A DNA stretch of 64,000 nucleotides from Caulobacteraceae bacterium PMMR1 (lineage in GTDB: Bacteria > Pseudomonadota > Alphaproteobacteria > Caulobacterales > Caulobacteraceae), in assembly GCA_000733915.1 (NCBI GenBank), contig JPOM01000001.1, forward strand, positions 1,860,001-1,924,000. The letters run 5' to 3'. This document shows, one piece after another, positions 1 to 64,000 of the stretch (position 1 is its first letter; each line of letters begins with the position of its first letter). The position numbers and the translations under genes are program-made. A model generated the notes under the pieces. It saw only the letters and a program-made list of their open reading frames with translations. It searched no databases and had not been told where the DNA came from.

Positions 1-334
1 GGATGACACGGTCGATCTGCCGGCCACGGCCCTTCAGCATGAGGTCCAGCGCCTCAGCCTGGGCCGGCGTGCGAGGAAAGCCGTCGAAGATGGCGCCGCC
101 GGCGGCCTCCGCCTCGGGCAGGCGCGCCTCGATCAGGGCGATGACGATCTCGTCGGAGACCAGTTCGCCGCGATCCATGATGCGGGCCACCCGGCGACCG
201 AGCTCGGAGCCCGACGCCTTCGCCGCGCGGAGCATGTCGCCGGTCGAGAGCTGCACCATCGCCCGCTGTTCGACGAGACGCTTGGCCTGAGTGCCCTTCC
301 CCGCCCCCGGGGGTCCGAACAGGATCAGGTTCAT
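1..334 (-). CDS. adk: Adenylate kinase (N-terminal part, cut by window edge)
   Basis: Adenylate kinase makes two ADP from ATP and AMP in the cytoplasm. About 111 N-terminal codons are visible. They start [16 protein letters not shown], with the P-loop GPPGAGKGT at residues 7-15, followed by the AMP-binding LSTGDMLR and a DGFPRT motif near residue 85. The ATG overlaps the secY TGA by four bases (ATGA), so the two genes are translationally coupled, the usual secY-adk order of the alphaproteobacterial spc operon. The lid domain and C-terminus lie beyond position 1. Confidence 0.95.
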
Positions 335-1704
335 CGCGTCGGCGCGACCCGGGCGGCGCTACGACCGCCCCCTCGCAGCTTCGACTTCTTGATCAGGCCT
401 TCGTACTGGTGAGCCAGCAGGTGCGACTGGATCTGGGCGACGGTGTCCATGGTCACCGTGACCACGATCAGGACGCTCGTGCCGCCAAGGTAGAACGTCG
501 GTCCAAGCCAGTTCGTCACCCACTCCGGCAGCAGACAGATGGCGGTGATGTAGGCCGCGCCGATCACCGTCAGGCGGGTCAAGACGTAGTCGATATACTC
601 CGCCGTGCGCTTGCCCGGCCGGATGCCGGGCAGGAAGCCGCCGTACTTGCGCAGGTTCTCCGCCGTGTCGTCGGGGTTGAAGACGATCGAGGTGTAGAAG
701 AAGGAGAAGAAGACGATCATCAGGCCATAGGCGACCATGAACAGCGGCTGGCCGTGCTGCAGCTGGCCGACCAGGCCCGGCGCCCACTGCGCCCAGGGGG
801 GAAGGTTGGCGTTGGACAGGAAGCCCATCACGGTTGTGGGCAGCAGCAGCAGGCTCGAGGCGAAAATCGGCGGGATCACGCCGGCGGTGTTGATCTTCAG
901 CGGCATGAAGGAGCTCTCGCCGCCATACATACGGTTGCCGACCTGTCGCTTGGGGTACTGCACGAGCAGGCGTCGCTGCGCCCGCTCCATGAAGACGATG
1001 GCCGCCACGATGCCCGCCGACAGGGCCGCGACCACCAGCAGCACCACGGGGCTGAGCTCGCCCGTGCGCGTGAGCTGCAGCCCGCGCCAGACATACCCCG
1101 GCAGCACCGCTACGATGCCCGCGAAGATGATCAGCGACGTACCGTTGCCCACGCCCCGGCTGGTGATCTGCTCGCCCAGCCACATCAGGAACATGGTCCC
1201 GCCGGTGAGCGTCGCCACCGTGGAGATGGTGAAGAACAGGCCCGGATCGTCGATCAGACCGCGCTGGTTCTGCAGCCCGACGGCGATGCCGAAGCTCTGG
1301 ACCAGGGCCAGGACCACGGTCAGGTAGCGGGTGTACTGGTTCAGCTGCTTGCGCCCGGCCTCCCCGCCTTCCTTGCGCAGCTTCTCCCAGGGCGCGTAGA
1401 TCGTGGCCATCAGCTGCACGATGATCGATGCCGAAATGTAGGGCATCACATTCAGCGAGAAGATCGCCATGCGCTGCACCGCGCCGCCCGAGAACATGTT
1501 GAACATGCCCAGGATGCCCTTCGCCTGGCCCTGGAAGGCATGGGCGAACTGCTCGACGTTGATGCCCGGGATGGGGATGTAGGTGCCGAGCCGATAGACG
1601 ATCAGGGCGCCCAGGGTGAACCAGAGGCGCTTGTGCAGGTCCGTCGCCTTGGCGAAGGACCCCACGTTCATGTTGGCGGCGAGCTGTTCTGCGGCGGAGG
1701 CCAT
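331..1704 (-). CDS. secY: Preprotein translocase subunit SecY
   Basis: This is the channel subunit of the SecYEG translocon, an inner-membrane protein of about 10 transmembrane helices. Its 457 residues match the family's usual length. Family signatures seen include the plug-region stretch around PYISASI (residues 89-95) and the cytoplasmic loop [11 protein letters not shown]. It follows rplO after a 142-bp gap, the largest spacing in this otherwise tight operon, so an internal promoter is possible though none is convincing. A short hairpin (CCCCG-CTT-CGGGG, 1833-1845) lies just after the rplO stop. The gene is coupled to adk downstream. Confidence 0.97.
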
Positions 1705-1846
1705 GGGCCCTCAGGTGTGACGGTCAACGCCCAACATAGGCGGGGCTCCGACGACGTGCGAGGGCGAAAACGCCGCTGACGCGCCGGGCGCCCTGACGAA
1801 GGCGACGCGAGGGCTCCGCCAGGCCGAGGAGCCCCCGCTTCGGGGA

Positions 1847-2332
1847 TCAGGCTTCGGCGGCGACGGGCGCGGGGCGCGTCTCGGTCAGGCTGCCGCCCGC
1901 AGCCTCCACGGCCTGGCGGGCCGAGGCGGTGGCGGAGTGCACGGTCAGGGTCAGCTTGGCGGAGAGCTCGCCATGGCCCAGCAGACGCACGCCATCCTTC
2001 TCGCGCCGGATCACGCCCGCCGCGATCAGGGCCTGAGCGTCGATCGGCTGGCCCGCGTCGAGCCTGCCGGCCTCGATCGCCTTGACCAGGCGCCAGAGGT
2101 TCACCTCGGCGTAGGTCGACCGGTTCAGCGAGTTGAAGCCGCGCTTGGGCATGCGCATGTGCAACGGCATCTGGCCGCCTTCGAACTGCTGCATGCCGTG
2201 GCCGGTGCGGGCCTTCTGGCCCTTCACGCCGCGACCGGCGGTCTTGCCCTTGCCCGAGCCCGGGCCGCGCCCGACGCGCATGCGGTTCTTGCGGGCGCCC
2301 TCGTTGTCGCGAAGTTCGTTCAGTCTGGTCAT
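1847..2332 (-). CDS. rplO: 50S ribosomal protein L15
   Basis: L15 is a late-assembly large-subunit protein binding 23S rRNA. The 161-aa product has the typical Gly/Lys/Arg-rich N-terminal extension ([17 protein letters not shown], about residues 19-35) and the [11 protein letters not shown] signature near residue 56. It lies in the spc operon between rpmD and secY. It ends in an Ala-rich tail. Confidence 0.97.
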
Positions 2333-2429
2333 GGCCTCGTCCTTTCGACGGTTGCGCCGGACGCGCAGGGCGCACCCGACTCGGCGATCATGGTTGCGGC
2401 GCGGGGTCGGCGACCTCGCGGCGGCGGGT

Positions 2430-2609
2430 TCAGCCCTCCACCACCTGAACCAGGTGCTGGACCTTGCGGATCATGCCGCGCACGGCGGGCGTGTCCTCGA
2501 GCTGGGACACCCGCCCCAGGCGGTTCAGGCCCAGGCCGACCAGGGTCTGGCGCTGCACGGCCTCGCGGCGGATCGGGCTGCCGATCTGCTTCACGGTGAT
2601 CTGAGCCAT
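2430..2609 (-). CDS. rpmD: 50S ribosomal protein L30
   Basis: This 59-aa protein begins [20 protein letters not shown] and contains [11 protein letters not shown], the L30 core, ending QHLVQVVEG. It is short for a gene but exactly the family size, and it sits in the standard place between rpsE and rplO. The ATG follows the rpsE stop by five bases. Confidence 0.95.
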
Positions 2610-2614
2610 CGGGA

Positions 2615-3199
2615 TCAGCCCTCTACGGCGTCGGGAGCCGAGGCGCCGTCGGCGCGGCGGCCAAGGATGTCGCTCACCTTCTTGCCGCGCTTGGCGGCGA
2701 TCTGGCGGGGCGAGCTCTGGACCTTCAGCGCCTCGAAGGTGGCGCGCACCATGTTGTAAGGGTTGGACGAGCCGCTGGACTTGCCCACCACGTCCTGCAC
2801 GCCGAGGCTCTCCAGCACCGCGCGCATCGGGCCGCCGGCGATCACGCCCGTCCCCGGAGGCGCCGCGCGCACCATCACCTTGCCCGCGCCCCAGCGGCCG
2901 TTGCCGTCGTGGTGCAGGGTGCGGCTCTCGCGCAGCGGGACGCGCACCATGGACTTCTTCGCCTCTTCGGTCGCCTTGCGGATGGCTTCCGGCACTTCGC
3001 GCGCCTTGCCGTGACCGAAGCCGACGCGGCCCTTCTGGTCGCCCACGACCATCAGCGCAGCGAAGCTGAAGCGGCGGCCGCCCTTCACGGTGGCGGCGAC
3101 GCGATTGATGTGCACCAGCTTTTCGACGAGCTCGTTGTCGCGCTCCTCGCCGTCGCGCCGATCCCGCCGGTCCCGGCGCTCTTCGTTGGGTCGAGCCAT
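2615..3199 (-). CDS. rpsE: 30S ribosomal protein S5
   Basis: S5 is a decoding-fidelity protein near the mRNA entry site. The 194-aa product has the S5 N-terminal domain ([21 protein letters not shown] from about residue 22) and the C-terminal fold with the [15 protein letters not shown] region. An Arg/Asp-rich leader of about 20 residues precedes the conserved domain, as in other Caulobacterales. It is in the spc operon. Confidence 0.97.
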
Positions 3200-3208
3200 G
3201 GGTGATCC

Positions 3209-3568
3209 TTAGAAGTTCAGGCCGGCTTCGCGCGCGGCGTCGGCCAGGGCCTTGACCCGGCCATGATAGAGGTACCCGCCGCGGTCGAAGACCACGTCCT
3301 TCACGCCCTTCTCCAGAGCGCGCTGGGCGACGAGCTTGCCGACCTCGGCCGCCCGACCGCTCTTGCCGCCCTCGGCCTGGGCGAGGCCGTCCTCGAGCGA
3401 GGAGGCGGCCGCCAGGGTCACGCCCCGGGCGTCGTCGATGATCTGGGCATAGATGGACTTGGCCGAGCGGAAGACGCTCAGCCGGGGCCGGCCGGCACCC
3501 ACCTTCTTCAGCCGGGCGCGCACGCGCTGGGCGCGGCGCTGGGCGATGTCGCGAGGCTTCAGGGCCAT
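3209..3568 (-). CDS. rplR: 50S ribosomal protein L18
   Basis: L18 binds 5S rRNA with L5 in the central protuberance. The 119-aa product has the [20 protein letters not shown] segment and the C-terminal [26 protein letters not shown], both diagnostic. It starts at ATG, three bases after the rplF stop. Confidence 0.97.
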
Positions 3569-3571
3569 GGC

Positions 3572-4105
3572 TTACTTCTTCTTCCCTTCCTTGCGCCGCA
3601 CGGCCTCGCTGGCGTAGCGCACGCCCTTGCCCTTGTAGGGCTCAGGCGGACGGATGCGGCGGATGCGAGCCGCGACTTCGCCCACCAGCTGCTTGTCGAT
3701 GCCGCTCACGCGGATCTCGACGGGACGCGGCACGGCGAAGGTGATGCCCGCCGGCGGCGGCATATCGACGTCGTGGCTGAAGCCCAGCTGCAGGGAGAGG
3801 TCGCGCCCCTTGAGCGCGGCGCGGTAGCCCACGCCCACCAGCTCGAGCACCTCCTCGTAGCCCTTGGTCACGCCCTCGATCATGTTGGCGGTCAGGGTGC
3901 GCGACAGGCCCCACATGGCGGCGGCGCGCTGGCTGTCGTTGCGGGGCGCGAAGGTCAGCTGGCCGCCCTCCTGCGCCACCTCGATCTCCTCGGGCGCGGT
4001 GTAGGCGAGCTGGCCCTTGGGCCCCTTCACCGTGATCGCCTGGCCGGCGAGGGTGACGGAGACGCCGGACGGGATCGGGACGGCCTTCTTGCCGATACGG
4101 GACAT
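3572..4105 (-). CDS. rplF: 50S ribosomal protein L6
   Basis: L6 lies near the sarcin-ricin loop. The start was set at the ATG giving [15 protein letters not shown], the universal L6 N-terminus, although the frame stays open 19 codons upstream. The 177-aa product shows the repeated L6 fold and the GPEP-like [12 protein letters not shown] signature near the C-terminus. It sits between rpsH and rplR. Confidence 0.97.
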
Positions 4106-4121
4106 CTTGGAGCTTCCCCGA

Positions 4122-4520
4122 TCAGTAGACGCGGCAGAGGACTTCGCCGCCCACGTTCGCATCGCGGGCCGCGGCGTCGCTCATCACGCCTTTGGAGGTG
4201 GACAGGATCGAGATCCCAAGGCCGTTCTTCACCGGCTTCAGGTCCGAGATGGACGAATAGACGCGACGACCCGGCTTCGACACGCGCGCGATCTCCGCGA
4301 TCACGGGCTCGCCGTCGAAGTACTTCAGCTCGATCTCGAACTCCGGATGCTTGCCGGCTTCTTCCACGAGCTTGTAGCCGCGGATGTAGCCTTCGTCCTG
4401 GAGCACGTCGAGCACGCGGCCGCGCAGCTTGGACGCCGGCGTCGTGACCTTGGAGCGCTTGCGCTCCGCCGCATTCTTTATGCGGGCGATCATGTCGCTC
4501 AGGGGATCGTTGAAAGACAT
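4122..4520 (-). CDS. rpsH: 30S ribosomal protein S8
   Basis: S8 binds the 16S rRNA central domain and in enterobacteria autoregulates the spc operon; regulation here is not visible. The 132-aa product starts [17 protein letters not shown] and ends with [16 protein letters not shown] and GGEVLCRVY, all conserved. A purine-rich ribosome binding site precedes the ATG. Confidence 0.97.
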
Positions 4521-4532
4521 CTCGTTTCCCCC

Positions 4533-4838
4533 TTACCAGCTCGACTTCACGAGGCCGGGGATCTGGCCCTGGGAGCCGAGCTCCCGCAGCGCGATCCGGC
4601 TCATCTTGAGCTTGCGATAGAAGGCCCGCGGCCGCCCCGTCATGGTGCAGCGGTTGCGGATGCGGTTCGGCGCGGAGTTGCGCGGCAGCTCGGCGAGCTT
4701 CAGGCGCGCGTCAAAGCGCTCCTCGAGCGGTCGCGTCTCGTCGTTGGCGATCGCCTTCAGGGCGTCGCGCTTGGCGGCGTACTGCTTCACGAGCTTCTTC
4801 ACGTGCTCGTTGCGGTTAACGGCGCTCTTCTTGGCCAT
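4533..4838 (-). CDS. rpsN: 30S ribosomal protein S14
   Basis: This is the zinc-free long form of S14, 101 aa. It begins [17 protein letters not shown] and carries [20 protein letters not shown] without the CxxC pairs of the short zinc form. It lies between rplE and rpsH in the usual order. Confidence 0.97.
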
Positions 4839-4860
4839 GGTTCGTCTTTCCTCCCGTCCG

Positions 4861-5430
4861 TCAGCTGTTGAACGGGAACTGGAATTCTTTCAGAAGCGCC
4901 TTGGCTTCCGCGTCGGACTTGGCGGTCGTGCAGACGATGATGTCCATGCCCCAGACCTGATCGATCTGGTCATAGTTGATCTCCGGGAACACGATGTGCT
5001 CCTTCAGACCCATCGCGTAATTGCCGCGGCCGTCGAAGCTCGTCCCCTTCAGACCGCGGAAGTCCTTCACGCGCGGCAGGGCGATCGTGATCAGCCGGTC
5101 GAGGAACTCGTACATCCGGTCCTTGCGCAGGGTGACCTTGGCGCCCACGACCATGCCTTCGCGCAGCTTGAAGCCGGCGATGGACTGGCGCGCGCGGGTC
5201 GGCGCGGGCTTCTGGCCGGCGATGGCCGCGAGGTCCTTCATGGCCGCTTGGGCCTTCTTGGAGTCCGCCACCGCCTCGCCGATCCCCATGTTGATGACGA
5301 TCTTGTCAAGCTTGGGGACCTGCATCTCGTTGGTGTAGCCGAACTGCTCGCGCATCGCCTGGCGGATGCGATTGCGGTACTCGGACTTCATCCGGGGCTC
5401 GTAGCCCTCGGGCTTGTTCTGATCAGCCAT
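4861..5430 (-). CDS. rplE: 50S ribosomal protein L5
   Basis: L5 is a 5S rRNA-binding protein that contacts P-site tRNA. The 189-aa product contains [11 protein letters not shown] (about residues 43-53) and the C-terminal [17 protein letters not shown] region. The start overlaps the rplX stop by eight bases, supporting coupled translation. Confidence 0.97.
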
Positions 5431-5737
5431 TGATCACCTCGCCGGTGGTCTTGGCGAAGCGCACCTTCTTGTCGCCGTCCATGCGGAAGCCGACGCGGGT
5501 GGGCTTGCCCTGGGAGTCCACGATGGCGACGTTGGACACGTGCACCGGGGCTTCCTTGTTCTTGATCCCGCCCTGAGGGTCGGTTTGGCTCGCCCGCGTG
5601 TGGCGCTGGACCATGTTCAGGCCCTCCACCAGAACGCGCTCGTCCTTCGGAAAGACGCGCAGGACCTGGCCTTGCCGGCCCTTGTCCTTGCCCGTCAGCA
5701 TGACGACGCGGTCGCCCTTCTTGATCTTGGCCGCCAT
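5423..5737 (-). CDS. rplX: 50S ribosomal protein L24
   Basis: L24 initiates 50S assembly through a KOW fold. The product begins [20 protein letters not shown]. The reading frame has GTG then ATG as its first two codons (5740-5735). I chose the ATG because the protein then matches the family N-terminus; a GTG start would give one extra residue. Either start overlaps the rplN TGA. Confidence 0.95.
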
Positions 5738-6105
5738 CACAGCACCTCAGGCGCGAGCGAAATGATCTTCATGTGGTTCTTGGCGCGCAGTTCGCGCGGA
5801 ACCGGCCCGAAGATGCGGGTGCCGATCGGCTCGGACGACTTGTTCACCAGCACCGCAGCGTTCTTGTCGAAGCGGATCGTCGAGCCGTCCTTGCGGGCGA
5901 TGTCCTTGGACGTGCGCACGACGACGGCGCGCATGACGTCGCCCTTCTTCACGCGGCCGCGCGGGATCGCCTCCTTCACAGAGACGACGATCACGTCGCC
6001 AACGCTGGCGTAGCGACGCTTCGCGCCACCCAGCACCTTGATGCACATGACCCGGCGCGCGCCAGAATTGTCAGCGACGTCCAGGTTAGTTTGCATCTGG
6101 ATCAT
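5737..6105 (-). CDS. rplN: 50S ribosomal protein L14
   Basis: L14 forms an intersubunit bridge. The 122-aa product begins [20 protein letters not shown], the invariant L14 N-terminus, and ends [12 protein letters not shown]-like ([13 protein letters not shown]). It lies between rpsQ and rplX with only short gaps. Confidence 0.97.
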
Positions 6106-6120
6106 GGAACCTGACCTTCC

Positions 6121-6375
6121 TTAGGACGCCGAAGTCGTGGAGCCGTCCTTGGGCAGGACCTCCCACGTCTTCAGCTTGGAGCGGGGCGCGCACTCGATGA
6201 TGCGGGCCAGCTCGCCCTCGTGATACGAATTGCTCTCGTCGTGAGCGTGGTACTTCTTGGACCGCCGCACCGTCTTCTTCATGACGGGGTGCAGGAACGT
6301 CCGTTCCACCTTCACGACGACGGTCTTGTCGCCCTTGTCGGAGACGACGACGCCTTCAAGAATGCGCTTCGGCAT
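6121..6375 (-). CDS. rpsQ: 30S ribosomal protein S17
   Basis: This primary 16S-binding protein of 84 aa begins [20 protein letters not shown] and has the OB-fold motif [19 protein letters not shown]. It follows rpmC in the usual S10-operon end/spc-operon start arrangement. Confidence 0.97.
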
Positions 6376-6384
6376 CGGTTTTCC

Positions 6385-6579
6385 TCAGCCCTGCACGGAC
6401 TTCTGGCGCATCACGGTCTTGAGGCGCGCGATGGACTTGCGCACTTCGTCGATGCGATGCGGCTTTTCCATCTGGCCGGTGGCCGCCTGGAAACGCAGGT
6501 TGAACTGCTCCCGCTTCAGCTGCAGCAGCTGATCGGAAAGCTGGTCGGGGGTCAGGGCCCGGATCTCGTCGATCTTCAT
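6385..6579 (-). CDS. rpmC: 50S ribosomal protein L29
   Basis: L29 is a small helical protein at the peptide exit. The 64-aa product begins [18 protein letters not shown] and has the family motif [16 protein letters not shown]. The start ATG shares one base with the rplP stop (TGATG). Confidence 0.96.
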
Positions 6580-7022
6580 CAGGCGGCCTCGCTCTCAACA
6601 TGGGCCACGCCCGCATCCAGGCGGGTCACGACCTTGGTGCGGACCGGCAGCTTGGCCGCGCCAAGGCGCAGCGCCTCGCGGGCGATGTCGTCCGGCACGC
6701 CGTCGATCTCGAACATGATCCGGCCTGGGGCCACGCGCGCCGCCCAGAACTCCACCGCGCCCTTGCCCGAGCCCATGCGGACTTCCGCAGGCTTGGAGGA
6801 CACCGGAACGTCCGGGAAGATGCGGATCCAGACGCGGCCCTGGCGCTTCATCTGGCGCGTGATCGCGCGGCGGGCCGCCTCGATCTGGCGCGCGGTGATG
6901 CGCTCGGGCTCCAGCGACTTCAGGCCGTAGGAGCCGAAGTTCAGCGAGAACCCGCCCTTGGACGTGCCGTGGATGCGGCCCTTGAAGGCCTTGCGGTACT
7001 TGGTCTTCTTCGGTGACAGCAT
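6579..7022 (-). CDS. rplP: 50S ribosomal protein L16
   Basis: L16 organises the A-site region of 23S rRNA. The 147-aa product begins [19 protein letters not shown] and contains [20 protein letters not shown]-type and [16 protein letters not shown] signatures. It follows rpsC by ten bases and is coupled to rpmC. Confidence 0.97.
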
Positions 7023-7032
7023 GGGTCGATCC

Positions 7033-7809
7033 TCAGGCCTGGGTCTCGGCCTGTTCGCCGCCGCGGTCGCGGCGCGGGCCGCGGTCGCGGCGCGGGCCGC
7101 GGTCGGAGCGATCGCGGCGCTCGTCGCTGGACGGCCCGCTCGCCTCGCCCGCCCAGCGCTTGTCCTGCGCCATCGGGTCGTGCTCGAGGATCTCGCCCTT
7201 GAAGACCCAGGTCTTCACGCCGATAATCCCGTAGGTGGTGGTCGCCTCGGCGAAGCCGTAGTCGATGTCGGCGCGCAGGGTGTGCAGGGGCACGCGGCCT
7301 TCGCGATACCACTCCATGCGCGCGATCTCCGCGCCGCCCAGGCGGCCCGAGACGTTGATGCGCACGCCCTTGGCGCCGAGCCGCATGGCCGACTGCATCG
7401 CGCGCTTCATGGCGCGGCGGAAGGCGACGCGGCGCTCGAGCTGCTGGGCGATGGATTCCGCGATCAGCTGGGCGTCGGCCTCGGGCTTGCGCACCTCGAC
7501 GATGTTCAGGTGCACCTCGCCCTCGGTCATGGCCGAGAGGTCCTTGCGCAGCTTGTCGATGTCCGCGCCCTTCTTGCCGATGATCACGCCCGGGCGCGCG
7601 GCATAGATGGTGACGCGGCAGCGCTTGTGCGGCCGCTCGATGATGATGCGCGAGACGCCCGCCTGGTTCAGGCGCTGCTTCAGCGCCTTGCGGATCTGGA
7701 TGTCCTGGAACAGCAGGCGCGAATAATCCTCGCCGTCGGCGAACCAACGGCTGTCCCAGGTGCGGTTGACGCCGAGGCGCAGGCCGACGGGATTGACCTT
7801 CTGACCCAT
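7033..7809 (-). CDS. rpsC: 30S ribosomal protein S3
   Basis: S3 forms the mRNA entry channel and has helicase activity with S4 and S5. The 258-aa product has the KH-domain motif [14 protein letters not shown] and the C-terminal domain around [20 protein letters not shown]. The last 30 residues are a charged tail built on a tandem RGPRRD repeat, encoded by near-identical units at about 7063-7105. The ATG shares one base with the rplV stop. Confidence 0.97.
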
Positions 7810-8192
7810 CAGGCGATCTCCCCGCCCAGTTCACGGACCACGATGGTGATCTCCGAAAACGGCTTTTCGATACGCGACGAGCGACCCCGCGCGCGGGCGG
7901 AGAAGCGCTTCATCACCAGGTTCTTGCCCACGAAGGCCTCGGCGACGACGAGGGCGTCGATGTCGAGGTTGTGGTTGTTCTCCGCGTTGGAGATCGCCGA
8001 GTAGAGGGCCTTGCGCACATCCTTGGCGATGCGCTTGTGGCTGAATTCCAGCTCGTTGAGGGCGCGCTGCACGCTGAGGCCTCGGATTGACTGGGCGACC
8101 AGGTTCAGCTTTCGCGGCGAGGTGCGCAGGTTCACGACCTTCGCACGGGCTTCGCTCGCGCCGACGCGGCGGGGATTGGCGGCTTTGCCCAT
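7809..8192 (-). CDS. rplV: 50S ribosomal protein L22
   Basis: L22 lines the exit tunnel with L4. The 127-aa product shows [18 protein letters not shown] and the C-terminal [19 protein letters not shown], both conserved. It lies one base after the rpsS stop region, in canonical S10-operon order. Confidence 0.97.
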
Positions 8193-8193
8193 C

Positions 8194-8469
8194 TTACTTC
8201 CTCTTGGCCTTCTTGTCGGCCGCGTGGCCGTAGAAGGTGCGGGTGGGCGCGAATTCGCCGAGCTTCATCCCGACCATGTCTTCGGACACCAGCACCGGGA
8301 TGTGCTTGTGGCCGTTGTGCACGCCGAAGGTCAGACCCACGAACTGGGGCATGATGGTGGAGCGGCGCGACCAGGTCTTGATGACCTCCTTGCGACCGCC
8401 CTGGGCGGCTTCGGCCTTCTTCAGCAGGTAGCCGTCGACGAACGGACCTTTCCAGACGGAGCGGGTCAT
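8194..8469 (-). CDS. rpsS: 30S ribosomal protein S19
   Basis: S19 is a 30S head protein. The 91-aa product begins [20 protein letters not shown] and contains [20 protein letters not shown] and the [15 protein letters not shown] tail, all diagnostic. Confidence 0.97.
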
Positions 8470-8471
8470 GA

Positions 8472-9308
<837 letters not shown>

Positions 9309-9318
9309 CGGTCGACCC

Positions 9319-9615
9319 TCAGAGCCCGGTGGTCACGTCGATCGATTGGCCCTCTTGCAGGGTCACGATCGCTTTTTTGATGTCGGACCGGCGGCCGCGA
9401 ATGCCGCGGAAGCGCTTGGTCTTGCCCTTGGTGACCACGGTGTTGACCTTGGTGACCCGGACCTTGAACAGCTCTTCGACCGCAGTTGCGATCTCGTCCT
9501 TGCTGGCGTCGAGCGCCACGCGCAGGACGACCTTGTTCTGCTCCGACAGGATGGTCGCCTTCTCGGTGATGTGCGGAGCCAGGACGACGTCGTAGTGGCG
9601 GGCGGTGGCGGCCAT
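9319..9615 (-). CDS. rplW: 50S ribosomal protein L23
   Basis: L23 is the exit-tunnel docking site for trigger factor and SRP. The product begins [20 protein letters not shown] and contains [16 protein letters not shown]. As at rplX, the frame opens GTG-ATG (9618-9613); I chose the ATG. It overlaps the rplD TGA by one base. Confidence 0.95.
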
Positions 9616-10256
9616 CACGCGGCCTCCTTCTCAGAGGTGAAGCGCGCCTGGATGGCGTCTACGGCGGCGCGGGTCAGCACCAGCTTCTCCCGGCGCAGCA
9701 CATCGTAGACGTTCAGGCCGGCGTTGGGCAGCACGTCGACCTCGGCGATGTTGCGGGCGGCGAGCTTGAAGTTCGCATCGACCTCGGGACCCGCGATCAC
9801 CAAAGCGTTCTTCAGGCCGATCTTCTCGAAGGCGACCTTCAGCGCCGCGGTCTTGGGCTGGTCCAGCGTCGCCTGGTCCAGCACGATCAGCGCGCCGTCG
9901 CGGGCCTTGGACGACAGGGCGTGGCGCAGCGCCAGCGCCCGGACCTTCTTGGGCAGGTCGATGGCGTGGCTGCGCACCACCGGGCCGTGGGTCTTAGCGC
10001 CGCCCACGAACTGCGCGGCCTTGCGCGAGCCGTGGCGGGCCCCGCCGGTGCCCTTCTGCTTGTACATCTTCTTGCCCGTGCGGGCGACTTCGTTGCGGGT
10101 CTTGATCTTGTGCGTGCCGGCGCGGCGCTTGGCGAGCTGCCACACGACGCAGCGCTGCAGGATGTCGGCGCGGATCTCCTCGATGCCGAAGACGGCGTCG
10201 TCGAGTTCGATCTCGCCGGCTTGGCCGGCGTCCAGGGTGGTGACGTTGAGCTTCAT
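9615..10256 (-). CDS. rplD: 50S ribosomal protein L4
   Basis: L4 is a 23S-binding tunnel protein; in enterobacteria it autoregulates the S10 operon. The 213-aa product contains the extended-loop motif [18 protein letters not shown]. The start shares one base with the rplC stop (TGATG). Confidence 0.97.
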
Positions 10257-11005
10257 CAGCCTTCGCCTCCCTTGGCGGCGGTCTCAGTCGCGGCCGTCTC
10301 CGGCCCGGAGGTGTCGGCGGGTTCGCCGGCGGTCTTGCGGAAGGCGCCGGGCTTGGGCGCCTCGGCCGGCAGCGCGCGCTTCACAGCATCGCGGACCTTT
10401 ACGTAGGAGCCCTCGGCGCCGGGGACCGCCCCCTTGACCAGGATCAGGCCGCGCTCGGGGTCGACGCGCACGATCTGCAGGTTCTGCGTCGTGACGGTCT
10501 CCACGCCGTAGTGGCCGGCCATCTTCTTGTTCTTGAAGGTGCGGCCCGGGTCCTGGCGCTGGCCAGTGGAGCCATGCGAGCGGTGGCTGACCGAAACGCC
10601 GTGGGTGGCGCGAAGGCCGCCGAAGTTCCAGCGCTTCATGGCGCCGGAAAAGCCCTTGCCGATGGTCACGCCCTGGATGTCGACCCGCTGGCCGGCGACG
10701 AAGTGGTCGGCGGTGATCTCCGCGCCCACGTCGATGAGGTTCTCAGGGGTGACCCGGAACTCGGTCACCACGCGCTTGGGCTCCACCATCGCCTTGGCGA
10801 AGTGCCCGCGCATCTGCTGGCTGGTGTTCTTCGCCTTCTTCGCGCCTGCGCCGAGCTGAAGCGCGACATAGCCGTCGCGGTCCTGGGTGCGCTGGCCGGT
10901 CACCTGGCACCCGTCGAGGGCGAGCACGGTGACGGGCACGTGCTGACCCGCCTCGTCGAAGAGGCGCGTCATGCCGAGTTTCTTGGCGAGTACGCCGGTT
11001 CGCAT
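10256..11005 (-). CDS. rplC: 50S ribosomal protein L3
   Basis: L3 initiates 50S assembly and reaches toward the peptidyl transferase centre. The 249-aa product starts [18 protein letters not shown] and contains [20 protein letters not shown] and [16 protein letters not shown]. The C-terminal 25 residues form an Ala/Gly/Glu-rich tail absent from shorter L3 proteins. Confidence 0.97.
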
Positions 11006-11016
11006 GGCCCTCGTCC

Positions 11017-11322
11017 TCAGATCTTGATTTCGACGTCGACGCCGGCGGACAGGTCGAGCTTCATCAGCGCGTCCACGGTCTGCGGAGTGGGATCGACGAT
11101 ATCCAGCACGCGCTTGTGCGTGCGCATTTCGAACTGCTCGCGCGACTTCTTGTCGATGTGCGGCGAGCGGAGCACCGTGAAGCGCTCGATACGGGTCGGC
11201 AGCGGGATCGGCCCGCGGACGGCGGCGCCGGTGCGCTTGGCCGTATTCACGATCTCGCGGGTGGAGTGATCCAACACCCGGTGATCGAAGGCCTTCAGCC
11301 GAATACGAATATTCTGCGCCAT
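11017..11322 (-). CDS. rpsJ: 30S ribosomal protein S10
   Basis: S10 is a 30S head protein and the NusE antitermination factor. The start was placed at [18 protein letters not shown], the universal N-terminus, giving 101 aa; the frame is open 58 codons upstream but that extension has no S10 character. It is the first gene of the ribosomal run here. No tuf or fusA precedes it; a 324-bp gene-free leader does. Confidence 0.97.
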
Positions 11323-11463
11323 ATCTAAACGTCCTTCGCGTCCGCCACGCCCGTACGGTTCAAAGATCCAGAGCCTTGCGGCCCCAAACACCCGCGCGCG
11401 CCTCGAACGGCAGAAACCGAACCCGCCGGTCCGGCCGTGCGAACGAAGCCCGCAAACAACGAG

Positions 11464-11509
11464 AGGGCCCCGCAGCGCCGCCCGAACGGCGGTCACGCGC
11501 GAAGGCCCT
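11464..11509 (-). promoter_or_regulatory. Nested stem-loop in the putative rpsJ leader
   Basis: Outer arms AGGGCC (11464-11469) and GGCCCT (11504-11509) can pair. Inside them an exact 5-bp stem CCGCC/GGCGG (11478-11492) has a 5-base loop. It lies about 140 bases upstream of the rpsJ start. It could be a leader structure or a remnant terminator of a lost upstream gene. No U-run follows directly on either strand. Confidence 0.35.
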
Positions 11510-11572
11510 GCTTGATCCCGATATGCAGCGCTGGGGAAAGCGCGATGTCAGGTCGTCTTTGCGAACCGCGTC

Positions 11573-11598
11573 TAGGCGAGGGCGAACGCCCTTGCCTA
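11573..11598. repeat. Strong inverted repeat upstream of rpsJ
   Basis: The arms TAGGCGAGGGCG (11573-11584) and CGCCCTTGCCTA (11587-11598) pair over 12 positions with one G-T wobble (C-A on the other strand). This leaves a tiny loop that would open to about four bases. It is the most stable palindrome noticed in this leader. It may be a transcript hairpin or a protein-binding dyad; no function can be assigned. Confidence 0.5.
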
Positions 11599-11621
11599 CG
11601 GCCGGATCAACAGAGGCGCGG

Positions 11622-11650
11622 TTCCTACGCGCCGCGGCTCAGGCCGTCAA
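11622..11650 (-). promoter_or_regulatory. Possible promoter for the ribosomal protein operon
   Basis: On the minus strand TTGACG (11650-11645) is followed after 17 bases by TAGGAA (11627-11622), within GTAGGAAC. The -35 is a full match to the alphaproteobacterial housekeeping form and the -10 a partial one. It points to rpsJ, implying a leader of roughly 290 bases. The -35 overlaps the last codon of the upstream pseudogene. Confidence 0.35.
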
Positions 11651-12417
11651 GACTTTCCTAGCGCGCTCGAAGGCGGCGGAACCATCGGCCGCGAGGCGGG
11701 GCGCGAGCTCGGCTGGCGCAGGGCGCGGGCGATCAGCTCCAGCCACTGCGGCAGACACACGCTCGCCCGGTCGACGCGCGAGAGCGCGGTGGCGCGGGCG
11801 GCCTGGCGCAGGGGCGCGAACCGCTCGGGGGCTCGACAAGCGGCGATCAGGGCCTACGAAAGCGCCTCGATGTCGAAGAAGGGCAGGAGCAGGCCGTCCT
11901 CGCCCGGCGTGATCGCGTCGTGCAGCGGCGGCGAAGGTGATCACGGGCGTGGAGCCGTCCAACACCGCCCCGCTCGCCCCGGGTGCGGTAGTAGAACTCC
12001 CCGATTCAGGAGCTGGCGCGCGTCGGGGAAGACCTCGCGCAGGAACCGGGTGCGGTAGTAGAACTCCCCGATCAGGAGCTGGCGCGCGTCGGGGAAGACC
12101 TCGCGCAGGAACAGCGTCTCGCCCCATCCTGGATGGCCGATGATCAGGTCGGGGACGAAGCCCTCGCTCCTGAGCTGTTGCGCGACCTGGGCCACGCCCG
12201 CCCCCCGGCGGGTGTCGAGCTCCGCGCGCAGCGACAGCGGAAACGGCTGGCCCGGGCCGCGCCCCGCCGGCGCATAGCGGCGCACGTCCACCCCGGGCGC
12301 CTCGCCCTGCTGCACCGGCGCGATCGCCGCAAGGCTGTGCCCGGCCTTTCGCAGCGGCGCGAGCAGGAACTCGAACCGCCCCGGAAAGGTGTTGTGGACG
12401 AAGAGGATGCGGGCCAC
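11647..12417 (-). pseudogene. Family-4 glycosyltransferase pseudogene (several lesions)
   Basis: The GTG start gives MARILFVHNTFPGRFEFL, the N-terminus of GT4 enzymes, continuing intact through IIGHPGWGETLFLREVFPDA to GEFYYRTR. A 66-bp tandem duplication then repeats FLREVFPDARQLL. The second-read copy carries an extra base that breaks the frame. Another frame continues with VLDGSTPVITFA. A third resumes with a recognisable GT4 C-terminus (GEDGLLLPFFDIEALS, then RAPERFAPLRQAARATALSR), itself interrupted by an in-frame TAG after EALS. The whole locus is about 257 codons against 380-420 for the family, so roughly the middle third is deleted. Duplication, at least two frame changes, a nonsense codon and an internal deletion together show a dead gene. 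Confidence 0.9.
11979..12111. repeat. 66-bp direct tandem duplication inside the pseudogene
   Basis: Two adjacent copies, 11979-12045 (67 bases) and 12046-12111 (66 bases), both begin CCGGGTGCGGTAG and end CGCGCAGGAA. They differ by one inserted T in the left copy (GATTCAGG against GATCAGG). The unit is 22 codons, so the duplication alone would have kept frame; the insertion is what shifts it. Confidence 0.95.
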
Positions 12418-12523
12418 GCTGCGGTGTCAGGCCGCCGGCGCGGGTTTGTCATGGCCGTCCGGTCCTGAGCGCCCGTCCGCCCGAACAGCCCTCTTACATG
12501 CGAGCGGGAAGGCGTGCGGCGGC

Positions 12524-13402
12524 TCAGCGTCCCACGATCACATCGCCGGAGCCTGCGATGTGCTTCGCGACCGGGCCCGTCACGCGCGCCACGTGCACGT
12601 CGCCGGAGCCGGCCACGTCGGCGCTGAGCGCGCCCGCCTCGCCCTTGAAAGTGAAGTCGCCCGAGCCCGCGACCGACACCTGCACGCTGGACGCCCGTCC
12701 GTCTCCGATGCGGATGTCGCCCGAACCCGTCACGCGGGTGGCGATCGGTCCGTTCACCTCCGCCGCCTGGAGGTCGCCGGAGCCGGAGATCGAGGCCTTC
12801 AGCCCCTGGGCGATGCGGCCGAGGCGGATGTCGGAAGAGCCCGCCACCGCGACCTCGGCGGAGCCCGCGTCCTCCAGCCGCACATCGCCCGAGCCGCTGG
12901 CCGCGATCTTGGCCAGGCCGCGCACCGGACCGGCGGTCCAGTCGCCGCAGCCGCTGTTGGCGAGCGAAAGGCTGCCGCTGGGACCGACCCGGCCCCAGAC
13001 CGCGTCGCCCGCGCCGATCCGGGCGTCTGGCGGCGTGCGCACCGTGACCTCCGGCAGGCGATCGAGGAGCAGGGGGCCGACGCCGCGCACCTCCACCCGC
13101 GTGACCTTGTCCTGCCGCCGGGCGCCGCCGAACAGGCTCCACCCGCCCCAGCTGCCGCAGTTGCCGATCCGATGCTCCAGCCCGCCGTCGATGACCAAGC
13201 GGTCGCCCTCGCGGCGAACGGCGAGCGGGGGCAGGCGCGGATCGCCGGGCCGGATGCTGGCCTGCACGTCGCTGCGCGTCTCTGGGATGACGATCACGCG
13301 GGCGGCGACGTGGCGCAGCTCCACGCTGGGCTCAGCCTTAGCCGAGCCTGAGACGGCGGCGAGAAGCGCGGCGGCGGCGAACGCGGGTGCGCGGACGATC
13401 AT
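12524..13402 (-). CDS. Exported GIN-domain protein (DUF2807)
   Basis: The 292-aa product starts MIVRAPAFAAAALLAAVSGSAKA, a signal peptide with likely cleavage after AKA. The mature part is a repetitive beta structure with many SGSGD/AGSGD turns spaced about 18-20 residues (from about residue 175 to the end). This is the hallmark of the putative auto-transporter adhesin head GIN domain. Family function is not established; it is predicted to act in the periplasm or outer surface. The frame is open 67 codons upstream, but only this ATG gives a signal peptide. It is divergent from the next gene. Confidence 0.8.
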   Translation of the reverse strand: MIVRAPAFAAAALLAAVSGSAKAEPSVELRHVAARVIVIPETRSDVQASIRPGDPRLPPLAVRREGDRLVIDGGLEHRIGNCGSWGGWSLFGGARRQDKVTRVEVRGVGPLLLDRLPEVTVRTPPDARIGAGDAVWGRVGPSGSLSLANSGCGDWTAGPVRGLAKIAASGSGDVRLEDAGSAEVAVAGSSDIRLGRIAQGLKASISGSGDLQAAEVNGPIATRVTGSGDIRIGDGRASSVQVSVAGSGDFTFKGEAGALSADVAGSGDVHVARVTGPVAKHIAGSGDVIVGR

Positions 13403-13565
13403 GGGCAAGCCCTCCAGGCGGTGGCCGAACGCTAGGGCGAGCCCGCCGGCGGATCGACTTAATTCGGCGTCATGTGTCGCGCCCGGCCTTCGACGCACGT
13501 TGGCCCGATCGCGCCGGCCCGCTACAAGAGGCGGCGCACCTGTCGCGCTTTGAGGCTTTCCACCG

Positions 13566-14159
13566 ATGCTGCTCGCCCTCCTGCTCGCCCTCGCCATGGA
13601 CACCGCCGCGCTGAAGCCCCCGCCGGCGATCGCCGACAGCGACGAGCAGCCCGCGGGCGTGGGCTCCGACGATTTCTCCTACGTTTCCTGGTGCCACGGG
13701 GCGGTGAAGGGCCATCTGGAGGCGTTCGAGGCGATCGAGCCCAAAATCCTGGCGCACGCCCGCGACGCCAAGGATCGGGCTGAGACCTCGCGCCTGGACC
13801 AGGGCCTGATGGCGGACGAGCGCGAGTTCCTGAAGATTTTCAGCCGCGCGCTGAAGACCGCTGAGGCCGAGAACCCCGCCGCCACGCCGCAGAAGGGCGC
13901 GCAGGCCGCCGAGATCGGCTATCGCATCTGGGCCGGCATGCAGCAGGCGGACTACGACACCCAGAAGTGGGTCGCGAGCTGGGGCGTGCCGCCGCGCTGC
14001 GAGGTCGCGGCCAAGCGGTTGGAGCAGCATTCGGGGCTGCTGGGCGCGGTGATGAACAAGCCCGCCGAGCCGGCGGCCGCGGTCTCCCCTGCCCCGACCG
14101 CCGAGGCGCCCTCGCCCGCGCCGCAGGCCGCCGCTGAAGCCGCGCCGAAGTCGAACTGA
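13566..14159 (+). CDS. Conserved exported protein of unknown function
   Basis: The 197-aa product begins MLLALLLALAMDTAALK, a short hydrophobic signal sequence. The middle is helical and charged (about residues 35-150), with two cysteines (the first in SWCHGAVKGH, the second in PPRCEVAAKR). The C-terminal 40 residues are Ala/Pro-rich. No catalytic motif is recognised. It is divergent from the GIN-domain gene and convergent with serB. I take it to be a periplasmic helical protein; no function is proposed. Confidence 0.7.
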   Translation: MLLALLLALAMDTAALKPPPAIADSDEQPAGVGSDDFSYVSWCHGAVKGHLEAFEAIEPKILAHARDAKDRAETSRLDQGLMADEREFLKIFSRALKTAEAENPAATPQKGAQAAEIGYRIWAGMQQADYDTQKWVASWGVPPRCEVAAKRLEQHSGLLGAVMNKPAEPAAAVSPAPTAEAPSPAPQAAAEAAPKSN

Positions 14160-14208
14160 CCCCCCGCGTCGAGAGCCCGTTGTTAGGGGGCGGATCGGGG
14201 AGCCGGGA

Positions 14209-15102
14209 TCAGGCGGGGGCCCACTCCGTTGCGGCATAGCCCTGGAAGTAGAGCGCTGCGGTCAGGTCGGCGTGGTCGATCCGCGCGTCGGCCTCGGCGG
14301 CGACCACCGGCTTGGCGCGGTAGGCGACCCCCAGGCCGGCGGCCCGGATCATGGCGAGGTCGTTGGCGCCGTCGCCCAAGGCCAGGGCCGCGTCCAGCCC
14401 CGCACCCTGCGCCATGCAGGCCTCCGTCATCGCCGTCAGCTTGGCCTCGCGGCCCACGATCGGGCGGGCGACCTCGCCGGTCAGCCGTTCCCCATCGTGC
14501 CCGAGCACATTGGCGCGGAACGCCTGAAACCCCGCCGCCCTCGCCACCCGCTCGGCGAAGAAGGTGAAGCCCCCCGAGACGAGCACGCAGCTTGCGCCAT
14601 GGGCGGCCATGGTGCGCACCAGCACAGAGGCGCCGGGATTGAGCCGCACCCTTTCATGATAGCAGCGCTGCAGCGCCTGAAGCGGCAGGCCTGCCAGCCG
14701 GGCCACGCGCGCGCTCAGCGCCTGCTCGAAGTCGAGCTCGCCGCGCATGGCGGCCTCGGTGACAGCGGCGACCTCGGCCCTTACGCCCGCAAAGTCGGCC
14801 AGCTCGTCGATGCACTCGCAGCCGATGATGGTGGAGTCCATGTCGGCCGCCAGCACGCGCTTTCTGCGCCCCGCCCAGGGCTGCAGGGCCCAGTCGACCG
14901 GCGCGGGCTCCAGCACGGGCTTCAGCGCGTGGCGGGCGGCGGGGGCGTCCTCGGCCTCGACCAGCCAATCCAGGGCGCCGGGGCCGAGCTGCTTCGGCTC
15001 CTTGACGCGGGCCCGCGCCCCCGCCAACGCCTGGCCGACCGCCGATGCGAGCGCGGTCACGGAGCCGTCGTTGGAACCGACCAGGGTCAGGGCAAGCAGC
15101 AT
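14209..15102 (-). CDS. serB: Phosphoserine phosphatase
   Basis: This HAD-family enzyme hydrolyses phosphoserine in the last step of serine synthesis. The 297-aa product has the nucleophile motif DMDST (residues 87-91), motif II in LVSGGF, and motif [16 protein letters not shown]. An N-terminal ACT-like region of about 75 residues precedes the HAD domain. The ATG at 15102 was chosen because [13 protein letters not shown] begins the ACT-like fold; the open frame 36 codons upstream is antisense to miaA. Its 5' end overlaps that of miaA on the other strand. Confidence 0.93.
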
Positions 15103-16024
15103 CAACGGCGGCGTCTGGCTGATCGCCGGGCCCACGGCAAGCGGCAAGTCGGCGCTGGCGCTCCGCCTGGCCGAGGCCATCGGCGCGGAGATCCTCAACG
15201 CCGACTCCATGCAGCTCTACCGCGACCTGCGGGTGCTGACCGCCCGCCCCTCGCCTGAGGACGAGGCGCGCGCACGCCATCGCCTGTTCGGGATCGCAGA
15301 CGGGGCGCAGGCCTGGTCGGTCGGGCGCTGGCTGCGCGCGGCGCGGACGGCGCTGGCCGAGGTCGCCGCCCAGGGTCGTCCCGCCGTGGTGGTCGGCGGA
15401 ACGGGGCTCTACTTCGCCGCCCTGCAGCGGGGCCTTGCGGACATCCCTCCGATCCCCGAGGCGGTGAGGGCGCAGGTCCAGGCGCGCTTCGAGGTCCACG
15501 GCGAGCCGGCGTTCCGGCGCGCCCTGGCCGCCATCGACCCCGAGGCCGAGGCGCGGATCGCCCCGGGAGACCGTCAGCGGCTGACGCGCGCCTTCGAGGT
15601 GCACGCCGCGACCGGGCGCGCCCTGTCCGACTGGCGGCGAGAGACGGCGCCCGAGCCGCTCGACGTCCGCGGCCAGCTGGTGCTCGAGCCGCCGCGGGAC
15701 GCGCTCTACGCGCGCATTGACGCCCGGCTGGAGGCCATGCTGGCGGAGGGCGCGCTCGAGGAGGTGGCGGCCCTGGCGGCGCGCCGGCTCGACCCCGACG
15801 TGTCGGTCATGAAGGCGCTGGGCGTTCGGGAGCTGGCGGCGCACCTCGAGGGCCGGCTCACGCGCGCCGAAGCCCTGGCGGCCGCCCAACAGGAGACCCG
15901 CCGCTACGCCAAGCGACAATCGACCTGGTTCCGCAACCAGACCCCCGACTGGCCCCGAACTGCGGGGCCGGCGACGCCCGAGGCGCTGGAGCTGTTGCTG
16001 AACGGCCCGGCTCTGGCACAGTGA
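15071..16024 (+). CDS. miaA: tRNA dimethylallyltransferase
   Basis: MiaA adds a dimethylallyl group to A37 of tRNAs reading UNN codons. The P-loop GPTASGKS (residues 20-27), the DSMQLYRDL tRNA/substrate motif and VVGGTGLYF are present, and the product is about 317 aa, the family size. No ATG or GTG lies near the domain start. The nearest plausible initiator is TTG at 15071, which makes the gene overlap the 5' end of divergent serB by 32 bases. An unusual ATC start at 15101 cannot be excluded, so the start is uncertain while the gene is not. Confidence 0.9.
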
Positions 16025-16147
16025 CGTCAGGCGCAGGCGCGAAGAGCTTCACCGGACACTACGTCACCGTCTGGCGCAAGGACGCCAAGGGCCGGTGGAG
16101 GGGCGTCATCGACATCGGCGTGCCCGACGCCCCTCCGGCCAGCTTAG
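16021..16147 (+). pseudogene. C-terminal remnant of a DUF4440/SnoaL-like gene
   Basis: Directly after the miaA stop a short stretch reads FTGHYVTVWRKDAKGRW then RGVIDIGVPDAPP. This closely resembles the end of NTF2-fold (DUF4440) proteins, whose C-terminus is typically GxYVTVWRK...W. No N-terminal part exists upstream (miaA is there), and the reading ends at a TAG (16145-16147) only after a +1 shift. I read it as a gene remnant. Recognition rests on about 35 residues. Confidence 0.45.
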
Positions 16148-16152
16148 CCGGC

Positions 16153-16630
16153 CTACGAGCGGCGCTTGTCCGCGTCGGCCACGCCGTCCTGGGCGCTGGA
16201 GACGCCGCTCTTGGCGGCGCCGTTGTGGGTCGAGCTGCGGTGGTGCGTGGCCGAGGCGCTGGAGGCCCGGCTGCTGGAGTCCGCGCCGTTGCGGGTGGTG
16301 CCCCCGCCGGGGTCGGCTGATCGGACCCGCGCCCGCGTCCGCGCCGGTCGCGCCCATGTCGCTGGTCGAGGCGCCGCCCGCGTTGCCGCTCGCCGTCCCG
16401 CCGTTGGTGCTCCCGCCGCTCATGTTGCCGCTGGCGTTGCCCGAGGCGTTCATGTCGGTCGTGTTCGAGCCCGGGGTGGTGTTGTCGGTCGTGACCGTCT
16501 GGGTCGTGGTGGTCGTGGTGTTGTCGGCCGCGGTCGCATTGTCGGTGTTGTTGGCTCCGCCCTTGCTGCAGGCGGAAAGGGCGAGGGCGGCGCTGAGCGC
16601 GGCGGCGCCCGCGAGAAGCGAGTTGCGCAT
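16153..16630 (-). pseudogene. Low-complexity lipoprotein gene with a frameshift
   Basis: The ATG at 16630 gives MRNSLLAGAAALSAALALSACSK, a lipoprotein signal with lipobox LSAC. The mature part is Asn/Thr/Ser/Gly-rich (for example NATAADNTTTTTTQT). The initial frame runs on past 16153 into Arg/Pro-rich nonsense after about residue 106. The +1 frame instead continues in the same style (DPGGGTTRNGADSSSRASSA, later AKSGVSSAQDGVADADKRRS) to TAG at 16153. The 478-base span is one more than a multiple of three, so one base is gained, or the read has an error. No function is known. Confidence 0.6.
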
Positions 16631-16712
16631 GGGGAAGGTCCTGAATGTGCGAGGCGTTCGGTCGGCCTCGCCCGCCAAACTCGCGGAAACGTGATCGGGT
16701 TCGCGCTCAGCT

Positions 16713-17384
16713 CTATTCGCGACGGAGCAAGCGTTCGGTGATCAGCCCGCCCAGCCACGCGGGCTTGAACGCCGCCTTGATCGCCTTGGGGTCGTAGTCC
16801 GGGCGCTGCACCCAGGCCTCGAAGGTCTCGCCGCGGGGCTCGCCCTCGGCGAAGTACCGCTCGAAGACATAGTCGAGCACGCCCGTCTTGCCCTCGCGGA
16901 GGTGCAGGTGCCGGCCGTTCAGCTCCTGCGCCACCGCCTGGCGGAGCGGCATGCCGAGCCGGAAGTGGGCGTAGAGCACGCTCATCAGCCCCGCCCGGTC
17001 CGCGCCGGACTTGCAGTGCATCACCGCCGGATAGGCGACGGTCTGGAAGAGGCTCTTGGCCGCCAGCACCTGGGCGGCGCTGGGCGCCTCACGCGAGGAG
17101 ACGGGGAAGTCGATCAGCACCAGGCCCAGGCGCCTGCAGGCCTCGCGCTCCAGCACGTAGAAGCTGGTCTCAAAGCCGCCGCCCCGCAGGTTGATGACGC
17201 TTCTCACCCCCTGCCTGCGCCACCAGGCCAGGTGGAACGGCCAGGGCTGATTGGTGCGCACCAGCTCAGGGCTGATCCAGTGCGCGTTCTGGAACCCCAG
17301 CCGCAGATAGGCGTGGTCCTTCCAGAGGTAGTCGAGATAGGCGTGCAGGCGGCCGCCGGGCGTGGCCAGGTCGAAGCGGGGCAA
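16713..17384 (-). CDS. Cys-based (PTP/dual-specificity family) phosphatase
   Basis: The 223-aa product carries the HCX5R signature HCKSGADR (residues 123-130) of Cys-dependent phosphatases and a VINLRGG strand typical of the fold. The only in-frame start is TTG at 17384, as TGA lies just upstream. No signal peptide is evident. It is divergent from msbA and next to lipid A genes. Caulobacter crescentus has an essential phosphatase of this superfamily, CtpA, implicated in lipid A phosphate modification; equivalence here is an inference from family and position. A general phosphotyrosine or phosphoinositide phosphatase is the alternative. Confidence 0.8.
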   Translation of the reverse strand: MPRFDLATPGGRLHAYLDYLWKDHAYLRLGFQNAHWISPELVRTNQPWPFHLAWWRRQGVRSVINLRGGGFETSFYVLEREACRRLGLVLIDFPVSSREAPSAAQVLAAKSLFQTVAYPAVMHCKSGADRAGLMSVLYAHFRLGMPLRQAVAQELNGRHLHLREGKTGVLDYVFERYFAEGEPRGETFEAWVQRPDYDPKAIKAAFKPAWLGGLITERLLRRE

Positions 17385-17534
17385 GGGTCGCGCGCGTCAT
17401 CTTCGGCGCGGGCGTAGCGCCGCCCGCCGGAGCCGCCTAACTAAGGCGTCCGCGCAGGGCTGCAAAGCGCCGTTGCGCCGCGCGACGGCGGGTCCCGGTT
17501 GACAGGCGCGGGACAAAGACGGACCCCCTTGCGC

Positions 17535-19331
17535 ATGAGCCTGACTTCGGCAGAGCCTTCCGTGCTTCAGGGCCGGCCGCTCCTGATGCGCATGTGGCGC
17601 GACTACCTGCGTCCGCGCTGGGCGGCCTTCGCCCTGGCGCTCGCCTGCGCGGGGACGGTCGCGCTGCTGACCGCCGCCCTGGGCGCGTTGCTGAACCCGG
17701 TCGTGAAGATGGTGTTCGGCAAGCACAGCGTCGACGCCCTAGGCTATTTGACCCTGTCGCTGGTCGTCGTGGGCCTGCTGCGCGGCCTGGCCCAGGTGGT
17801 GCAGGCGCAGCTGGTCAACCGGCTCGGCCACGGCATGGTGGGCGACATCCAGGTCCAGCTGTTCGGCCGGCTGGTGCGCGCCGACCTCGCCCGGCTGCGC
17901 TCGGCGCACTCGGGCAGCTACGTCTCCTCCGTGCTCTATGACGCCGGCCTGATCCGCGAGGCCGCCACCAACGGCGTGATCAACTACACCCAGCAGGGCT
18001 TGACGGTGGTCTTCTGCGTCGTGGGCATGCTGAGCCAGGATGTGCTGCTGACCGGCATCGTGCTGCTGGCCGCGCCGGTCGCCAGCGTCGCCATGCGCCG
18101 CTTCTCGCAGCGGACGCGTAAGGCCGCCAAGGGCGCGATGGCCGAGACCTCGGCGCTGTCGACCGCCGTGATGGAGAGCCTGGACGGCATCCGCCTGGTC
18201 AAGATCGACAACCGCGAAGCCCACGAGGAGGCGCGGGTGGCCGAGGTCGTCAGTCGGCGCCAGCGTCACATCATCCGCGGCGCGAACGCCCGCGCCATGG
18301 CGCCCGCCGTGACCGAGACCCTGACGGTGCTCGTCACCGCGGGGGTGATCCTCTACGCCGGCTGGCGGGCGACGACGGACGACCTGACCATCGGCCAGTT
18401 CACCGCCTTCCTGGTGCTGCTGGCGACCGCGTCGCAGTCCCTGCGCCAGGTCGCCAACCTGCAGGCCGTATTCGCCGAGGGCATGGCGGCGGCGGGGCGG
18501 CTCTTCCAGGCCTTGGACGTGGAGCCCGAGGTGCGCGACCCGCAGGGCGCGCCGGCTTTGGCGATCACTAATGTCGAGATCCGCTTCGAGGACGTGAGCT
18601 TCGCCTACACGCCTGAGGCGCCCGCCCTCAGCCATGTCTCCCTGGAGGTGCGTCGCGGCGAGCAGGTCGCCCTGGTCGGGCCCTCGGGCGGGGGCAAGAG
18701 CACCATCCTGAGCCTGATCCCCCGCTTCTACGACGTGGGCTCAGGCCGCGTCACCATCGACGGCCAGGACGTGCGCGAGGTGACCCTGTCCTCCTTGCGC
18801 CGCCACATCGCGCTTGTGACGCAGGAGCCCTTCCTGTTCGACGACACCATCCGCGCCAACATCGCCTATGCCCGCCCCGAGGCCAGCTTCGAGGAGGTCG
18901 AGGCCGCCGCCCGCGCCGCCGCCGCCCACGAGTTCATCCTCGCGCTCCCCAAAGGCTACGACGCCCTGGTCGGCGAGGCCGGCGCGCGCCTGTCAGGCGG
19001 GCAGCGCCAGCGCATCGCCATCGCCCGGGCCTTCCTGAAGGATGCGCCCATCCTGCTGCTCGACGAGGCGACCTCGGCCCTGGACACGGAGAGCGAGCAG
19101 AAGGTGCAGGAGGCCCTGGAGCGGCTGATGCACGGGCGCGCCACCCTCGTCATCGCCCACCGCCTCTCCACCGTGAGGGGCGCGGACCGCATCTACGTCA
19201 TCGAGGGCGGCCGAGTGGTGGAGACCGGCGACCACGGCGCCCTGTCCTCCGCCGGCGGGCTCTATGCGCGACTGGCCCGGGCGCAGAACCTCGATGTGAC
19301 GCAGCCGCCGCCCTTGCGCGTCGCGCGCTGA
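17535..19331 (+). CDS. msbA: Lipid A export ABC transporter MsbA-type
   Basis: This fused ABC half-transporter (598 aa) flips lipid A-core across the inner membrane. Six membrane segments occupy roughly residues 25-320. The nucleotide-binding domain follows with Walker A GPSGGGKST, Q-loop VTQEPFLF, signature LSGGQRQRIAIARA and Walker B ILLLDEATSALD. The ATG at 17535 was preferred over a TTG 12 codons earlier. The downstream order (acyltransferase, waaA, lpxK) supports a role in LPS rather than drug export. The genes are closely spaced and probably cotranscribed. Confidence 0.92.
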   Translation: MSLTSAEPSVLQGRPLLMRMWRDYLRPRWAAFALALACAGTVALLTAALGALLNPVVKMVFGKHSVDALGYLTLSLVVVGLLRGLAQVVQAQLVNRLGHGMVGDIQVQLFGRLVRADLARLRSAHSGSYVSSVLYDAGLIREAATNGVINYTQQGLTVVFCVVGMLSQDVLLTGIVLLAAPVASVAMRRFSQRTRKAAKGAMAETSALSTAVMESLDGIRLVKIDNREAHEEARVAEVVSRRQRHIIRGANARAMAPAVTETLTVLVTAGVILYAGWRATTDDLTIGQFTAFLVLLATASQSLRQVANLQAVFAEGMAAAGRLFQALDVEPEVRDPQGAPALAITNVEIRFEDVSFAYTPEAPALSHVSLEVRRGEQVALVGPSGGGKSTILSLIPRFYDVGSGRVTIDGQDVREVTLSSLRRHIALVTQEPFLFDDTIRANIAYARPEASFEEVEAAARAAAAHEFILALPKGYDALVGEAGARLSGGQRQRIAIARAFLKDAPILLLDEATSALDTESEQKVQEALERLMHGRATLVIAHRLSTVRGADRIYVIEGGRVVETGDHGALSSAGGLYARLARAQNLDVTQPPPLRVAR

Positions 19332-19341
19332 TCGGACCCGC

Positions 19342-20027
19342 TTGAAGCGCCTGTTCCGCAACTCCGCCGTCCAGGGCGTGCTCGCGCGCCTGCTGGCCGC
19401 CTATCTGCGGCTGACGCTGGCGACCATCCGCTGGCGCAGCGAGAACGCTGCCGCAGCCGAGGCGGTCTGGGACGGCGGGGGCGCGGTGCTGGTCTGCTTC
19501 TGGCATGGGCGGATCGCGCTCTCGCCGGCGTGCTGGCCGCTGAAGCGGGCGCAGCCGCCCCGCGCCATGATCTCGCTCTCCGCCGACGGCGCCTTCATCG
19601 CGGCGGCCATGGAGCGGCTGGGCTTTCCCGCCATTCGGGGCTCGGCCGCCAAGAAGAGCGACCCGGCCAAGGCCAAGGGCGGCAGCGCGGCCTTTCGCGA
19701 GACCGTGGCCTGGCTGAAGCAGGGCGGCGGGGTGGCGATCACCCCGGATGGCCCCCGTGGACCGGCGCAACGCATGGGCGAGGGCCGCCGATGTTGGCGC
19801 GGGTGGCGGGCGCGCCGACCCTGCTGGTGGGCCTGGCGTGCCGGCCCTGCGTGCGGCTCAAGACCTGGGACCGGCAGGTCCTTCCCCTGCCCTTCGGCCG
19901 GGGCGCGATGGTCTGGGACGGCGCCCTGCCGGCGCCTGCCCGGGGCGAGAGCCTCGACGCGACCGCCGCCGACTGGGCCGCACGGCTGACGGCGGCGACC
20001 GCGCGCGCCGAGGCGCTTCTGGCGTGA
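19342..20027 (+). pseudogene. DUF374 lysophospholipid acyltransferase-family gene with a 1-base frameshift
   Basis: Starting at TTG (MKRLFRNSAVQGVLARLLAA), the first frame has the family's WHGR motif (CFWHGRIALS) and ITPDGPRGPAQRMGEG. It then degenerates into Trp/Arg-rich sequence. The -1 frame continues correctly from PPMLARVAGAPTLLVGLAC through MVWDGALPAPARGES to TGA at 20027. One base is missing in the run GGCGAGGGCCGCCG near 19785-19795. Restored, the product would be about 228 aa, the family length. Such proteins sit beside msbA/waaA and are thought to acylate lipid A or phospholipids. This may be a true mutation or an assembly error. Confidence 0.85.
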
Positions 20028-21288
20028 GGCGCCCGCCCGCCCTGGCCGCCTACGGCCTTATGACGCGCGTGCTGCAGCCCCTCGCGCCGGCCCTGCTCCA
20101 CCGGCGGCTGCGCCAGGGCAAGGAGGAGGCGCAGCGCCTGCCCGAGCGGCTGGGCGTGGCGTCCGTCCCCGCCCGGAGGGCCGCCTCGTCTGGCTGCACG
20201 GGGCCAGCGTCGGCGAGAGCCTGTCGCTGCTGCCGGTCGTGGAGGCGCTGGCGCGCGCCCGGCCCGAGCTCGGCGCGCTGGTGACGTCCGGCACCGTGAC
20301 CTCCGCGCAGCTGCTGGCCCGACGCCTGCCCGAGGGGGCGATCCATCAGTACGCCCCCGTGGACACGCCTGAGGTCGCGCGGCGGTTCCTGCAGGCCTGG
20401 CGCCCCGACCTGGCGGTGTTCGTCGAGAGCGAGGTCTGGCCGAACCTACTGACCGCCGCCCGCGACAAGGGCGTGCGCACGGCCCTGATCTCGGCGCGGC
20501 TGTCCTCGGCGTCCCTCGGCGGCTGGGCCCGGACGCGGCGCACGGCGCAAGCGCTGTTCGGCGGCTTCGACCTCGTGCTGGCCCAGGACGACGCGACCGC
20601 CGAGGGCCTGGCGGCGCTGGGCGCCCGGGATGACGGCCGGCTGAACCTGAAGCTCGCGGGCGCGCCCCTGGCCTTCGATCCTCAGGCGCTGCAGGCCGAG
20701 CGCAGCCGCCTCGCCGGCCGGCGCATGGTGCTGGCGGCCTCGACCCACCCGGGAGAGGACGAGATCGCGCTCGACGCCTTCTCCCGCCTTAACCGCCCCG
20801 GCGTGGTCCTGGTGATCGCGCCCCGCCATCCCGAGCGCGGGTCGTCCATCGCCGCCCTGGCGCACGCCCGCGGGCTGGCCGCGGGGCTCAGGAGCGCGGG
20901 CGCGGTCCTGGGCGAGACCCCCGTCCACGTGGCCGACACCCTGGGCGAGCTCGGGCTCTGGTATGCGCTGAGCGACAGCGCCCTGGTCGGCGGCTCGCTC
21001 CTGCCCGGGCCGGGCGGCCACAATCCTCTCGAGCCCGCCCGGCTCGCCGCGCCCGCCCTCAGCGGACCGCACGTCGACAATTGGCGCGGCGTCTTCGAGG
21101 CGCTCGCTCCGCTGACGCCTGTAGCGGCCGACGGCGACGATCTGGCCCGGCTCTGGGCCGAGGACCTCGACGACCCCGCCGCCGCCCGGGGCCGGGGCGA
21201 GGCGGCCAAGGCGCGGGCGCGGGCCCTCGCTCCCGACCTCGACGCCCTGACCCGGCGCCTGCTCGGGCTCGTGGACCGCGCCGGATGA
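20024..21288 (+). pseudogene. waaA: KDO transferase gene with a 1-base frameshift
   Basis: WaaA (KdtA) adds KDO sugars to lipid IVA at the inner membrane. The GTG start overlaps the previous TGA (GTGA). The N-terminal frame reads LQPLAPALLHRRLRQGKEEA to ERLGVAS. Then one base is missing in GTCCCCGCCCGG (about 20161-20174). The next frame restores EGRLVWLHGASVGESLSLLP, a GT-30 signature with the catalytic Glu, and runs intact through FVESEVWPNLL and GGSLLPGPGGHNPLEPA to the end. The repaired length is about 421 aa, normal for the family. The deletion sits beside a C-run, so an error is plausible. Confidence 0.88.
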
Positions 21289-22319
21289 GCCTGCCCACCC
21301 CCCGATGGTGGTACGTCCGGCCCCCAGCGCACGGCGGGGCGCAGGGTCGCTCGGCGCCGGCGCTGCGCCTGCTGCTCAGGCCCGTGAGCTGGGTTTGGGC
21401 TTGGGCGACGGCGCGGCGGATCGCGCGCGCGACGCCGGTCGATCCCGGCGCGCCGGTCATCTCGGTGGGCAACCTGACGGTCGGCGGCTCGGGCAAGACC
21501 CCGGTCGCCCGCGAGCTCCTGTGCGTGCTTCGCGCCCACGGCGTAGACGCCTTCGCCCTGTCGCGGGGCTACGGCGGGCGGCAGGCCGGGCCGCTCAGGG
21601 TCGATCCCGAGCGGCATACGGCGGCGGCGGTCGGCGACGAGCCCCTGCTGCTCGCGCGCGACGCGCCCACGATCGTCGCCCGCGACCGACCCGCCGGCGC
21701 CCGGCTGGCGGCGGCGCAGGGGGCCGAGGCGCTGGTGCTCGACGACGGCCACCAGAACCCGAGCCTGGCGAAGGCGCTGTCGCTGATCGTGGTGGACGGG
21801 GAGACGCGGCAGGACGAGTGGCCCTTCGGCGACGGCGCGGTCTTCCCGGCGGGGCCGCTGCGCGAGCCCCTCGCTGCGGGGCTGAGACGGGCGGACGCGG
21901 TGGTGATCCTGCTGCCGGCCGACCTCGACGCGCCGGACCCCGACCTCCTGCGCCTCTTTCGCGGCCGCCCGGTGCTGGTCGCACGGCTGGAGCCCGCGCA
22001 GCCGCCGCCCGCGGGGCCGCAGCTCGGCTTCGCCGGCGTCGCCAAGCCCTGGAAGGTCGCGCGCGCGCTGAAGGCCGCCGGCTGCGAGCTCGTCGACTTC
22101 GCGCCCTTCCCCGACCACGCGGCGTTCCGCGAGGCCGACCTGCGGTTCCTGAGCGCCCGGGCCGAGGCGCTGGGCGCAGGCCTGGTCACCACCGAGAAGG
22201 ACTGGGCGCGCCTGCCGCCGGACTGGCGCGCGCGCGTGACGCCCTGGCCGGTGCGCGCCCGCTTCCTGGACGAGGCGCAGCTCCTGGACCTGCTCCGCGG
22301 CGCGGTTCAGTCCTTGTAG
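21285..22319 (+). CDS. lpxK: Tetraacyldisaccharide 4'-kinase
   Basis: LpxK phosphorylates the 4' position of the lipid A disaccharide at the membrane. The 344-aa product has the P-loop-containing GNLTVGGSGKTP (residues 62-73), preceded by a hydrophobic segment, and SRGYGG and LDDGHQ motifs typical of the family. The ATG overlaps the waaA TGA by four bases (ATGA). The 3' end overlaps the convergent amidohydrolase gene by 13 bases. Confidence 0.94.
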   Translation: MSLPTPRWWYVRPPAHGGAQGRSAPALRLLLRPVSWVWAWATARRIARATPVDPGAPVISVGNLTVGGSGKTPVARELLCVLRAHGVDAFALSRGYGGRQAGPLRVDPERHTAAAVGDEPLLLARDAPTIVARDRPAGARLAAAQGAEALVLDDGHQNPSLAKALSLIVVDGETRQDEWPFGDGAVFPAGPLREPLAAGLRRADAVVILLPADLDAPDPDLLRLFRGRPVLVARLEPAQPPPAGPQLGFAGVAKPWKVARALKAAGCELVDFAPFPDHAAFREADLRFLSARAEALGAGLVTTEKDWARLPPDWRARVTPWPVRARFLDEAQLLDLLRGAVQSL

Positions 22320-23608
22320 ACCGCCCCGGCCTTCATCACGAAGCTCACGTGCTGCAGCAGGCTCACGTCCTGCAGCGGGTCGCCCTTGACCGCGATCAGG
22401 TCGGCGCTGTGCCCGGGCGTGAGCGCGCCGGCGTCCTCGGAGATGCGCAGGTGGTCGGCGGCGCGCACGGTCGCAGCCTGGATCGCCTCCAGCGGGCTCA
22501 GCCCCGCCCGGACGAGCAGCACGAACTCGTAGGCGTTGTCGCCGTGGCGCGAGACGCCGGTGTCGGTGCCGAAGGCGATCTTGACCCCCGCGGCATGCGC
22601 CCGGGAGACCATACCCAGCATCTTCGGCCCGGCTTCGCGCGCCTTGGCCGCCACCGCGGGGGTGAAGAAGTTGCCCGGGCCGTTGGCGATCTTGGCCACA
22701 TAGTCGCCGGCCATGAGGGTGGGGATCAGATAGGCCCCGTTCTGCTTCATCAGCCGCACGCCCTCCGGATCGAGGTAGGTGCCGTGCTCGATGGAATCGC
22801 CGCCCGCGCGCAGGAAGGCGTTGATCCCGTCCGCGCCATGGGCGTGGGCGGTCACGATCCGCCCCATGGAGTGGGCGGCCTGGACGATGGCCTTGAGCTC
22901 CTCGTCCGTCAGCTGCTGGTTCAGTCCCGCATTGGTGCGCGACAGCACGCCCCCGGTCGCCAGCACCTTGATGAGGTCCGCGCCGCTGCGGACCTGCTCG
23001 CGCGTCGCCCGCCGGCACTCGTCCGCGCCTGAGCAGATGGTCGGCGCGCGGTAGATGCGCACCAGCTCGTCCGGCATGTCGTTGGCGTCGCCATGGCCGC
23101 CGTGGGCCGAAATCGCGGAGCCCGCCGCCAGGATGCGCGGCCCGGCCAGCCGCCCGGAGGCGGTGGCGGCGCGAAGCGCGAAGATGCTCTCGTTGGGCGC
23201 GCCCAGGTCGGCCACGGTCGTGAAGCCGGCCTCCAGAGTCTTCTTCGCGAAATAGGCGCCGTCGAGGGCGAGGTCCGCCTTGGTCTTGGTGAACCGCTCG
23301 ACGTTCTGGTTGGGGTTCGTCTCGGACGTCAGGTGGACGTGGCAATCGATCAGGCCGGGCAGCACGAAACTGTCCTTCAGGTCGATCACCCGCCCGCCCG
23401 GGTCGGCGACATAGCCGTCGCGCACCTCGGCGATACGGCCGTCGCCCTTGATCACCAGCGTCTTGGCGGTGTCGACGCGGCCGCTGGCGGGATCCAGCAT
23501 CACGCGCCCGACCTGGACGAAGGTGATCGGCGGCGGCGGCGGGACGGCGCGGGCCGCGCTCGCCAGCCCGAGGGCGGCCGCGGCGGCGGCCATCGCGGTG
23601 CGGATCAT
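22307..23608 (-). CDS. Exported metal-dependent amidohydrolase (prolidase-like)
   Basis: The 433-aa product begins with a signal peptide (MIRTAMAAAAAALGLASAARA). It carries amidohydrolase-superfamily metal ligands: DCHVHL, the carbamylation-type Lys in ADLIKVLATGG, TAHAHG, SIEHGTY, and the final Asp in FGTDTG. The HSADLIAVKGDPL C-terminal motif is typical of the imidazolonepropionase/Xaa-Pro dipeptidase group (COG1228). It is likely a periplasmic hydrolase of dipeptides or cyclic amides; the exact substrate cannot be told. Confidence 0.85.
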   Translation of the reverse strand: MIRTAMAAAAAALGLASAARAVPPPPPITFVQVGRVMLDPASGRVDTAKTLVIKGDGRIAEVRDGYVADPGGRVIDLKDSFVLPGLIDCHVHLTSETNPNQNVERFTKTKADLALDGAYFAKKTLEAGFTTVADLGAPNESIFALRAATASGRLAGPRILAAGSAISAHGGHGDANDMPDELVRIYRAPTICSGADECRRATREQVRSGADLIKVLATGGVLSRTNAGLNQQLTDEELKAIVQAAHSMGRIVTAHAHGADGINAFLRAGGDSIEHGTYLDPEGVRLMKQNGAYLIPTLMAGDYVAKIANGPGNFFTPAVAAKAREAGPKMLGMVSRAHAAGVKIAFGTDTGVSRHGDNAYEFVLLVRAGLSPLEAIQAATVRAADHLRISEDAGALTPGHSADLIAVKGDPLQDVSLLQHVSFVMKAGAVYKD

Positions 23609-23643
23609 CTCAGGTATCCCCCTCTCGTGACGGGTCCAGCGCG

Positions 23644-24726
23644 TCAGGCGCCGGCGCGCTGAGCGAACATCAGCGCCGAGTCGGCGAGGGGCGCGACTCG
23701 CTCGGACATGGCCACGGCCTGCGGGCTGGACGCCGTGCCGTCCCGCACCCGCCCCGCGATGCCCTGCAAGATGCCCGCCAGCCGGAACTGGTTGTAGGCG
23801 ATGTACCAGTCGATCTCGGGCAGGCCCTGACGGCCGGTCAGCCGGCAGTAGAGCGCCACAGCCTCCTCCAGCGTCGGGATGCCCCAGGCCTTCAAGTCCA
23901 GCCCCGCCAGGCCGCTCCGCCCGTCCCGGGGCGTCAGCCATTGCATCAAGAAGTAGGTGAAGTCCGCCAGCGGGTTTCCGAGGGTGGACAGCTCCCAGTC
24001 CAGCACCGCAAGCACCCGCGGCTCGGTCGGGTGCAGCACCATGTTGTCCAGGCGGTAGTCGCCGTGCACGATCGAGGTCGCGTCGTCCTCCGGAACGGTC
24101 CGGGGCAGCCACTCGATCAGCCGCTCCATGGCGGGGATATGCTGGGTCTCGCTGGCGCGATACTGCTTGGTCCAGCGGTCGATCTGGCGGGCGAAGTAGT
24201 TGCCGGGCTTGCCGAAGTCCGCCAGGCCCGCAGCCGCGTAGTCGGTGTTGTGCAGGTCCGCGAGCGTCTTGATCTGCGACTCGTAGGTCGCGCGGCGCTC
24301 GTCGGGCGACAGGTCCGGCAGGGAGCCGTCCCACAGGATGCGGCCCTCCACCATGCTCATGACGTAGAACATGGTGCCGATCACGGCGTCGTCGGTGCAG
24401 AGCGCATAGGCGTGCGCGACCGGATAGCCGGTCCGGCCGAGCGCGGAGATGACCCGGAATTCCCGGTCCACCGCATGGGCGGAGGGCAGGAGCTTTCCGG
24501 GGGGCTTGCGGCGCAGGACGTATTTCCGCGTCGGCGTGATCAGCTGATAGGTCGGGTTGGACTGGCCGCCCTTGAACTGGCGGACCTCCAGCGGCCCCTC
24601 GAAGTCCGCGACGTTCGCCCGCAGCCAGGCCTCCAGGCGCGCCTCGTCGAAGCGGTGCCGCTCCTCCACGGGCTTCACGCCGGAGAAGGTCTCCTGAGCC
24701 GACGGTTGATCGGCGGCCTCGGCCAT
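23644..24726 (-). CDS. APH-fold phosphotransferase (ACAD10/11-like)
   Basis: The 360-aa product has the kinase-like APH fold: the phosphate-binding FKGGQSNPTYQL, the catalytic loop VHGDYRLDNMV, and the metal-binding LDWELSTLGNPLADF. It resembles the kinase domain found with ACAD10/ACAD11 acyl-CoA dehydrogenases, which acts on hydroxyacyl substrates. No dehydrogenase gene is adjacent, and aminoglycoside resistance is unlikely. It follows the amidohydrolase divergently spaced by 35 bases on the same strand and may share its transcript. Confidence 0.82.
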   Translation of the reverse strand: MAEAADQPSAQETFSGVKPVEERHRFDEARLEAWLRANVADFEGPLEVRQFKGGQSNPTYQLITPTRKYVLRRKPPGKLLPSAHAVDREFRVISALGRTGYPVAHAYALCTDDAVIGTMFYVMSMVEGRILWDGSLPDLSPDERRATYESQIKTLADLHNTDYAAAGLADFGKPGNYFARQIDRWTKQYRASETQHIPAMERLIEWLPRTVPEDDATSIVHGDYRLDNMVLHPTEPRVLAVLDWELSTLGNPLADFTYFLMQWLTPRDGRSGLAGLDLKAWGIPTLEEAVALYCRLTGRQGLPEIDWYIAYNQFRLAGILQGIAGRVRDGTASSPQAVAMSERVAPLADSALMFAQRAGA

Positions 24727-24785
24727 AGACGTGTCTCCTCCAGCTTATCCTTGCTCACCCGACCATAGCCCCAGTGCGGCGCGGC

Positions 24786-26069
24786 TCAAGCCCGGTTCGA
24801 TGCGCTGAGCGACCGCCAGCCGATGTCGCGCCGGTAGAAGCCGCCCGGCCAGTCGATGGCGGCGATCGCGCCATAGGCCCGGTCGCGCGCCTCCTGCAGC
24901 GTCGCGCCCCGCGCGCAGAGGTTCAGCACCCGGCCGCCGGCTGCGACCAGCTCGCCCGCCGCGTTCAGGGCGGTTCCGGCGTGGAAGACCTGCACGTGCG
25001 GATCAAAGCGGGCGTCCGCACCGCGGATCACCGTGCCGGCGACGGGGCTCTCGGGATACCCCCGCGCGGCCAGCACCACCGCGATGACCGACTCGTCGCG
25101 CCATTCCGGCTCGGGCAGGCGGCTGAGGTCGCCCGTCGCCGCCGCATACAGATAGGGCAGCACGTCGGACTTCAGCCGCATCATCAGCACCTGGCATTCC
25201 GGGTCGCCGAAGCGGGCGTTGAACTCCACCAGCTTGGGCCCCTCCGCGGTCAGCATGAGGCCGGCGTAGAGGACGCCCCGGAACTCCGCCCCCTCCGCCT
25301 TCAGCCCCCGGACGGCGGGCTCGATCAGGCGCTCGCGGGCGCTCGCCACGATCTCGGGCGTCAAGAGGGGCGCGGGCGTGTAGGCGCCCATGCCGCCGGT
25401 GTTGGGTCCCACGTCGCCGTCGCCCAACCGCTTGTGGTCCTGGGCGCCGCCGAAGAGCATCGCCCGGGTCCCGTCGCAGAGGGCGAACAGCGAGGCCTCC
25501 TCGCCCGCCATGAACTCCTCGATCACCACCCGCGCGCCGGCCGCGCCGAAGCGCCCGTGCAGCATGCCGTCGATGGCGTCCTCCGCCTGGGCGAGGTGGT
25601 GGCCGATCGCGACGCCCTTGCCCGCCGCGAGCCCGTCCGCCTTGACCACATAGGGGCCGCTGAAGCGGGCGAGCGCCGCCTTCGCCTCGGTGGGGTTGTC
25701 GAACACTTCGAAGCGGGCGGTGGGCAGGCCGTGGCGGACGGCGAAGGCCTTGGCGAAGGCCTTGGAGCTCTCGATGCGCGCGGCGAGCCGCGTCGGGCCG
25801 AAGCAGGCGATGCCCGCGGCCTGCAGGGCGTCGGCCAGGCCGGCGTCCAGCGCCGCCTCGGGCCCCACGACCACCAGGTCAGCGGCGATGTCCCGGGCCA
25901 GGGCGACCAGACCCTCGACGTCGGTGACGGCGACGGGCCTGAGCTCGGCGACCTTGGCGATGCCGGGGTTGCCGGGCGCGCAGACCAGGCGCGTGAGCTT
26001 GGGCGATTGGGCGATCTTCCAGGCAAGGGCGTGCTCGCGCCCGCCCGAGCCCACCAGGAGCACGTTCAT
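24786..26069 (-). CDS. purD: Phosphoribosylamine-glycine ligase
   Basis: PurD makes GAR from phosphoribosylamine and glycine in de novo purine synthesis. The 427-aa ATP-grasp enzyme begins MNVLLVGSGGREHALAWKI and carries the family motif RFGDPECQ and the ATP-grasp stretch PYVVKADGLAAGKGVAIG. The length is normal. It stands alone, with the unrelated kinase-like gene downstream. Confidence 0.97.
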   Translation of the reverse strand: MNVLLVGSGGREHALAWKIAQSPKLTRLVCAPGNPGIAKVAELRPVAVTDVEGLVALARDIAADLVVVGPEAALDAGLADALQAAGIACFGPTRLAARIESSKAFAKAFAVRHGLPTARFEVFDNPTEAKAALARFSGPYVVKADGLAAGKGVAIGHHLAQAEDAIDGMLHGRFGAAGARVVIEEFMAGEEASLFALCDGTRAMLFGGAQDHKRLGDGDVGPNTGGMGAYTPAPLLTPEIVASARERLIEPAVRGLKAEGAEFRGVLYAGLMLTAEGPKLVEFNARFGDPECQVLMMRLKSDVLPYLYAAATGDLSRLPEPEWRDESVIAVVLAARGYPESPVAGTVIRGADARFDPHVQVFHAGTALNAAGELVAAGGRVLNLCARGATLQEARDRAYGAIAAIDWPGGFYRRDIGWRSLSASNRA

Positions 26070-26176
26070 GACCGGCGGCTCTGAGGCGGCGCGCCGTCCC
26101 CGTCAAGGCGACGATAGCCAGCCGCCCGCGGCGCCGCTAAAGACTCGGGCTCGGCAATCCAGCGAAGGGGACGGGC

Positions 26177-26776
26177 ATGGCGAAGTCTTGGAGAGGGCGG
26201 CGGCTGGCCGCGACGGCGGCGGCTGCGGCCCTGGCGGCGGCGGCTCAGGCCCGCGCGGGCGAGGTGCTGGGCGGGGTCTACGCCCATGCGCTCGGCGAGG
26301 CGCAGCGCGAGAGCGGGGCCGACGTCATGGCGGCCTATCGCACCGACCGCATCGACGCGCTCCGCCTGATCTGGCGTCCCGAGCTGCATGTGCTGGGCAG
26401 CGTCAACACAGACGTGGACACCGATTTTGTCGCCGTCGGCCTCTCCTGGCCCATCCCGCTCGGCCACCGGTTCTACCTGCAGCCCGGCATCGGCTTCGCC
26501 TACACCACCGGCAAGGCGGGGCTGCCGGCGGTCAATGCGCCGGGTCTGTCGCCGCAGGAGATCCAGCGCCGCCTGAAGCTGCACGACACGCGCATCGACT
26601 TCGGCAGTCACTGGCTGTTCGAGCCGGAGCTGGCGCTGGGCTACCGCATCAACGAGCGCTGGGCGGTGGAGGCCTCCTACGTGCACCTGTCCACAGGCCA
26701 GATCACCCATTCGGGCAAGAACGAGGGGCTGGACGACCTCGGGCTGCGCCTGGCCTACCGCTTCGGCGGGCGCTGA
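26177..26776 (+). CDS. PagL-like outer membrane lipid A deacylase family protein
   Basis: The 199-aa product has a signal peptide (cleavage near AQARA-GEV) and alternating beta-strand character ending in Phe (LAYRFGGR), fitting an 8-stranded barrel. The segment VHLSTGQITHSGKNEGLDD near residues 171-190 resembles the PagL active-site region, in which His, Ser and Glu form a triad. PagL removes the 3-O acyl chain from lipid A. The catalytic assignment is an inference and sequence similarity is modest. It is divergent from purD and upstream of purA. Confidence 0.7.
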   Translation: MAKSWRGRRLAATAAAAALAAAAQARAGEVLGGVYAHALGEAQRESGADVMAAYRTDRIDALRLIWRPELHVLGSVNTDVDTDFVAVGLSWPIPLGHRFYLQPGIGFAYTTGKAGLPAVNAPGLSPQEIQRRLKLHDTRIDFGSHWLFEPELALGYRINERWAVEASYVHLSTGQITHSGKNEGLDDLGLRLAYRFGGR

Positions 26777-26800
26777 GCCTGGAGAGAAGGACCGCATCGG

Positions 26801-28090
26801 GTGCCAAGCGTCTGTGTAGTCGGCGCCCAATGGGGCGATGAGGGCAAGGGCAAGATCGTCGACTGGCTGTCCAACCGCGCCGACGTCGTGGTTCGCTTCC
26901 AGGGCGGCCACAACGCGGGCCACACGCTGGTGGTCGGCGACAAGGTCTATAAGCTCTCGCTGCTGCCGAGCGGGGTGGTGCAGGGCAAGCCGAGCGTGAT
27001 CGGCAACGGCGTCGTGGTCGATCCCTGGGCCCTGATGGACGAGATCGCGCGGGTCACGGCCCAAGGCGTGGAGATCACGCCGGAGATCCTGACCCTGGCC
27101 GACAACGCCTGTCTGATCCTGCCCCTGCACCGCGACCTCGACGCCGCCCGGGAACGCCAGGCGGGCGCGGCCGCCATCGGCACCACCGGGCGCGGCATCG
27201 GCCCGGCCTATGAGGACAAGGTGGGGCGGCGCGCCATCCGCGTGGCCGACCTCGCCGACCGCTCGGCGCTGGAGCAGAAGGTCGCGCGCCTGCTGGCCCA
27301 TCATCAGGCGCTGCGGCGAGGGCTCGACCTCCCCGAGGCCGATCCCGTCGAACTGATCGCGGCCCTGGAGGCGATCGCGCCCCGCATCCTGCCCTTCGCG
27401 CGACCGGCCTGGCGCCAGCTCGACCAGGCCTGGAAGGCCAACCGGCGCATCCTGTTCGAAGGCGCTCAGGGGGCGCTGCTCGATGTCGACCACGGCACCT
27501 ATCCTTTCGTGACCTCGTCCAACACCGTGGCGGGTCAGGCGGCGGCGGGCGCGGGCCTGGGGCCCCGCTCGGTCGGCTATGTGCTGGGCATCTGCAAGGC
27601 CTATACGACCCGTGTCGGCGCGGGTCCCTTTCCCACCGAGCTCGACGATGAGACCGGCCGGCGCATCGGCGAGCGCGGGCGCGAGTTCGGCACCGTCACG
27701 GGACGCCCCCGGCGCTGCGGCTGGTTCGACGCGGTCCTGGTGCGCCAGGCGATCGCAGCGGGCGGCATCGACGGCCTGGCCTTCACCAAGCTCGACGTGC
27801 TGGACGGCTTCGACGTGCTGAAGGTCTGCACCGGCTATCGCCTGCACGGACGGGACCTCGACCACTTCCCGGCCAACCTCGCCGACCAGCATGCGGTGGT
27901 CCCCGTCTACGAGGAGCTGGAGGGCTGGCCGGGCTCCACCCGCGGCGCCCGCACCTGGCGCGACCTGCCCGCAGCGGCCGTGAAATACGTGCGCCGGATC
28001 GAGGAGCTGGTCGAAGCGCCCGTCGCCCTGCTCGGCACCAGCCCCGAGCGCGACGACACGATCCTGATGCGCGACCCCTTCCAGGCTTAA
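26801..28090 (+). CDS. purA: Adenylosuccinate synthetase
   Basis: PurA joins IMP and aspartate with GTP toward AMP. The 429-aa product starts at GTG ([18 protein letters not shown]), with the GDEGKGK P-loop at residues 12-18, and contains [14 protein letters not shown] and the family motif GPFPTEL. The start is 24 bases after the PagL-like gene. It ends convergent with ubiB. Confidence 0.97.
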
Positions 28091-28124
28091 GCCGGGCCTG
28101 GCCGACGGCGGCCGATCTCGCCGT

Positions 28125-29618
28125 TCAGCGCAGCAGGGCGGCCAGGGCGGTCGCGGCGGCGGCGATGCTCAGGACGAGGGCGAGCGTCGCAAGCCCGCCG
28201 CCCTGGACGCGGACCGTCGGCGGGGGATCGTCGGCGGCGGCGCGCTCCAGCGCCCGGGCGAGGTGCTCGGCGGACAGCAGCCCCCGCTCCGCCAGCCTGC
28301 GCACCCGCGCCAGCGGCGACAGCTCACGAGCGATCCATCGCTCCACGACCGGACGGGCGGCCTCCCAGATGTCGTGGTCGGGGTCGATGCGACGCGCCAC
28401 GCCCTCCACCGTCACCATGGTCTTCTGCAGCAGCACGAGCTCGGGCCGCATGTGCATGTCGAAAAGGCCCGTGATCTCGAACAGCTGGCCGAGCAGGCGG
28501 CCCATCGACACCTCCCGCGCCGGCCGGCCGAAGATCGGCTCGCCCACGGCCCGGAGCGCCTGGGCGAAGTCGTCCACGCTGTGGATGGGCGGCACATAGC
28601 CCGCTTCAAGGTGGATTTCGGCCACCCGCCGGTAATCGCGCCGCAGGAAGCCCCAGAGGATCTCGGCCAGGAACCGCCGCTCGTCCGCGCTGAGCCGGCC
28701 CACGATGCCGAAGTCCACCGCCTGCAGCTGGGCGGGCGCGGTCACGAACAGGTTGCCCTCGTGCAGGTCGGCATGGAAGACGCCGTGGTCCATGGCCTGG
28801 GTCAGGAAGGCCCGGATGAGGTTGTTGGCGAGCGTGCGCCGGTCGAAGGCGCTCGGCAGGGCCGCGGCCGAGAGCGGCTGGCCTGCGGCCCACTCCAGCG
28901 TCAGGACGCGGCGCGCCACGCCCTCCCAGACCACGGCGGGGGCGGTCATGAAGGCGTCGCGCGCCATCACCTCGCCCATTTCGCTGGCGGCGGCGGCCTC
29001 GAGCCTTAAGTCGAGCTCCAGCTGCATCGAGCGGGCCACGGTCTGGACGAACAGGCGCGGCTCCAGCCGCCGGATCGCCGGCGCGGCGCGCTCAACGATG
29101 GCGGCGCCCAGGCGCATGACGTCGAGGTCGGCCGCGACGCGCCGCTCCACGCCGGGGCGCAGCACCTTGACCGCCACGCGCCGGCCGTCCTTCAGGGTGG
29201 CGGGGTGCGCCTGAGCCAGGGAAGCGGCGGCGATCGGCGGCTCGAAGCTGGCGAAGAGGCTCGCGATCGGCCGCCCCAGGCTGCGCTCCACCTCCGTGCA
29301 GGCGACCGTCATCGGGAACGGCGGCAGCCGGTCCTTCAGACGGGCGAGGTCGTCGGCGAAAGCCTGGCCGAAGATGTCGGCGCGGGTCGAGAGCAGCTGG
29401 CCGAGCTTGATGGCCACCGGCCCCATGCGCTCGAGCGCATGCGCCAGCCGCTCGCCCGGGCGCCCACGCCGCGCCGCAGGCCCGCTGAACAGGCGCAGGA
29501 GCCCTGCGATCCAGCGCGCCGCGACGGGCAGGTGACCGGCGATCTCGCGCGGGGCGAGGGCGTCGAAGCGCACCAGCACCCAGCCCGCGGCGATGAGACG
29601 GAACGGCGCGAGGATCAT
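28125..29618 (-). CDS. ubiB: UbiB-family ABC1 kinase-like protein (ubiquinone synthesis)
   Basis: UbiB is an atypical kinase/ATPase needed for ubiquinone biosynthesis at the inner membrane. The 497-aa product has the KxGQ motif (IKLGQLLSTRADIFG, K71), the Ala-rich loop AAASLAQAHPATL, the catalytic HADLHEGNLFV and the metal-binding VDFGIVG. A C-terminal hydrophobic helix anchors it. It follows ubiE by 31 bases, probably as an operon. Confidence 0.93.
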   Translation of the reverse strand: MILAPFRLIAAGWVLVRFDALAPREIAGHLPVAARWIAGLLRLFSGPAARRGRPGERLAHALERMGPVAIKLGQLLSTRADIFGQAFADDLARLKDRLPPFPMTVACTEVERSLGRPIASLFASFEPPIAAASLAQAHPATLKDGRRVAVKVLRPGVERRVAADLDVMRLGAAIVERAAPAIRRLEPRLFVQTVARSMQLELDLRLEAAAASEMGEVMARDAFMTAPAVVWEGVARRVLTLEWAAGQPLSAAALPSAFDRRTLANNLIRAFLTQAMDHGVFHADLHEGNLFVTAPAQLQAVDFGIVGRLSADERRFLAEILWGFLRRDYRRVAEIHLEAGYVPPIHSVDDFAQALRAVGEPIFGRPAREVSMGRLLGQLFEITGLFDMHMRPELVLLQKTMVTVEGVARRIDPDHDIWEAARPVVERWIARELSPLARVRRLAERGLLSAEHLARALERAAADDPPPTVRVQGGGLATLALVLSIAAAATALAALLR

Positions 29619-29649
29619 GGACGCCCGGGGCCGCCCCCGCCGGCCAGGA

Positions 29650-30429
29650 TCACAGCGCCCAGCCGTGATGCAGCGCCACGACCCCGCCGGAGAAGTTGGT
29701 CCAGCCGGTCCGACCGAACCCCGCCTCGTCCAGCATGCGCGCGAAGGCGGGCTGGTCGGGGAAGCGGCGGATGCTCTCCACCAGATACTGGTAGCTGTCG
29801 CGGTCCCTCAGCACGAGCTCGCCGACGCGCGGGATCACCTTGAACGAATAGGCGTCATAGGCGGCGCGCAGCACGCCGGAGGCTGGACGCGAGAACTCCA
29901 GGCACAGGAAGCGCCCGCCTGGCTTCAGCACGCGGCGCGCCTCGGCCAGGGCGCGGGGGATCTCGGTCACGTTGCGGATGCCGAAGCCGATCACATAGGC
30001 GTCGGCCGAGCGGTCCCGCAAAGGCAGGCGCTGGGCGTCGCCGACGCTCCAAAAGATTTCCGGCCAGGCGGCCTTGGAGTAGGACCCGCCGTCCCGCGCG
30101 CGCCCGGCTGCGATCATCTCGGCGTTGAAGTCCACCACCAGGATTCGCGCATGAGCCCCGCCGCGGCGAGCCCTTGCGCCTCGCGCCAGCCTCGCCAAGC
30201 GCCGCGCGATGTCCCCCGTGCCGCCCGCGCAGTCCACGATGACCTCGCCGGGCTGGGGGTTCAGCCGCGCGGCCGTCATGTCCTTCCAGACCCGATGCAC
30301 GCCCGCGCTCATCAGGTCGTTCATCAGGTCGTAGCGCCCAGCGACCCGGTCGAAGACGCCTCGCACCAGCCCCGCCTTCTCGCGGGCGTCGACGTCGCGG
30401 AATCCGAAGCTGGCGCGGCCTTCGCTCAT
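29650..30429 (-). CDS. ubiE: Ubiquinone/menaquinone C-methyltransferase
   Basis: UbiE is a SAM-dependent enzyme methylating the quinone ring. The 259-aa product shows [22 protein letters not shown]-type UbiE signature 1 (about residues 25-46), the SAM-binding [13 protein letters not shown] and [12 protein letters not shown], and [12 protein letters not shown] near the end. It is coupled with ubiB. Confidence 0.96.
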
Positions 30430-30498
30430 GACGGGCTTCTTAGGGCCTGGCGTCCGGCGCGGCTAGGGCGCTCCGGGACCGACGCGTCGGCGTGGCGC

Positions 30499-30527
30499 TT
30501 GCGTCCGCCCCCCGCGGGGGCTATGAG
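30499..30527 (+). promoter_or_regulatory. Candidate promoter of tRNA-Asn
   Basis: TTGCGT (30499-30504) and TATGAG (30522-30527) are separated by 17 bases. The -10 lies in GGCTATGAG, partly matching the GCTANAWC form. A transcript would begin about ten bases before the tRNA. A GC-rich palindrome occupies the spacer. Confidence 0.45.
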
Positions 30528-30544
30528 CGCCTTCCTCTCGCTGT

Positions 30545-30619
30545 TCCGCGGTAGCTCAGCGGTAGAGCAGCCGGCTGTTAACCGGCTGGTCGTAGGTTCG
30601 AATCCTACCCGCGGAGCCA
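30545..30619 (+). tRNA. tRNA-Asn (GTT)
   Basis: The 75-base gene folds with acceptor TCCGCGG/CCGCGGA, D-arm GTAGCTCAGCGGTAGAGC, anticodon loop TGTTAAC giving GTT, and T-arm GTAGG-TTCGAAT-CCTAC. The 3' CCA is encoded, and a run of five T follows directly. Confidence 0.96.
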
Positions 30620-30716
30620 TTTTTCGCAGCGACCGCGATCCCGCATCGCTTTCGCCAGCGCGACCGCCCCGACCGGAGGCGAGATGGCCGCGTTATTGTC
30701 CATCCGCGTCGAGACG

Positions 30717-30789
30717 TGCCGGTTGCAGGGATCGAACCCGCGACCTTCGGTTTACAAAACCGCTGCTCTACCAGCTGAGCTAAACCGGC
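30717..30789 (-). tRNA. tRNA-Thr (TGT)
   Basis: The 73-base gene on the minus strand has acceptor GCCGGTT/AACCGGC, D-arm TAGCTCAGCTGGTAGAGC, anticodon loop TTTGTAA giving TGT, and T-loop GGTTCGATCC. CCA is not encoded (discriminator A followed by CGT), unlike the neighbouring tRNA-Asn. The two tRNAs are tail to tail. Confidence 0.95.
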
Positions 30790-30846
30790 GCGCTGCGGGA
30801 GGTGCCACGTGCGCTCCGGCGAGGCAAGCGGAGGCGCACGGCGGGG

Positions 30847-31614
30847 CTAGGGCGCGGTCAGCTCCTCCACCGCCGCGATCAGGCGCGCGAGGTCCTGCGG
30901 CCGGCTGAGGCGGTGGTCGCCGTCGCGGATCAGGGTGAAGACGACGTCGGGGCCCTGCAGCGCCTGCGCGAGCCGCAGGGCGTGGGACCAGGGCACGTCG
31001 GGATCCTGGCCGCCCTGCAGGATGCGCACGGGAGACGCGATCGGGATACGGGCGGCCTCATCCTCAGGGTGGGGCAGGATCGACCAGCGGCGGCCGTCGT
31101 CGAGCAGGGCGCGCGTGATCGGATAGGGATCGCCGTAGGCCGAGGGCCTGAGCCATACGCCGTCACGCTCCAGCTGCGCGCGGCCCTCAGGCGGTATCTG
31201 CGGCTCCATCAGGGCGGAGGTGAAGTCCGCCGCGGGCGCGATCAGGACCAGGCCGCGCACCCGCTCCGGCCGCGCCAGGGCCACATGGCCGGCCAGCCAC
31301 CCGCCCATCGAGGACCCGACCAGCACCGCCGGCCCCTCCGTCAGTCGGTCCACGATAGCAAGGCCGTCCTCTCGCCAGCGGCCGATCGTCCCGTCCACGA
31401 AGTCGCCGTCGGACTGGCCATGGCCGGACCAGTCAAAGCGCAGGAACGCCCGCCCGCGCGCCTGCGCCCAGTCCGCCAGCGCCTGGGCCTTGGTCCCCGT
31501 CATGTCCGACATGAAGCCGCCGAGCCACACCACCGTAGGCCCGCGCCCTTCCACCCGGCGCCAGGCGAGCCGGACGCCGTCGCCGCCGTCCAGCCGACCG
31601 GCGGTCTCGCTCAC
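30847..31614 (-). CDS. Alpha/beta hydrolase
   Basis: The 255-aa product has the nucleophile elbow GSSMGG, the late His in RDGDHRLSR and an Asp in GGQDPDVPW, a complete Ser-Asp-His set. The N-terminal strand VVWLGGFMSDMTGTKA resembles short carboxylesterases. GTG at 31614 was chosen because it overlaps the upstream TGA (GTGA); the open frame beyond it is not hydrolase-like. It is coupled to the UPF0114 gene. The substrate is unknown. Confidence 0.85.
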   Translation of the reverse strand: MSETAGRLDGGDGVRLAWRRVEGRGPTVVWLGGFMSDMTGTKAQALADWAQARGRAFLRFDWSGHGQSDGDFVDGTIGRWREDGLAIVDRLTEGPAVLVGSSMGGWLAGHVALARPERVRGLVLIAPAADFTSALMEPQIPPEGRAQLERDGVWLRPSAYGDPYPITRALLDDGRRWSILPHPEDEAARIPIASPVRILQGGQDPDVPWSHALRLAQALQGPDVVFTLIRDGDHRLSRPQDLARLIAAVEELTAP

Positions 31615-32195
31615 GGCGCGCCCCGAACGCTTTCCACCTCGGCGCGCTCGGCCTGGCTGCCCCACTTGTCCATGAGCGCTAGAAGGACGCCCGAGACGAC
31701 GAAGGTCAGGTGCAGACCCACCAGCCACGCCAGGCGGGGATGGTCGATCGTCGCCTGCGCCCCCTCCCCTTCCGACAGACTCATGAAGCTCTTCAGCAGC
31801 GATATGGCCGAGATGGCCACGATGGAGGCGATCACCCGAATCTTCAGTCCTGAGAAGTCGACCTTGCCCATCCAGCTCGGCCGGTCCTCGCTGCCGCCGG
31901 TGTCGATCTTGGAGACGAAATTCTCGTAGCCCGAGAAGGTCACGATCAGGATCAGATTGCCCGTCAGGGACAGGTCGATGAGGTTCAGGGCGAGCAGGAT
32001 GGCCACCGCGTGGTTCTCCAGCGCATGCGGAATCTCGTCCACGAGCTCCTTGAAGAAGACGAAGGCCAGGAGAACCAGGCAGGCGACCAGTCCGATGTAG
32101 AAGGGCGCGAGGAGCCAGCGCGCGTTGAACAGAGCGAACTCGAACAGCTGCTCCAGCGGGTTCTTGCGGCGGCGGACTCGGGTCGGGTCGGGCAT
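31611..32195 (-). CDS. UPF0114 (YqhA-like) membrane protein
   Basis: The 194-aa product has four hydrophobic segments (about residues 27-50, 65-88, 118-138 and 155-178) and the UPF0114 core FELVDEIPHALENHAVAILLAL-like region with DLSLTGNLILIV. The function of the family is unknown. It precedes the hydrolase gene with a four-base overlap. Confidence 0.88.
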   Translation of the reverse strand: MPDPTRVRRRKNPLEQLFEFALFNARWLLAPFYIGLVACLVLLAFVFFKELVDEIPHALENHAVAILLALNLIDLSLTGNLILIVTFSGYENFVSKIDTGGSEDRPSWMGKVDFSGLKIRVIASIVAISAISLLKSFMSLSEGEGAQATIDHPRLAWLVGLHLTFVVSGVLLALMDKWGSQAERAEVESVRGAP

Positions 32196-32259
32196 GGCCG
32201 GCTCTCGCTGTTGCGGGCGCGACCCTAGCCCAGCTTCGTGACGGGCTGAAGCACCGGGC

Positions 32260-33429
32260 TCACAGCCCCCTCGCCTCCCCCGCCGCCTCCAGGAAGCCGG
32301 AGACGGCGCGGTCCATCACGGGCTCGTCGAGCAGGAAGGCGTCGTGACCCTTGTCGCTCTCGATTTCCAGGAAGCTTGCGGGCGCGCCGGCCGCGTTCAG
32401 GGCGCGCACGATGCTGCGGCTCTCCTCCGTAGGATAGAGCCAGTCGGAGGTGAAGCTCAGCACGCAGAACCGCGTGCGGGAGCCCGCGAAGGCGCGCGCC
32501 AGCTGGCCGCCGTGCGCCGCTGCCAGGTCGAAGTAGTCCATGGCGCGGGTGATGTAGAGATAGCTGTTGGCGTCGAAGCGGTCGACGAAGGCCGCCCCCT
32601 GGTGGCGCAGATAGCTCTCGACCTGGAAATCGGCGTCGAAGCCCCAGCTCAGGCCGTCGCGCTGCAGCTCGCGCCCGAACCTGCGCTGCAGCGCCCGCTC
32701 CGAAAGGTAGGTGATGTGCGCCGCCATGCGCGCGACCGCCAGCCCCTTCTCCGGCCGGCTCCCGAGCTTGACGTAGTCGCCGCCCTGCCAGTCGGGATCG
32801 GCCATCACCGCCTGGCGCCCAACCTCGTGGAAGGCGATATTCTGCGCCGAGTGGCGGGCCGCGGACGCGATCACCACAGCGGAGAAGACGCGCTCGGGAT
32901 AGAGCGCCGCCCACTGCAGCGCCTGCATGCCGCCCATGGAGCCGCCGACCACGGCGAACAGGGTGTCGATGCCGAGGCTCGCCACCAGCATGGCCTGGGC
33001 GCGCACCATGTCGGCGATGGTGATGACCGGGAACCGGAGCCCCCACGCCTCGCCGCTCTTGGGATCGGGCGAGCTCGGCCCTGTGGAGCCGCTGCAGCCG
33101 CCGATGACGTTGGAGCAGATCAGGAAATACCGCTCAGGATCGAGCGGGCGGCCAGGGCCGACCATCCGCTGCCACCAGCCGGGCTTGCCGCTCTGGGGAT
33201 GGGGCGAGGCGACGTGCTGGTCGCCGGTCAGGGCGTGGCAGATCAGGACGGCGTTGGACCGCTCCGCATTCAGCCGGCCGTAGGTCTTGTAGGCGACCTC
33301 GAAGGGGGCGAGCAGAGCCCCGCTCTCCAGACGCAGCGGCTGGCGCGCGCCGAACCGCTGCACGCCCCCGCCCGTCTCCACCGGGCGGATGGCGGCGTGG
33401 ACCTCCGGCTCGGGCAGGACCTCGCTCAT
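32260..33429 (-). CDS. metX: Homoserine O-acetyltransferase
   Basis: MetX activates homoserine with acetyl-CoA (or succinyl-CoA in some MetX proteins) for methionine synthesis. The 389-aa alpha/beta-hydrolase-fold protein has [20 protein letters not shown] and the nucleophile elbow GGSMGG (Ser164), and near the end GHDAFLL supplying the His. It is divergent from cysK-sseA-metC, a coherent sulfur amino acid locus. A possible promoter leaves almost no 5' leader. Confidence 0.95.
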
Positions 33430-33437
33430 AAGCCAGG

Positions 33438-33466
33438 TTTCAGGACGAGCGCGGGCCGCAAGTCAA
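33438..33466 (-). promoter_or_regulatory. Candidate promoter of metX
   Basis: On the minus strand TTGACT (33466-33461) precedes CTGAAA (33443-33438) by 17 bases, within CCTGAAAC, six of eight matches to GCTANAWC. Transcription would begin close to position 33431, two or three bases before the metX ATG, so the message would be nearly leaderless. Confidence 0.4.
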
Positions 33467-33507
33467 CCGCGCTTGCCAAGCGCCATGGGATCGGCGAAGC
33501 GGCGCAG

Positions 33508-34497
33508 ATGTCCGCAGCCCCAAGCGTGCTCGACTGCATCGGCGACACGCCCCTGATCCGCCTGAAGGGCGCCAGCGCGGCCACGGGCTGCGACATCCTG
33601 GGCAAGGCGGAGTTCATGAACCCGGGGGGCTCGGTGAAGGACCGCGCCGCCCTCGCGATCGTGCGCGACGCCGAGACTCGCGGCCTGCTTAAGCCAGGCG
33701 GCGAGATCGTGGAGGGCACGGCGGGCAATACCGGCATCGGCCTTTCGATGGTGGCGAGCGTCCTGGGCTATCGCACCACCATCGTGATCCCCCGCACCCA
33801 GTCGGAGGAGAAGAAGGACGCGCTGCGGCTCTGGGGCGCGGAGCTCGTCGAGGTGGACGCGGTCCCCTACGCCAACCCCGGCAACTATGTGCGCGTCTCC
33901 GAGCGGCTGGCGGCGGAGCGCGGGGCCTTCTGGGCCAACCAGTTCGACAACCTCGCCAACCGCGCCGCCCATGCGACCACCACGGGGCCGGAGATCTGGC
34001 GCCAGACCGAAAGTCGCCTCGACGGCTTCTGCTGTGCGATCGGGTCGGGCGGGACCCTGGCGGGCGTGGCGGCCTATTTGCGCGAACAGAAGCCGGACAT
34101 CGCCATCGCTCTTGCCGACCCCTTCGGCTCGGCCCTGTTCAACTGGTTCACCGCCGGCGAGCTCAGGCTCGAGGGCAGCTCGGTCACCGAGGGCATCGGC
34201 CAGGGGCGAATCACCCGCAACATCGGCGAGCTGAAGGTCGACCACGCCTTTCAGATCGAAGACGCCGAGGCGCTCGAGATCTGCTTCCGCCTGGTGCGGG
34301 AGGAGGGCCTGCTGCTCGGCGGCTCCTCGGGCATCAACATCGCCGGCGCCATGCGGCTGGCCCGGGCGCTCGGTCCTGGGCACGTCGTCGCCACCATCCT
34401 GTGCGACTCCGGCCAGCGCTATCAGAGCCGGATGTTCAACCCGGCCTTCCTGCGCGAAAAGGGCCTGCCCGTCCCGCCGTGGCTTGGAGAGACCTGA
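33508..34497 (+). CDS. cysK: Cysteine synthase (PLP-dependent)
   Basis: The 329-aa product is a fold-type II PLP enzyme of the cysteine synthase/cystathionine beta-synthase family. The PLP lysine lies in NPGGSVKDRAA (K44), followed by EGTAGNTGIGL and the GSGGTLAGV phosphate loop. It makes cysteine from O-acetylserine and sulfide; a relaxed-specificity paralogue is possible. The ATG at 33508 starts MSAAPSVLDCIGDTPLIRL. The stop shares one base with the sseA start. Confidence 0.92.
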   Translation: MSAAPSVLDCIGDTPLIRLKGASAATGCDILGKAEFMNPGGSVKDRAALAIVRDAETRGLLKPGGEIVEGTAGNTGIGLSMVASVLGYRTTIVIPRTQSEEKKDALRLWGAELVEVDAVPYANPGNYVRVSERLAAERGAFWANQFDNLANRAAHATTTGPEIWRQTESRLDGFCCAIGSGGTLAGVAAYLREQKPDIAIALADPFGSALFNWFTAGELRLEGSSVTEGIGQGRITRNIGELKVDHAFQIEDAEALEICFRLVREEGLLLGGSSGINIAGAMRLARALGPGHVVATILCDSGQRYQSRMFNPAFLREKGLPVPPWLGET

Positions 34498-35354
34498 TGG
34501 ACCGTCATCCCGAGGACCCGCTGGTCTCCACCGGCTGGCTGGCCGAACGGCTGGACGCGCCCGACGTGCGCGTGCTGGACGCGACCTGGCGCATGCCGAG
34601 CGCCCCGCGGGCGGCCCGCGCCGACTACAGCCTCGCCCACATTCCGGGCGCGAACTTCTTCGACATCGACGACATCGCCGACGAGACCTCGCCCCTGCCC
34701 CACATGCTGCCCCGGCCGGAGAAGTTCGCCTCGCGCATGCGGCGCCTGGGCGTGGGCGACGGGTCGATGGTGGTGGTCTACGACGCCGACGGCCTGGTCT
34801 CGGCGGCGCGGGCCTGGTGGATGTTCCGCGTCATGGGTCACAAGGAGGTGGCGGTGCTGGACGGCGGCCTGCCCAAGTGGATCGCCGAGGGCCGGCCTGT
34901 CACCGACCGGGCGCCGGAGCCGCGCGAGCGGCACTTCACGGCGCGGTTCGACGCCGGCCTGGTGCGCGACTTCGCCCAGGTGCAGCGGGCGCTTCAGAAC
35001 GGGCGTGAGCAGGTCCTGGACGCACGCAGCGCCCCGCGCTTTCGCGGGGAGGCGGCCGAGCCCCGCGCCGGCCTGCGCTCCGGCCATATGCCCGGAGCGC
35101 GCAACCTGCCCTACACCGAGCTGTTCGCGCCGGACGGCAGCATGCTGCCCAAGGACAAGCTCGCGGAGGTGTTCGCGGGCGCGGGGATCGACCTCGGCAA
35201 GCCGGTGGTGACGACCTGCGGCTCGGGCATCACGGCCTGCATCCTGGCCCTCGGGCTGGCCCGGCTCGGGCACTGGCGCACGGCGGTCTACGACGGCTCC
35301 TGGGCGGAGTGGGGCGCGCGCCAGGACGCCGAGGTGGCGGTCGGGGCGGCGTGA
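34497..35354 (+). CDS. sseA: 3-mercaptopyruvate/thiosulfate sulfurtransferase
   Basis: The 285-aa product has two rhodanese domains. The catalytic Cys241 is in CGSGITA, the loop form typical of mercaptopyruvate sulfurtransferases (thiosulfate enzymes more often have CRxG). The ATG overlaps the cysK TGA by one base and the end overlaps the metC start, so it is translated within a cysK-sseA-metC operon. It may feed or drain the cysteine sulfur pool. Confidence 0.92.
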   Translation: MDRHPEDPLVSTGWLAERLDAPDVRVLDATWRMPSAPRAARADYSLAHIPGANFFDIDDIADETSPLPHMLPRPEKFASRMRRLGVGDGSMVVVYDADGLVSAARAWWMFRVMGHKEVAVLDGGLPKWIAEGRPVTDRAPEPRERHFTARFDAGLVRDFAQVQRALQNGREQVLDARSAPRFRGEAAEPRAGLRSGHMPGARNLPYTELFAPDGSMLPKDKLAEVFAGAGIDLGKPVVTTCGSGITACILALGLARLGHWRTAVYDGSWAEWGARQDAEVAVGAA

Positions 35355-36541
35355 GCCCGGCGACGGACATGGCGGAGCCTAACGACTGGCGCGAGGAGAC
35401 CGCGCTCGTCCACGTCGGCCGGACGGAGGGCGAGACCAACGCCGTGCGCACCGTCGCCCCGCCGCTGCAGCGCGCCTCCACCGTCCTGCTCGAGCGCGCC
35501 GAGGCGCTCTACGCCAGCGACCGCCCGACCTACGGCCGCCAGAGCCTGGCGGTGCACGATGCGCTCCGCGCCGGGCTGAACGCGCTGGAGGGGGCGAGCC
35601 ACACCGAGCTTTTCAGCTCGGGGCTGGCGGCGATCGCGGGCGCGCTGCTCGCCGTGCTCAAGCCGAACGACCGCATCGCGGTGTGCGACAGCGTCTACAA
35701 CCCGACGCGCCGCTTGTGCGACACGCTGCTGGCGCGGTTCGGCGTGAGCACCCGCTACTTCGCCCCCCGCGCGCCGGTGAGCGACATCTTCGCCGGCGAA
35801 GACCTCGCCCTCGTGGTGCTGGAGAGCCCCGGCTCGCTCACCTTCGAGATGCAGGACGTGGCCGTCATCGCCGAAGCGGCGCGGGCGCGGGGCGCGCGGA
35901 GCCTGATCGACAACACTTATGGCGCCGGCGTGTTGTTCAAGCCGCTGAGCCTGGGGGTGGACCTCTCCGTCCAGTCCCTGACCAAATACGTCTGCGGCCA
36001 CGCCGACGTGTTCCTGGGCAGCGTCTCGGTGCGCGACCCGGAACTCGCCGCCGCTCTCACCGCCCACGTGCTGCAGACCGGCCAGTCCGCCGCCCCGGAC
36101 GACGTCTACCAGGCTGTGCGGGGACTGCGGACCCTCGCCACGCGGCTGGCTCGGCACGAGGCGAACGGGCGCGAGGTCGCGGACTGGCTGGCCGCCCGGC
36201 CCGAGGTCGCCCGCGTCCTGCATCCGGCGCGGCGGGACTTCCCCGACCATGCGCTCTGGGCGCGGGACTTCCGGGGTGCGAACGGCCTCTTCAGCTTCGT
36301 GCTGCAGGGCGGCGGACCGAGGCAGGCCCACGCCTTCCTGAACGCGCTCAGCCTCTTCGGCCTGGGCTTTTCCTGGGGCGGCTACGAGAGCCTGGCGATC
36401 CTCTGCGACCCGCAGATCCGGCGCACGGCGGCGCCCTGGCGCGCCGAGGGCCCGCTCATCCGCCTGCACGTCGGGCTGGAGGACCCCGCCGACCTGGTGC
36501 AGGACCTGGAGCGGGGCCTCCGCGCCTGGCGGGAGGCTTAA
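35351..36541 (+). CDS. metC: Cystathionine beta-lyase
   Basis: This fold-type I PLP enzyme cleaves cystathionine to homocysteine. The 396-aa product has the PLP lysine in QSLTKYVCGHADV (K212), ESPGSLTFEMQD, and the C-terminal WGGYESLA and IRLHVGLED typical of MetC. GTG at 35351 overlaps the sseA TGA (GTGA) and was preferred; ATG at 35369 is the alternative. It converges on tig with a four-base gap. Confidence 0.93.
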   Translation: MSPATDMAEPNDWREETALVHVGRTEGETNAVRTVAPPLQRASTVLLERAEALYASDRPTYGRQSLAVHDALRAGLNALEGASHTELFSSGLAAIAGALLAVLKPNDRIAVCDSVYNPTRRLCDTLLARFGVSTRYFAPRAPVSDIFAGEDLALVVLESPGSLTFEMQDVAVIAEAARARGARSLIDNTYGAGVLFKPLSLGVDLSVQSLTKYVCGHADVFLGSVSVRDPELAAALTAHVLQTGQSAAPDDVYQAVRGLRTLATRLARHEANGREVADWLAARPEVARVLHPARRDFPDHALWARDFRGANGLFSFVLQGGGPRQAHAFLNALSLFGLGFSWGGYESLAILCDPQIRRTAAPWRAEGPLIRLHVGLEDPADLVQDLERGLRAWREA

Positions 36542-36545
36542 GCGC

Positions 36546-38045
36546 TCAGCCCTCGCCGACCTCGGGGGGCGCCTCAGGGGAGGTGTCGGCGGCGGCGGCC
36601 TTCTTCGCGCGCGGCTTGGACGCCTTCTTCGGCTTCCGCGCATCCCCGCTGGACGCATCGGCGGCCGGCGTCGTCTCGGCCGAGCCGCCCTCGCCATAGC
36701 CCTCCGGCATGTCGTCGTCGGCCAGCAGCGCCTCCTTGGAGACCGGCTTGTCTTCGACCTTGGCGCGGCCGATGATCAGGTCGACCACCTTCTCCTCGTA
36801 GATTGGCGCCCGCAGCTGCGCGGCGGCCTGCGGGTTCTGCTGATAGAACTGCACGACCTGCTGCTCCTGGCCCGGGAACTGGCGCGCCTCGGCCATCAGG
36901 GCGGCGTTCAGCTCCTGGTCGGAGACGGTCACCTCGTTGCGGCGGCCGATCTCGGCCAGAACCAGGCCCAGGCGCACCCGCCGCTCGGCGATCTTGCGGT
37001 ACTCGGCCTTGAGCTGCTCGTCGCTCTTGGCCTTGTCTTCGTCGGAGACCTCGCCGCGCTCACGCTCGGCCTCGAACTGGCGCCAGATGCTGTCGAACTC
37101 GGCCTCGACCATTCGGCTCGGCAGGGCGAAGCTGTGCCTGGCGTCGAGCTGATCGAGCAGGGCGCGCTTCAGCTTGAAGCGCGAGGCGGCCTGGTACTGG
37201 CGCGAGAGCTGGCCGCGGATGGCGTCGCGCAGCGCCTCCAGGCTCGGCAGACCGATCCGCTCGGCGAAGGCGTCGTCGATCTCGCCCTGGACCGGCGCCC
37301 TGATCTCCTTGACCTGCACCTCGAACTCCGCCGGCTTTCCGCGCAGGCGGTCCACGGGGTAGTCCTCAGGAAAGGTCACGCCGACGGTCACGATCGCGCC
37401 CGCCCGGGCGTCCTTCAGCTGGTCCTCGAAGCCCGGGATGAAGCGGCCCGAGCCCAGCACGATCTCGACGTCCTCGCCGGAGCCGCCCTCGAACACCTCG
37501 CCCTCGATCCGGCCCACAAAGTCGACCACCACCATGTCGCCGTCCGCCGCCTTGGCGGACTTGCCGGTCTTGGCCTCGTAGGTGCGGTTCTGCAGCGCGA
37601 TCTCGGCCAGCTGCGCCTCGACCTCCGCCTCGGCGGCCTGGTAGACCGGCCGGGTCAGCTCCAGGGTGGACACGTCCACCGGCTCGAACTCCGGCATGAC
37701 CTCGACCGCCAGCTCATAGGCGAGGTCGGCCTGGCCGTTCAGAACCTGCTCGATGTCGCCCCCGAGCTTCAGGTCCGGCAGGGTCGCGGGACGGATGTTC
37801 TCCTGCTCCAGCGCCTGGCTCTGGGTCTCGTTCAGCGCCTGCTCCACGATCTCGCCCATAAGCGACTTGCCGTAGAGCTTCTTGACGTGGCTGGCGGGGA
37901 CCTTGCCGGGGCGGAAGCCTTTGATCTGCAGACGCGGGCGGATTTCGGCGATGCGCGCCTCGAGCTTTTCGGACAGGTCCTGGGCGGGGATCACCACCTC
38001 GAAGACCCGGCTCAGGCCGTCGGCCGATTTCTGAACGATCTGCAT
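36546..38045 (-). CDS. tig: Trigger factor
   Basis: This ribosome-associated chaperone binds L23 at the exit tunnel. The 499-aa product has the ribosome-binding signature GFRPGKVP (about residues 43-50), a central FKBP-type domain (GDMVVVDFVGRIEGEVFEGG) and a helical C-terminal domain. It then has a Lys/Ala/Pro-rich tail of about 45 residues (KKASKPRAKKAAAA). The start MQIVQKSADGL matches the family; MSMQ two codons earlier is possible. clpP does not follow, as the gene ends here convergent with metC. Confidence 0.95.
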   Translation of the reverse strand: MQIVQKSADGLSRVFEVVIPAQDLSEKLEARIAEIRPRLQIKGFRPGKVPASHVKKLYGKSLMGEIVEQALNETQSQALEQENIRPATLPDLKLGGDIEQVLNGQADLAYELAVEVMPEFEPVDVSTLELTRPVYQAAEAEVEAQLAEIALQNRTYEAKTGKSAKAADGDMVVVDFVGRIEGEVFEGGSGEDVEIVLGSGRFIPGFEDQLKDARAGAIVTVGVTFPEDYPVDRLRGKPAEFEVQVKEIRAPVQGEIDDAFAERIGLPSLEALRDAIRGQLSRQYQAASRFKLKRALLDQLDARHSFALPSRMVEAEFDSIWRQFEAERERGEVSDEDKAKSDEQLKAEYRKIAERRVRLGLVLAEIGRRNEVTVSDQELNAALMAEARQFPGQEQQVVQFYQQNPQAAAQLRAPIYEEKVVDLIIGRAKVEDKPVSKEALLADDDMPEGYGEGGSAETTPAADASSGDARKPKKASKPRAKKAAAADTSPEAPPEVGEG

Positions 38046-38229
38046 GGACATCTCGATTTCCGCATCCGCCCGACCGGCCCTGGGTCGCACGACCGGGCCC
38101 GGGCCTTGAAAAGACTTCGCCGCCCGGGGCGCCCCCAGACGGCGGAAACCGCGCTTATGTCATGCGCCCGCGGGAGCGTCAAAGGCGTCCGCGCGCACAT
38201 CGCGCCGGCGCGGCCCCGGCGCTCGCAGC

Positions 38230-38314
38230 TGGTGCGGATGAGAGGACTCGAACCTCCACGCCTTGCGGCGCCGGAACCTAAATCCGGTGCGTCTACCCGT
38301 TCCGCCACATCCGC
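38230..38314 (-). tRNA. tRNA-Leu (TAG)
   Basis: The 85-base class II tRNA has acceptor GCGGATG/CATCCGC, anticodon stem CCGGA-TTTAGGT-TCCGG giving TAG, a long variable arm (CGCCGCAAGGCG), T-loop GGTTCGAGTCC and encoded CCA. Confidence 0.96.
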
Positions 38315-38324
38315 GACGGGACGC

Positions 38325-38353
38325 GGTCTAGGCCCTGAGCGCCGCACCGGCAA
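38325..38353 (-). promoter_or_regulatory. Candidate promoter of tRNA-Leu
   Basis: On the minus strand TTGCCG (38353-38348) and TAGACC (38330-38325) are 17 bases apart. The -10 sits in CCTAGACC, close to GCTANAWC. It lies 11 bases before the tRNA 5' end, a suitable distance for a start just upstream of the mature tRNA. Confidence 0.45.
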
Positions 38354-38388
38354 GGCGGCGGGCGCGCCTGGCTCCCCTGCGGCGCGGT

Positions 38389-38547
38389 CTAGATCACGTG
38401 CAGCAAGAGCAGCACGACGAGGATCACCAGGATCAGCCCCAGGCCGCCCGACGGCGCATAGCCCCACGAACGGCTGTAGCCCCAGGTCGGCAGGGCGCCC
38501 AGCAGCGCCAGCACGATCAGGATGAGCAGAATGGTCCCCAGACCCAT
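38389..38547 (-). CDS. DUF3309 small membrane peptide
   Basis: The 52-aa product begins MGLGTILLILIVLALLGALP and contains WGYSRSWGYAPSGGLGLIL, the DUF3309 signature of two hydrophobic helices joined by a Trp/Tyr/Gly turn. The function is unknown, and such peptides are common in proteobacteria. The ATG at 38547 gives the family N-terminus; the open frame 20 codons upstream is Arg-rich and discarded. Confidence 0.85.
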   Translation of the reverse strand: MGLGTILLILIVLALLGALPTWGYSRSWGYAPSGGLGLILVILVVLLLLHVI

Positions 38548-38637
38548 GACGTCCCTCCGTCTTCGCCTGCGGCCGCGGAGCCCTGTCCGCAGCGCACCCA
38601 GGCTCAAGCGCAGAAGAACGGCGAAGGTTGCCGAGGC

Positions 38638-39987
38638 TCAGCCTCCGCCCTGGCGGGCGATCCACTGCTCCAGCCAGTGGATGTGATAGTCGCCGGCCAC
38701 GACGTCAGGCTCCGCCAGCAGGTCCTGGAACAGGGGGGCCGTGGTCTCCACCCCGCCCACGACCATCTCGGACAGCGAGCGGCGCATGCGGGCGACAGCC
38801 TCGGCGCGGTCGCGGCCGTGCACGATGAGCTTGCCGATGAGGCTGTCGTAGTAGGGCGGGATCGAATAGCCGGCATAGATCGCCGAGTCGAGCCGCACGC
38901 CCAGCCCGCCCGGCGCGTGGAAGTCGCTCACCAGCCCCGGCGAGGGCGTGAAGGTGCGCGGGTTCTCCGCATTGATGCGGCACTCAATGGCGTGGCCTTC
39001 GAACACCACGTCCGCCTGGCTGAACGACATGGGCAGGCCTGCAGCGATGCGGATCTGCTCGCGCACGAGGTCGATGCCGGTGATCGCCTCGGTGACGGGG
39101 TGCTCGACCTGCAGGCGGGTGTTCATCTCGATGAAGAAGAACTCGCCGTCCTCGTAGAGGAACTCGATGGTGCCGACGCCCAGGTAGCCGATCCGCCGCA
39201 CCGCCTCGACCACGACCTGGCCGATTCTGGCGCGGGCGTCCGCGTCGATGGCGGGCGAGGGCGCCTCCTCCAGCACCTTCTGGTGGCGGCGCTGCAGCGA
39301 GCAGTCCCGCTCGCCCAGGTGGCAGACGGCGCCGTGGCTGTCGGCGATGACCTGCAGCTCGATGTGGCGGGGGCGCTGGAGATAGCGCTCCATGTAGACG
39401 GTCCCATCGCCAAAGGCGGCCTTGGCCTCGGTCTGGGCGGTGCCCACGGCCTCCGGCAGGCTGTCGCGATCGCGCGCCACCTTCATGCCGCGCCCGCCGC
39501 CCCCCGCCGCCGCCTTGATCAGCACCGGGAAGCCGATCTCCTCCGCCGCGATCATGGCCTCTTCGATGGTGGCGAGGCCGCCGTCCGAGCCCGGCACCAC
39601 AGGAATGCCCGCCGCCTTCACCGTCTGTTTGGCGCTGATCTTGTCGCCCATGACCCGGATGTGCTCGGGCTTGGGGCCGATGAAGGTGAAGCCGTGCGCG
39701 CCGACGATCTCGGCGAAGCGGGCGTTCTCCGACAGGAAGCCGTAGCCGGGATGGATCGCCTGGGCGCCGGTGATCTCGGCGGCGGAGATGATGGCCGGGA
39801 TGTTGAGATAGCTCTTCGCGGCGGGGGCCGGGCCGATGCAGACGCTCTCGTCGGCCAGCCGCACCCACATGGCGCCGGCGTCGGCTTCGGAGTGCACCGC
39901 GACCGTGGCGATGCCCATCTCCTTGCAGGCCCTATGGACCCGAAGGGCGATCTCGCCGCGGTTGGCGATCAGGATCTTTTCAAACAT
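38638..39987 (-). CDS. accC: Acetyl-CoA carboxylase, biotin carboxylase subunit
   Basis: AccC carboxylates biotin on AccB using ATP and bicarbonate. The 449-aa ATP-grasp enzyme begins [20 protein letters not shown] and has the ATP loop [15 protein letters not shown], the catalytic [14 protein letters not shown] and ECRINAE. It follows accB after 19 bases. Confidence 0.97.
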
Positions 39988-40006
39988 GCGGTGCTTGCGC
40001 CTGGGC

Positions 40007-40570
40007 TCAGCCGATGACGGCGAGCGGTTCGCCGTACTCGACCGGCTGGCCGTCGCCCACCAAAAGCTCCAGCAGCGTTCCGGACCGGGGGGCCGGGATC
40101 GGGTTCATGGTCTTCATCGCCTCCACGATCAGCAGCGTCTGGCCGGCGGAGACCTGGTCGCCGACCTTCACGAAGGGCGCGGCGTCGGGCTGGGGCTGCA
40201 GGTAGACGGTGCCGACCATCGGCGACTTCACGAGATCGCCCCTGGCGGGGGCGTCCGGGGCGGACGCGGACGCGCCGGGCATGGGCGCTATGGGCGGAGC
40301 GGCGACGGCGGCCGCGCTCGGCGGCGCCGCCTGGGTCGGGGCGGGCGCGTAGCCGGGGGGGGCGATGACGGAGGTCGCGACCGCCGGCAGCTCGCGCGCC
40401 ACCCGGATCTTCAGGTCGCCGCGCTCCACCTCGATGGAGGTCAGGTCGGTGTCCTTCAGGATGTCCGCAAGCTTGCGGATCGTGCGCGTGTCGATGGCCT
40501 CGCCGCCGGCGCGGACCGGGCGCGGGGCTTCGGCGGGCTGGTCGGAGGCGCTCTCGTTCAGGTCGGTCAT
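40007..40570 (-). CDS. accB: Biotin carboxyl carrier protein
   Basis: AccB carries the biotin of acetyl-CoA carboxylase. The 187-aa product ends in a biotinyl domain with VEAMKTMN (modified Lys at about 153). The Pro/Ala-rich linker covers about residues 60-110. The ATG overlaps the aroQ TGA by four bases. The aroQ-accB-accC order is common in alphaproteobacteria. Confidence 0.96.
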
Positions 40571-41016
40571 GCTTCACCCTCGGCCGCGAGCCTCGCCGCC
40601 GCCTCGACCGCGAGCTCGTAGCCCTGCGCGCCGAGACCCGCGATCACGCCCTGGGCCACGTTGGAGACAAAGGAGCGGCGCCGGAAGTCCTCGCGCCGCG
40701 CGGGATTGGACAGGTGCACCTCGACGATGGGGACCTCCACCGCCTTCAGCGCGTCGTGCAGCGCCACGGAGGTGTGCCCGTAGCCGGCCGGGTTGATGAT
40801 CAGCGCCGCTGCGCTCACGCGCGCCTGCTGCACCCAATCGATCAGCTCGCCCTCGTGATTGGTCTGGCGGAACACGACCTCATGGCCGAGCGCCCCCGCC
40901 CGCCCGCGCACGCGCGTCTCGACCTCGCCGAGCGTCTCGCTCCCGTAGATATGCGGCTCCCGGGTCCCAAGCAGGTTGAGATTGGGCCCGTTCAGCACAT
41001 AAATGGGTTTCGGCAT
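40567..41016 (-). CDS. aroQ: Type II 3-dehydroquinate dehydratase
   Basis: This shikimate pathway enzyme converts 3-dehydroquinate to 3-dehydroshikimate. The 149-aa product has [17 protein letters not shown] with the catalytic Tyr/Arg loop, [22 protein letters not shown] and [14 protein letters not shown]. It is first in an aroQ-accB-accC run. Confidence 0.97.
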
Positions 41017-41159
41017 TCGCTCCGGCCGTCGATTCCACGGCGCCTTCTAGCCCTGCCACGGGATCGTCACAAGCTTGCGCCCGTTCCGCCGCATCGGACG
41101 CGCGTCTATGCCTCAGGAGGCGGTCCTCAGGAGCGAGGGGCCGTCAGGAGCGCGCGACC

Positions 41160-41360
41160 TTGCTGCATCTGACGCTGAACGGAGAGCCCCGGGCCGTCGA
41201 CGCGGAGACGGTGCACGGGCTGGTCCGGAGCCTGGGGCTGGATGTGCGCAAGGTGGCGGTGGAGCGGAACCTCGAGATCGTGCCGCGCTCGCTCTACGCC
41301 GACACCCCCCTGAAGGACGGCGACCGGATCGAGATCGTGCACTTCATCGGCGGCGGCTAA
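41160..41360 (+). CDS. thiS: Sulfur carrier protein ThiS
   Basis: ThiS donates sulfur for the thiazole ring of thiamine through a C-terminal thiocarboxylate. The 66-aa ubiquitin-fold product begins [18 protein letters not shown] and ends FIGGG, with the required terminal Gly-Gly. The start is TTG at 41160 with CAGGAG nine bases upstream. The usual partner thiG does not follow; the next gene is a broken lipoprotein on the other strand. No TPP riboswitch core was seen upstream. Confidence 0.85.
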
Positions 41361-41369
41361 GGCGAGCGC

Positions 41370-41768
41370 TCAGGGCTCCCAGGCGTCGTCGGGATAGGCC
41401 GAGGCGCGGATCCGCCTCGCGAGCTCGTCCAGGCGGTCGCTGATCCTCAGGTAGTCGTAGCGGGGCGACCAGCCCCCGTGCTCGTAGGCCTCGCGCTCGG
41501 TCCAGCGGCGAAGCTCGGCGAGTTCTTAGGCGGCCTGGCGGGCGGGCGGGCCCTCGATACGCTTCTGGGCGATGAGGGCTTCGAGCCGGCGGGCCAGCCG
41601 GGCCTCGCGCGACTCCAGCTCCTGCACCCGCGCCGCCGGATAGCCGTCGTAGCCGTAGTCGCCCTCATAGGTCGCAACGCCCACATCTCCGTAAGCGACG
41701 CATCCAGCCAGGCTCGCGCCCGCCAAGGCTAAGGCCACAAGGACGCCCCTCGTCCGGATCGCGCGCAT
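41370..41768 (-). pseudogene. Lipoprotein gene interrupted by an in-frame TAA
   Basis: The ATG at 41768 gives MRAIRTRGVLVALALAGASLAGCVAYG, a lipoprotein signal with lipobox LAGC. The protein continues with a coiled-coil-like RVQELESREARLARRLEALI to RQAA. A TAA (41528-41526) then interrupts it. The same frame goes on for 51 sensible codons, ELAELRRWTEREAYEHGGW then YDYLRISDRLDELARRIRAS, to TGA at 41370. Removing the one stop yields a 132-aa lipoprotein. A single substitution (for example from CAA, GAA or AAA) would explain it; a sequencing error is the alternative. Function is unknown. Confidence 0.7.
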
Positions 41769-41947
41769 GCGCCGCCTCCTGAAGCCGCCCGGGCGACCGG
41801 CGCCCAAGCTCGTGCGAAGGTTAATGCGGTCCCTAACGATTGATCCGCACCGGGTTCCTCGGGCGCCCCCGCGGCCGCCTCGATTGCAACCTGAAGCCCT
41901 GTCGCGACTTCTTCTGGCCAGTCGTTCAGTTCTTCGAGGAGGCCGTC

Positions 41948-42313
41948 ATGCCTCGCCCCCGCCTGAAAGCCGCCCTGGTCGCAGCGGGTCTGGCCGCCTC
42001 GCCCCTGTTGGGCGCGAGCACCGCGGCGGCCCAGTGCGACTGCTACTCCGCCTACAGCCGCTGCGACGACGACTGGAGCGACCGCTGCGAGCGGCGCCTG
42101 GACTGGACCTATCGCGACGAGGGCTATCGCTCCGCCGAGTACGGCGAGGGCTGGCGGTACCGCCGCTATGGCGGCTATCGCACGTATCGCAGCTACGGCT
42201 ATCGCCGGACGGTGACCCACTGCGATCCGTACGCGAACCGCTGCGCCCGCTTCCGCTGCGACTGGCACGGCGACAGTTGCTGGCGCGTCTCGACCATCTG
42301 GCCCAAGTGGTGA
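41948..42313 (+). CDS. Secreted Cys/Tyr/Arg-rich protein
   Basis: The 121-aa product starts MPRPRLKAALVAAGLAASPL with signal cleavage near AAA-QCD. The mature part has eight cysteines, six of them spread as CDC, SRC, DRC near its start, and a repeated YR/GYRxYR block (about residues 58-85). The ATG is preceded by a strong GAGGAGG ribosome binding site, which decided it over an upstream in-frame ATG. No family is recognised. Disulfide-stabilised periplasmic or surface location is inferred. Confidence 0.7.
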   Translation: MPRPRLKAALVAAGLAASPLLGASTAAAQCDCYSAYSRCDDDWSDRCERRLDWTYRDEGYRSAEYGEGWRYRRYGGYRTYRSYGYRRTVTHCDPYANRCARFRCDWHGDSCWRVSTIWPKW

Positions 42314-42336
42314 GCGAATCCGCTTAGACCTAGGGC

Positions 42337-43575
42337 GTGCCTGCGCCCCGCCCCGCCTACCTGGAGTTCTTCGCCGGGGGCGGCATGGCGCGCCTGGGGC
42401 TCGGCGAGGGGTGGGACTGCGTCTTCGCCAACGACCGGGACGCCGGCAAGGCGGCGGCCTATCGCGCCAACTTCCGCGACGCCGACGCGCATCTGCGCCA
42501 GGCCGACGTCTGGGACCTGAGCCCGTGCGACATCCCCGGGCGCGCGGACCTCGCCTGGGCGTCCTCGCCCTGCCAGGACCTGAGCCTGGCCGGCAAGCGC
42601 GCGGGCCTGGACGGTGCGCGCTCCTCCGCGTTCTGGGGCTTTTGGCGGCTGATGCAGGCGCTGGACGCCCAGGGCCGCGCGCCGCCGGTGATCGTGATCG
42701 AGAACGTCGCGGGGCTGGCGACCTCGAACGGCGGGGCCGACCTTACCGGGCTCTGCGCCGCTCTGGCGGAGGCCGGCTATGCGTTCGGCGCGCTGGAGAT
42801 CGATGCGGCTCTGTTCCTGCCGCAGTCGCGGCCCCGCCTCTTCCTGGTGGCGAGCCGGCGCGAGAACCGGGCGCTGTGCGCACCCGCCCCCGTCGCCCCC
42901 TTCCACAGCCCCCGTATCCGGGCCGCCTACGCCCGCCTCCCGGACCCCCTCAAGTCCGGCTGGCGCTGGTGGAGCCTGCCCGAACCGCCGCGCCGCAACG
43001 CGGCGCTCGCGCAGGTGCTGGAGCCCGACGCCGCCGTCGCCTGGCACCATGCAGCGACCACCGAGCGCTGGCTCGACCTGCTCGCCCCCCTGCACCGGCG
43101 GCGGCTGGCGGAGGCGACGGCCGGGGGCGAGCGCTGCGTGGGCACGCTGTTCCGGCGGATGCGGCCCTCGCCGGGGGGCGGCACGGTCCAGCGCGCAGAG
43201 CTCAGGCTCGACGGCGTGGCCGGGTGCCTGCGCACCCCCGCGGGCGGCTCCTCGCGCCAGGTGGTGCTGGTATGCGAGGGCGAGTGCGCGCGCACCCGCC
43301 CGCTCAGCCCGCGGGAGGCGGCGCGGCTCATGGGCCTGCCGGACGCCTACGCCCTGCCCGCACGCGCCACCGCGGCGCTGCAGCTCTGCGGGGACGGAGT
43401 GGCCGTTCCGGTGGTGGCCCACCTGGAGCGGCATCTGCTGCGCGCCCTCCTCGCCCCCGGCCGCCTCGACGCAGGGGCGCGCGCCCGGCCCTCAGGCGTA
43501 GTTGAAGCTGACGCTGATGCGGGCGGTGCGAGCGCGGTTGGGCGGCACCTCGTGGCGGAGCCAGCTCTCCCATAG
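42337..43575 (+). CDS. C5 cytosine-specific DNA methyltransferase
   Basis: The 412-aa product has the ordered C5-MTase motifs: I, LEFFAGGGMARLGL (about 9-22); IV, SSPCQDLSLAG with catalytic Cys79; VI, IENVAGL (Glu122); VIII, QSRPRLFLV (163-171); and X, GDGVAVPVV near residue 354. It starts at GTG. No restriction endonuclease or Vsr gene is adjacent, so it looks solitary. The last 28 codons overlap the convergent oxygenase gene and have no MTase character; a +1 frame would stop at 43498-43500, so the true C-terminus may be shorter. Specificity cannot be read from the sequence. Confidence 0.9.
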   Translation: MPAPRPAYLEFFAGGGMARLGLGEGWDCVFANDRDAGKAAAYRANFRDADAHLRQADVWDLSPCDIPGRADLAWASSPCQDLSLAGKRAGLDGARSSAFWGFWRLMQALDAQGRAPPVIVIENVAGLATSNGGADLTGLCAALAEAGYAFGALEIDAALFLPQSRPRLFLVASRRENRALCAPAPVAPFHSPRIRAAYARLPDPLKSGWRWWSLPEPPRRNAALAQVLEPDAAVAWHHAATTERWLDLLAPLHRRRLAEATAGGERCVGTLFRRMRPSPGGGTVQRAELRLDGVAGCLRTPAGGSSRQVVLVCEGECARTRPLSPREAARLMGLPDAYALPARATAALQLCGDGVAVPVVAHLERHLLRALLAPGRLDAGARARPSGVVEADADAGGASAVGRHLVAEPALP

Positions 43576-44109
43576 CAGGACCGCGCCGGGCTCTGGACGC
43601 ACGGTCACAAAGCGCTGCTGCGTCTCGGGCGCATCTGGCCGGGGCAGGGGCGCGGCCATCATCATCGGCAGGCGCGGGTCTTCGAGCTTCAGCCCCGGCG
43701 CGCCGGCCGGCAGGCGGACATAGACCGTGCCCGACAGGATGCTGTGAGGGTGGATGTGGCCGGAATGCCCCGCGCCGGGGTTGAGGACGTTGGCCCACAG
43801 GCTGTCCAGCCGGGGCCGCCGCCCGCCGAGGTCGAAGCCGAACGCCTCGGCCGCCGCCGCGGCGTGCCGGTCCAGCCGCCGCTTGAGCGCCCCGAACGCC
43901 GGCGCCCGGGTCGCAAGGTCGTTCAGCGACGCATAGGACGTGTAGCCGCCATAGCCCTGCGCCCTGCACCAGGCCCGCCCCGCCGCGTCCTCCTCGGCCA
44001 GCATCAGGCAGGCCGCTTCGAGCTCGGCGACCAGGGCCGCGCCGCCGGCCTCGCGGTTCAGCGACGCCTCGTAGAGCTGGGTGACGAAGAGGGGGCGCAG
44101 GCTCGGCAC
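43492..44109 (-). CDS. Putative 2OG-Fe(II) oxygenase (TIGR02466 type)
   Basis: The 205-aa product ends with the family pattern: HSGHIHPHSILSGTVYV (about 115-131), a PEPGAVLLWESWLRHEV segment (172-188) and RISVSFNY at the C-terminus. The His residues at about 118/120 and 186 and the Arg at about 197 fit the HxD/H...H iron and 2-oxoglutarate arrangement of the jelly-roll dioxygenases. The substrate is unknown. It is convergent with the DNA methyltransferase gene with an 84-base overlap. Confidence 0.83.
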   Translation of the reverse strand: MPSLRPLFVTQLYEASLNREAGGAALVAELEAACLMLAEEDAAGRAWCRAQGYGGYTSYASLNDLATRAPAFGALKRRLDRHAAAAAEAFGFDLGGRRPRLDSLWANVLNPGAGHSGHIHPHSILSGTVYVRLPAGAPGLKLEDPRLPMMMAAPLPRPDAPETQQRFVTVRPEPGAVLLWESWLRHEVPPNRARTARISVSFNYA

Positions 44110-44135
44110 CCGCGCCCGGTATCAGGCCCCGCCGC

Positions 44136-44744
44136 TCACCGCAAAGCCGGAGGGTCCGTCGTGAAGCCGTAGGCGCCGGTGCGGGCGGGCGAGGGGTGGT
44201 CGGGGGTCTCGAACAGGCCCACGAGCTCGCCTGCCGCGATGGTGTTGCCCCGGAGCGCATTGGTCAGGGTCTCCAGCGCCACGTCGGGGCTGAAGTCCAG
44301 CGCCTTGGAGAGGGCGAAGAGCTGGAAGTGATAGTGGTGCGTTCCGTGGCCCTGCGGCGGCGCCATGCCGGTCCAGCCGAAGCCGCCCTGGCTGTTCCTA
44401 CCCTGCACCGCGCCGGGCAGGTCGGGCGGATGCGGCGTGGGGGCTAGACCCTGCTTCAGCCTCCGCGTCCGGCCGGGGATGTTCCAGAGCAGCCAGTGCA
44501 CGAAGGGGCTCTCCATCGGCGAGTCGGGGTCCTCGACCACCAGCGCATAGGTCTCCGCCTCCTGCACCTCGGTCCATTCCAGCGGCGGGCTGATGTTGTC
44601 CTGGGCGGCGGAGAAGACCGGGTCCAGCCAGCCGCCCTCGCGCAACCCCGCCGATTCCAGCCGGATCCGCTCGCCCTCGTAGGGCTGCACCTTCAAGATC
44701 GTGATCGCCTTGCCCGAGTGGGCGGGGGTGTCATGCTGAGCCAT
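44136..44744 (-). CDS. YbhB/YbcL (PEBP) family protein
   Basis: The 202-aa product has the phosphatidylethanolamine-binding-protein fold signatures: NISPPLEW, ALVVEDPDSPMESPFVHWLLWNIP-like strand (about 67-90) with the ligand-pocket DPD and H, and GTHHYHFQLFAL. No signal peptide is seen, so it is cytoplasmic. The C-terminus is followed by about 45 extra residues relative to E. coli YbhB. The role is unclear. Confidence 0.87.
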   Translation of the reverse strand: MAQHDTPAHSGKAITILKVQPYEGERIRLESAGLREGGWLDPVFSAAQDNISPPLEWTEVQEAETYALVVEDPDSPMESPFVHWLLWNIPGRTRRLKQGLAPTPHPPDLPGAVQGRNSQGGFGWTGMAPPQGHGTHHYHFQLFALSKALDFSPDVALETLTNALRGNTIAAGELVGLFETPDHPSPARTGAYGFTTDPPALR

Positions 44745-44836
44745 GGTCGCCTAAGCCTGCTATGGCCCGGTGAACTTGCGGCCTGCGCAAAAGGTTCGGC
44801 TGCGGGTCGAAAGCGGGACGAGCGGCAGGAGCGCGC

Positions 44837-45709
44837 ATGGTCGAGCGAAGAGAGATGATGGCGGGTCTGGTCGCGGCGGGCGTAGGGGGCGCTCTGGCCG
44901 GCTGTTCACCGCTGAGCGTGCTCAATCGCCTGACGCCCTCTGACGGCGGGGTCGTGCAAGCGGTCTCGGGCGCAAGCTTTGGACCCGATCCGCGCCAGGC
45001 GCTCGACGTCTGGACCCCCCGGCAGGCCCGCGCCGCCCCCGTGCTCGTGTTCTTCTACGGCGGCGGCTGGTCAAGCGGCCGCCGCCAGGACTATGCCTTT
45101 GTCGCCAAGGCGTTCGCCAGCCGCGGGTTCGTGACCGTCGTCCCCGACTACCGGCTCGTGCCGCAGGTCCGCTACCCCGCCTTCGTGGAGGACGGAGCGG
45201 CGGCGGTGCGATGGGCGCAGACGCACATCGCAGCGTACGGCGGCGACCCCGACCGCCTCGCGCTGATGGGCCACTCGGCCGGCGCCTATATCGCGGCCAT
45301 GCTGGCGCTTGATGCGCGATGGCTCAAGGCCGCGGGCGCGCCGCCCAAGACGGTGAAGGCCTGGGTCGGGCTGTCCGGCCCTTACGACTTCTATCCCTTC
45401 GACGTGGCGGCGAGCCAGGCGGCGTTCGGCCAGGCGCCCGACGGCCCCTCGACCCAGCCGATCAACCACGTCGGCCCGGATGCGCCGCCCGCGCTGCTGC
45501 TCACCGGCGACCGCGACACCACGGTGAGGCCCCGCAACACCCTGGCGCTCGCCGACAAGCTTCGCTCCGCCGGCGACGCTGTGGAGGTGAAGGTCTATCC
45601 CGGGCTCAGCCACACCGACACCCTGGTGGCCCTGGCCCGCCTGTTCCGGGGCAAGGCGCCTGTGCTCGACGACGCCACGGCCTTCCTCGAGCGAGTCCTC
45701 GCCGCATGA
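44837..45709 (+). CDS. Lipoprotein alpha/beta hydrolase (esterase-like)
   Basis: The 290-aa product has a lipoprotein signal (MAGLVAAGVGGALAGC, lipobox LAGC, Cys23). It is followed by an esterase/BD-FAE-like hydrolase: the oxyanion motif FFYGGGW, the nucleophile elbow GHSAGAY, Asp in LTGDRDTTV and His in GLSHTDTL. It is probably membrane-anchored on the periplasmic side. It overlaps the next gene by four bases (ATGA). Confidence 0.85.
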   Translation: MVERREMMAGLVAAGVGGALAGCSPLSVLNRLTPSDGGVVQAVSGASFGPDPRQALDVWTPRQARAAPVLVFFYGGGWSSGRRQDYAFVAKAFASRGFVTVVPDYRLVPQVRYPAFVEDGAAAVRWAQTHIAAYGGDPDRLALMGHSAGAYIAAMLALDARWLKAAGAPPKTVKAWVGLSGPYDFYPFDVAASQAAFGQAPDGPSTQPINHVGPDAPPALLLTGDRDTTVRPRNTLALADKLRSAGDAVEVKVYPGLSHTDTLVALARLFRGKAPVLDDATAFLERVLAA

Positions 45710-46527
45710 GCGACCTCTCCCTGGACCGCATCCAAGGCCTGGAGGCGTTCGCGCTGGAGCTGGCGCAGGCCGCAGGGGCGGCGATCCTGCCTCTGTTTCG
45801 CGCCGACCACGGTCTGGAGGACAAGGGCGCGGCGAGCGGCGCCGGCTTCGACCCGGTCACCCAGGCGGATCGGGGCGCGGAGGCCGCCATGCGCCAGGCC
45901 ATCGCAGCGCGCTTTCCCCACCACGGCGTCATCGGCGAGGAGTACGGGGAGGATCGCGCGGACGCGGAGTTCGTCTGGGTGCTCGATCCCGTGGACGGCA
46001 CTCGGGCCTTCGTCGCAGGCCTGCCGCTTTGGACCACCCTGATCGGGCTGCGGGTCCAGGGGCGGCCCGTGGTCGGCGCCATCGCGCAGCCTTTCCTGGA
46101 CGAGGTCTACCTCGGCTCCAAGGCGCGGGGCTCCCGCCTCGTCAGCCGCGGGTCGGAGCAGTCGCTGGCGGTACGCCCGTGCTCTCGCCTGACCGAGGCG
46201 GTGATCGCCACCACCGACCCCGACCTTTTCAACGGCGCCGAACTCGGGGCCTGGCGGCAGGTGCGGGCGGCGGCGCGGCTGGCCCGCCTGGGCTGCGACG
46301 CCTACGCCTACGCCATGGTGGCTCTCGGCCGCATCGACCTGGTGGCCGAGGCGGGGCTCAAGGCCTGGGACATCGAGGCCGCCGTGCCGGTGATCGAGGG
46401 CGCGGGCGGGGTGGCGAGCGACTGGCGGGGCGAGGCGCTGGGCGCGAACGGCGGGCAGCTGGCCCTGGCCGGCGACCGCCGGGTGCTCGACGAGGCGCTG
46501 GTCGCCCTCAGGCGCGCGGCGGCCTGA
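45706..46527 (+). CDS. hisN: Inositol-monophosphatase family phosphatase (probable histidinol-phosphatase)
   Basis: The 273-aa product has the IMPase metal sites: GEEYGED (Glu), the diagnostic DPVDGTRAF and the C-terminal [17 protein letters not shown]. Within the family this close-to-HisN arrangement usually means histidinol-phosphate phosphatase, although inositol-phosphate or PAP phosphatases share the motifs. The ATG at 45706 overlaps the hydrolase TGA. It precedes murA. Confidence 0.8.
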
Positions 46528-46609
46528 TCGGACGCCGAGGTCGCACGGCCTCCCGCTTGCATCGCGGGCGCGCTGGGCTATGCCTCGGGCTTTGGAGCAC
46601 GGCAGGCGT

Positions 46610-47920
46610 ATGGACCGGATCGCCATTCAGGGCGGCGCAAGGCTTCACGGCGAAATCCCGATTTCGGGAGCCAAGAACTCCGCCATCAAGCTGATGGCGG
46701 CGAGCCTGCTTACCGACGCGCCGCTGCGCCTGACCAACATGCCCCGGCTGGCGGACACGCGCTCGCTGGGGGCCCTGCTCAAGCGGTTCGGGACCGAGAT
46801 CGTGGAACGCGACGGCGAGGCCGGGCCCGAGACGACCCTGCATACGCCGGAGATCACCTCCGCGATCGCCCCCTACGACCTGGTGCGCAAGATGCGCGCC
46901 TCGTTCAACGTGCTGGGCCCGCTGATCGCCCGCACCGGCCACGCCAAGGTCAGCCTGCCCGGCGGCTGCGCCATCGGGGCCCGGCCGGTGGACCTGCACC
47001 TGAAGGCGCTGGAGGCGCTGGGGGCCAAGATCGACCTGCACGAGGGCTACGTCTACGCCCAGGCGCCGCGCGGCCTGAAGGGGGCGGAGATCCGCTTCCC
47101 CTTCGTGTCCGTCGGCGCGACCGAGCACACCCTTCTCGCCGCCGTCCTGGCCGAAGGCGAGACGGTGATCCACAACGCCGCCTGCGAGCCCGAGATCGCC
47201 GACCTGGCCGAGTGCCTGAACGCCATGGGCGCCCGGGTAGAGGGCGCCGGGACCCCGACCGTTCGCGTAACCGGCGTCGCGCGTCTGCACGGGGCGACCC
47301 ACGCCGTGACGCCCGACCGGATCGAGGCCGGCACCTACGCCGTGGCCGCCGCCATAGCGGGGGGCGAGGTGCGACTGACAGGCGCCCGCGCCGAGCACAT
47401 CCGCGCCCTGCTCGACAAGCTCGTCGAGGCCGGGGCCGAGGTGAGCGACACCAACGACGGGGTCCGGATCAAGCGCAACGGCGCGCGACTGAACGCGGTG
47501 GACCTCTCCACCGACCCTTACCCAGGCTTCGCGACCGACCTGCAGGCCCAGTTCATGGCGCTGATGACGCTCGCGAAGGGCGAAAGCACGATCCGGGAGA
47601 CCATCTTCGAGAACCGCTTCATGCATGCGCCCGAGCTGATGCGGATGGGCGCCGACATCTCCGTCTCAGGCGGCGAGGCGCGGGTGCGGGGCGTGGACGC
47701 CCTGGAGGCCGCGCCCGTCATGGCCACCGACCTGCGCGCCTCCGTGAGCCTGGTCATCGCGGGCCTGGCCGCCCGCGGCGAGACGGTGGTGCACCGGGTC
47801 TACCACCTGGACCGCGGCTTCGAGCGGCTGGAGGCGAAGCTTTCCGCCTGCGGGGCGCAGGTGCGGCGGATCACGGGCGACGCCCCCGAGCCCGGGTCCG
47901 AGACCGAGACCGAGGACTGA
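46610..47920 (+). CDS. murA: UDP-GlcNAc enolpyruvyl transferase
   Basis: MurA performs the first committed step of peptidoglycan synthesis. The 436-aa product begins [20 protein letters not shown], has K22 in GAKNS, and carries the catalytic loop [15 protein letters not shown] with Cys120, so it should be fosfomycin-sensitive by family knowledge. The ATG at 46610 matches the family start. It is followed after two bases by a DUF2948 gene. Confidence 0.97.
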
Positions 47921-47922
47921 GC

Positions 47923-48375
47923 ATGGCGGAGCAGGCGGGCGAGCTGCCGCGGACCGGACTGAAGCTCCTGGCGGAGGACGCCGAGGACCTCAGCGTGATC
48001 TCCGCGGCGCTGCAGGATGCGGTGCTGAAGGTCGGCGACATCGTGTACGAAGCCGGGCCGAAGCGGCTGACCCTGGCGATGAACCGCTTCCGCTGGGAGG
48101 GGCAGGCGCGCCGGCCCGAGCGGGTGCGGGCGGCGCTGCAGTTCGGGGGCGTGCTCGGCGTCGCCGCCCGGCGCGTGCGGCGGGACGCAGCCGACGCGGT
48201 GCTCTGCCTGCTGGCGGTGACCTTCGAGCCCGCCGCCGAGCCCCCGGGCGGGACCGTCGTGCTGGCCTTCGCCGGCGACGCGGACCTGAGGGCGGAGGTG
48301 GAGTGCCTCGACGCCCTCCTGACCGATCTCGGCGCCCCCTGGCCGGCGAAGCGTCGCCCGGTCCACGGCGCCTGA
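47923..48375 (+). CDS. DUF2948 family protein
   Basis: The 150-aa product contains LKLLAEDAEDLSVISAALQD near the N-terminus and RFRWEGQARRPERVRAALQF, the family pattern. Its function is unknown. It sits two bases after murA, an alphaproteobacterial association that in relatives continues to hisD; here a convergent gene follows instead. Confidence 0.85.
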   Translation: MAEQAGELPRTGLKLLAEDAEDLSVISAALQDAVLKVGDIVYEAGPKRLTLAMNRFRWEGQARRPERVRAALQFGGVLGVAARRVRRDAADAVLCLLAVTFEPAAEPPGGTVVLAFAGDADLRAEVECLDALLTDLGAPWPAKRRPVHGA

Positions 48376-48384
48376 CCCGGCGGC

Positions 48385-49041
48385 TCAGTCGCGCGCCTCA
48401 GCCTCGGGCTGCGCGTCGAAGACGTCGTCCTCGTCGGGGTGGGGGGCGGGCTCGGGATCAGGCTCGGGTTCGGGCCGAGATCGGGGCCGGGCGGCGACCT
48501 GGGCGGGCGCCGCGGGCCTGGAGGCCATGACCGGACGACGCACGATCGCCTCGCCCCGGGCGAGCAGCCGGCGCGCGAGGGCGACGGCGCCTGCGGGATC
48601 GGGCTCAGGATCGCCCGGACGCACCAGCTCGAGATGGAAGTCCGGGTCGCGCAAGTCGTCGAAGACCAGCCGCAGGACGACGCTCGCCGCATCCGGCGCC
48701 AGGTGATCCAGGGGCTTGCGACCCTCGTCGCGGAAGGCGCGCGCCACGATCTTGTCGTCCAGCGCCAGCTCCACCCCGATCAGCTCGTCGAAGCCGAAGA
48801 CGAGCCCCGGGTCGCGTCGCCCGGAGACAACCGCGAGCTTGCCACGCGCGGTGGAGACGCCCAGCGCCTGGCCCCGGACCGGAGCGATCGCGAACTCGTC
48901 GGGCGCCGCGCCCAGCAGTGCGCGCACCGCGCGCTCCGCCCGCCGGCGGGGCTCCATCCACCACGCGAGCGCCATGGCCAGGAGCGTCGCGGCGACCGCG
49001 CCGACCGCCAGCAGGCCTGCGAAGCGGACCGCCTCGGGCAC
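48385..49041 (-). CDS. Membrane-anchored protein of unknown function
   Basis: The 218-aa product has one N-terminal transmembrane helix (about residues 6-27), a soluble domain with a conserved-looking FGFDELIGVELALDDKIVAR (about 82-101), and a Pro/Glu/Asp-rich tail from about residue 170. No known domain is certain. It follows xthA by four bases on the same strand and may be cotranscribed. Confidence 0.65.
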   Translation of the reverse strand: MPEAVRFAGLLAVGAVAATLLAMALAWWMEPRRRAERAVRALLGAAPDEFAIAPVRGQALGVSTARGKLAVVSGRRDPGLVFGFDELIGVELALDDKIVARAFRDEGRKPLDHLAPDAASVVLRLVFDDLRDPDFHLELVRPGDPEPDPAGAVALARRLLARGEAIVRRPVMASRPAAPAQVAARPRSRPEPEPDPEPAPHPDEDDVFDAQPEAEARD

Positions 49042-49045
49042 GGGC

Positions 49046-49825
49046 TCACTCCCTCAGCGTCACGACCACCGGCACGTGGTCGGAGGGCTTCTCCATCGCC
49101 CGCGCGGCCTTGTGCACCTCGCAGGCCTGAAGCCGGTCGGCCGCCTGGGGCGACAGGAACACGTGGTCGATGCGGATGCCGTGGTTCCGCTGCCAGGCCC
49201 CGGCCTGATAGTCCCAAAAAGTATAGGCATGGGGCGTCGGGCTGACCGCCGTCTGCGCCTCGGTCAGGCCCAGCCATTGCAGAGCCCGCCAGGCGGCCCG
49301 GGTCTCGGGCTGGAATAGCGCATCGTCGGCCCAGGCGGCCGGATCGTGGCAGTCCGCCGGCTCGGGGATGCAGTTGTAGTCGCCGGCCAGGGCCAGCGGC
49401 TCCTCGAGCTTCAGCAGCTCGGCGGCGTGGGCGCGCAGCCGCTCCATCCAGCGCAGCTTGTAGGCGAACTTGTCCGTGGCGATCGGATTGCCGTTGGGCA
49501 GGTAGATCGACGCCACCCGCAAGGGCGAGGGCCCGGAGACCACCGCCTCGATGTAGCGGGCGTGCTCGTCGCCGTCCTCGCCCGGCAGCCCCTGTCGGAC
49601 GTCCTCCAGGGGCGTCCGCGACAGGAGCGCGACGCCGTTGTAGCTTTTCTGCCCGAAGGTCTCGACGTTGTAGCCCAGGCCCTCGAAGGCCTCGCGCGGG
49701 AACTTCTCGTCGACGCACTTGATCTCCTGCAGGCAGGCCACGTCGGGCTGGGCCTCGCGGAACCAGGCCAGGACCGTCTCCAGCCGGGCGTTGATCGAGT
49801 TCACGTTCCAGGTGGCGATGCGCAT
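49046..49825 (-). CDS. xthA: Exodeoxyribonuclease III
   Basis: This AP endonuclease/3' exonuclease acts in base-excision repair. The 259-aa product has ATWNVNSINAR, CLQEIKCVDE with the metal-binding Glu, GDYNCIPEP, RIDHVFLSP and the terminal SDHVPVVV catalytic His. The ATG at 49825 begins MRIATWNVNSI; the open frame upstream is not conserved in style. Confidence 0.96.
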   Translation of the reverse strand: MRIATWNVNSINARLETVLAWFREAQPDVACLQEIKCVDEKFPREAFEGLGYNVETFGQKSYNGVALLSRTPLEDVRQGLPGEDGDEHARYIEAVVSGPSPLRVASIYLPNGNPIATDKFAYKLRWMERLRAHAAELLKLEEPLALAGDYNCIPEPADCHDPAAWADDALFQPETRAAWRALQWLGLTEAQTAVSPTPHAYTFWDYQAGAWQRNHGIRIDHVFLSPQAADRLQACEVHKAARAMEKPSDHVPVVVTLRE

Positions 49826-49893
49826 CCCGCCCTTGTGGCCCAGACTCGGGGCGAGGGCAAAAGGCCTCGGCGTCTGCGAAGCGCCGCGCGACG

Positions 49894-50822
49894 CTAGGCG
49901 GCCGGCGTCCCGATGCGCCTGATCTCCCACTCCAGCGGCACGCCGAAGCGGGCGAGCACATCGGCGCGCACCGCCTCGCCCAGGCCCTCGAGGTCGGCGG
50001 CGGTCGCCTCGCCCGGATTGATCAGGAAGTTGGCGTGCTGGGGCGAGAACATCGCGCCGCCGCCGCCCAAAGGCGCGGGCGCCTGGAAGAGCCGGCCGCG
50101 CCAGCCGGCCTCGTCCACCAGCCGCCAGGCCGAGCGCCCTTCGGGGTTCTTGAACGTAGAGCCGCCGGTCTTATCGCGGATCGGCTGGGAGGCCTCGCGG
50201 CGCGCCGTGATCTCGCCCATGCGGTCTTGCACCTCGGCCGGGTCGTCGGGCACGCCCTGGAACAGCGCGCCGGTGAAGATCAGCCGCTGGCCGGCGGCCG
50301 CCTCGCATCGGCGGTAGCCGAACCCCATGTCCTCGTTGGACAGGATCAGGCGCCGGCCCTGGCGGGTCAGGGCGTAGGCCTCGACCAGCACGTCCTTGGT
50401 CTCCGCACCGTAGCAGCCGGCGTTCATGGCGCACGCGCCCCCGATGGCGCCCGGGACGCCGGTGAAGAACTCCAGCCCCGCCAGGCCAGCCACCCCCGCG
50501 GCCTTGGCCAGGGCTGCGTCCAACACCGCGGCGCCGGCGTAAAGACGGCTCCCGTCCAGGGGCTTGATGTCGCCGAAGCCGCGCCCGAGGCGGACGACGA
50601 CGCCCTCCACCCCGCCGTCTCGGACCAAAGTGTTGGAGCCGACGCCCAGCACGGTCAGCGGCGCGCCGGGGTCCAGCCCCTGCAGGAAGGCCTCGAGGTC
50701 CTGCTCGTCCTGGGGGATGAACAGCACCTCCGCCGGCCCGCCGACCCTGAGCCAGGTGAACGGCGCCAGCGGCTCGTCGAAGGCAAGCCGTCCCCGGACG
50801 GGCGGCAGTCGCTCGCGCCAGG

Positions 50823-50826
<4 letters not shown>
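49894..50826 (-). CDS. murB: UDP-N-acetylenolpyruvoylglucosamine reductase
   Basis: MurB reduces the enolpyruvyl group to form UDP-MurNAc. The 310-aa FAD enzyme has [43 protein letters not shown], the active-site GGSTFKNP, and [10 protein letters not shown] near the C-terminus. The GTG start overlaps the murC TGA (GTGA). The next genes in a usual dcw cluster (ddl, ftsQ) do not follow. Confidence 0.96.
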
Positions 50827-52247
<1,421 letters not shown>

Positions 52248-52365
52248 GGCGGGTCCGCTTAGCGCCGACCGAGGGCGGAAGAAAGCGGACATCCTGCGCC
52301 CAGCATCCCTCGCCGGCCGAGGGCGGGCGCCTGACAAGGCCCGCCGGAGAGGCCATGTGCCGGGG

Positions 52366-53808
52366 ATGCCCGTCTCGCCGCACTATCTGCCCGACCCCCG
52401 CATCGCCGAGCTCGGGCCGGAGTTTTCCGATCCCGTGCGCCCGGCGGACTTCCCGCAGACGGTCCTGCGCTTCCGCAACGATCGCGCCGCCGCCAGCGTG
52501 GGCCTGGACACCCTCAGCGACGCGGAGTGGACCCAAAGCTTCGGCCGTTTCGCGCCCCTGCCCGGCAACCTGCCGACGCCTCTGGCGCTGCGCTACCACG
52601 GCCATCAGTTCCGCGTGTACAACCCCGACCTCGGCGACGGGCGGGGCTTTCTCTTCGCCCAGCTCCGCGAGGGCGGCGCGCCGGAGGGCCGCCTGCTCGA
52701 TCTCGGGACCAAGGGATCGGGCCAGACGCCGTGGTCGCGCGCCGGCGATGGGCGGCTGACCCTGAAGGGCGGCGTGCGCGAGGTGCTGGCGACCGCCATG
52801 CTCGAGGCGCTGGGCGTGCCGACCTCGCGCTCGTTCTCCTTGATCGAGACCGGCGAGGCGCTGGAGCGCAGCGACGAGCCCTCCCCGACCCGTTCCGCCG
52901 TCCTGGTGCGCCTGGGCTGGAGCCACCTGCGCTTCGGCAGCTTTCAGCGACCGGCCTTTCACGCGCGCGCCGACCTGATCGAGGCCCTGACCCGGCACGT
53001 GGCCGCGCTCTACTATCCGCAGCTGGACGCCGCCCTCCCCGTCGGCGAGCTCGCTCCGGCTCTGTTCCGCGCGGTGCTGACGCGCACGGCGGAGCTCTGC
53101 GCCCGCTGGATGGCCGCGGGGTTCGTGCACGGGGTGCTGAACACCGACAACATGAACGTGAACGGAGAGAGCTTCGACTACGGCCCCTACCGCTTCCTGC
53201 CGCGCAACGACCCGAACTTCACCGCCGCCTACTTCGACCACTCAGGCCTTTACGCCTTCGGCCGCCAGCCCGAGGCGGTGTTCTGGAACCTGCAGCAGCT
53301 GGCGGGATGCCTGACGCTGGTCGCCGCGCCCGAGCCCCTGGTGGAGACCCTGAACGGCTTCGGGGCGGCGTACCGCGATGGGCTCAGGCGCGCGATGCTG
53401 GCGCGGCTGGGCGTGAAGAGCCGGGACGAGGCGGCCGACATCGCCCTGGTCAACCTCGCCTTCCGCGCCCTGGCCGAGGGCGGCGAGGCCCTGCGCTGGG
53501 AGCCCTTCTTCTTCGACTGGTTCGGGGGGCCGGCGTCGGAGGCGCGCGCCCTGACGGGGCCCCGCGCCGAGGTCTATGCCCAGCCGGCCGGCCAGGCGTT
53601 TCGCAGCGCGCTCGCCGGCTTCGTCCCGGACCGGCCCGAGCGCCTGGCGGACCCGGTCTTCGCGCGCCCTGAGCCGGAGGAGCTGCTCTATCCCCAGATC
53701 GAGGCGATCTGGGACGCCATCGCCCGCGACGACGACTGGGCGCCCTTCCACGCAAAGCTCGACCGTCTCGAGAAGGCACGCCAGGCCTGGGACTTAACCC
53801 TGAAGTGA
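52366..53808 (+). CDS. selO: Protein adenylyltransferase SelO (YdiU)
   Basis: SelO is a pseudokinase-fold enzyme that transfers AMP from ATP to Ser/Thr/Tyr of proteins. The 480-aa product has the family stretch [38 protein letters not shown] with its Lys/Arg, and [26 protein letters not shown] containing the Asn and Asp metal ligands. ATG at 52366 ([16 protein letters not shown]) was chosen; a GTG three codons earlier is possible. A 6-bp hairpin CGCAGC/GCTGCG (53866-53883) after the stop is a weak terminator candidate. Confidence 0.93.
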
Positions 53809-53926
53809 GGCGCGCGCGCCACAGCCGGGGGGCGCAAGAGACTGCAGGGAACCCGGGGCCTGAACCGCAGCGCTTCGGCTGCGTTGCCGTCGGGTGGGGT
53901 GCGTAAGGCGGCCCCCGGAGGCGACC

Positions 53927-54202
53927 ATGAGCGTGAACCTGGCGATCGTGCCCCAGACCCCAGAGAGCCCGGCGGCGCGGGCGCGGCGGCTGCTCGCGGA
54001 GGCGAAGTCGGCCGCGATGGAGCAGATCGAGATCCTGGAGCGGGCCCTGGCCCAGGTGCAGGGGCTGTCGGCGGAGATCGCCGACGGCGGCGAGGCCTAT
54101 CCCGCAGGCGTGCGCGACGTCTGCCGCAAGCTGGCCGAGGACGTGGCGATCCGCGCCCAGACGCTGGACACCCTGGTGCAGCGCGGACGGCTGACGGCCT
54201 GA
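53927..54202 (+). CDS. Small helical protein of unknown function
   Basis: The 91-aa product begins MSVNLAIVPQTPESPAARAR and is almost wholly alpha-helical and charged. GGAGG lies a few bases upstream of the ATG. It ends four bases before the convergent MFS gene. No domain is recognised, and codon bias supports a real gene. Confidence 0.6.
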   Translation: MSVNLAIVPQTPESPAARARRLLAEAKSAAMEQIEILERALAQVQGLSAEIADGGEAYPAGVRDVCRKLAEDVAIRAQTLDTLVQRGRLTA

Positions 54203-54206
54203 GCGC

Positions 54207-55481
54207 TCAGCCCGCGCTCGCCGGCTCGAACCGGCGGTAGCGCCCAAGCGTCAGCAGCAGCAGCCCGCCCAGCACCAGCAGCCCCGCCGACAGCACCAGC
54301 GGCTGGGCGTAGGAGTGGGCGCGGTCGAACGCCTTGCCGAAGTAGACGGGCCCGAACCCGGCCCCCAGCGAGAAGAAGCCGTAGAGCAGGCCGTAGATGG
54401 CGCTGTAGCGCTTCATGCCGAAGTAGCGCGCCACCAGGAAGGCCATCAGGTCGTACTCGACCCCGGCCGCAAAGCCGATCATGACGATCGAAGCCGCCGC
54501 CCCCTCATAGCTCAGCCCGCCGCGGGCCAGCATCCAGCAGCCCGCCGCCGGCGCGCTCAGCAGCACGAAGGCCACCGCCGGCGCCCACAGGCGGTCGATC
54601 AGCCAGCCGCCGAGGATGCGCCCGAAGATCACGGACAGGCCGATCAGGGACGCCAGGCCGACCACCTGGGCGGGGCCGAAGCCCGCGGTCTTCAGGATGT
54701 TCTCCATGTTGGGCACAGGCCCGCCGACGGCGAAGGAGATGGGCAGGAACGCCAGCCCGAGCACCCAGAACCGCCAGCTCTTGATCGCGCCGGCGAGGGT
54801 GAGCCCCGGGGTGGCGGCGCGGCGGGCCAGCGCCTCGGCCCTGCGCTCGGCCGCCGAGCGGCCCCGCTCGCCCACGTCGTGGAAGCCCAGCCACGCCACG
54901 GGCAGGGTGATCAGAAGCGGCAGGGCCCCGATGACGACATAGGTCGCGCGCCAGCCGTAGCCGGCGATCAGCCACGCCGCGAAGGGCTTCACGAGGTAGC
55001 CGAAGAGCCCCGTGCCCAGCAGGCTGAGCCCCAGCGCCAGGCCCTTGCGCCGGTCGAAGCGGCTGTTCACCGCCCGCGTCCAGGTGACCGGCAAGGTGCC
55101 GGCCCCGGCGAAGGCCATGACCAGCCAGGTGGCGTAGAACTGCAGAAGGGACCCGCTGCCCAGGCCGAAGCTCATGAAGGCCAGCGAGAACAGCACCACC
55201 GAGGTCAGGGCGACGGGCCGCACGCCCGCCCGGTCGGCGATCCAGCCCACCAGCGGGCTCGCCACCAGCACGCCGTAGACCATGATCGGCAGGCCCTGCA
55301 TGACCTGGCCGAACGACCAGCCGAAGGCCCGCGCCAGCTCCGGCGCCAGCATGCCGATGGTGTAGAAGGGCACCGGCGAGAGCCCCAGGCCGATGCCCAG
55401 CATGGCGGAAAGCACCACCGGCCAGCCGCGGCGGAACTCCGCATAGCCGCCCACCCCCGCTTCCGACGCCGAGCCCGCCAC
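54207..55481 (-). CDS. MFS transporter
   Basis: The 424-aa product has about 12 hydrophobic helices in two halves and a loop-2/3-like GWIADRAGVRPVAL (about residues 80-93), the MFS signature. The character is that of oxalate/formate-antiporter or monocarboxylate-type family members (organic acid carriers). A 22-bp motif shared with two other sites sits 30 bases upstream of its ATG, so it probably belongs to the regulon of the nearby GntR protein and moves a substrate or product of that pathway. Confidence 0.85.
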   Translation of the reverse strand: MAGSASEAGVGGYAEFRRGWPVVLSAMLGIGLGLSPVPFYTIGMLAPELARAFGWSFGQVMQGLPIMVYGVLVASPLVGWIADRAGVRPVALTSVVLFSLAFMSFGLGSGSLLQFYATWLVMAFAGAGTLPVTWTRAVNSRFDRRKGLALGLSLLGTGLFGYLVKPFAAWLIAGYGWRATYVVIGALPLLITLPVAWLGFHDVGERGRSAAERRAEALARRAATPGLTLAGAIKSWRFWVLGLAFLPISFAVGGPVPNMENILKTAGFGPAQVVGLASLIGLSVIFGRILGGWLIDRLWAPAVAFVLLSAPAAGCWMLARGGLSYEGAAASIVMIGFAAGVEYDLMAFLVARYFGMKRYSAIYGLLYGFFSLGAGFGPVYFGKAFDRAHSYAQPLVLSAGLLVLGGLLLLTLGRYRRFEPASAG

Positions 55482-55510
55482 GCCGCCCCCTCTCCCGCCC
55501 TGCGCGGCGG

Positions 55511-55532
55511 AATGACCTATATCTATACCATT
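55511..55532 (-). promoter_or_regulatory. Predicted GntR operator, site 1 (MFS gene)
   Basis: Plus strand AATGACCTAT-ATC-TATACCATT. It lies 30-51 bases upstream of the MFS start codon. It matches site 3 (reverse complement) at 19 of 22 positions and site 2 at 17 of 22. It is a strongly AT-rich island in very GC-rich surroundings. Confidence 0.7.
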
Positions 55533-55590
55533 TGCGGCGGTTCACGCGTCCCTGGCAAGAGACCCCCTCCAGGCCCTCGCGCTTCAGGCC

Positions 55591-56673
55591 TCAGATGACG
55601 CCCTTGGCCGCCAGGGCGTCGATCACCCGGCGCTGGCGGGCGGCGTACCAGGCGGGGTCGGGGGCGAGGGGACGCCCATCCTCGCCCAGCAGGGTGTTGC
55701 GGGGCTGGATGTCGACGCTCGCATAGGCCTCGGTCCAGAGCGCCATGGGCTGGCGCGCGAGCAGGTTGCCCATGCCGGGCCGCCGCCGGAGCCGTCTCAG
55801 CGCCGCGATGTCGATCTCCGCCCAGGCCGCCATGCTCTCTCCAAAGCCGCTCTCCGCCAGCACCAGGCCCCGGGGGTCGACCACCTTGGAGCCCGCATCG
55901 GTGGAGGCCTCCGGGATGGCGATCCCGGCGATGCCCGCGCTGTTGGCCGAGACGACATAGGCGAGGTTCTCAATGGCGCGCGCCTGCTTGGCGATGTTCT
56001 TCGGCGTCGGCGCGAGACTGCCCACCTCGCTGGAGGAGTGCACGAACACCTCCGCGCCGCGCACCGCGAGCGCCCGGGCGATCTCGGGGTAGAGAATCTC
56101 CTCCGACGCGATGGCCGCGATCCGCCCGAGCGCGGTGTCCGCCACAGGGAAGAGGCTGTCGCGGCCATAGGCCTCCACATAGCGATCGTAGACGTCGTAG
56201 GGGCTCGGCGCGAACATGGAGACCAGCCGGCGGTAGCGCAGCACCACCTCGCCGGAGGGCGCGATCAGGAACGAGGTCTGGAAGTAGAGCCCCGGGAAGT
56301 GCGGGTCGCGCTCATAGGCGTTGCCGGCGAGGTGCACGTCCGCCGCCGCCGCGAGCTCGCCCAAGGCCGCGTACTCCGGCCCCGCCATGTCGAGCGCCGC
56401 CGTCTCGGCCCAGGCGAGGGCCGTCTCGCCCATCGGGAAGCCGGTCAGGAAATACTCCGGCAGCACGACGAGCTTCACGTCCGGGCCGATGAAGTGCTTG
56501 GACGCCAGGACCTGGGCGCGGACGCGCGCGAGGGTCGCAGCCATGCGGGCGCGGGCGGCCTTGGCGTCCGGCGCGCCATTGACGGCGTGGCAGGCGGTCT
56601 GCAGGGCGAGCGCGATAAAGGGCGCCGGCGGCTCGGCGGGGTGCGGCGCGGCCGCGCGGGGCTCAATTGGCAT
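55591..56673 (-). CDS. Nitrilase-superfamily protein with altered catalytic residues
   Basis: The 360-aa product has the carbon-nitrogen hydrolase fold. The glutamate site is present (LPEYFLTG, Glu73). The lysine site reads RYRRLVS, with Arg149 where Lys is expected. The nucleophile site reads AIASEEILYPE, with Ser190 where the Cys of the usual ICYExxxPE should be. The end of the fold (ALAVRGAEVFVH, YVVSANSAG) is intact. Either the chemistry differs, or the protein is a pseudoenzyme with a binding or regulatory role. The start is ATG at 56673, and operator site 2 is 18 bases upstream. It lies between the MFS gene and the divergent GntR gene. Confidence 0.85.
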   Translation of the reverse strand: MPIEPRAAAPHPAEPPAPFIALALQTACHAVNGAPDAKAARARMAATLARVRAQVLASKHFIGPDVKLVVLPEYFLTGFPMGETALAWAETAALDMAGPEYAALGELAAAADVHLAGNAYERDPHFPGLYFQTSFLIAPSGEVVLRYRRLVSMFAPSPYDVYDRYVEAYGRDSLFPVADTALGRIAAIASEEILYPEIARALAVRGAEVFVHSSSEVGSLAPTPKNIAKQARAIENLAYVVSANSAGIAGIAIPEASTDAGSKVVDPRGLVLAESGFGESMAAWAEIDIAALRRLRRRPGMGNLLARQPMALWTEAYASVDIQPRNTLLGEDGRPLAPDPAWYAARQRRVIDALAAKGVI

Positions 56674-56690
56674 AGCCGGCTTAGACCTTT

Positions 56691-56712
56691 ATTGACCCAT
56701 AGGTATACCAAT
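56691..56712. promoter_or_regulatory. Predicted GntR operator, site 2 (nitrilase-like/gntR intergenic)
   Basis: Plus strand ATTGACCCAT-AGG-TATACCAAT, inside the 100-bp space between two divergent genes. It is 18 bases from the nitrilase-like ATG and 61 bases from the regulator ATG. It contains GGTATACC, a perfect 8-bp palindrome. One bound regulator could control both directions, including autoregulation. Confidence 0.7.
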
Positions 56713-56773
56713 CTGCCGGGCCGGGCGGGCCGACGCCAGCCCCGGCTGAGCGCGGGGCGGAAGAGGCGCATCC

Positions 56774-57580
56774 ATGGTCGCAGTCCGGGCGCAAGGCATC
56801 GACGCGAGCCAGCTCGACCCCTCCGGGCCGACGCCGCTGTACCACCAGATCTACCTCATCCTCCGGGAGAAGATCCGCTCAGGCGCGCTCGCCGCCAACG
56901 CCGCCCTGCCCGGCGAGCAGGAGCTGGCGCGCGTCTTCGACGTCTCGCGCATCACGGTGAAGCGGGCGCTGAACGAGCTCGCCGCCGACGGCCTGGTCAG
57001 TCGGCACCGCGGGCGGGGCACCATCGTGGCCGGCGGGGCGACCATCCCGGTGGTGAAGGGCAGCTTCGACACCCTGATCGAAAGCCTTCACATCATGGGG
57101 CTGGAGACCGAGGTGGAGCTGCTCGACGTCGCCACCGTCCCGGCCGAGGGGGAGATCGCCGCGCACCTGGGGCTGGAGCTCGGCGCGGAGGTGCAGCGCG
57201 CGATCCGCCGGCGCAAGCTGCAGGGGGAGAGCTTTTCGCACCTGGTCACCTACGTCCCGGCGGCGATCGCGGCGCGCTATACGCTGGAGGAGCTGGCCTC
57301 GACCTCGCTGCTCACCCTGCTCGAGCGCGCAGGCGCGGCGGCCTACGAGGCGGAGCAGTGGATCACCGCCGTGGCCGCCGATCCGGGCGTGGCCTCCGCC
57401 CTGGGCCTGACCTCCGGCGCGCCCTTGCTCAAGATCGAGCGCGTGATGCGCGGCGCCAAGGGCGAGCCGGTGCAGCTTATCCACGCGCACTACCGCCCCG
57501 ACCGCTTCCAGTACCACGTCAAGACGCACCGCCGTCGCCCGGCGGGAGGCGGCCAGCCGGTCTGGCGCGACGAGGGCTGA
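56774..57580 (+). CDS. GntR-family regulator, HutC/UTRA type
   Basis: The 268-aa product has an N-terminal winged helix-turn-helix (about residues 20-88): PLYHQIYLILREKIRSG, LPGEQELARVFDVSRITVKR with the recognition helix, and the wing RHRGRGTIV. A UTRA effector domain follows (about 100-250). It should bind a dyad operator and release it on binding a small effector, normally a pathway metabolite. The three 22-bp motifs around it are the natural candidates. It is divergent from the nitrilase-like gene. Confidence 0.93.
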   Translation: MVAVRAQGIDASQLDPSGPTPLYHQIYLILREKIRSGALAANAALPGEQELARVFDVSRITVKRALNELAADGLVSRHRGRGTIVAGGATIPVVKGSFDTLIESLHIMGLETEVELLDVATVPAEGEIAAHLGLELGAEVQRAIRRRKLQGESFSHLVTYVPAAIAARYTLEELASTSLLTLLERAGAAAYEAEQWITAVAADPGVASALGLTSGAPLLKIERVMRGAKGEPVQLIHAHYRPDRFQYHVKTHRRRPAGGGQPVWRDEG

Positions 57581-57628
57581 GACGCGTTGCGGGCCCTGCG
57601 CATTCCGCTTGCCAGCCGCGCTACCCCT

Positions 57629-57650
57629 AATGGTATATGAATAGGTCATT
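57629..57650 (+). promoter_or_regulatory. Predicted GntR operator, site 3 (membrane protein-oxidase operon)
   Basis: Plus strand AATGGTATA-TGA-ATAGGTCATT, the same motif in reverse orientation (reverse complement AATGACCTAT-TCA-TATACCATT). It is 35 bases upstream of the ATG of the next gene. All positions outside the 3-base spacer agree with site 1. Confidence 0.7.
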
Positions 57651-57685
57651 TCGCCCCTGCGAGCCCTGAAGGAGCCCCGACCGGG

Positions 57686-58336
57686 ATGCTGACCGCGGCG
57701 TTTGTGCTGCTGCATGTGCTGGTCCTGGTCTATTGGCTGGGGGGCGACCTGGGTGCGTTTTATGCCTCGACCTATGTCTCCGACCCCAAGCGCAACCCAC
57801 AGGCGCGTCTGGCGGCGGCGGGCATCCTGGCCGGGGTCGACATGGCGCCCCGCACCGCCCTGATCCTGGCGTTCCCGACGGGGTTGACCGTCGCCTACAC
57901 CGAGAGCCTGATCGACATCCCCTGGGGCGGGCTGGTGATGCCGGCGATCTGGGCCGCGGCTCTGGGCTGGCTCTGGCTCGCCTGGGACATCCACCTGAAG
58001 CACCGGCCGCCCGGCGGCGCGGCGCGGCGGCTGGACCTCGCGATCCGCGTCGCAGCGCTCGCGGGGCTGCTCGCCCTGGCGGGGCTCATGACCGCCTGGC
58101 CGCTGTTCATGCGCCTGAAGCTCGTGGTGCTGGCCGGCGCCATCGCCCTGGGTCTGGCGCTGCGGCGGCTTCTGGCGCCCATCGGCCCGGCAATTGCGAC
58201 GCTGGCGTCCGGAGAGGCGAGCGAGGCGGCCGACCGCACCATCGCGCGGGTGCTGGGCGCGAGCCGGCCGGTGGTGCTCCTGATCTGGCTGCTGCTGCTG
58301 GTCGCCGCCGCGCTCGGCATCGCCAAGCCCGCCTGA
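57686..58336 (+). CDS. Six-helix membrane protein (CopD/DUF2269-like appearance)
   Basis: The 216-aa product has about six transmembrane helices, starting MLTAAFVLLHVLVLVYWLGGDLGAF. The early His in LLHVLVLVYWLGGD and the later helices with Arg/His between them (PRTALIL, DIHLKH) recall heme-binding or CopD-type proteins, but no family is certain. The start has GAAGGAG upstream. It is first in a likely operon with the oxidase and dehydrogenase genes, and might pass electrons from the oxidase to the respiratory chain; that role is speculative. Confidence 0.75.
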   Translation: MLTAAFVLLHVLVLVYWLGGDLGAFYASTYVSDPKRNPQARLAAAGILAGVDMAPRTALILAFPTGLTVAYTESLIDIPWGGLVMPAIWAAALGWLWLAWDIHLKHRPPGGAARRLDLAIRVAALAGLLALAGLMTAWPLFMRLKLVVLAGAIALGLALRRLLAPIGPAIATLASGEASEAADRTIARVLGASRPVVLLIWLLLLVAAALGIAKPA

Positions 58337-58357
58337 CCCGGACGGAGCCCCTCGCCC

Positions 58358-59971
58358 ATGGCCGACATCGCCCCCGCCCTCGACCGTCCCGCCGGCGAAC
58401 GCCTTCTGGACCGCCTGCGCCAGGCCCTCGGCGCGGAGGCCGTGAGCGCGGACGAGGCTCTTCGCGCCCTCTACTCGCAGGACATCTGGGCGGAGGGCTC
58501 CCACGTGGCCGACGCGGTCGTGAGCCCGCGGGACACCGCGGCCCTCGCCGAGGCCGTGCGGCTGACGGCCGCGGAGCACCGCCCCCTCGCCGTGCGGGGC
58601 GGCGGCATGAGCTACACCCAGGGCTATGCGGTCCAGGCGCCCGGCGCGGTGCTGATCGACCTCTCGCGCATGGACCGCGTGCTGCGGGTTTCGGCGGACG
58701 ACATGACCGTCACAGTCCAGGCCGGCTGCACCTGGAAGACGCTGCTGGAGACCTTAAAGCCGCTCGGCCTTCGCACGCCCTTCTGGGGTCCGCTGTCGGG
58801 GATCAGCTCCACCGTCGGCGGCGGCGTCAGCCAGCACAACGCCATCTTCGGCGCCGGCCGCTATGGCACGACCTGCGAGAGCGTCGTGGCGCTCACCGTG
58901 GTGCTGGCGGACGGGCGGGTGCTGCGGACCGGGGCGCAGGGGCGCGGCGGCGAGACGCCGTTCTACCGCTTCTTCGGGCCGGATCTGACGGGGGTCTTCT
59001 GCGGCGACACCGGCGCGTTCGGCGTCAAGGCGGAGATCACCCTGCGCCTGATCCGCGCCCCGGCGTGCGAGGGCTACGCCGCCTTCGCCTTCGACGCGGC
59101 GGACGCGGCGCTGCGCGCCGCCGCCGAGATCGCGCGGGCGGAGGTCGCCAGCGAGTGCTTCGGCTTCGACCCGGCGCTGGCGCGGGCGCGGCTGAAGCGG
59201 GCGAGCCTGCTCGCCGATGTGCGCACCCTGGGCCATGTCGCCGCCCGGCAGCAGGGCTGGCTCAAAGGCGTTCAGGAGGCCGCCAAGGTCGCGCTGGCGG
59301 GCCGCAGCTTCGTGGGCGACGACCGCTGGTCGATCCACCTCGCCAGCGAGGGGCGCAGCCAGGCCGCGGTGGACGCCGACCTCGCCGAGGCGCGCCGCAT
59401 CGCGCTCGCGGCGGGAGGCCGCGAGATCGAGAACTCGATCCCCAAGATCATGCGCGCGCAGCCCTTCACGCCGCTGAACAACGTCCTGGGGCCCGGCGGC
59501 GAGCGGTGGGTCCCGGTGCACGGGATCGTGGCGCTCTCCGATGCGAGCGCCTGCTACGCCGCGATCCAGGCCGAGTTCCAGGCGCGGGCGGCGCAATTCG
59601 CGACGGCGGGCGTGGAGACCGGCGCCATGCTGACCACCCTCTCCACCAACGGCTTCCTGATCGAGCCGGTGTTCTTCTGGCCCGAGGCGCGGCTGGCGAT
59701 CCACGAGGCGACGGTGGAGCCCGCCATGCTCGCCCGCCTGCCCCGCCTGGCGCCCAACCCCGAGGCGACGGCGCTTGTCGCCGAGGCCCGGCGGGCGGTG
59801 GTCGAGGTGTTCCAGCGCTTCGGTGCGGCGCATTTCCAGGTCGGGCGCACCTATCCCTATCGCGAGAACCGCGACGCCGCCTCGCGCGATCTGCTCGACG
59901 CCGTGAAGGCGGCGGTCGATCCGCAGATGCGGCTGAACCCGGGCGGGCTCGGCTTTCCGGCGGACGCATGA
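58358..59971 (+). CDS. FAD-linked oxidase (VAO/PCMH family)
   Basis: The 537-aa product has a PCMH-type FAD domain: RGGGMSYTQGY (80-90), VTVQAGCTWKTLLE, GISSTVGGGVSQHN and GRYGTTCESVVAL. The FAD-linked oxidase C-terminal domain ends in MRLNPGGLGF. Members oxidise alcohols, phenols, hydroxy acids or lactone precursors. Covalent flavin attachment is uncertain. The stop overlaps the aldehyde dehydrogenase ATG by four bases, so the two act in one pathway and the oxidase probably supplies an aldehyde. Confidence 0.9.
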   Translation: MADIAPALDRPAGERLLDRLRQALGAEAVSADEALRALYSQDIWAEGSHVADAVVSPRDTAALAEAVRLTAAEHRPLAVRGGGMSYTQGYAVQAPGAVLIDLSRMDRVLRVSADDMTVTVQAGCTWKTLLETLKPLGLRTPFWGPLSGISSTVGGGVSQHNAIFGAGRYGTTCESVVALTVVLADGRVLRTGAQGRGGETPFYRFFGPDLTGVFCGDTGAFGVKAEITLRLIRAPACEGYAAFAFDAADAALRAAAEIARAEVASECFGFDPALARARLKRASLLADVRTLGHVAARQQGWLKGVQEAAKVALAGRSFVGDDRWSIHLASEGRSQAAVDADLAEARRIALAAGGREIENSIPKIMRAQPFTPLNNVLGPGGERWVPVHGIVALSDASACYAAIQAEFQARAAQFATAGVETGAMLTTLSTNGFLIEPVFFWPEARLAIHEATVEPAMLARLPRLAPNPEATALVAEARRAVVEVFQRFGAAHFQVGRTYPYRENRDAASRDLLDAVKAAVDPQMRLNPGGLGFPADA

Positions 59972-61389
59972 GCCGCACGTTCAAGGTCCGCAATCCGCGC
60001 ACGGGCCAGCGGGACTACGCGTTCGAGGCGCCCTCCCCCGCCGAGCTCGACGGCCGCATCGCCCGGGCGCGCGCCGCCCAACCTGCCTGGGCGGCGCTGG
60101 GCTTTGAGGGCCGCAAGGCGCGGCTGGATCAGCTCGCCAGCGCCCTGAGCGCGCGTCGCGACGAGATCGTCTCGGCGCTGGAGGCCGACACCGGGCGGCG
60201 GCGCATCTCCTCGCTGGAGCTTCAGAGCGTGCTGAGGGCGCTCGCCGGCTGGACCGCCATCGCGCCGAACCTGTTGCCCGAGGGCTGGACGCCCGGCCGC
60301 AGCAACCCCGCCCTGCGCCATGCGCCGCAGTGGGTCCCCTTCCCGGTGGTGGGCGTGATCAGCCCCTGGAACTTCCCCTTGCTGCTGGGCATGATCGACA
60401 CCGTACCTGCGCTGGCGGCGGGCTGTGCGGTGGTGGTGAAGCCGTCGGAGGTCGCGCCTCGCTTCGCCGCCCCGGTGCAGGCCGCGGTCGAGGCGGCGGG
60501 GCTCGGCGAGCTGCTGCAGCTCATCCCCGGCGACGGCGAGACCGGCCAGGCGCTGATCGAGCGCGTCGATTGCGTCTGCTTCACCGGATCGGTGGCGACG
60601 GGCCGCAAGGTCGCCGTGCAGGCGGCGCAGCGCCTGATCCCCGCCTTCCTAGAGCTCGGCGGCAAGGACCCGCTGGTGGTGCTGGCCTCCGCCGACCTGG
60701 AGTGCGCGACGGACGCGGCGCTGAGGGGCGCGGTGCTCTCCACCGGCCAGGCCTGCCAGTCCATCGAGCGCATCTATGTGCAGCGCGACATCTACGACGC
60801 CTTCCTGGCGCGCCTGGTCGAGAAGGCGAACGCCGCCCGCCTGACCTGGCCGGACATCGGCGTCGGCGAGATCGGGCCGATCATCTTCGAGCGCCAGGCC
60901 GACATCCTCGCCGCCCAGATCGACGACGCCCGTTCCAAGGGCGGCCGGGTCCTGACCGGCGGTGAGATCGAGCGGCACGGCGGCGGGCTCTGGCTCCGAC
61001 CCACCGTGATCGCCGACGCCACGCCCGGCATGCGCCTGATGCAGGACGAGACCTTCGGCCCGCTCCTGCCGGTTGCGGCCTTCGACACCGTCGAGGCGGC
61101 GGTCGCGCTTGCCAACGCCGGCGAGTACGGCCTGTCCGCCGCGGTCTTCGCCCGCACGGTGGAGGAGGCGGAGGCCGTGGGACGGCGGATCGAGGCCGGG
61201 GCGATCAGCCTCAACGACGCTGCGCTGACCGCCATCTTCTACGAAGCCGCCAAGCAGAGCTTCAAGGCGTCCGGGCTTGGCCCCTCTCGCATGGGCGCGG
61301 AGGGCCTGCAGCGCTTCTTCCGCCGCAAGGCGCTGATCGCCAACACCGGCCGCCCCCTGCCGCTTTCCGCCTTCGCCGAGGACGCCTGA
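59968..61389 (+). CDS. Aldehyde dehydrogenase family protein
   Basis: The 473-aa product is an NAD(P)-dependent aldehyde dehydrogenase with PWNFP (Asn135), KPSE, the FTGS Rossmann motif (205-208), LELGGKDP (Glu229) and the nucleophile in STGQACQSIERI (Cys263). It resembles the coniferyl-aldehyde/succinate-semialdehyde type in size. The start overlaps the oxidase stop and the end shares a base with the next ATG. The natural product is a carboxylic acid. Confidence 0.93.
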   Translation: MSRTFKVRNPRTGQRDYAFEAPSPAELDGRIARARAAQPAWAALGFEGRKARLDQLASALSARRDEIVSALEADTGRRRISSLELQSVLRALAGWTAIAPNLLPEGWTPGRSNPALRHAPQWVPFPVVGVISPWNFPLLLGMIDTVPALAAGCAVVVKPSEVAPRFAAPVQAAVEAAGLGELLQLIPGDGETGQALIERVDCVCFTGSVATGRKVAVQAAQRLIPAFLELGGKDPLVVLASADLECATDAALRGAVLSTGQACQSIERIYVQRDIYDAFLARLVEKANAARLTWPDIGVGEIGPIIFERQADILAAQIDDARSKGGRVLTGGEIERHGGGLWLRPTVIADATPGMRLMQDETFGPLLPVAAFDTVEAAVALANAGEYGLSAAVFARTVEEAEAVGRRIEAGAISLNDAALTAIFYEAAKQSFKASGLGPSRMGAEGLQRFFRRKALIANTGRPLPLSAFAEDA

Positions 61390-62105
61390 TGCTGCACCGC
61401 TCGATCGCCGGGACGATCCTCTACACCTCCAAGAAGCCCGAGCGCCTGGACCAGCGGCGCGGCATCGAGCACTTCCGCTTTACACGCCACACCGACGGGG
61501 CGGTGACCCTGCGCGCCCACTGCGAGATCGAGGAGCCCGAGCCCACGGTGCTGCGCGACGTGGTCTACAGCCTGGACGCCCAGGCCCGGCCGATGGACGC
61601 CTTCGTCCGCCTGACGGTCGGCGACCGCTTCATGGGCTCAGGCTGGGTGCGGTTCGCCGACGGGCTGGCGGAGCTGGAGTCCTTCGGCGCAGCCACCGGC
61701 CGGCTCTCGCAGCGGATGCCGCTGGAGGGCCCGCTTGACGGCATGGGCACGCACCCGGTCGTTGCGGACGGCTATCTCATCGCGGTGCAGACGGGCTGGC
61801 GGGAGGGCGAGACGCGCAGGCTGCGGGTGCTCGTGCCCTCTCCCGATCACCGGGGCGCGACCCCGCCGCTGCTCGCGCGGGTGCAGATCGACGTGCGCTT
61901 CATTGGGCGCGAACAGGTGCGGGTCGGCGCCGGCGCCTTCGCTGCGCGCCGCTTCCAGTTCCTGGACCCAGGCGACTCAGGCCTTGCCGGCCAGCATCCG
62001 CCCTACGACGTCTGGATCACCGACGACGAGGACGGGATCATGCTCCAGGGCGGGGTCGGCGGTTACATGCAGACGTGGTACGAGCTGGTCGCCCTGGAGC
62101 GCTGA
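61389..62105 (+). CDS. Unassigned soluble protein in the oxidase operon
   Basis: The 238-aa product has no signal peptide and looks mostly beta-stranded. Its C-terminal half (RVLVPSPDHRGATPPLL, QIDVRFIGREQVRVGAGAF, then YDVWITDDEDGIMLQGGVGG) resembles beta-rich proteins that precede a transport or binding step, with a faint DUF3108-like rhythm. I do not recognise the family. It is joined to the dehydrogenase gene by a TGATG overlap, so it should act in the same pathway. It is the last gene of the operon. Confidence 0.65.
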   Translation: MLHRSIAGTILYTSKKPERLDQRRGIEHFRFTRHTDGAVTLRAHCEIEEPEPTVLRDVVYSLDAQARPMDAFVRLTVGDRFMGSGWVRFADGLAELESFGAATGRLSQRMPLEGPLDGMGTHPVVADGYLIAVQTGWREGETRRLRVLVPSPDHRGATPPLLARVQIDVRFIGREQVRVGAGAFAARRFQFLDPGDSGLAGQHPPYDVWITDDEDGIMLQGGVGGYMQTWYELVALER

Positions 62106-62138
62106 CGCACCGCCCCTTCGATGGCGTGAGTCCCGCGG

Positions 62139-64000
62139 CTAGTAGGCGTACTTGAGGCGGAAGGTCACCCGGCGCGGGTCGTTTGGATAGATCAAGCCCA
62201 GAAGCGAGGAGGTCGAGTAGTACTCCTGCGTGCAGTTGGAGCACTCCAGCGCCGCTTCCCAGTGACGGTCCGCCGAGCGGTAGATCGCGCCGATGTTGAG
62301 CACATAGGTCGGCGGCGTCTTGGACAGGGGAGCGCTGACAGGCGTCGTCCCGCCGTAAGGGACGCCCGTGGTGCGAGGGGCGTCGTTGTAGGTGCTGGTC
62401 CAGTAGTAGTCGGAGTAGCTGAGCGCGCCGTTCAGGTTCAGCTCGCCGCCGAAAGACGCGAACGTCGGCCCGAAGGTGGCCAGCGGGATCTTGTAGCTGC
62501 CGCCCACGGTCAGTTGCGCGTCGGGGAAGCGCACGGGCTCGTCGCGGGTCGTGGTGCAGCTCGCCGGCTCCGGCGTGGAAGAGCACGGAACGCCGCCCGC
62601 GCCGACCCGGCCGGCCGGGATGTTCTCGTACTTCTTGTCCGCGAAGGAGCCCGAGGCGAACACCTCCAGGTTCCGCACCGGGATGGCGTTGATCTCGTAT
62701 TCCAGACCCGTCGCGTTCAGGTCGCCCGCATTGCGGGTCACGAAGGCGATCGTGCCGCCCGGACCCGGCGCACCGGAGAGCAGCTGAAGGTCGCTGACAT
62801 CCTCATGGTAGAGGGTCAGGTTGACCCGCAGGCGGCGCTCGAACCACTCCGTCCGGGCGCCGAGTTCGTAGGACCAGGCTTCCTCGGGGCCGAAAATGGT
62901 CACGGAGGACAGGCTGGTGACGCGCGTGTTCCAGCCGCCCGACTTGAAGCCGTTCGTGGCCGAGACATAGACCGACTTGTTGGGATCGATCTTGTAGTTC
63001 AGGGCGATGCGCGGCGTGAACTTGTTGGTGGTCTGGGTCAGCGGGATGCCAGCGCCGGCCACCGCCGCCGAAGTCAGATGCCCCGTGAAGGGTCCGACGA
63101 AGAACCCGTTGTAGAAGCTGGCCGGCTTGACGGCGTCGTCATAGCCGAACTTCTTCTTCTCGTGCGTCGATCGCCCGCCGGCGGTCAGGGTCAACTGGTC
63201 AGTCAAAGCCAGGTCGAACTGCGCATAGGCCGCAATGGAGTCGGCCTTGTTGTGCAGCACCCAGTCTGTGAGCAGCAGGTTCAGGCTCCCGTATGCGTCG
63301 GCTTCTTCCGTCTTGTTGCTCTCGGTCAAGGCGAACACGCCCGCCACGTACTTGATGCGGCCACGCTGGCCGTCGAGCTTCACCTCCTGGGTGAACTGAT
63401 CGTTGCGGACCTGGTTGGCGATGACGTAACCGCCCTTCGGGCTTACGCCATTGAAGAAGTCGATCGCGAAGTTCTGGTCGGTTACCCGGTATCCGGTGAT
63501 GAAGGACAGCGCGCCCCACTCCGGCAGGTCGAACGTCAGGTTGGAGGTGATGCCGCCCGTCTGCACCCGGGCGCAGTTGCCGCGGGAGGTCAAGAAATAC
63601 TTGGCGATCTCGTTGTCGGTGCAGCCCCCGTAACGCAAGCCGCTGCGCACCTTGTAGTCGGGGTCGTAGGGGAACGAGCCGATCGTGGTCTTCGCCTGGT
63701 CGATGTAGTCGAAGGAGACGTCCCAGCGCGCGTTGCTAAAGGGCTGGGCGCGGACCGCAAAGCGGACCCCCTTCGCCTCCTCCCCGTTCAGCTTCTCGCC
63801 CGTAGTGACATCGCGGGCATAGCCGTCGTCGTTCACGTAGAAGACCGAAAGCTTGGTCAAGAGCTTGTCGGTGATCGGCACGTCGATCGCGCCGCGGATC
63901 TGGGCGCGGTCGAAGCTGCCGTAGGAGCCCTCGACGAAGAACCCGAACTGCTTGGACGGCTTGCGGGTGATGATCGAGACCGCGCCGCCGGTCGTATTGC
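62139..64000 (-). CDS. TonB-dependent receptor (N-terminus beyond window)
   Basis: About 620 C-terminal residues are visible. The first visible residues NTTGGAVSIITRKP are the end of the plug domain, and the beta-barrel follows, ending LKYAY with the terminal aromatic residue of outer membrane barrels. Sequences such as LTLTAGGRSTHEKKKFGYDD and NKSVYVSATNGFKSGGWNTR are typical of the FecA/FepA-like and xenobiotic-uptake receptors of Caulobacterales and sphingomonads. A Cys pair (CSNCTQ) lies near the end. It converges on the oxidase operon and may import its substrate; its promoter is outside the window. Confidence 0.92.
   Translation of the reverse strand, partial: NTTGGAVSIITRKPSKQFGFFVEGSYGSFDRAQIRGAIDVPITDKLLTKLSVFYVNDDGYARDVTTGEKLNGEEAKGVRFAVRAQPFSNARWDVSFDYIDQAKTTIGSFPYDPDYKVRSGLRYGGCTDNEIAKYFLTSRGNCARVQTGGITSNLTFDLPEWGALSFITGYRVTDQNFAIDFFNGVSPKGGYVIANQVRNDQFTQEVKLDGQRGRIKYVAGVFALTESNKTEEADAYGSLNLLLTDWVLHNKADSIAAYAQFDLALTDQLTLTAGGRSTHEKKKFGYDDAVKPASFYNGFFVGPFTGHLTSAAVAGAGIPLTQTTNKFTPRIALNYKIDPNKSVYVSATNGFKSGGWNTRVTSLSSVTIFGPEEAWSYELGARTEWFERRLRVNLTLYHEDVSDLQLLSGAPGPGGTIAFVTRNAGDLNATGLEYEINAIPVRNLEVFASGSFADKKYENIPAGRVGAGGVPCSSTPEPASCTTTRDEPVRFPDAQLTVGGSYKIPLATFGPTFASFGGELNLNGALSYSDYYWTSTYNDAPRTTGVPYGGTTPVSAPLSKTPPTYVLNIGAIYRSADRHWEAALECSNCTQEYYSTSSLLGLIYPNDPRRVTFRLKYAY

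Follow-up and report, generated by a model that had tools for sequence, protein, structure and literature searches.

Nitrilase-fold proteins that carry serine and arginine where the catalytic cysteine and lysine are expected form a defined cross-phylum family. The member described here is encoded in the window, i.e., the whole stretch of 64,000 nucleotides that was analysed, and the residue swap noticed in a sequence-only reading of this DNA is real and was understated. Accounts of the nitrilase superfamily usually define it through a Glu-Lys-Cys triad. This triad is stated for C-N hydrolases in the account of the MtCPA enzyme (PMC4812014). Among the matches listed from the open-access literature, with most subscription papers lying outside, no paper describes a natural Cys-less Ser/Arg nitrilase clade. 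The clade spans Pseudomonadota, Cyanobacteriota, Bacteroidota, Chloroflexota, Bacillota, Fidelibacterota and Actinomycetota, and a monophyletic family that is always Arg and always Ser represents a natural test of whether the nitrilase fold works without a thiol. Our leading reading, held tentatively and with nearly even weight, is that of a repurposed non-thiol enzyme of a GntR-controlled catabolic operon, which would act on a lactam or imide substrate, possibly open-chain tetrapyrroles.

The protein matches the CN_hydrolase family (PF00795) over residues 58-297 (E 2.3e-30, Pfam) and thus belongs to the superfamily by fold. A scan against NCBIfam returned no family over its cut-off, the equivalogs for formamidase (57.7 bits, threshold 406) and aliphatic amidase (51.9 bits, threshold 427) both falling short. 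In phmmer alignments with solved formamidases and amidases, E73, R149 and S190 fall on the Glu, Lys and Cys positions, which bears out the claim of the sequence-only reading that Glu73 is kept while Arg149 stands for the lysine and Ser190 for the cysteine; the LYPE and GAEVFVH motifs, described there as intact, are found at residues 194-197 and 206-212. Structure prediction, proposed as a check of that claim, gave a confident nitrilase-fold model (AlphaFold, mean pLDDT 93.9, 53-row alignment) in which strand 183-189, S190 and helix 191-194 form the expected nucleophile elbow. The top structural match of the model is the aliphatic amidase 2uxy, which superposes over 284 residues with Z 32.8 and an rmsd of 2.4, and the ten best matches (VIA) all belong to the aliphatic amidases and formamidases, with Z 31.6-32.8 and rmsd 2.3-3.3 over 266-293 residues. 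The AmiE/AmiF (aliphatic amidase/formamidase) branch shares with the window protein the fold, Glu73, the strand-elbow-helix arrangement at the nucleophile and the P-E motif, and it supplies the best NCBIfam matches. The window protein differs from this branch by Arg for Lys, Ser for Cys and Gln for Asn132, and by the loop of the second catalytic Glu (E142 of the amidase), which appears shorter and Glu-less in the alignment. Nit2/Nit3-type proteins (1f89, 2w1v) are alike in fold, 1f89 being the best single phmmer match (E 7.3e-13), but the window protein shows the same triad changes relative to them at about 22% identity.

The swap is shared by close homologues, as the sequence-only reading had asked to be checked. 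In particular, a class-wide protein search of 385 alphaproteobacterial genomes (E 1e-20), free of any selection for Ser by the search pattern, found 33 places in 25 genomes; 30 of these places were read, the other three having no locus. The E73/R149/S190 set is present in 12 of these 30 places, the window included (at least 311 bits and at least 45% identity), and absent from the remaining 18 (at most 139 bits, up to 38% identity). A named-genome search with alignment provided a second set of 81 rows, made of the best 80 of at least 564 relatives plus the window and partly selected for Ser, as one of its two search patterns included the SEE motif. In this 81-row set the catalytic Glu is retained as E73 in every row, while the Lys and Cys positions are occupied by R149 and S190 in 81/81; R146, R148, E191, E192, H212, E216 and K225 are likewise invariant (81/81). 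Six further loci, one of them from an actinomycete, carry the same E73, Q132, R149, S190, E191, E192 and K225, and a seventh, partial locus has R149 and S190; L147, among these further loci, is the same gene as L118. Members of the clade are 45-77% identical to the window protein. Membership of the clade in the nitrilase superfamily is a matter of fold and not of mechanism.

The Ser/Arg clade is monophyletic and under purifying selection. In a tree of 56 rows built with the trait columns excluded (a fast, non-bootstrapped reconstruction with long branches), the 36 Ser rows occupy one side of one branch (SH-aLRT 95) and the Lys column shows a single change, from K to R, all 16 relatives that keep Cys having Lys149. 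The tree took 23 of the 80 named loci; the partial L003 and L027 were left out, and the residues of L118, which is absent from the tree, were read separately. Q132, R149, S152 and E191 are found in 36/36 clade rows vs 0/16 relatives chosen for keeping Cys, and Y120 in 36/36 vs 1/16. Altogether, the columns near-invariant in the clade (35-36/36) and present in at most 2/16 Cys-keepers are N32, G82, Y120, Y130, Q132, L145, R149, S152, P156, E191 and R307, besides S190, a pattern suggesting that several positions changed together and then froze, some of them presumably lining the pocket. The dN/dS ratio ranges from 0.02 to 0.31 and is below 1 in 12/12 pairs (simple Nei-Gojobori); the pair L051/L052 is nearly identical, which makes its value meaningless. 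In other clades of the tree, the Cys position holds Ala in L016 and L023, Gly in L032 and a gap in L030, while Lys is kept. Judging from the aligned residues, nitrilase-fold relatives appear to have given up the thiol on more than one occasion.

The 80 named loci comprise 42 from Pseudomonadota, 32 from Cyanobacteriota, 2 from Bacteroidota, one each from Bacillota, Fidelibacterota and Chloroflexota, and one without a phylum label, the actinomycetotal member lying outside them; where a rarer phylum is represented by a single locus, contamination is a possible source. The distribution of the gene is patchy, with matches in 5/149 genomes of the window's family and in 5/398 genomes of the phylum, two of the latter (L119, L120) being of the Cys type.

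The features of the locus are collected in Table 1, in which the outer-membrane receptor and the small membrane protein carry labels (TonB, DUF2269-like) that, like EtfA/EtfB and PuuE-like elsewhere, are presumptive. The solved chain nearest to the aldehyde dehydrogenase is 4h7n.

Table 1. Positions in the window of the nitrilase-fold gene, its key codons, the operator copies and the neighbouring genes (loci counted over the best 80 of at least 564 relatives plus the window)
Feature	Position	Strand	Remarks
MFS transporter	54207..55481	minus	PF07690, E 1e-31; 14/81 loci
Operator copy 1, before MFS gene	55513..55532	plus	TGACCTATATCTATACCATT
Nitrilase-fold protein without catalytic Cys/Lys	55591..56673	minus	360 aa
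Ser190 codon	56104..56106	minus	catalytic Cys position
Arg149 codon	56227..56229	minus	catalytic Lys position
Gln132 codon	56278..56280	minus	Asn in 16/16 Cys-keeping tree relatives
Glu73 codon	56455..56457	minus	catalytic Glu, retained
Operator copy 2, between nitrilase-fold gene and GntR gene	56693..56712	plus	TGACCCATAGGTATACCAAT
GntR/UTRA regulator	56774..57580	plus	PF07702, PF00392; 21/81 loci
Operator copy 3, before membrane-protein/oxidase/aldehyde dehydrogenase genes	within 57624..57655	minus	TGACCTATTCATATACCATT
Small membrane protein, DUF2269-like by eye	57686..58336	plus	no Pfam match
FAD-linked oxidase/dehydrogenase	58358..59971	plus	PF01565, E 2.4e-34; relatives in 21 other loci
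Aldehyde dehydrogenase	59968..61389	plus	PF00171, E 9.5e-109; 62/81 loci
Uncharacterised protein	61389..62105	plus	no family above cut-off; 7/81 loci
Outer-membrane receptor, TonB-type by eye	62139..63998	minus	cut by window end

Three copies of a GACCTATnnnTATACCA-like site are present in the window, and the GntR/UTRA protein is likely to be the owner of this operator. Copy 3 runs opposite to copy 1, with which it agrees at 81% over 32 nt; it misses the operator pattern at 1 mismatch and was picked up by eye and as an inverted repeat of 32 nt. The pattern gave 0 matches in 100 shuffles, a figure that speaks of rarity only, since the pattern was drawn from the sites themselves. Of 16 relatives scanned, 9 have a similar site ahead of the gene (66-68 bp in eight, 37 bp in one) and the other seven have none; the nine are of the Brevundimonas/Phenylobacterium kind, except one labelled Methylocystis, and may include the same species twice. 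The earlier suggestion that the gene is under a local operator is thus well founded.

The company of the gene was evaluated by BLAST clustering of the ORFs around the 81 loci (best 80 of at least 564 plus the window), with labels taken from one scanned representative per cluster, except for the red chlorophyll catabolite (RCC) reductases, of which 19 were scanned. The most constant partner is the aldehyde dehydrogenase, whose loci come from six phyla and which is found in 44/48 of the loci that have 5 kb on both sides. It lies near the gene in 42/46 loci vs 0/20 control stretches, which come from 4 genomes, all alphaproteobacterial. Against the same controls, amide or cyclic-amide hydrolases (allantoinase/hydantoinase-like, deacetylase-fold, isochorismatase, HyuA/B and amidase) are present in 18/46 loci vs 0/20 (p 4e-4), and cyclic-amide hydrolases alone in 12/46 vs 0/20 (p 0.008), both p values ignoring the kinship of the loci; the control stretches held a curcumin-type reductase, a glyoxalase-type and an aconitase-type gene, 1/20 each. 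A DUF3598-like small protein occurs in 30/81 loci, the order in Nonomuraea being aldehyde dehydrogenase, DUF3598 and nitrilase-fold gene. The remaining recurrent neighbours, besides the GntR and MFS genes, are FAD oxidase (21 loci, a count from which the window's own copy is missing, hidden by a run-on ORF), RCC reductase (18), curcumin-type reductase (16), CoA-transferase III (16), allantoinase/hydantoinase-like proteins (12, in four phyla), HMGL (10), DUF1838 (10), amidase (8), MmgE/PrpD (7), aconitase (6) and CpeT (5). In genome G175, a stretch of roughly 35 kb with genes on both strands has CpeT at one end, followed by MmgE/PrpD, an amidase, a mesaconyl-CoA-hydratase-like MaoC protein, an HpcH/HpaI lyase, deacetylase-fold proteins, an isochorismatase, DUF3598 and the nitrilase-fold gene, and then aldehyde dehydrogenase, aconitase and HMGL.

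Some of these neighbours have a connection with tetrapyrroles. RCC reductase and the bilin reductases are described as having a common fold and detectable homology (PMC13193486). Of the 32 cyanobacterial loci, 18 have an RCC-reductase relative nearby, and in 14 of these it lies 34-169 bp upstream; all such neighbours are in Cyanobacteriota loci (18/81 overall), and 19/19 aligned members match PF06405 at E 0.001. No RCC reductase over the cut-off is present in the 16 clade-bearing genomes, which gave only 1 weak match. Among the 19 aligned members is an alphaproteobacterial relative below the curated cut-off, 31% identical to a cyanobacterial one, at L137:5499-6329, on a contig that also carries a family-type aldehyde dehydrogenase and a UbiD decarboxylase. 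Two RCC-reductase-type ORFs per cyanobacterial locus are present in L057, L067, L080 and L093.

The CpeT family is found in 5/385 alphaproteobacterial genomes, that is in 3/10 clade-bearing genomes vs 2/375 others (p 1.2e-4), and in 2/9 clade-bearing genomes when the window genome is left out (p 0.003); within the cluster of 5 CpeT proteins, the scan covered a single one. Five of 16 clade-bearing genomes have CpeT, near the gene in G515 (2.7 kb) and G175 (27 kb) and unlinked to it in the window genome, G294 and G785. The CpeT stretches of G294 (five), G785 (two), G326, G246 and the window genome, some of them parts of contigs, contain neither the Ser/Arg nitrilase-fold gene nor the aldehyde dehydrogenase. 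The CpeT/CpcT-family gene of the window genome (E 2.5e-37) is at L132:8240-8917 (C1:1053383-1053907), among ORFs unrelated to the cluster. At L145:9747-13421, CpeT adjoins what appears by eye to be an outer-membrane receptor, as it does in G175 (L133), L035, L038, L040 and L042, and this pairing looks recurrent. The DUF3598-like partner, represented by the L047 protein, is modelled as a ten-stranded barrel (pLDDT 95.1) that matches BFA1 (Z 17.7), a Nostoc DUF3598 protein (16.0), nitrobindin (15.4) and the CpeS bilin lyase (13.6), and also resembles spirocyclases (Z 15.2) and fatty-acid-binding proteins (about 11-12); a profile comparison of this barrel with CpeT found no similarity (probability 0.3%).

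Going by family names, a cyclic-imide hydrolase, a maleamate-type amidase, an aconitase-type hydratase and a lyase would make a sensible maleimide route. A further-reaching proposal, which we regard as unlikely, is that the Arg/Ser/Glu non-thiol enzyme, the aldehyde dehydrogenase and a tetrapyrrole-binding barrel would be at the core of an undescribed cross-phylum bacterial pathway for the breakdown of open-chain tetrapyrroles (bilins, chlorophyll catabolites) via maleimides to central metabolites. No paper joining red chlorophyll catabolite, nitrilase and bacteria was found in the open-access literature. If this lead from gene neighbours is true, it points to tetrapyrrole-breakdown genes in ordinary environmental bacteria. 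Any proposal on the substrate draws on the relatives' loci, and the window's own locus (46591-64000) has no nitrogen-ring or tetrapyrrole-type neighbours, in particular no DUF3598-like, RCC reductase, CpeT or amide-hydrolase gene. It may be, although this is less likely than not, that the substrate is another hydrophobic compound, such as an apocarotenoid, a terpenoid or an aromatic, with the RCC-reductase and CpeT neighbours being coincidental, an alternative that concerns the substrate only. The aldehyde dehydrogenase, the FAD oxidase, the curcumin/leukotriene-type reductase and the fatty-acid-binding-like barrel would fit such compounds, as would the window locus devoid of a nitrogen-ring enzyme and the lack of RCC reductase over the cut-off in the 16 clade-bearing genomes. 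However, cyclic-amide hydrolases, amidases and isochorismatase recur in the relatives' loci, which suggests a nitrogen-ring substrate.

In the repurposed non-thiol enzyme that we tentatively favour, the thiol triad would have been lost and the pocket rebuilt around Glu73, Gln132, Arg149, Ser190, Glu191/Glu192 and perhaps Lys225. Arg149 and Ser190 may anchor an acyl or carboxylate group and polarise it, while Glu73/Glu192 may work as acid-base, so that catalysis would bypass the Cys thioester. The enzyme would act beside the aldehyde dehydrogenase in the GntR-controlled catabolic operon, on a substrate with lactam or cyclic-imide groups, for which open-chain tetrapyrroles or their maleimide fragments would be the best fit. 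The engineered C158S form of MtCPA is alike in having Ser at the nucleophile position, but it is a laboratory mutant with that change alone; according to the passages on this mutant (PMC4812014), the Cys-to-Ser change preserved binding and strongly diminished reactivity. This result takes the plain Cys thioester route out, leaving an acid-base site that has been rebuilt, a Ser nucleophile acting on a more reactive acyl group, or pure binding, and of itself it favours binding over catalysis. Ser-based chemistry and a binding role are the two options that the sequence-only reading had named. A non-catalytic ligand binder, whose pocket would sense, store or deliver a pathway compound, e.g., to the aldehyde dehydrogenase, is an alternative that we consider somewhat unlikely. 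In its favour, neither of the classical reactive residues is left, a Cys-to-Ser protein of the same fold still binds after losing most of its reactivity (PMC4812014), and the constant presence of the aldehyde dehydrogenase would suit a carrier. However, the swap is specific, always to Arg and Ser with Q132 and E191 and with no drift to varied residues, and the acid-base side chains E73, E192, H212 and E216 are invariant across the best 80 of at least 564 relatives and the window. As far as can be judged from the aligned residues, this constancy of acid, base and polar residues slightly favours a rebuilt enzyme.

Alternatively, Ser190 may be a true nucleophile, in which case a serine version of the nitrilase chemistry would have an ester or lactone, more reactive than amides, as its substrate. 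This overlaps with the rebuilt enzyme, both being enzymatic, and its weight can only be set roughly; we consider it unlikely. Both the alignment and the model place S190 at the nucleophile, and it is invariant in the 81-row set (best 80 of at least 564 plus the window), but the usual help is missing, with Lys replaced by Arg and the loop of the second Glu apparently lost in the alignment, and the engineered Cys-to-Ser change was strongly diminishing (PMC4812014). Very improbable is a triad rebuilt from residues elsewhere in the pocket, e.g., with K225 as the Lys and C28, the only Cys of the window protein, as the Cys. Within the best 80 of at least 564 relatives plus the window, C28 is kept in 76/81 and is Thr, Val or Ser in 5/81; a Cys shifted to C28 was rejected because this residue is not invariant. 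The sequence-only reading had named two findings that would tell against it, namely Cys and Lys placed elsewhere in the pocket or retained by close homologues. The second fails, close homologues being without both, and a displaced Cys is unlikely given the replacements of C28. For the Lys, K225 is invariant in 81/81, so a displaced Lys keeps some probability, with the reservation that K225 becomes Arg in two deeper members of the alignment (L028 and L029). Finally, a decaying gene or a sequencing error has practically no chance, since E73/R149/S190 in 81/81 rows rule out a point error and the single clade, the dN/dS below 1 in 12/12 pairs, the full length and the operator link agree with the earlier claim against decay, no evidence favouring decay or error having been found.

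The nitrilase domain of DRT1, a phage-defence reverse transcriptase, is another instance of this fold in an unusual setting; as described for it (PMC13275509), DRT1 keeps its catalytic Cys (C1116), while the window protein has no reverse transcriptase. For genes of the Ser/Arg clade, annotation by homology as amidases or nitrilases would need a second look. A second nitrilase-like ORF is present in a Phenylobacterium locus that carries the gene (L033:2185-3534), with Glu and Lys motifs and, by eye, apparently Ser at the Cys position.
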